Shown here: positions 1 to 20,186 of the stretch, in pieces
Position numbering within the stretch: position 1 is the first letter of the stretch
Layout: every line of letters starts with the position of its first letter
IMG/VR virus record: IMGVR_UViG_3300021964_000736
Span: 1-20,186 of that record
Length of the DNA: 20,186 bases
Source of the DNA: a virus
Direction: 5' to 3' (one strand)
Notes under the pieces: generated by a model
The model's input: only the letters and a program-made list of their open reading frames with translations
Databases searched by the model: none
Told to the model about the DNA's origin: nothing
Made by a program: the position numbers and the translations under genes

Positions 1-150
1 TGCTTTTGCACTGGCGAGTTTTTCGACCAATGGCATGAAAACAACAAAGATGCACATTCTCATTGGAACTGGGATGTAATCGGCACAACCGATTGGAACC
101 GCAGCGCCTGCAAGTCGGGCATCTTGAAGGCTGAAAAACTAGCAGCATAA
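1..150 (+). CDS. Unknown protein, C-terminal part only
   Basis: The reading frame is open from the first base and ends in TAA, giving 49 residues of the C-terminus; the start lies outside the window. The piece is rich in Trp, His, Asn and Asp (three WN or DW pairs) and has two Cys near its beginning and one further on. I do not recognise the family. A GC-rich hairpin follows the stop within five bases, which suggests that this is the end of a transcription or RNA-processing unit. It lies on the same strand as the small regulatory genes that follow. Confidence 0.65.
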   Translation, partial: CFCTGEFFDQWHENNKDAHSHWNWDVIGTTDWNRSACKSGILKAEKLAA

Positions 151-154
151 CAAC

Positions 155-172
155 GCGGGGCTTCGGCCCCGC
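155..172 (+). terminator. GC-rich hairpin with TTCG loop after the first gene
   Basis: A perfect 7-bp stem, GCGGGGC / GCCCCGC, closes a TTCG loop with a C-G closing pair, the extra-stable tetraloop type. It starts five bases after the preceding stop codon. No T run follows on the plus strand (CAACCACA instead), so it may be a weak terminator, a processing site or a barrier to 3' exonucleases rather than a classical intrinsic terminator. Confidence 0.5.
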
Positions 173-190
173 CAACCACAGGAGGTAGGT

Positions 191-409
191 ATGACACCTA
201 AAGATTTCAAAAAGACGCGCGAAAACATGCGCTACTCGCAGCACGGGCTCTCACAGGAGTGGGGCATGGGCGACAACGGCGGGCGTACCATTCGCCGATG
301 GGAGAGTGGCGACCGGCCGCTAAACCCGATTGCCGCGTACTGCATCAAGCTGATGCATATGAAGCTGCACGGCTACGACATATCGGACAAGACAGGGTCC
401 AAGAAATGA
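191..409 (+). CDS. Small XRE-like helix-turn-helix protein
   Basis: This is a 72-aa protein. Residues about 4-55 look like a short lambda-repressor/XRE-type DNA-binding domain: a helix ending in YSQHGLSQEWG, then the recognition-helix segment RTIRRWESGDRPLNP, typical of phage and bacterial minimal XRE proteins. The start is well supported by AGGAGGT placed five bases upstream of ATG. The stop overlaps the next ATG (ATGA), so the two genes are probably co-translated. A role as transcriptional regulator is inferred from the fold; its target is unknown. Confidence 0.75.
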   Translation: MTPKDFKKTRENMRYSQHGLSQEWGMGDNGGRTIRRWESGDRPLNPIAAYCIKLMHMKLHGYDISDKTGSKK

Positions 410-582
410 CCAGCACGCTGCCAATCAAACTCGACCGCAAGCTGCAAGAGATCGGCGTCCTACCGTCGACCCACTTGGAGGACGACTTGGCGGATCTGCG
501 AGAGACGATGGGCGGAAAGCGCAGCTTCAGCGTAGATTACAACACGCCGCTATTCGACGAAGACGGCGAACCAAACTTTTGA
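406..582 (+). CDS. Unknown 58-aa phage protein
   Basis: The frame is open further upstream, but the ATG at 406 overlaps the stop of the preceding gene (ATGA) and gives a compact 58-aa protein, so I prefer it to the earlier start at 259 that would overlap the HTH gene. The product is charged, with an acidic C-terminus (LFDEDGEPNF) and no obvious membrane segment or motif. Function is unknown. The overlap points to translational coupling with the XRE-like gene. Confidence 0.6.
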   Translation: MTSTLPIKLDRKLQEIGVLPSTHLEDDLADLRETMGGKRSFSVDYNTPLFDEDGEPNF

Positions 583-591
583 GGGAAAACA

Positions 592-948
592 ATGCCAACA
601 CAGAGGCAAAAACACACAATATGGATCGAGGATCTGTTCCTGCAGGGCAAGAATATCTCGGATATAGAAGCCATCACAGGCTACAGCAGGGACGTCATAA
701 CGAGCGTTATCTATCGCGGCAGGCAGAGCGGCAAGATACCGCGGCCAGTGTACGCGCACGCGCAGCCATACGATGATCGCCGCAAGACCTACATCCGCAG
801 GGGCACCATAGCGCGGGTTCTGGACCAGCTAAGCCCCGAGCAGCGCGTATACCTAACAGACGCAGCCTTGGAAATCGGATGCAGCAGCCTCGCGGAGCTG
901 ATCGCCGCCTACGTGGTTGACCAATTAGCAGAGGAGATGGGCGAATGA
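592..948 (+). CDS. Small protein with N-terminal helix-turn-helix
   Basis: This 118-aa protein starts nine bases after the previous stop, with GAGGG six bases upstream of ATG. Residues about 8-45 read like a helix-turn-helix (LFLQGKNISDIEAITGYSRD, then VITSVIYRGRQSG). Basic residues follow, and the C-terminal half is helical (residues about 70-118) and could mediate dimerisation. The stop overlaps the next gene by four bases. A regulatory or DNA-binding role is inferred; I do not recognise a named family. Confidence 0.65.
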   Translation: MPTQRQKHTIWIEDLFLQGKNISDIEAITGYSRDVITSVIYRGRQSGKIPRPVYAHAQPYDDRRKTYIRRGTIARVLDQLSPEQRVYLTDAALEIGCSSLAELIAAYVVDQLAEEMGE

Positions 949-1376
949 CGCTATCAGAGGAAAGATTTATCGAAGTGGCCAGAGTGGCAATCAAAAGCGG
1001 CGTAACTGTCGCACAATTAGCAATCATGCACGGTATAACCGAGAAACGCGTGTATTCAATCCTGCACAACCGCGGGATCAGCGTCGCAGAGCTTCGGGGG
1101 GATAGCGCGCCCATAAAATACACCGACCCGCGTCAGGTTACGCGGCGCAAGGCTTACCTAAAGCGCATCAAGAAGGCGCAGGAAGCCGAATACAAGAAGC
1201 AGGAAATCAACGACAAAAGCGTACTGCGTGACCTAAAAAAGAAGCTCGCGCAGATAACCGACCCCCGAGAGCGCCACGAGACGGCGTACGGGCACGCGAT
1301 GCTCACATTCGAGCGTAGGCAGGCGCGGGACGCGAAACGCCCTCCGCTGCCCGCCATAACGCCCAAAGCGGACTAG
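945..1376 (+). CDS. Helix-turn-helix protein with basic coiled region
   Basis: This 143-aa protein begins in an ATGA overlap with the previous gene. Residues about 5-48 look like a helix-turn-helix (SGVTVAQLAIMHGITEKRVY). Residues about 62-105 are very rich in Lys, Arg, Glu and Gln and are probably a long charged helix. It is the last gene of the rightward cluster: its TAG shares the four bases CTAG with the stop of terL on the other strand, so the two transcripts converge with no terminator between them. Probably a DNA-binding protein; specific role unknown. Confidence 0.65.
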   Translation: MTLSEERFIEVARVAIKSGVTVAQLAIMHGITEKRVYSILHNRGISVAELRGDSAPIKYTDPRQVTRRKAYLKRIKKAQEAEYKKQEINDKSVLRDLKKKLAQITDPRERHETAYGHAMLTFERRQARDAKRPPLPAITPKAD

Positions 1377-2785
1377 ACAACGCCGCGGATGCCGCGCTTT
1401 AGCGGCGCCCGCCACCCAGATGACGCGGACGATCCGTAGGCCATCGTCGTGAAGTCACCGGCAAGCGCTAAGCACAAAGCGTCAGCCTTGTCGGGCGACT
1501 TCACCCCGCGCTTCTTCATAGCCTCCTTGCTCTCAACCTGCATCTTACCAGACGACGTGAACATGTACCGAGGGGCCGCCAGCTCCGCGTACAGCCCGTC
1601 ATCCTGCGGCAGGGACACGTCCATCCCCTCGAGCCACTGCTTGCACTTAAACCACAGCTCAGCGCGCATATTCAGATACGTATCCTTGGCCATGGCACGC
1701 TCGGACACGTTCAAACCCCGCGCCGGTAGGCCAAGCTCGCGCAAACGATCCAATACGCCGGCGCCAAACCCGTTACTATCCACAATGATCTCGATCGGAC
1801 GCTTGGATGGGGGCGTGACGTCGTAGTCCGCCTTCACAGCGCCTGTGAGCTGCATCAGGTCCAAGTTACGCCACACAGTGAGCGGATGCACCACGGGCCC
1901 CTGACGCTTGCACAGGACCGAGCTGTCACCGCCCTGACGGGCTACATCAAGACCCCATATCGACGTGGTCTCCTCATGCACCTTGATCTTGTTGGCCATG
2001 GCGTGCTCGATCAGGGACACCGGTATGACCGTGTCCTCTTCAGACGGCGGGAAGTTTCCAAGCACACGCACGTGATACGCAGGGCTATCCTCACCGTACC
2101 GGCGCTTCATATCCTCAACGAAGTCATCGGCCACACGCGGACTGTCAACACAACTCACATGCATCGTGTGCCAGTCATCGCGCAGGCGCGTGTGGGTGTC
2201 ATAAAAGAAACCCGTGTTCCGTGTGGGGTTGCCGGTCAACACCGTGGTGGCGCGCTCGCCAGACATCGAGCCAGACGCAGCCTCAAACACCGCCTCGGGG
2301 ATACCGCTGGCCTCATCGGCGAGCAGCAACACATTCTCACTGTGAACCCCAGCCAGAGCCTCCGGCGTCTCACTGCGAGACGTCCGGCACGAAATAAACG
2401 TGCTCTCAGGGCTACTCTTCAACTCAATCCGGTCAGACTTAATATCCAGCAAATCGTTGAAGGGGGGCTTTAGTGACTTGGCCACTTTTTTCATCTCAGC
2501 GAAGCACGCGTCAAAAAGCTGCGAGCTGGTGGGGGCCGTGACGACCGTCTTACTGGGGATGCGCATCAGGACGTGCCAAACAGCAGCCATGGCGACGCCG
2601 GTCGACTTACCCACACCGTGGCCAGATCTAACGGATATGCGGCGGATCGCAGGGGCCGCGATCGCGTCGAGCAGCTCGATCTGCCACTCATCGGGCTCGA
2701 TGTCGATCACCTCGCGTGCGAACGCGACAGGGTCGCTCTGGTAGCGGCGCATTAACTTCAGAAACGGATTATCTTGGGCTGTCAT
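1373..2785 (-). CDS. terL: Terminase large subunit (packaging ATPase and nuclease)
   Basis: This 470-aa protein has the order and length of a phage large terminase, the motor that pumps DNA into the prohead and cuts the concatemer. The ATPase half shows Walker A at residues 54-62 (SGHGVGKST), Walker B with catalytic acid at 151-158 (NVLLLADE) and the coupling motif TGN at 184-186. The RNase H-like nuclease half shows acidic residues at D280 (WGLDVARQGGD), D336 (IIVDSNGFG) and D432/D436 (SPDKADAL). The start at 2785 has GGAG ten bases upstream, inside a repeated decamer. Its stop overlaps that of the convergent gene. TerS is upstream on the same strand but, unusually, about 300 bp away. Confidence 0.95.
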   Translation of the reverse strand: MTAQDNPFLKLMRRYQSDPVAFAREVIDIEPDEWQIELLDAIAAPAIRRISVRSGHGVGKSTGVAMAAVWHVLMRIPSKTVVTAPTSSQLFDACFAEMKKVAKSLKPPFNDLLDIKSDRIELKSSPESTFISCRTSRSETPEALAGVHSENVLLLADEASGIPEAVFEAASGSMSGERATTVLTGNPTRNTGFFYDTHTRLRDDWHTMHVSCVDSPRVADDFVEDMKRRYGEDSPAYHVRVLGNFPPSEEDTVIPVSLIEHAMANKIKVHEETTSIWGLDVARQGGDSSVLCKRQGPVVHPLTVWRNLDLMQLTGAVKADYDVTPPSKRPIEIIVDSNGFGAGVLDRLRELGLPARGLNVSERAMAKDTYLNMRAELWFKCKQWLEGMDVSLPQDDGLYAELAAPRYMFTSSGKMQVESKEAMKKRGVKSPDKADALCLALAGDFTTMAYGSSASSGWRAPLKRGIRGVV

Positions 2786-3042
2786 AGTGTTACCACTCCG
2801 GTATGTGAAAACTTAGGATTTTTTTCAAGTGGAGGCGTGGGGGGGACGTTAACATTTGCACCCCCGCGGTTTTGTGAGAGGGGGGGGGTCGATCGCATAT
2901 TTAACATAATACCGGTCCAATGTCCGATAATGGTGATTATGTTAAGTAACGGATGTAATGAAATCAATGACTTAGCCAAACTGGACCTATCAATCCCCGC
3001 GAATTCGCGTAAATACTTGCCAAACGCGGCGGCGTCAGGCAC
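2782..3042 (-). CDS. Doubtful 86-aa ORF between terS and terL
   Basis: An open frame with a GTG start ends in an ATGA overlap with terL, the arrangement of true neighbours in this genome. Against it: no convincing ribosome binding site, poor codon choice (ATA, AGG, TTA, TTG), and a C-terminal half translated from long C tracts and a palindrome. The product has no recognisable domain; residues about 26-50 are mildly hydrophobic. It may be a by-product of a non-coding packaging or control site. The C7 and C9 tracts would make any product prone to frameshift. Confidence 0.2.
   Translation of the reverse strand: MPDAAAFGKYLREFAGIDRSSLAKSLISLHPLLNIITIIGHWTGIMLNMRSTPPLSQNRGGANVNVPPTPPLEKNPKFSHTGVVTL
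2791..2800 (-). repeat. Decamer CGGAGTGGTA, copy 1 (before terL)
   Basis: On the minus strand CGGAGTGGTA precedes the terL ATG so that GGAG sits ten bases from the start. Identical copies occur at 4610-4619 and 13781-13790. Here it can serve as the ribosome binding site. Confidence 0.5.
2901..2945. repeat. 10-bp inverted repeat TTAACATAAT / ATTATGTTAA
   Basis: Perfect 10-bp arms at 2901-2910 and 2936-2945 flank a 25-base spacer that itself contains ACCGGT. The arms are AT-rich, in contrast to the G tracts beside them. The centre-to-centre distance of 35 bases (about three helical turns) suits binding by a dimeric or oligomeric DNA-binding protein, for example TerS or a repressor. Function is inferred only from position and symmetry. 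Confidence 0.5.
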
Positions 3043-3087
3043 GCGCCTGCGCGCACGCTCCGCTCCACCGATGCGTCGAAACGCGCT

Positions 3088-3552
3088 CTACTCCTCATCG
3101 CCTTCCACCTCATCAGGCACCACCTCAGCGTCAATCACGTCCGCATCGATCGTCGCCAACAGCTTCGCCGCTTGCGCGTGCAGGTCCGTCACGCTGACGT
3201 TCACGGCCACGTTAGACTGCCTCGTGTCGTATGTGTCGTTCGCCTTAGCGGCCAGCCACTTGTATGTATCCACGGCCAAGCGAGCAGAGTTAACGCTCGC
3301 CTCCTGCAAGTGGATCGTCTCCGCCACTTCCTCAGCCTTCGACGCGTACTTGTGACCGGCGATGTCACGCGCCTGCTTGTAGCGAGCTGCGCGACCTTCC
3401 TCGTTGCCGACCCACTTGTAGAATATGTTCCAACCCACGTTGTAATGCTTGATCACGTCGGACGGGTTCTTACCTCCCGCGATCATGCCAAGGATCTCAT
3501 CCTCTCCAGCATCAGTAAGCATCTGCAACTTAGTCCTGCCAACCTTACCCAT
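3088..3552 (-). CDS. terS: Terminase small subunit, Sf6-like
   Basis: This 154-aa protein would recognise phage DNA and recruit the large subunit. Residues about 12-50 form a helix-turn-helix (EILGMIAGGKNPSDVI, then FYKWVGN). The central part (about 57-105) has the Sf6-type small terminase pattern: YKQARDIAGHKYASKAEE followed by SARLAVDTYKWLAAK, equivalent to the RLRVDTRKWLASK-like segment of that family. The C-terminus is acidic. I place the start at 3552 because GGAGG lies six bases upstream; a GTG or ATG further upstream would add seven residues deeper into the neighbouring gene. It overlaps the upstream gene by eight bases. TerL lies downstream beyond the gap. Confidence 0.85.
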   Translation of the reverse strand: MGKVGRTKLQMLTDAGEDEILGMIAGGKNPSDVIKHYNVGWNIFYKWVGNEEGRAARYKQARDIAGHKYASKAEEVAETIHLQEASVNSARLAVDTYKWLAAKANDTYDTRQSNVAVNVSVTDLHAQAAKLLATIDADVIDAEVVPDEVEGDEE

Positions 3553-3826
3553 TGTCTGCCTCCATCTCGCCACCTAGCGCGGCGTATCCACAAATATCCA
3601 CCCAGTTATCCGAGTGCCCCTTCCCGTCGACCTGCCCCTTAGTGCGCGACACCTTCATCAGCACCATGCACGCGGCCACGTCAGACGCACTCAGCTCGAT
3701 CCCGAGGTAAGCTGACCACATGTCAGCAATCCTCTTGTGAGACGTCTTAGCGTCCCCATACGTGTCGTGACGGTCTCCGCTGATCAGCTGACCCGCCACA
3801 CGCAAAATATATTCTCTGTCTACCAT
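3545..3826 (-). CDS. DUF6378-like small phage protein
   Basis: This 93-aa all-helical protein has the pattern I associate with the DUF6378 family of phages and prophages: DTYGDAKTSHKRIADMWSAY at 21-40, DVAACMVLMKVSR at 49-61, and DNWVDICGYAAL at 73-84. The spaced Asp, His, Lys and Tyr residues hint at a metal- or nucleotide-binding helical bundle, possibly related to MazG-like pyrophosphohydrolases, but that is speculation. GGAG lies ten bases before the ATG. It overlaps the genes on both sides by seven to eight bases, so it belongs to the terS operon. Confidence 0.7.
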   Translation of the reverse strand: MVDREYILRVAGQLISGDRHDTYGDAKTSHKRIADMWSAYLGIELSASDVAACMVLMKVSRTKGQVDGKGHSDNWVDICGYAALGGEMEADNG

Positions 3827-4413
3827 GGTATCTCATCTCCACCTAAATCCCAGTCGACGGCCTCCTTCGCCTCGACCCGTGTAACCTTCGCCTCGGGAAA
3901 CGCCTTGAACGTCTCCTCACAAAACGTAGACGCAAAGCTCGCATTCAATATCCGCGCGGCATCCTCGAACGAGTATACCACCCAGTCGCTGTGCTTTGCA
4001 CGCAGCTCGCTCACACCGCTGGACGCGATGCACACGATCTTACCATCCAAGTCGATCGCATACGCATCTACCGGCAGCGGCTTATGCCCCGCCTGCATCG
4101 CCTCCTGCTCGAGCACGTCCCACGCCCTCATCAACGCACCGGCCAGCTTGTGTGTCCTGACCGCATCATCAGCGTCCACAGCTTCACCGAGCGCCTCGTA
4201 AGCGCCATGGAACCTGCCAGCCAACTCAGGTGATACCAGAGACGGCAACGTGTCGCCCCACTTCTCCGTCTTCTCCCGCGCCACCCGATCGAGCGGCTCC
4301 AGCTGACCCCACACGCCCGCCGTGATCGGCTTGCTACGCTCACCCACCTCAAACGTGCCCTTCGCCTTAATGTCCTTCGCGCTTGGCTTCCTCACTCGCT
4401 TCTTCGCTACCAC
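3820..4413 (-). CDS. Unknown 197-aa phage protein, GTG start
   Basis: I choose the GTG at 4413 because GGGGGAG lies eight bases upstream and the protein then starts with a plausible basic N-terminus (MVAKKRVRKPSAKDIKAKG). Longer translations run through the heptamer repeats and look non-coding. The middle (residues about 65-120) is helical. The second half (about 125-175) mixes beta and helix (VDAYAIDLDGKIVCIASS, WVVYSFEDAARIL) and the C-terminus is acidic (DWDLGGDEIPW). I do not recognise a family. It is the first gene after the heptamer array and overlaps the next gene by seven bases. Confidence 0.7.
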   Translation of the reverse strand: MVAKKRVRKPSAKDIKAKGTFEVGERSKPITAGVWGQLEPLDRVAREKTEKWGDTLPSLVSPELAGRFHGAYEALGEAVDADDAVRTHKLAGALMRAWDVLEQEAMQAGHKPLPVDAYAIDLDGKIVCIASSGVSELRAKHSDWVVYSFEDAARILNASFASTFCEETFKAFPEAKVTRVEAKEAVDWDLGGDEIPW

Positions 4414-4459
4414 GTCAAATACTCCCCCTAATTGCCAGCGGCACCACGCCACCTCTCCA

Positions 4460-4608
4460 CCACAGTAAATCTTCCACAGTCGTCTCGCACCACAGTATCC
4501 ACGTCCTCCACAGTCCCCTATATATAGGGGGACACTGTGGTGGAGAGAATACAGGCTCATATCTCCACGGTGCCGCACGCTTTCCACAGTCACGAAAACA
4601 CACTGTGG
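4460..4608. repeat. Seven-copy heptamer array CCACAGT / ACTGTGG
   Basis: Plus-strand CCACAGT occurs at 4460-4466, 4474-4480, 4490-4496, 4508-4514 and 4584-4590. The reverse complement ACTGTGG occurs at 4534-4540 and 4602-4608. The first four copies start 14, 16 and 18 bases apart. Several are preceded by T or TT, giving TCCACA and TTCCACA cores that match seven of nine bases of the DnaA-box consensus TTATCCACA. The copies flank a TATATATA palindrome. The stretch 4414-4622 contains no convincing gene. An iteron-type origin or a multi-site operator is the best explanation. Confidence 0.65.
4515..4530. repeat. 16-bp perfect palindrome within the heptamer array
   Basis: CCCCTATATATAGGGG is perfectly self-complementary. 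Its centre is AT only, and it is bracketed by CCACAGT on the left and ACTGTGG on the right, so the symmetry extends with a two-base offset over about 33 bp (4508-4540). The site could extrude as a cruciform, act as an unwinding element or bind a dimer. Confidence 0.6.
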
Positions 4609-4609
4609 T

Positions 4610-4619
4610 TACCACTCCG
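4610..4619 (-). repeat. Decamer CGGAGTGGTA, copy 2
   Basis: Same decamer as at 2791 and 13781. Here no ATG follows at ribosome-binding distance; a GTG 7 bases away opens only a doubtful Trp- and Cys-rich frame. It directly abuts the last heptamer of the array. Confidence 0.45.
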
Positions 4620-4622
4620 TTA

Positions 4623-5057
4623 TCACACACCACCACTGATCACCCTAAAGTTTGACAGATTAAAGTATACCATCGGCTCGATGTCCTGCGGGTCATTGCG
4701 GCGCATTGTTCCGCCCATCTGTACGTCCTGCTCCGAGTAGTCCGCTGGCAGCTTACATATGCCCGCAGCGTCACTCCACTGCACGGCGAGGAAGCACGGC
4801 AGCCCAGTCGCCTGCGTCAGTGTGCTGGCCATCATAACTTTGTAGAGCGAGATCATGTAGGTCGGGTACTGGAACATCGGCGTCTTTCGCTGCCGCGCCT
4901 CGATGAATGCCACGGCGCTGTCGTTTCTGGTGGCCATGTAGTCTAGGCTCAACTTGATCGGCATCTTGTGTAGGACGCACTTGAACTCTTTTTCGATGAT
5001 CTTTGACAGCGCCAGCTCGTTGTCCCTGTCCTGCTGTGTCTCGTATAATGGCCTCAT
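4623..5057 (-). CDS. Possible PD-(D/E)XK-like nuclease, 144 aa
   Basis: The protein starts in an ATGA overlap with the upstream HTH gene and ends the replication operon next to the heptamer array. The sequence suggests a small restriction-endonuclease-like fold: helix 1 about residues 9-24, a strand pair with D39 (LSLDYMA), then FIEARQRK at 51-58, where E53 and R55 or K58 would be the ExK-like pair, and a long helix (YPTYMISLYKVMMA) followed by a strand (PCFLAVQWSD). The catalytic Lys is not canonical, so activity is uncertain. I infer a role in DNA metabolism from fold and position; it could also be an unknown protein. Confidence 0.6.
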   Translation of the reverse strand: MRPLYETQQDRDNELALSKIIEKEFKCVLHKMPIKLSLDYMATRNDSAVAFIEARQRKTPMFQYPTYMISLYKVMMASTLTQATGLPCFLAVQWSDAAGICKLPADYSEQDVQMGGTMRRNDPQDIEPMVYFNLSNFRVISGGV

Positions 5058-5287
5058 TTTTTAATAGCCTTATCTACGCTGGATTGCATATCACTCCGAA
5101 AGCCGCTCTGGCCGTCGACTAGCTTCCACCCCCTCAACTTGCATATCTTGAACACCGTGTCCTTATGCAGACCCAGCTCAGTTGCCAACTCTTCCGCCGT
5201 GCAGTCCCAGTTGACTGAACTCGCCGCACGCCAAATGCGAAAGGCGTTTGCACTTCGCGTCAGCTTCATATTGTCTCCAACTGCCAT
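5054..5287 (-). CDS. Small helix-turn-helix protein
   Basis: This 77-aa protein has a clear helix-turn-helix at about residues 29-53 (TAEELATELGLHKDTVFKIC, then KLRGWK), similar to winged or sigma-region-4-like DNA-binding segments. Basic residues are spread through both ends. The ATG at 5287 overlaps the stop of the primase-helicase gene (TAATG) with GGAGG eleven bases upstream. A second ATG at 5269, five bases after GGAG, would give 71 aa. It may regulate the operon or guide the replication protein; target unknown. Confidence 0.65.
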   Translation of the reverse strand: MAVGDNMKLTRSANAFRIWRAASSVNWDCTAEELATELGLHKDTVFKICKLRGWKLVDGQSGFRSDMQSSVDKAIKK

Positions 5288-7482
5288 TATAGTCCTGCCT
5301 CCTCATGCGTTATCCATTCACCCACCGACACGATGGTCACGTCCCTGCCTGCGCGCTTGTCCGCGAACTGCTCGAGGCGTAGGACGCCCGTCTGTAGCCA
5401 CTTCTCCGCGATTGCCTTAGCCCTCGCCTTCTCGGGCTTCTTGTCCACGTCCAGCTCGAGCACACTGGCCACCGCCTTGCCGACCCAGCGCTTGCTGCGG
5501 ACGTTTTCGCGGTACGGGTCGCCGCCCTCCTCTGCGGAGCCAACAATGCGCTGCACACGCATTGCGTGCTTTGTGCTGACCCCGTCGAACAGATCCGGCA
5601 TCTTAAACTCGACCGTGACGCCCACGTATTCCCCATTGGGGATCTGCACGCCGATCATCTGCCGGTAGACGGCCGCCGATGCTGGCGGGGCGAGGTTCGC
5701 CTTGCCGTCGTCTACTCGGAATATGCCTCTACTTAGGTTCTCCGACACGCCGAGCTTCTGCGCCTCCTCTTCGCTGATCTTGTTGATCACTCGGGCAGCT
5801 CTGGCCGCGCCGATGAGTGACCCAGCGCCGCGGATGCTGTCCACTGTGGCGTCATCTCCGTTGCCCTTGCGGATGTGGTGCACGAGTGCCGTTGAGCAGT
5901 CTGTGGCGTCACACACCGTGCGAACGGCACCCACGGCTGCGTTCATGGCTACGTTGTCGTTCTCACTGATCTGCGTGGCCGCAACCCACGGGTCGATGAA
6001 CACCATGCCAATGTTCAGCTCTTTAATCTTGGCCGACATATATTTGACCATCTCTTCGTCGACGCTGATGCCGTCGCGATCCTGCTTGGCGAATATCATT
6101 TTCAAGTCACGGCCCGCGTCCAAGAATATGCGACCCCTAACTTCGTCCGCCGACACCTTGTAGTGCTGCATGGTGGCCGCGAAGCGACGCTGCATCTCCT
6201 CGAGCGGGTCTTCGAGGTTGATGATCCACACGTTGCACGTCTCGTGGACCTGCTCGCCTAGTATCGGCTTGCCGGTAGCGATCGCCAGCGCCTCCGCGAT
6301 CTGCATAGACGTCTTACCCACGCCGCCAGCAGACGCGAGCACGCTGACGTGTCCGCGGATGTAGTGCTGCCCATAGATCCAACGTCTCGGGGGTATCATA
6401 GCCGCGTCCATAGGCTCAAACGCTGTCGGCCACTGGCGCTCGCTCTCGATGCGCTCCTGAGCGACCTCGGCAACCGGCTTGGCCATTGACAGGGCCTCAC
6501 GCAGCTTCTGCGCGCCCGCCTCCTTGAGGTAGTCGTTGGCATCCTTCACGCCGTCGACGCCGAGCTGGTCGAAGCGCACGACGTGAACGTCTGTAGACCC
6601 GTCACCGCGCAGCACGTCAGCCACGGCCTCGATGTCAACGTCTGGGTCTGCGCAGATGGTCACGTCGGACGCTCTGGGCGGGTTGTACGTGCTCAGGCCA
6701 GACTTGCCGAACGTGCAGATCACTGTGGCCGCACCCTCGACTGCCTGATGTACGGATAGCGCGTCCTCTGGTCCCTCGACCATGATGATGCAGCCGCCCT
6801 CGTTCTCATCGCCAATGCGCATTACGTTGCCCACAAGTGCGCCGCGTGAATACTTGTTTACGCCGTTGTGCTCGCGCTTTTCACCGGCCTCGGTAAGTAG
6901 GACCGCCTGCACGCCGGTGATGCTGCCCTCGTAGTCCATCGCGGGGAAAATTATTGCGGGGCCGCCGTATAGGCTCGGGTTATATCTGGCGATGTTCGCG
7001 GCAGTGCCCGCGCGTAGGCTGCGGCTGTTTAGGTATAGCAGCGCGGGTCGCACCGCGTCCTGATTGTCTCGCGTGATCGGTACACTACCCTCCCACGCCT
7101 TAACGGCCTTCTCGATCTTTTCCTTGCGCGTCTCGTCGTCCTTGACCAGCAGGTTCTTAGCGGCCAAGCGGCTTATCAGGCGATCCATCTCCGACGGCAT
7201 GAAGGGCTCGCTCTCACCGCCCTCGAGCTGCTTGGGGTTCTCGCTGCCGCGCTTGAAGCCTGAGCCGATCGTCGTCTTAATCTCGGTGTCCGTCAGCCCG
7301 ATCGCCTTTGCAGCTGTATGCAAGTCCGTGATCGTGCCGTCGATGTCACCGGCGCCCATGTGCGCGTGGCGACCTAATGTGAATGCGGCCTTGTTGAGGG
7401 CCTCGTTGCGTCCACCCTTAGACGCGATGCCCATCTCGGCTACGATGCTCTCTCTGACCTTGCTAAAGTATTGTTGGCTCAT
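5287..7482 (-). CDS. Replicative primase-helicase, Toprim plus RecA-like ATPase
   Basis: The 731-aa protein probably primes and unwinds phage DNA. Residues about 24-82 resemble the helical PriCT domain found behind AEP-type primases (EALNKAAFTLGRHAHMGAGD). A Toprim domain follows, with E236 in VEGPEDA (235-241) and the acidic ADPD at 278-281. A RecA/RepA-like ATPase then occupies about 375-570: Walker A SAGGVGKT at 384-391, Walker B VFIDP at 495-499, VHHIRKG at 534-540 and RGAG at 551-554. The C-terminal part (about 640-731) is probably a winged helix. There is no zinc ribbon and no AEP catalytic core. GGGAG lies 12 bases before the ATG. No DNA polymerase is seen nearby, so the polymerase is likely that of the host or encoded elsewhere. 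Confidence 0.85.
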   Translation of the reverse strand: MSQQYFSKVRESIVAEMGIASKGGRNEALNKAAFTLGRHAHMGAGDIDGTITDLHTAAKAIGLTDTEIKTTIGSGFKRGSENPKQLEGGESEPFMPSEMDRLISRLAAKNLLVKDDETRKEKIEKAVKAWEGSVPITRDNQDAVRPALLYLNSRSLRAGTAANIARYNPSLYGGPAIIFPAMDYEGSITGVQAVLLTEAGEKREHNGVNKYSRGALVGNVMRIGDENEGGCIIMVEGPEDALSVHQAVEGAATVICTFGKSGLSTYNPPRASDVTICADPDVDIEAVADVLRGDGSTDVHVVRFDQLGVDGVKDANDYLKEAGAQKLREALSMAKPVAEVAQERIESERQWPTAFEPMDAAMIPPRRWIYGQHYIRGHVSVLASAGGVGKTSMQIAEALAIATGKPILGEQVHETCNVWIINLEDPLEEMQRRFAATMQHYKVSADEVRGRIFLDAGRDLKMIFAKQDRDGISVDEEMVKYMSAKIKELNIGMVFIDPWVAATQISENDNVAMNAAVGAVRTVCDATDCSTALVHHIRKGNGDDATVDSIRGAGSLIGAARAARVINKISEEEAQKLGVSENLSRGIFRVDDGKANLAPPASAAVYRQMIGVQIPNGEYVGVTVEFKMPDLFDGVSTKHAMRVQRIVGSAEEGGDPYRENVRSKRWVGKAVASVLELDVDKKPEKARAKAIAEKWLQTGVLRLEQFADKRAGRDVTIVSVGEWITHEEAGL

Positions 7483-7510
7483 TTTGTTTATCTGCTCCCT
7501 GCAAGTGTGT

Positions 7511-7535
7511 GCCGCGCCCGACGTGCGGACGCGGC
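7511..7535. other. Imperfect hairpin before the primase-helicase gene
   Basis: GCCGCG-C-CCG and CGG-A-CGCGGC form a nine-pair stem with one mismatch and an ACGTG loop. It lies between the SSB-like gene and the primase-helicase start, and no T run follows on either strand. It could act as a weak attenuator, an RNA-processing site or an RNA stabiliser; equally it might have no role. Confidence 0.4.
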
Positions 7536-7540
7536 GAGTA

Positions 7541-8128
7541 TTAGAAGCCGAAGTTGTCTTCAGCCGCCAGAGCTTGCGCCGGTGTCTGCGCAGGGGCCGG
7601 TGCAGCTGGTGCAGGTTCAGCGCCTGCCGTTGGTGGCTTTGTCCACTTGAGAATGGAATGCCCTAAGTCGTAGCTAGTACCCTTGCCCACCACCACGGGG
7701 GTAGACGAAGTAACACTCACAACTGGTACCATGCCCTGCGTAAACTCGGGGTGCTTTTCAGCGTCGTTGTACAGCTTGGCGATAAACTGGCCCGTGCCGT
7801 AGCTGTTGTTGCTGAACTGCGCCTGAGTGCCGTCACTGGTCCAGCAGTTTACGTCGAAGCCTTGCTTGTATGCGGGCTTGCCGTCCAGATCCAGCTCCTG
7901 CGGTTTTGGCGTAGGCTGTGATGGCGATGGCCACTCCTGCCAGTCACGTGCGCCGACTGCGATTTTAAGCCAACCGAACTTCACGTTTTTAATGTCGATT
8001 GCGATGCCAGCGGTCATGTCAAGCGTCTTGGGGTCGCCGCCGTCGCTAAGTGTCCAGCGGTTTTGTGGTAGGTTTACGCGGATGTATGCGCCCGCGCTGT
8101 CGTTAGTCTCTCCGAAAGAAATTGGCAT
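7541..8128 (-). CDS. SSB-like single-stranded DNA-binding protein
   Basis: This 195-aa protein has a beta-rich body (residues about 12-165) with many aromatic residues, followed by a Pro/Ala linker (about 166-188) and the terminal tail AAEDNFGF. That layout, a fold followed by a flexible linker and an acidic tip ending in Phe, is the hallmark of bacterial and phage SSB proteins, whose tip recruits partner proteins. The body does not match classical SSB by eye, so this is a divergent or analogous protein. AAGGAG lies six bases before the ATG. It sits between the exonuclease and the primase-helicase, which fits a role in replication and recombination. Confidence 0.65.
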   Translation of the reverse strand: MPISFGETNDSAGAYIRVNLPQNRWTLSDGGDPKTLDMTAGIAIDIKNVKFGWLKIAVGARDWQEWPSPSQPTPKPQELDLDGKPAYKQGFDVNCWTSDGTQAQFSNNSYGTGQFIAKLYNDAEKHPEFTQGMVPVVSVTSSTPVVVGKGTSYDLGHSILKWTKPPTAGAEPAPAAPAPAQTPAQALAAEDNFGF

Positions 8129-8162
8129 GTGTGTCTCCTTGACGTGTGTGCCTAATGTTGGG

Positions 8163-8954
8163 TCAGTCTTGCGTGTGCTCGAATGACCAGCTTGGTATTT
8201 GGATCGTCTGAAGCTCGCCGTAGCCGTAGTCCCAGACGCCCGTCTTACGCGCAGTCGAAAATTTTTCCAACGCGTATCTTACTGCGGCTTCACCCTCTTG
8301 GAGTGAACGCCAGTCCAGCTCGAACACGCCCACGTGGTGGGGCGGCTCTTTACCAACAGAAATAAAGATAAATCTGTCGATCTCATGACCCTCGATCGCC
8401 ATCACACGGCGGTAGAACGCGTCTTGTATGTGATAGCCGAAGTTTGCGCATTGCTTCGCGAAACCTACGGGATCGGGGGATATTGTTGTCTTTAGGTCGA
8501 TGATCGCAGCGATGTCACGGCGCCATGCGTCCGGACGGGCGCGCAGCTCCACGTCATAGATCGCATCCTTAGCAAATACGCTGGCTTCGCACTTCATGTC
8601 GCCGGACAGCAGGTTTGCCGCCGCCCTATTGGACCGAACCGCGTTGGCCATGCCCACAGCGAGCTTGTAGTCGCCCTCAGTGAGTAGCAGCGCGCCTTTG
8701 GCCTCAGCCTCCTCTTTGCGCTCGATCCACGCCTTGCCGCGCCTGTGCTCGGGGCCGCACCACACTGTGCTCGCCATGTGTGGCTCGAACACCAGTGTGT
8801 GAGCTGCAGTGCCAACGTCAAACGCGTTGCTATGCTTACGCTGCCCATACTTGTAATCTGACAGCGACTTCTGCGCGATCGTCTTTGCACCGGACGCTGA
8901 GAGCGCATCGCTGAGGTGGTATTCCTCATTGCTCATTGTGTACGAAATACTCAA
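8163..8954 (-). CDS. RecE-like PD-(D/E)XK exonuclease
   Basis: This 263-aa protein resembles the RecE/exonuclease VIII group (DUF3799-type) that digests double-stranded DNA ends for recombination. The N-terminus (MSNEEYHLSDALSASGAKTI) and the FDVGTAAHTLVFEP segment at 45-58, containing H52, are typical. The catalytic core shows PDAW at 141-144 (D142), IIDLKTT at 151-157 (D153, K155) and YHIQDAFYR at 174-182. The start is a TTG at 8954: GGGAG lies eight bases upstream and the codon overlaps the preceding stop. An ATG at 8936 lacks a binding site. No RecT-type annealing protein is adjacent; the SSB-like gene follows instead. Confidence 0.85.
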   Translation of the reverse strand: MSISYTMSNEEYHLSDALSASGAKTIAQKSLSDYKYGQRKHSNAFDVGTAAHTLVFEPHMASTVWCGPEHRRGKAWIERKEEAEAKGALLLTEGDYKLAVGMANAVRSNRAAANLLSGDMKCEASVFAKDAIYDVELRARPDAWRRDIAAIIDLKTTISPDPVGFAKQCANFGYHIQDAFYRRVMAIEGHEIDRFIFISVGKEPPHHVGVFELDWRSLQEGEAAVRYALEKFSTARKTGVWDYGYGELQTIQIPSWSFEHTQD

Positions 8955-9343
8955 TTCATCATCTCCCTTACGAGATAGCAGAACGTCTCGAAGTCAGTCT
9001 CAACCACCGCGTCACTGTCCTCATGCCCATTAAATATGCCCAGCGGCACCACGCAGCGCATTGGCTTCCGGTCATACTTGTAAAGCAGCGCAGGCCACTT
9101 CTTTTCGCGGCCAGCAGCTGCGCAAGTCTGCGCCCACCAAGCCGTCTGGCCACCGATCGGTCCATCCTTGTAGCGCTTTAGCTCTAGCGTGAATGGGAAG
9201 GCGTCATCATCGGGGATCAGGTCGCCATGTTCGCCAGCACGATACTGCTCCAGATCACGCTTAAACGAGATGCCCAGCTCATCGAGCAGCATCTTCGCGA
9301 CCTCGCGCTCCCATGCGGCTCCCTTGTTGCGACCGTTTACCAT
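8951..9343 (-). CDS. Holliday-junction-resolvase-like PD-(D/E)XK nuclease
   Basis: This 130-aa protein has the layout of small resolvase-type nucleases: GAAWEREVAKMLLDEL (about 8-23) with an acidic residue in the first helix, D41 in HGDLIP, then FTLELKRYKD with E54 and K56 as the ExK pair, and a Gln/Trp-rich helix (GGQTAWWAQ). Such enzymes cut branched DNA before packaging, or nick DNA during replication. The start codon overlaps the upstream stop (TGATG). It lies directly upstream of the RecE-like exonuclease, giving two adjacent nucleases of one superfamily. The substrate cannot be read from the sequence. Confidence 0.8.
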   Translation of the reverse strand: MVNGRNKGAAWEREVAKMLLDELGISFKRDLEQYRAGEHGDLIPDDDAFPFTLELKRYKDGPIGGQTAWWAQTCAAAGREKKWPALLYKYDRKPMRCVVPLGIFNGHEDSDAVVETDFETFCYLVREMMN

Positions 9344-9615
9344 CAGTGCATGCCACGCTTGTCGCTAAAAATGTCGACGCAGGTGTGCGCTGACATCTGC
9401 AGCAGCTCGGTCAACGTGTAGCCCTGCTCTTTCATCTTGGTAAATGTGCTGCCCACGATGCCAGTAAATGCGCCCATCTCTGCAAACGCTGAGCCGTTTT
9501 CGTTGATCTCTCTAAACAGTCCGTCGAGAAGTGGCTGCATAGCCTCGACTGTGATGTGGACGAACTCCTCGACCTCTGCGGTCTCACGCTCTGTGAACTC
9601 ATCATCCCCAGTCAT
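9343..9615 (-). CDS. Unknown acidic 90-aa protein
   Basis: The protein is strongly acidic and helical, with an N-terminal Glu-rich stretch (EFTERETAEVEEFVH) and no membrane segment or motif that I recognise. Its ATG overlaps the stop of the ribbon-helix-helix gene (ATGA), and its stop overlaps the nuclease start, so it is translationally coupled to both. Pairing of a small ribbon-helix-helix gene with a short partner recalls toxin-antitoxin layouts, but the acidic product does not look like a toxin. Function unknown. Confidence 0.65.
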   Translation of the reverse strand: MTGDDEFTERETAEVEEFVHITVEAMQPLLDGLFREINENGSAFAEMGAFTGIVGSTFTKMKEQGYTLTELLQMSAHTCVDIFSDKRGMH

Positions 9616-9764
9616 ACTTCCTCACCTTCCGACTTGAGTAGGCTTACGATCGCCTGCTCTGTCAGCACAGCCATGCTGATGCGCTTACGTTTCGATAGCT
9701 CTCGAAGTTTTTCGATAATGTCGACGCGCACTCGTGCGCCGATCTGCCTTGTCTCGTTTTCCAT
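9612..9764 (-). CDS. Ribbon-helix-helix DNA-binding protein, 50 aa
   Basis: The start at 9764 (MENETRQIGARVRVDIIEKL) has GGAGG six bases upstream; an earlier ATG at 9800 lies inside a hairpin and is unlikely. The 50-aa product shows the MetJ/Arc-type plan: strand RQIGARVRV, helix DIIEKLRELSKRKR, turn IS, then helix MAVLTEQAIVSLLKS. Such proteins act as dimers, placing the strand pair in the DNA major groove at inverted repeats. A strong inverted repeat lies just upstream of its own ribosome binding site, suggesting self-control. Confidence 0.8.
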   Translation of the reverse strand: MENETRQIGARVRVDIIEKLRELSKRKRISMAVLTEQAIVSLLKSEGEEV

Positions 9765-9782
9765 TAGGACCTCCAGTTTATA

Positions 9783-9815
9783 TGCGCAGCGTATCTGCAT
9801 TGATAACGCTGCGCA
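9783..9815. promoter_or_regulatory. Long hairpin / inverted repeat before the RHH gene
   Basis: TGCGCAGCGTATC and GATAACGCTGCGCA pair over 13 bp with a single bulged A and a TGCATT loop. The left outer arms (9783-9792 and 9806-9815) are a perfect 10-bp match. It fills the gap between the 180-aa gene and the RHH gene start, with no T run on the minus strand. It may be a DNA operator for the RHH protein or an RNA structure upstream of its ribosome binding site. Confidence 0.6.
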
Positions 9816-9824
9816 AGCAAGGTG

Positions 9825-10367
9825 TTACATGTGGTCTGGGATGTCGTCGACATGAACTTGCAGGAAGCGCTGCGTGTGCGTTGCCCACATGCGATATGAT
9901 GCCTTCTTTTGAAGCGCCGTGCGGAACACTTGAGCGCAGCTTAGCTTACCGGCCTCGTGCATCTGTTGCAGCTTGATGCACACAAGGTCATACGGCTCAC
10001 CCTCGGCTGTGAACGCTTCGGCGACCTCTCCGGTCGACACGTATCCGCCATTGTTTACGAATTCGTATATGCGCTCATCAAGCGGCGGAACGTCTTCAAC
10101 TTGCCCCACCTTCTGGCTCTCGATAAGCGCCTCCAAGCTCGGGTAGACCTTCTCCGCCCCGTGCTTCTTTAGCATAAGCCACGGGACGCTTTCGCTGCGA
10201 GTGTTGGGGACCAATACCGCCTTAAACTCGTTTGCAACTTCAAAGTCGTGCTTGATGGATAGATGTGCCGGTATGAACACCTCCTCACCATTATCAAGCC
10301 GACGCGCGAAGCTAGTCTTTGTCTCCAGCTGCGATACAATCATCACTTCTGCGTTTTCAATTGTCAT
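9825..10367 (-). CDS. Unknown protein with OB-like and winged-helix-like parts
   Basis: I place the start at 10367, where AAGGA lies eight bases upstream; a longer frame continues upstream but only as a shadow of the preceding gene. The 180-aa product has an N-terminal beta segment (about 8-56, FARRLDNGEEVFIPAHLSIK, then EFKAVLVPN) that reads like a cold-shock or OB-type barrel. A middle and C-terminal part follows with a winged-helix look (DERIYEFVNNGGYVSTGEVA). Nucleic-acid binding is inferred. It overlaps the upstream gene by 11 bases. No named family recognised. Confidence 0.65.
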   Translation of the reverse strand: MTIENAEVMIVSQLETKTSFARRLDNGEEVFIPAHLSIKHDFEVANEFKAVLVPNTRSESVPWLMLKKHGAEKVYPSLEALIESQKVGQVEDVPPLDERIYEFVNNGGYVSTGEVAEAFTAEGEPYDLVCIKLQQMHEAGKLSCAQVFRTALQKKASYRMWATHTQRFLQVHVDDIPDHM

Positions 10368-10617
10368 CTTTGGTGTCCTTATTTTGGTTGAGCCACGCGT
10401 ACACATTGTCGAGTGGGATTTTATGCATTGCTGAGGCCAAGACCGGCCCGTAGTGCAAGATGTCATGCTCCTGTTGTGCTCTTTCGATTTCCATTTGGAG
10501 CATGGCTACGTCAGTGCTCACCCATGACGGGCGGACACCTGAGTGCCTCGATAGTAGAGCGCTTAGCTCTTTCTTTTTGCTGGCAATGAAATCTTTGAGG
10601 CTCTGCTCGGTCATCAT
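10357..10617 (-). CDS. Unknown 86-aa early protein
   Basis: The start at 10617 (or the next codon, 10614) is supported because the stop of the tiny membrane gene upstream lies within the ATGATG, a coupling arrangement repeated throughout this genome. The protein is helical and charged: MMTEQSLKDFIASKKKELSA, then a helix containing MLQMEIERAQQEHDILHYGP. It has no membrane segment and no motif I can name. Function unknown; probably an early accessory protein. Confidence 0.65.
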   Translation of the reverse strand: MMTEQSLKDFIASKKKELSALLSRHSGVRPSWVSTDVAMLQMEIERAQQEHDILHYGPVLASAMHKIPLDNVYAWLNQNKDTKDDN

Positions 10618-10703
10618 TGGACGGCCCACCCCATGATCATCAAAATGTAGAAGCTGCCGAACAGGCAGGCACATCCAATAATATCTAAAATCCAGTTTTT
10701 CAT
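10614..10703 (-). CDS. 29-aa single-span membrane peptide
   Basis: A short frame with ATG at 10703 has GGA six bases upstream (AAAAGGAAACGAA) and encodes MKNWILDIIGCACLFGSFYI followed by LMIMGWAVQ. Nearly the whole peptide is one hydrophobic helix with a basic N-terminal residue. Its TGA is embedded in the ATGATG that starts the next gene, so it is likely translated and coupled. It might be an inner-membrane effector, for example one altering host metabolism or superinfection, but nothing in the sequence shows which. Confidence 0.55.
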   Translation of the reverse strand: MKNWILDIIGCACLFGSFYILMIMGWAVQ

Positions 10704-10746
10704 TTCGTTTCCTTTTCTTTGTATTGGTAGCATAGTGTTAGCGTGG

Positions 10747-10767
10747 GAGGGGAGGCAACCCCCCCTC
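10747..10767 (-). terminator. Hairpin after the 83-aa gene, no T run
   Basis: GAGGGGAGG and CCCCCCCTC (plus-strand reading) form nine pairs, one of them a wobble or mismatch, around a CAA loop. It lies six bases past the stop of the upstream gene. On the minus strand it is followed by CCACGCTAAC, not by T residues, so it is more likely an attenuator or RNA-stability element than a full terminator. Confidence 0.4.
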
Positions 10768-10773
10768 TGCTAA

Positions 10774-11025
10774 TTACTTAGAAGCTAGATCTGTGCCGAA
10801 CGCGAGGTTGACTGCGTAAGTTATTGTGTTTTGCAGGCGCTCGGCGCGCAACTCAGCTTTCGAGTTTCCCGCTCTGCCGAACTTTGCGGCCTCTGCTTGT
10901 GAAATTATCAGGCTTTTAATGGCGGCCTCAAAATCTTGGTCCACCAGACGCATTGCTGAAAGGTAGTGTTTACGAGCCGTTTGCCATTTTGTTAAGTAAC
11001 GTGGGTACATGCTAACTACTGCCAT
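10774..11025 (-). CDS. Unknown helical 83-aa protein, first gene of early operon
   Basis: I choose the ATG at 11025 because GGAG lies nine bases upstream; in-frame GTG (11067) and ATG (11055) starts lack good binding sites. The product (MAVVSMYPRYLTKWQTARKH onwards) is rich in Ala, Lys and Arg and is predicted to be wholly helical (about residues 9-75). It has no motif that I recognise. It stands immediately downstream of the late-gene terminator and a possible promoter, so it should be the first early gene expressed in this direction. Confidence 0.65.
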   Translation of the reverse strand: MAVVSMYPRYLTKWQTARKHYLSAMRLVDQDFEAAIKSLIISQAEAAKFGRAGNSKAELRAERLQNTITYAVNLAFGTDLASK

Positions 11026-11067
11026 TTTTTCGTTCTCCAATTTGGCGGGCTTCATTGCCCTATACAC

Positions 11068-11098
11068 ATGATATAGGTCTTCTGGCCCTAATGTTCAA
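11068..11098 (-). promoter_or_regulatory. Possible leftward sigma70-type promoter
   Basis: On the minus strand TTGAAC (11098-11093) and TATCAT (11073-11068) stand 19 bases apart, just past the terminator and upstream of the first gene of the replication module. The spacing is long by two bases, so this is only a candidate, but a promoter is expected here. Confidence 0.35.
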
Positions 11099-11109
11099 GG
11101 GGGTCAGGC

Positions 11110-11136
11110 AAAAAAAATGCCCCGCCGAAGCGAGGC
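11110..11136 (-). terminator. Strong intrinsic terminator for leftward late transcript
   Basis: On the minus strand GCCTCGC, a TTCG loop and GCGGGGC form a seven-pair stem with one G-T wobble (11136-11119), followed after one A by eight T (11117-11110). This is a textbook Rho-independent terminator. It lies about 140 bases after the last lysis-module gene and separates it from the early module. Confidence 0.85.
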
Positions 11137-11172
11137 TAAGTTGAGAGAGGCAGTCGTGCAGGGCGCGGATGG

Positions 11173-11253
11173 TTAGAATGTGGCGCATTCGGCGGCGCAT
11201 CCATCTCCCACATCAAAATATGATTGAAAGAAAACGCCCTGCCCGACATTCAT
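11173..11253 (-). CDS. Doubtful 26-aa ORF before the terminator
   Basis: A short frame (MNVGQGVFFQSYFDVGDGCA, then AECATF) fills part of the gap between the nuclease gene and the terminator. Its composition is protein-like, but only a weak GGTGA precedes the ATG. A longer frame in the same phase overlaps the nuclease gene and is a shadow. No function can be given. Confidence 0.25.
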   Translation of the reverse strand: MNVGQGVFFQSYFDVGDGCAAECATF

Positions 11254-11279
11254 ATCACCAGCGAAACGGGCTGCAATAG

Positions 11280-11648
11280 CTAATCGATAGACAAAAACCA
11301 CTCGATGTCGGCGCGCTGCGCTTCCTCGGTGAATTGGCTGAGCTGCATCGACCACTTCGGGACGCTGTCACGTTCGAACATTCGTACTAACGGCTGGTCG
11401 CGCATTAGAGAGACGAAGGCAAACACCTCTGCGTTGGACTTTCCAATATGAAAGCGCAGCGTCGTTCCGTGCTGGGCTACGCCGCACGTCTTAACTTCAA
11501 CGCGCATCACTCGGCCAGAGTGTGTCGTGACGTGCAGATCGCAGCCTGTGCCGTCAGCTCTGAGAGCCTCGAGGCCAGCGTCTTCGAGCAGGTAGGCGAC
11601 GTAATGCTCGCCCACTCGGCCCTTCTGCTTGGTGTTGCGCTTAAACAC
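11280..11648 (-). CDS. Small PD-(D/E)XK nuclease, GTG start
   Basis: This 122-aa protein has the compact resolvase-like plan: KGRVGEHYVAYLLEDAG at 9-25 with E14 in the first helix, D37 in GCDLHVTT, and RVEVKTCG at 49-56 with E51 and K53 as the ExK pair. A later helical part completes the fold. It starts with GTG three bases after the endolysin stop, probably by translational coupling since no good binding site is seen. The location at the end of the lysis module, away from the other nucleases, is unusual and may indicate a late role such as resolving DNA branches before packaging. Confidence 0.75.
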   Translation of the reverse strand: MFKRNTKQKGRVGEHYVAYLLEDAGLEALRADGTGCDLHVTTHSGRVMRVEVKTCGVAQHGTTLRFHIGKSNAEVFAFVSLMRDQPLVRMFERDSVPKWSMQLSQFTEEAQRADIEWFLSID

Positions 11649-11651
11649 TGG

Positions 11652-12491
11652 TCAGCCAAACATTTTAGCCAAACTCTTTGACCCAATGACGCCATCGGCT
11701 TTCAGCCCGTTAGCCTCTTGCCACGCCTTCACAGCCTTGGCCGTGCCTGCGCCGAACACTCCGTCAGCAGCAATGCCTAACTTACGCTGCATCTGCTTAA
11801 CACCGTCGCCATGACTGCCGACACGCAGCGTCTGCGTTACTGGTGCGCGTGGTGGTATCTCACCGGTCAGAGCCTGCATAGCTGTAGCATAACGACGCTG
11901 ACGATCAGCCAGACCAATGTCACCTCCGTTGATCCGCTTGGTTGCAGCCTTAACGCTGCCGGTATCGGCGATCTCGTTTAGGCCGTTCGTACTCCAGAAC
12001 CACAAGGCAGACGCAAGCGCACCCTCTTTCGTCTCCAGCCACATCGCCGCCTCTTCTGCGCCCATGCCATAGTCCTGTGCGAACCGGCTGTAGTTGTTGC
12101 GCCCAGTCAGCTGCTTGAGACCACGACCACGAAAGCGCCAGCCGTCACCCTCTTGAGTGTTGCCCAGCGCGCCACGCTTCGAGCGGTACTTATCCATGTA
12201 TACATAGTTAGCAATCTTCTCAGGGTTGCGCGCATACTCAGCAGCGTTGCGCTTACCCTCGCCGAAGTAACGACCGAACACACGCTCAAGCGCACCTTGC
12301 GAGTAGTTGAGGTTCTCTTCAAGCGCAGTGAAGTCACGGCTTTCGTGGGCGCACTGGCTGATAAACGAAGCAATCCGCTTAGGCGTGTTGATGTCGTACT
12401 TAGGCAGTGCCTTGTTCAACTCTTCGCACCAAGCCTCAACCTCGTTGTTGCTTGGGATCATTGCGCCTAGTTGCTCAACGGTCAGCTTCAT
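11652..12491 (-). CDS. Endolysin: GH19-type lysozyme with peptidoglycan-binding domain
   Basis: The 279-aa enzyme degrades the host cell wall at the end of infection. Residues about 5-205 match the chitinase class I/GH19 endolysin plan: FISQCAHESRDFTALEE at 43-59, with E50 as general acid and E59 as likely second acid, then GWRFRGRGLKQLTGRNNY at 117-134. Residues about 221-277 form a PG_binding_1 domain (TLRVGSHGDGVKQMQRKLGI, then DGVFGAGT). No signal peptide or signal anchor is seen, so release needs a holin. The ATG overlaps the stop of the upstream membrane gene. Confidence 0.92.
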   Translation of the reverse strand: MKLTVEQLGAMIPSNNEVEAWCEELNKALPKYDINTPKRIASFISQCAHESRDFTALEENLNYSQGALERVFGRYFGEGKRNAAEYARNPEKIANYVYMDKYRSKRGALGNTQEGDGWRFRGRGLKQLTGRNNYSRFAQDYGMGAEEAAMWLETKEGALASALWFWSTNGLNEIADTGSVKAATKRINGGDIGLADRQRRYATAMQALTGEIPPRAPVTQTLRVGSHGDGVKQMQRKLGIAADGVFGAGTAKAVKAWQEANGLKADGVIGSKSLAKMFG

Positions 12492-12832
12492 TTCTTAAAA
12501 CCTCTTATTGTGCGGATGCCGAAGCTAGCAGCGATGCTGGCATACATTGCCCACTGGAACCACTGCGGTGCGCTCTCAAGATTAGCAAAGCCCTCAGCCA
12601 TGTACGGCTGCAACGGCGGAATGAAGCTGCCGACCACGATAGCAATAAACGCAATCGTCCAAGCCTCATCTTTCCAACTGTCCTTGCTGGCTTCGATTGC
12701 TGCCTGTTCCCAGCTGATCTCGCCGGTTGCCAACTTCATCTTGGTCTCAGCCTCAGCAGCCTTGACCTTAGCCTTGGCATCAAGCTGCGCAGTGACCAAG
12801 CCGATCACGCTGTTTGCTATTGCACCAATCAT
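12488..12832 (-). CDS. Holin-like membrane protein
   Basis: This 114-aa protein lies directly upstream of the endolysin with an ATGA overlap. It has a short amphipathic N-terminus (MIGAIANSVIGLVTAQLD), a charged helix (about 18-34), and two membrane spans at about 57-77 and 91-109, with the segment SWKDEAW just before the first. Layout and position match phage holins that open the inner membrane to release the endolysin. The three-span GTA-type holin family is a possible relative, but I cannot confirm the family. Confidence 0.7.
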   Translation of the reverse strand: MIGAIANSVIGLVTAQLDAKAKVKAAEAETKMKLATGEISWEQAAIEASKDSWKDEAWTIAFIAIVVGSFIPPLQPYMAEGFANLESAPQWFQWAMYASIAASFGIRTIRGFKK

Positions 12833-13029
12833 GCCTTGCCCTCCTTACCCATCCAGATGCCGAAGCACCCTGTCAGTGCGCCCATGCAGACGCTCACAAG
12901 GCCACTCTGCGCCACACTGGGGTCATCTAGCCCCATGAACCAATGCACCGCCTGATATGTCAAGACAGTGACCGCCAGCATCATCAGACGCGGCAAGATT
13001 TTCCAATCATCCAAGACAGTGTGTGGCAT
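12829..13029 (-). CDS. Small two-span membrane protein, lysis cassette
   Basis: This 66-aa protein has spans at about 11-32 (ILPRLMMLAVTVLTYQAVHW) and 42-61 (SGLVSVCMGALTGCFGIWMG). An N-terminal basic motif (MPHTVLDDWKILPRL) and a short charged tail complete it. Similar proteins occur beside holin genes in marine phages as far as I recall. It could be a holin or an antiholin. It overlaps the next gene by four bases and follows the preceding gene's stop without a gap. Confidence 0.7.
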   Translation of the reverse strand: MPHTVLDDWKILPRLMMLAVTVLTYQAVHWFMGLDDPSVAQSGLVSVCMGALTGCFGIWMGKEGKA

Positions 13030-13497
13030 CTACCATTTCCCCTGTGTCTTACCTACCCAAAACATAACTAAACCCAAGCCAGCTAATCCGGCAAGGGTTG
13101 CTAATGTTCCAACGGTCCAAGTGAGTAGAGCCTCTTTGATCTCAGCCCTACGGTGCTCATTCTGTTTGCGCTGCGCTCGAACCTTACGAAGCGTATCCTT
13201 GTATTCATCAAGACCCTTCTGGCCATGGTACACACGGATGATCGTCTCTAGGTCTTTTTTGAGTTGAAGCGCTTTCTTTTGGGCGGCAAAGATTTCAATA
13301 GCCTCTGCCTCTGCCGAACCTGATAACGTCTTCCAGATCGAAGGGTTCTTAGCTTTCTCAGCAACGTAGTTCACATCGGCAATAGCGCCAGCGAACTTAC
13401 TGAGAGCGCCTGTTGCATCACGGCCAGCAGCCAAGAGCGTCTTGGCATTACCTACAGCGCTTGCCGCAACTGACAGTGCTGTGATGGGGTCTATCAT
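13030..13497 (-). CDS. Coiled-coil membrane protein of the lysis cassette
   Basis: This 155-aa protein has an Ala/Gly-rich amphipathic N-terminus (about 1-40), a long charged coiled-coil region (about 62-122, including YKDTLRKVRAQRKQNEHRRA), and one C-terminal span at about 124-149. The overall form, a cytosolic or periplasmic coil plus one span, recalls spanin-type or accessory lysis proteins, though spans in i-spanins are N-terminal. Its ATG overlaps the preceding stop (TAATG) and an AGGTGG site lies upstream. Specific function unknown. Confidence 0.65.
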   Translation of the reverse strand: MIDPITALSVAASAVGNAKTLLAAGRDATGALSKFAGAIADVNYVAEKAKNPSIWKTLSGSAEAEAIEIFAAQKKALQLKKDLETIIRVYHGQKGLDEYKDTLRKVRAQRKQNEHRRAEIKEALLTWTVGTLATLAGLAGLGLVMFWVGKTQGKW

Positions 13498-13751
13498 TAG
13501 CCACCTGACCGACGCTCAAGGTTTTCACGGATAGCCTTTATATTCTCATCAATACGGCCAAGCATCACGGCCTGCGTCTGCGCAGTGCGCTCAACTTCCA
13601 TGATGCGAACTTCGTGGCGGGCAATCTCACGGGCGTTTGTCTCAACTGAGCTGTCCAAGTCAGACATATACCAGACCAACCCGATGGTCTGGAGAACTAT
13701 GGCCAGTATAAAGCTGACCGGTACTGATTTGGATAAGTGCCAGCTTTCCAT
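13497..13751 (-). CDS. Single-span coiled-coil protein, possible i-spanin-like
   Basis: I prefer the ATG at 13751 (MESWHLSKSVPVSFILAIVL), with AGAGGA six bases upstream; an ATG at 13778 with the CGGAGTGGTA site would add nine residues. The 84-aa product has an N-terminal membrane span (about 9-31) and a coiled coil to the end (ETNAREIARHEVRIMEVERT and onwards). That orientation fits an inner-membrane spanin or a cell-envelope accessory factor. It is the first gene of the lysis module. Confidence 0.65.
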   Translation of the reverse strand: MESWHLSKSVPVSFILAIVLQTIGLVWYMSDLDSSVETNAREIARHEVRIMEVERTAQTQAVMLGRIDENIKAIRENLERRSGG

Positions 13752-13780
13752 GGATCTTCCTCTATCTATCTGCCCCATAA

Positions 13781-13790
13781 TACCACTCCG
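13781..13790 (-). repeat. Decamer CGGAGTGGTA, copy 3
   Basis: Third identical copy, here seven bases before the ATG at 13778, where its GGAG could act as ribosome binding site for the longer form of the first lysis gene. The other copies are at 2791 and 4610. Confidence 0.5.
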
Positions 13791-13811
13791 GCACCGTTAT
13801 GCCAACAATCC

Positions 13812-13840
13812 TTGCGCGCTTGTCCGGTTGAGCGTAACAT
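13812..13840 (+). promoter_or_regulatory. Possible rightward promoter for the lone plus-strand gene
   Basis: TTGCGC (13812-13817) and TAACAT (13835-13840) stand 17 bases apart, upstream of a strong ribosome binding site and ATG at 13864. Matches to the consensus are only moderate. Some promoter is needed here because every nearby gene reads the other way. Confidence 0.35.
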
Positions 13841-13863
13841 TACCCCACAAAATGGAGGCTATA

Positions 13864-14037
13864 ATGCTAGACGACGAAACAAAGGAAATTGTGCGTATCC
13901 TTAATCAACCGCACCGTGTTGCAAACATGATGGCACTTTTCCGTGCTTGTGAAAAAGCCGCAACGATCATTCAAGATCAAGCGGCAGAGCTGGCCCAGAC
14001 AAAGTCCAAGCCAGATGTGAAGGCGAAGAAGGCTTAG
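13864..14037 (+). CDS. Lone plus-strand 57-aa protein
   Basis: A strong GGAGG lies five bases before the ATG (AAATGGAGGCTATA). An in-frame ATG at 13852 would contain that binding site within its codons and is unlikely. The product (MLDDETKEIVRILNQPHRVA, NMMALFRACEKAATIIQDQA, AELAQTKSKPDVKAKKA) is helical with a basic Lys-rich tail and no membrane span. It stands alone in this strand between the lysis and ejection modules. Its stop overlaps the stop of the ejection protein by four bases. I do not recognise a family; a small regulatory or nucleic-acid-binding role is possible. Confidence 0.7.
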   Translation: MLDDETKEIVRILNQPHRVANMMALFRACEKAATIIQDQAAELAQTKSKPDVKAKKA

Positions 14038-16007
14038 TAGCCTAAGTCTTCTTGGTTCAGCCCAGCTGCGGCGCCTAATATGCCGCCGTACAGCTGCGGC
14101 TGGTTCCGCATCTGACGCGTCCGCGCGGCGTCCATAGCTCGACGCTGCGCTACACGCTCCATGGCATCACGCTGAGCCGCTGGAGTGTTGGCAAACAGCA
14201 AGTCTGACATCTCCTTAGCGACCGGACCGCCAACGCCCTGAGCGCGCGCCGTTAAGCCGCCCAGACCACCGGCAGCTTGCCGCATCACTTCACCGCGCCC
14301 ACCGATCGCCATCTGAAGTAGGCTGGATGGATCTACGCCCTGCTCTTGGCTCTCAGCAATGTTGCGCTGCGTAGCAGATCCGCCCAGAACGCGTCGCTGA
14401 GTTGACACAAGGTCACGCTCCGCCTTCATGTACTTCTCGAAGTCTGCAAATTCAGCGTCTGACGCGAACGCCTTTTTAAGCGCATCGCGACGCTTTTTAT
14501 TGCCAAAGATAGACTTAACATAATCCGTGGCATCAGCGCCTGACGTGGCGTCACGGATCTTGGTGATCATGCCGACCTTCATCGCCTCAACCTGATCCAT
14601 GGTCATGCTGTCGACCTTGCGGGCGAACGCCTGACCGTCCATATTCATGAACTTGCTGCCAACGTCGAACGCGTCACGCAAGTCGGACATGTCGGAGAAC
14701 TGCTTGTCCGCCTTGGCGAAGTCGGGGTTCAGCTTGCCCATTATGCTCTTGAACTCGTTGCGGACCTGCAGAATGTCCTTACCCTCAGAGCTTATCTTCT
14801 TGGTGACGGGGTCAGTGTTGTTTTCGATCACACGATCGAGGCCCTGAGCGATCTTTTGCAGGTATGATGTAGGGACAACGTCCTGATCGAGCACTTCGTC
14901 AAGATCTTCGAGAACCTCATCACCCAGAGTGTCGGCCCGCCGCTGGATAGCCTTAAAGGCATCACGGAATACTTTCCGGTTTCCATACTTGCGGAACGGC
15001 TCTGCGGGGATAGGTTTATCTGCGGCTGCGTACAGCGGCTTAAACTTAACCTCGGCCTGCTCGTAGATTTCGTCCAGATAGTCGAGGCCGTATGCGCCGG
15101 TCGCGTCCATACGCTGAGCGGTTGCGTCCGCGATCCGCTCGCCCTGCTCAACGCCACGCTGTGTGAGCAGGTCAGCGACCTCAGTGCGAGCCTCAGACGG
15201 CACAGACTGAGACACGTAGGCAGCGCCGCGCGTGTTCTCGCCAATATCTGCCACCGTCATAGGCACGCCAGCCTGACGGGCCTCAGTGACGCGCACAAGC
15301 GCCTGCTCTGGTGTTAGTTGCTCTTGCTCGAGCGCTTTACCGACACGGCGCTCTGCGAGCTGTGCAGCACGTTTCTGGCCACTCACCCCGAGGCCGTCGG
15401 CAGCGCGGCGCAATACGTCGGCTCCGCCTGCCACCGCGAACGGAGCAGCCGCGCCAATAGTGGCTCCGAGTGCGGCGCCTGTTGCGGCCCCGCCTAGACG
15501 ATCGCCACTGTCGGCTGTGCCAGCTCCGGCAATGCCGCCCTCTACTGCGCCTGCCGCTGCGCCGCCCAGTGCTGTGCGGGCTAAGCCAGTGCCAACTCGC
15601 CCTGCAGCCATAGCGCCGCGGGCAGCGAGGCCAGCTGGGACCAGTGACGGCAGGATAGATCCACCGATTTCGAGTGCGCCAGCTGTGATCGGGTTCTGTT
15701 TTTTGTACGCGCTGATGTCCTTGCGGATTTCCTTCAGCAAATCTTCACGCTCTTCGCCAGTGTACGCAGAACGAATAAACGCCTCAGCTTCGTCGCCCCA
15801 GCCGAGCAAGATACCCTGCGCGAAGGCGCGGGTCTTGTTCCACTTGCCGTCATCCACGGAAGCCTCTGCTTCCGGTTCCGGCGCTGGCTCCTGAGCGGTA
15901 TTGCCCTTCGCCTTTAGAGCCATCTCTACCAGCTGGCGGGCCTCTTCAGTTTCACCGTTCTGGTCTGCGATTGCGGCCAACTCCATAAGCTCTTTATATG
16001 TCGCCAT
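14034..16007 (-). CDS. Large DNA-ejection (internal virion) protein
   Basis: The 657-aa protein starts at MATYKELMELAAIADQNGET; the frame extends 19 residues further but overlaps the neighbour. The N-terminus has a short helical repeat-like segment, then an acidic linker. KTRAFAQGILLGWGDEAEAF (about 58-77) resembles a segment common in phage DNA-transfer proteins. Residues about 107-195 are a Gly/Ala-rich hydrophobic region that could insert into a membrane. The rest is helical and charged. Position and size resemble P22 gp16 (609 aa). The role as ejection protein, delivered with the DNA across the envelope, is inferred. Confidence 0.65.
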   Translation of the reverse strand: MATYKELMELAAIADQNGETEEARQLVEMALKAKGNTAQEPAPEPEAEASVDDGKWNKTRAFAQGILLGWGDEAEAFIRSAYTGEEREDLLKEIRKDISAYKKQNPITAGALEIGGSILPSLVPAGLAARGAMAAGRVGTGLARTALGGAAAGAVEGGIAGAGTADSGDRLGGAATGAALGATIGAAAPFAVAGGADVLRRAADGLGVSGQKRAAQLAERRVGKALEQEQLTPEQALVRVTEARQAGVPMTVADIGENTRGAAYVSQSVPSEARTEVADLLTQRGVEQGERIADATAQRMDATGAYGLDYLDEIYEQAEVKFKPLYAAADKPIPAEPFRKYGNRKVFRDAFKAIQRRADTLGDEVLEDLDEVLDQDVVPTSYLQKIAQGLDRVIENNTDPVTKKISSEGKDILQVRNEFKSIMGKLNPDFAKADKQFSDMSDLRDAFDVGSKFMNMDGQAFARKVDSMTMDQVEAMKVGMITKIRDATSGADATDYVKSIFGNKKRRDALKKAFASDAEFADFEKYMKAERDLVSTQRRVLGGSATQRNIAESQEQGVDPSSLLQMAIGGRGEVMRQAAGGLGGLTARAQGVGGPVAKEMSDLLFANTPAAQRDAMERVAQRRAMDAARTRQMRNQPQLYGGILGAAAGLNQEDLGY

Positions 16008-16011
16008 CTTA

Positions 16012-17325
16012 CTAACCCTTATTCTCAGCCGCGGCCGCAGCCATTTTTCTGTACTTATCAACAAGCGCCTGCTCTTCGGGCGTTACATCGTTGATCGCGT
16101 TGGGGTCCCGCTCAAGCTCAAGGATGGTGTCGTTCAACTTCTTGTATATGCGGAAGATAGTATCAGCCGTCTGCTTTGGAGCATTTGCCACGTCGATCAC
16201 GCCGCTCAGTCTTCCTAAGATAACCATGTCTGCGTCAGATAGTGTGCCCAGCTTTGCGCCAGCCTCAATCACATCGCCCATGTTCTGGAATGTCATGACG
16301 GCCTCAAGCTCTTGAGCGGCCGCCCTAAATTCCTTGTAGCGTTCGCTGCCTACGCCTCCAGTAAATCGCGCTATAGAAAAATTACTTGGGTCAATCTCTT
16401 CAGCAAGCAACGCCTGATCCAGTTCCTCCCCCTCGAGCCCAAGCGCCGCACTTAGAGCCCGACGCGCTGTTGCCATAGAAGTCCTTGCTGTATTGAGGGT
16501 GGCCGTTTCAAGCGTAGCGGCCTCAGTGCTGGCCAAGTCCAATGCCTCAAGTCGCTCAGCCTCGCTAGCAAGGCGCGAGATCTCAAGCTGCAATGCCGGT
16601 GCAAGTGACGGGTTTGTGATCGCCAGCTGAGTGAGCTGAGCGATGCGAGCCCGCGCAGCCTCGGGGCTGTCGATCACGCCCGTCACAGGCGCACCGCTCT
16701 GGCCGCCAAGCGCAGCTCGCAGTGTTGCTTGCTGCTGCGCAGCTGCCCGACGCTTACGCTCCATGTCCTCCATTTCGTTGAAGCGACCCATGAGGGCGCT
16801 GACATTACCGCCCTGCACCCCCTGCAAAGCGGCTCCGGCATCTGACAGGCCGGCAAACGCCAGCATCCGCCGTTGCGTCTTAGATAGTTTTTCGAATGGA
16901 TCTGCTGGAGCTGCCGGAGCCGCGAGCTGAGACCCCATCAGGGCCTGCATAATAGTATCCCGATCGACGCCTTGAGCTGGCGCTGGAGCCGGTGCTGGGG
17001 CTGGGGGCTCCATTACCGCGGGGTCAGTGACTTCCAGCTGCATCGGAGCTGCTGTCGGAGCTGCTGTCGGGGCTGCTGTCGGAGCCTGCACAGTAGCAGA
17101 CGTGGTTTGCAACGTGGGGCCGCCGCGCCTCGCTTTGCGACCGGCGCCGCCTGTCAGCGGAGCTGGGGTGACCGGTGGATTTTGCCTGAGCCACTCGGCT
17201 TCCTTGGATAGCGCCTCCATGCCAACCTCTGCGCCCATCACATCAAACCCAGCTTCGTCGAGCCGATTTATGTCTTCTTGTGTTAGGGGGATCTCATCCA
17301 TTTGTGTTAGGGTAATCTCATCCAT
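16012..17325 (-). CDS. Second probable ejection/structural protein
   Basis: This 437-aa protein has a low-complexity N-terminus: a duplicated start (MDEITLTQ, MDEIPLTQ), a three-copy AAPT repeat (residues about 81-94) and a Pro-Ala run (about 107-118). The rest is helical with Ala, Glu and Gln throughout. At about 145-200 lies KTQRRMLAFAGLSDAGAALQ, a segment I associate with podovirus structural proteins next to ejection genes. Position and size recall P22 gp20 (471 aa). No membrane span of note. Function is inferred from the module; the family is not known to me. Confidence 0.6.
   Translation of the reverse strand: MDEITLTQMDEIPLTQEDINRLDEAGFDVMGAEVGMEALSKEAEWLRQNPPVTPAPLTGGAGRKARRGGPTLQTTSATVQAPTAAPTAAPTAAPMQLEVTDPAVMEPPAPAPAPAPAQGVDRDTIMQALMGSQLAAPAAPADPFEKLSKTQRRMLAFAGLSDAGAALQGVQGGNVSALMGRFNEMEDMERKRRAAAQQQATLRAALGGQSGAPVTGVIDSPEAARARIAQLTQLAITNPSLAPALQLEISRLASEAERLEALDLASTEAATLETATLNTARTSMATARRALSAALGLEGEELDQALLAEEIDPSNFSIARFTGGVGSERYKEFRAAAQELEAVMTFQNMGDVIEAGAKLGTLSDADMVILGRLSGVIDVANAPKQTADTIFRIYKKLNDTILELERDPNAINDVTPEEQALVDKYRKMAAAAAENKG
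17045..17080. repeat. Three 12-bp tandem repeats inside the ejection gene
   Basis: GGAGCTGCTGTC occurs three times in a row, the third with one change. In the protein this gives AAPTAAPTAAPT-like linker repeats. Copy number could vary by slippage without breaking the frame. A six-base Pro-Ala repeat follows nearby. Confidence 0.8.
17278..17325. repeat. 24-bp tandem duplication at a gene start
   Basis: Two 24-base units, 17302-17325 and 17278-17301, match at 22 of 24 bases and encode MDEITLTQ then MDEIPLTQ. Each begins with ATG, so the gene carries two start codons; the first has only a weak GGA upstream and the second has no clear site. Confidence 0.85.
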
Positions 17326-17327
17326 TT

Positions 17328-18386
17328 TCAGCGTCCAATTCGGTTAAAGAGACCGCTATAATTAACGCGGCGGTATCCATCGTCACCGATAGTGACAAGA
17401 TCTGGGTGTTTAAGCTCTAGCTCTTGAGCCATAACGCCGATTGTCGCTTGATTTTCGACGCCTATGCGCTTGGCCTCATTGTTCCAGTCCCAAGTGTAGA
17501 ACTGAATTCCGGAAACACCCTCGATGGGCTGTACGTTTTCCTTTAGTCGCACGTCAGATGCTCCAAACAATGCGCCGAAACCGCCGCCCTGACCAACCGA
17601 GCCTACGCCGCCTAGAACTTTACCGACAGCCGTCAGGCCGCCAAACGGATCGTGGCTCGTTGTCGTCCCGTACCCTTGCGGAATGCCGGAAGCGCCCGCG
17701 AGCAGTGCGTTGAGCTGCGACAGCGGATGCTGCTGCTCCATCTGGAACTGCGAGTAGTCAGCCTGCATCTGAGCCTGATCGAGCGCCTGCTGCGCCGCGC
17801 CGGTCTGCATTTGGGCGGCGAGGGTGTTCATGCCCATCTGGCTGAGTGCACCGGCAGCGCCTGACTGCAGGCCCGCGTCTGCGAGTATGTTTTGAACTGC
17901 ACTCTGGTAGCCAGACTGCAACTGGCTGCCGACGAAGTCTTGTGCTTGCTCGTTGAAGCCCAAGCGCGTCTCAGCTTCAGCAATGCCGTGGCGAGACCCG
18001 CCGAATGCACCAGCCCTTGAAGCCTGCGCGCCCATTGTGTTCAGCGCCATCTCTTGGTTCTCGCCAATCCGGCGTAAACCCGCGTCAATCACGTTCTGCT
18101 GATAGGGCGACATGTAGTTGGCGACGTTCTCGCTTGAGAGCTGCCCACCTTGGCCGAGGCTAGAGTAGATGTCGGCCGCCTGATTGAGCTGACCGGCGCC
18201 AGACGCAAGGCTGCCGTATTCTGCGGCAACCTGCTGCTGCATCGGCGTGAAGCCCGCGACAAGCTCACCCGTGTAGGGGTTGAACTCAGTGCCCGCGATC
18301 TCCTCCGCCATGGGCAAGATATTCTGCGTGATGAAGTCCTCTTGGAACTTCGGCATTTTCTTTTCTTCTGTCTTGGTCGAACCCAT
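17328..18386 (-). CDS. Ejection-module protein ending in an S74 intramolecular chaperone
   Basis: The 352-aa protein has a helical Gln/Ala-rich body with the segments NYMSPYQQNVIDAGLRRI (90-107) and LNTMGAQASRAGAFGGSRHG (115-134), followed by a Gly-rich linker (about 247-275). The C-terminal about 76 residues are a peptidase S74 chaperone domain: GASDVRLKENV at 275-285 with S277 and K282 as the autocleavage pair, QFYTWDW at 295-301 and GVMAQELE at 317-324. In the family this domain aids trimer folding of tail fibres and spikes, then cuts itself off. GGAG lies eight bases before the ATG, which overlaps the previous stop. The position recalls P22 gp7. Confidence 0.75.
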   Translation of the reverse strand: MGSTKTEEKKMPKFQEDFITQNILPMAEEIAGTEFNPYTGELVAGFTPMQQQVAAEYGSLASGAGQLNQAADIYSSLGQGGQLSSENVANYMSPYQQNVIDAGLRRIGENQEMALNTMGAQASRAGAFGGSRHGIAEAETRLGFNEQAQDFVGSQLQSGYQSAVQNILADAGLQSGAAGALSQMGMNTLAAQMQTGAAQQALDQAQMQADYSQFQMEQQHPLSQLNALLAGASGIPQGYGTTTSHDPFGGLTAVGKVLGGVGSVGQGGGFGALFGASDVRLKENVQPIEGVSGIQFYTWDWNNEAKRIGVENQATIGVMAQELELKHPDLVTIGDDGYRRVNYSGLFNRIGR

Positions 18387-18835
18387 CAGCTCAGCTCCAT
18401 CTCAAAATGAGTATATATTTCGCGGAACGAAGCCGCTTTTGCGTATTTGAAGAAGCCCTTGCGGCCATCAGCCTCGATAGCGTCAAGTTTAGCGTCTTTA
18501 GCAACTTTTGTCAAAATGGCGACGACTTCGTCTATCCACATGTTCATGCCTTTCCCGCCGACCCACTCGATTTTTAAGTTCATGCGCATTGGCTGCTTCA
18601 CGACGCACGTGACTACGGCAGCCACAGGCTTTGTCCCCACGTAGGCCATCCACAGAAGGGACGCACCCTCGCGCAAGTCGTCAACGACGTGTTGGATCTG
18701 CAACGCCTTCGGCTGACGCGCGACTGCCGGTTCCAGCATCTCCACCGCAATGTCGAGAACTTCATCGAGGTTCTCCGGAAGGATCGGTATCAACTTCACC
18801 GGCGGCTTCATCTGTATTACGTTTTCGTCAACCAT
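18386..18835 (-). CDS. GNAT-fold protein of the tail/ejection module
   Basis: The start at 18835 has GAGG four bases upstream and overlaps the preceding gene by eight bases; the longer frame is a shadow. The 149-aa product reads like a small GNAT acetyltransferase: strand ASLLWMAYVGTKPVAAVVTC at 58-77, strand MNLKIEWVGG, helix DEVVAILTKVAKDAKLDAIE (102-121), then EADGRKGFFKYAKAASFRE. Phage proteins of this kind sit beside structural genes, and T7 gp13 is a comparable internal virion protein. The acetyl-CoA loop is not obvious, so enzymatic activity is unproven. A structural role is equally possible. Confidence 0.65.
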   Translation of the reverse strand: MVDENVIQMKPPVKLIPILPENLDEVLDIAVEMLEPAVARQPKALQIQHVVDDLREGASLLWMAYVGTKPVAAVVTCVVKQPMRMNLKIEWVGGKGMNMWIDEVVAILTKVAKDAKLDAIEADGRKGFFKYAKAASFREIYTHFEMELS

Positions 18836-19481
18836 GAAGCCTCGTAATCCCAATCGTAGTGGATGGTGCGGCAGGCGCAAATGCTGTGGCTGTGTGCGCG
18901 TGCAAGTAGCCGCCCGTGCTATCCACGGCCCACATAGCTTCAAGGTAGTCGCCAGCGCTGAAGTTAAAGATAGCCGACCGGCTTACAACCATTGTAGAGC
19001 CGTTTTGGTGCAGACTGTTTCGCATAGTAGAGCCTGCAACGTCAGTGCCGTTTACGCGCGGCCAAAACCAGAAGTTTACCGTGCTGCTTGATGTCGAAGA
19101 GATTTGCGCAGAGAACGACACCATGTACTGACCAGCCTCCTCGAAGATCAACTGCGATGCGGTTGTCCCGTTGGTGATGCCGTCTGCAATGCTTGACGTG
19201 TACGTTAATGCGTACGCTGTGTTTGCGGATGCCGCTGTCTGGTCGGTCGTAATGCCGCCAGAATACTGGCCATCCTCAAGAACGATCTGCACGAACTCAC
19301 CATTCTTACTGACAACTGGGTAGCCGTTTTCCTCATCCCACAGGATGACGCCGTTCTCGGACGGGTTGTCTCCCGCCGACTTAGTGAACAGGCGCGGCAG
19401 TTGTCGCTGCAAGTAGCTGGTAAGCTGTCGCCCCCACTGAGCCAAGTCTGGTCCAATTGGAGGCAATACTGGTGCTGGCAT
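18828..19481 (-). CDS. Tail protein with C1q/TNF-like beta domain
   Basis: This 217-aa protein has a short N-terminal helix (DLAQWGRQLTSYLQRQLPRL, 12-31) and a beta-rich region from about 75 to the end (QYMVSFSAQISSTSSSTVNF, then SAGDYLEAMWAVDSTGGYL), which I read as a C1q/TNF-like jelly roll, a trimeric fold often used at fibre or knob tips. It directly follows the gp10-like hub, the position of the P22 tail needle (gp26); the Sf6 needle also ends in a TNF-like knob. It lacks the long coiled coil of a true needle, so the equivalence is uncertain. Its start overlaps the stop of the hub gene (TAATG). Confidence 0.65.
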   Translation of the reverse strand: MPAPVLPPIGPDLAQWGRQLTSYLQRQLPRLFTKSAGDNPSENGVILWDEENGYPVVSKNGEFVQIVLEDGQYSGGITTDQTAASANTAYALTYTSSIADGITNGTTASQLIFEEAGQYMVSFSAQISSTSSSTVNFWFWPRVNGTDVAGSTMRNSLHQNGSTMVVSRSAIFNFSAGDYLEAMWAVDSTGGYLHAHTATAFAPAAPSTTIGITRLHG

Positions 19482-20186
19482 TATCTGTTACCCATTGGCT
19501 TGGCTTCAACACGCATCGTACCGACGCGCCACGGGCCTACAGTTTCGCCCTCAATACGCATACGCGCCTGCCTGCCAGTGAAGCGAACAGATGTCGGGTT
19601 GCTTGGGTCGAATGGCCCATAGGTTCGCTCTGTATCGTTGGGGTGAAAGCGTGTCTTGAATGTCAGAGACACGTCGCCCTGCGTGATCTCATCAGGGATA
19701 ACCTTGGTCACAGACATGGTTTGCTCGCCAGTGCCGATGCTGATAGGGCCAGTTTCTGCGAAAATGCTGTCGCCGCCTACGTTGAAGCCGACTTCATGCT
19801 CGAACAGTGCGCTGGCATCTGTGGTCAGGAACGGGTGTTTGAACACGCCGCGCTGCACGCCAGCCGTGCGGGACAACTCGCCAATCAGCCAGTGACCCTC
19901 TTTGTAGTCGTAGGCCACATAGCGGTTGCACTCTAGGCTGTCTGATGAGGGGTAGAACCACCAGATTTCGTTCATTTCGCCGTTATTGAACACCCAAATC
20001 TTGGATTGCTGCGCTGGGTTCATGTCGCCAAACACATAGTCGTGAACGTCGCAGGGAAGCTCAGCCACCGTATTGCCGTTAAACGTATAAAACCCACGCG
20101 CCCCCATCCAGAATGCGCCAACGTCCACGTCGGCCACAGCCATGCGAGAAATGATGCCTGCGGACGTCCCAACCCGTTCAAACCCA
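19481..20186 (-). CDS. Phage tail hub / stabilisation protein (gp10-like), partial
   Basis: The frame is open to the right edge; the true start lies outside, and the ATG at 20143 is internal. The 235 visible residues are a beta-rich C-terminal part with the pattern of packaged-DNA stabilisation and tail-hub proteins (P22 gp10-like): GTSAGIISRMAVADVDVGAF, WMGARGFYTFNGNTVAELP, then WWFYPSSDSLECNRYVAYDY and GHWLIGELSRT. Beta-propeller blades would explain the repeated hydrophobic and Trp motifs. It is followed at once by the C1q-like protein. Family assignment is from sequence feel and position; I am fairly sure it is a neck or tail structural protein. Confidence 0.7.
   Translation of the reverse strand, partial: GFERVGTSAGIISRMAVADVDVGAFWMGARGFYTFNGNTVAELPCDVHDYVFGDMNPAQQSKIWVFNNGEMNEIWWFYPSSDSLECNRYVAYDYKEGHWLIGELSRTAGVQRGVFKHPFLTTDASALFEHEVGFNVGGDSIFAETGPISIGTGEQTMSVTKVIPDEITQGDVSLTFKTRFHPNDTERTYGPFDPSNPTSVRFTGRQARMRIEGETVGPWRVGTMRVEAKPMGNR

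Follow-up and report, generated by a model that had tools for sequence, protein, structure and literature searches.

The window, the whole stretch of 20,186 nucleotides analysed here (IMG/VR virus record IMGVR_UViG_3300021964_000736), carries on its minus strand genes for an Arc-like RHH protein, a Holliday-junction resolvase-like protein, a DUF3799 nuclease-like protein, a 195-aa protein, a primase-helicase, a 77-aa HTH protein, a PDDEXK_14 protein, ORF197, a DUF6378 protein, an Sf6-like small terminase and the large terminase, in this order. The PDDEXK_14 gene and ORF197 are separated by a gap (Table 1), which contains seven exact copies of the heptamer CCACAGT/ACTGTGG within 149 bp (4460-4608), five on the plus and two on the minus strand. 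Distances between the first four are 14, 16 and 18 bases. In these counts and spacings our matches agree with a preliminary description made from the window alone, which had also called the gap gene-free; the facing ends of the PDDEXK_14 gene (4623) and of ORF197 (4413) indeed border it, and both genes are conserved in relatives. Since about 0.02 heptamers are expected by chance in 149 bp, the array is far above chance. Over the whole window the heptamer occurs nine times compared to 2.17 expected (sd 1.58), and none of 100 shuffled sequences reached at least nine copies. Between two inward-facing heptamers lies the palindrome CCCCTATATATAGGGG; it had been described as AT-rich and was found to be perfect, with a core of only A and T but with GC arms.

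Table 1. Features of the array locus (window coordinates)
Feature	Position	Strand	Basis or remark
Gene-free gap with iteron-type array, proposed replication origin	4414..4622		209 bp; same position upstream of ORF197 in relatives
Heptamer CCACAGT	4460..4466	+	exact match
Heptamer CCACAGT	4474..4480	+	exact match
Heptamer CCACAGT	4490..4496	+	exact match
Heptamer CCACAGT, member of the inward-facing pair flanking the palindrome	4508..4514	+	exact match
Perfect 16-bp palindrome	4515..4530		symmetry kept, letters change in relatives
Heptamer CCACAGT (ACTGTGG on plus strand), partner in the inward-facing pair	4534..4540	-	exact match
Heptamer CCACAGT	4584..4590	+	exact match
Heptamer CCACAGT (ACTGTGG on plus strand)	4602..4608	-	exact match
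ORF197, conserved protein directly after the array, no covariation with it	3820..4413	-	GTG start; comparison of relatives
PDDEXK_14 gene	4623..5057	-	Pfam E 2e-39
Primase-helicase, 731 aa, proposed initiator	5287..7482	-	Pfam; profile and fold match to RSF1010 RepA; model; covariation
Winged-helix domain, residues 637-720, proposed heptamer reader	5323..5574	-	AlphaFold2 (pLDDT mostly 82-89); fold matches
Residue 711 codon, Ala in the window, wing tip; predictor of heptamer position 5, T in the window	5350..5352	-	covariation
Residue 662 codon, Arg in the window; predictor of heptamer position 2, C in the window	5497..5499	-	covariation

Some neighbouring genes deserve mention. The 77-aa HTH protein, encoded between the primase and PDDEXK_14 genes (5054-5287, minus strand), has its best PHROG match in the HTH portion of an HNH endonuclease, a weak match with E 0.001. 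The genes between primase and array differ much among relatives, and this segment is a possible landing site for mobile nucleases. The DUF6378 protein (93 aa, 3545-3826, minus strand; Pfam E 5e-31) has relatives in PHROG and in a Gordonia phage that are labelled phosphofructokinase, a doubtful label for a protein of 93 aa. Beside the large terminase gene, on the opposite (plus) strand, ORFs at 191-409, 592-948 and 945-1376 resemble small HTH proteins (XRE-like and others) and perhaps form a regulatory module.

Relatives were collected from IMG/VR by way of the large terminase: 334 stretches have a gene related to it, of which the best 80 were examined. Further loci were obtained with three primase queries and later with three scans and one genome scan. 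Terminase and primase queries gave relatives; ORF197 alone as query yielded no related loci, because the ORF197 patterns are not conserved. The phages found are uncultured marine phages with genomes of about 37 kb, and no close isolate was found in the phage collection (identity to named records reaches no more than 56% for the large terminase and 36% for the primase).

An array just upstream of ORF197 is common to about 220 of the related marine phage loci. Its position is conserved in nearly all relatives holding the region, and its word varies by lineage: we found ACTGTGG, ACTGAGG, ACTGCGG, RGTGTGG, RGTGAGG and RGTGCGG (the R forms being GGTGTGG, GGTGAGG, GGTGCGG and mixed A/G-GTG forms). 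Over 150 distinct arrays, 1321 TGNGG sites carry the lineage base and 199 carry another one. Three phages with primases that are 94-97% identical (L039, L043 and L041) have one array skeleton, with N being A, C and T, respectively, at nearly every site. The TATA-core central palindrome and the site spacing are retained while the array words switch. In most lineages an inward-facing heptamer pair is located approximately 14 bp from the centre, and positions 1-9 of the palindrome are 93% complementary (15 distinct cores), with shuffled halves reaching 46% on average and 82% at maximum (2000 shuffles). Heptamers outside the central pair are often extended to TGnGGnGG, with both n alike.

The preliminary description had proposed a search for the same heptamers at the same place in related phages and had regarded their absence from close relatives as a refutation. 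An array is present at the equivalent place, but many relatives lack the exact heptamer, the whole array having switched along with the protein described below, which makes absence of the word a misleading test. In named phages or plasmids, blastn found no similar array, and the stretches examined from distant named relatives (the Manatee Spring phages MW202879 and MW202496, phiM5 and RHph_X2_26) contain no such array. A different cluster was seen in MW202496 (L283, a different Manatee Spring phage), where eight copies of GACGTGGA on either strand lie within about 90 bp (9312-9394), overlapping small genes upstream of its terminase.

For a discovery set of 41 loci (one of which, L015, has a broken frame and is to be set aside), the columns of eight conserved proteins were tested as predictors of the base at position 5 of the heptamer, the N in xxTGNGG. 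Residue 711 of the primase-helicase was the only column that predicted this base perfectly: Ala, Thr or His goes with T, Gln with A and Asp with C. After addition of new loci the counts were 34 for Ala with T, 37 for Thr with T, 14 for His with T, 55 for Asp with C and 47 for Gln with A. Clear calls agree with the rule in 187 cases and disagree in two (L098 and L099); these totals include the discovery loci, and about 60 domain/array groups lay outside the discovery set. Six calls were unclear, four of them leaning to the predicted base (L066, L186, L055 and L163), one locus having no array (L202) and one only half an array (L208); two further loci were too short for a call. Counted as distinct domain/array pairs, 150 out of 152 obey the rule, corresponding to 150 out of 150 interpretable pairs: in the remaining two, the array is cut by the contig end (L209) or has lost its left half, with the remaining sites fitting (L208). 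The L208 array, located downstream of the primase, lacks its left side starting from the palindrome, and the right half retains ACTGAGG sites, fitting its Gln711; this half-array may stem from a deletion event at the palindrome or from faulty assembly.

L098 and L099 fall below the site threshold of the 152-pair count and are true exceptions, having GGTGGGG sites (G at position 5) despite Gln711. Five differences in the C-terminal 95 residues separate them from their A-type sister L102, including a change from Asp to Ala two residues before Arg710, which is perhaps the cause of this departure.

Residue 662 of the same protein predicts position 2 of the heptamer. Among 56 dereplicated primases it is Arg in all 22 with arrays that have C at this position and Gln in all 34 with G; over all distinct pairs, 52 combine Arg with C and 94 Gln with G, and in four related Arg662 loci C and G sites occur in equal measure. 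Twenty new distinct pairs, fetched after both rules had been fixed, all obey the rules for residues 711 and 662. Among them was an unseen combination, Gln662/Ala711, accompanied by GGTGTGG as the rules predict. The lone match from a genome bin (L265, an uncultured Opitutae bin) likewise fits the code; its host assignment is unreliable.

Comparison of the array with the protein columns gave best NMI values of 0.83 and 0.84 for the two primase columns, 0.39 for ORF197, 0.36 and 0.38 for the terminases and at most 0.44 for other proteins. ORF197 was rejected as the binder, since it is adjacent and conserved yet has no covarying column. Binding of the array by host DnaA, by the phage RHH (Arc-like) protein or by a small HTH protein is extremely improbable. 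CCACA is common to DnaA boxes, and the preliminary description had noted a resemblance of the heptamer cores to such boxes and suggested DnaA as a binder, but no TTATNCACA with 0 or 1 mismatch is present in the array, which therefore does not qualify as a DnaA-dependent origin, and other lineages carry unrelated words, for instance GGTGCGG or ACTGAGG. The same unrelated words speak against the RHH and HTH proteins, proposed earlier as binders of a multi-site switch: the RHH gene is present in most relatives reaching that far, but none of its columns predicts the base in the discovery set, and the gene for the 77-aa HTH protein is absent from most relatives.

If the array were a packaging site (cos or pac) recognised by the small terminase, it would be expected to covary with that protein. 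The terminase genes lie downstream of the array and the small terminase is far more variable than the large one, but the heptamer is not predicted by any column of the small terminase (best NMI 0.45 in the discovery set and 0.36 later). In addition, the ends of ten long contigs are scattered, with none closer than 1.9 kb to the array, and three of these ten contigs have exact terminal repeats of 59-141 bp, like circular assemblies. With contig ends scattered and small-terminase covariation not seen, we rejected this reading, which is highly improbable.

The protein that covaries with the array contains, according to Pfam, a DUF7146/Toprim primase part (Toprim_3) and a RepA-type helicase (AAA_25). 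RSF1010 RepA is the best solved relative of the helicase part (profile E 2e-8, fold Z 20.9). No reliable Pfam model was found for the C-terminal domain, and sequence searches with the last 175 residues gave no solved relatives. An AlphaFold2 model was built from 56 aligned primases; in its C-terminal part, helices at 637-652, 667-675 and 682-698 are followed by a beta hairpin (701-708 and 713-720). Foldseek alone gave no strong match for this part; its fold matches are winged helices, the best being RecQ1/BLM with a modest Z of up to 7.8. The C-terminal domain is thus a predicted winged helix, which in the model places residue 711 at the wing tip and residue 662 just before the second helix. 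A search of the loci for this winged helix in further proteins, for instance in a nuclease directed at origins, yielded only primase fragments. Primase, helicase and the proposed winged-helix origin reader are located in one chain, which resembles P4 alpha in function as judged by domains only. Membership in the P4 alpha family by descent was rejected, since the Pfam matches are AAA_25 and Toprim_3 and the best solved relative is RSF1010 RepA.

To follow the changes on a tree, 56 primases were used with the C-terminal 95 residues left out. The position-5 base and residue 711 each need 14 changes on this primase tree. In phylogenetically independent pairs, both switched together in 10 out of 10 pairs for T versus another base (p 0.002) and in 7 out of 7 for C versus another base (p 0.016); for A versus another base four pairs co-switched, none was opposed and one did not differ, which is too few to test. 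Residue 662 co-switched with its base in 6 out of 6 pairs (p 0.03). Some of the switches can be seen between close relatives. In L043 compared to L041, and in L043 compared to L178, both array flanks are alike, and the differences are found at residue 711 and in the array sites. The likeness of L146 and L222 extends to about 300 bases before the primase stop codon, beyond which they are different throughout the C-terminal domain and array. As judged from these sequences, specificity switches by two routes, either by a point change of residue 711 or 662 together with the whole array, or by exchange of the C-terminal domain along with the array.

Covariation could also reflect linkage only, with the array and the primase end being co-inherited and the two residues making no contact. 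They are located within about 0.1-1.7 kb of each other, and domain and array were exchanged together in some pairs. However, mere hitchhiking would put ORF197 first, which touches the array yet does not track it. Moreover, near-identical phages with both flanks alike differ in residue 711 and the array sites, identical residue-base pairs arose repeatedly on the tree, and fresh loci fit. Linkage as the sole explanation is accordingly very improbable.

In the window and in the relatives, several short repeats are found in a non-coding stretch near the gene of the proposed initiator, a feature of iteron origins. The covariation with the phage's own primase-helicase and the position conserved in nearly all relatives now support well what the preliminary description had offered as one possibility, a phage replication origin. 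Based on these sequence comparisons, the array is very probably an iteron-type replication origin, recognised by the phage's own primase-helicase via its C-terminal winged helix. The domain would dock on the heptamers, with wing-tip residue 711 reading position 5 of xxTGNGG and residue 662 reading position 2, each presumably through contact with a groove of the DNA. The primase-helicase would then assemble at or beside the TATA-core palindrome, loading the hexameric RepA-type helicase and the Toprim primase. The palindrome would be opened and replication would start with the phage's own helicase and primase, such that recognition, helicase and primase in one protein would select its own genome. 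GC skew, suggested earlier as a check for an origin peak, gave no origin signal: in full-length contigs it has one sign all round the genome, with no switch at the array.

Covariation shows recognition, not its consequence, and the array immediately precedes ORF197 and the terminase genes in their direction of transcription. The winged helix might thus bind the array as an operator that controls ORF197 and the downstream packaging genes, with replication starting elsewhere. We consider this unlikely, since the reader is fused to helicase and primase, the array adjoins replication genes, and origins usually have such an arrangement of several sites about a palindrome. Furthermore, the array occurs once per genome in the ten full-length contigs of 36-39 kb, and no second heptamer cluster was seen in them.

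The sequences themselves show the array, the constancy of its place and layout, the covariation with two residues and switching that recurred independently. A probable iteron origin whose primase-helicase would recognise its own genome, with the two-residue code visible in the sequences, is new here. How a DNA-binding protein and all its sites change specificity jointly is a long-standing question, and about 14 natural switches are found here in one phage group, along single-residue and domain-exchange routes. Intermediates are visible in the mixed Arg662 arrays and in the lineage departing from Gln to G. The code is testable, natural near-identical proteins being expected to read different DNA, and it yields predictions as to which related phages are able to replicate one another's DNA. 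The finding also gives a likely function to a C-terminal domain that lacks a reliable Pfam match and a likely origin to an uncultured phage group with hundreds of public contigs.

Like the protein described here, the alpha protein of phage P4 combines primase, helicase and origin recognition in one protein. Its C-terminal domain is a winged helix, the P4 sites are short repeats and its helicase belongs to SF3. The helicase in our phages is RepA/DnaB-like and accompanied by a Toprim primase, and no sequence kinship to P4 alpha was seen; the recognition code and its natural switching are new here. By its title, a 1993 study of Ziegelin and colleagues, cited in PMC8628076, reportedly deals with the P4 alpha protein and its origin. 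RSF1010 shares the helicase of the RepA family and likewise has an origin with repeats. In RSF1010, RepA helicase, primase and the RepC initiator are separate proteins, whereas these functions are fused here and the reader is a C-terminal winged helix. The lambda O protein only initiates, and host helicase and primase are used.

The lambda origin is a multi-iteron phage origin, as proposed here, with four 18-bp iterons inside gene O (PMC3349717, PMC4488673). Phages that share the replication type are blocked when additional ori-lambda copies are present in the cell, and a hybrid phage with another replication module is insensitive to them (PMC4488673, PMC3349717). Geminivirus iterons of 5-6 letters are alike in placement, diversified between close relatives and matched to their own Rep (PMC12548392); these are plant single-stranded DNA viruses with a rolling-circle Rep, and protein and mechanism are unrelated to those of the phages described here. 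In PLE satellites, the DNA-binding domain of RepA covaries with the iterons, the two being swapped jointly, and the matching PLE origin is cut by a RepA-mimicking phage nuclease (PMC8263062). Pressure of the kind seen with PLE, ori-lambda and geminiviruses might explain why sites and reader flip jointly so often. It is quite possible, and we propose it tentatively, that marine phages are split into origin-compatibility types by a two-residue, two-base code that flips repeatedly under frequency-dependent pressure. Such pressure might come from co-infecting relatives, satellites, decoy origins or origin-directed nucleases, a suggestion that we regard as equally tentative. If true, these compatibility types would amount to a natural, evolvable lock-and-key for replication self-recognition in double-stranded DNA phages. 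The switches hint at an arms race at phage origins, comparable to PLE satellites (PMC8263062) and origin decoys (PMC4488673). The PLE system has a RepA_N domain, three semi-palindromic iterons of approximately 30 bp, two specificity groups and no single-residue code (PMC8263062), whereas the phage group described here has heptamers, many types and point switches.
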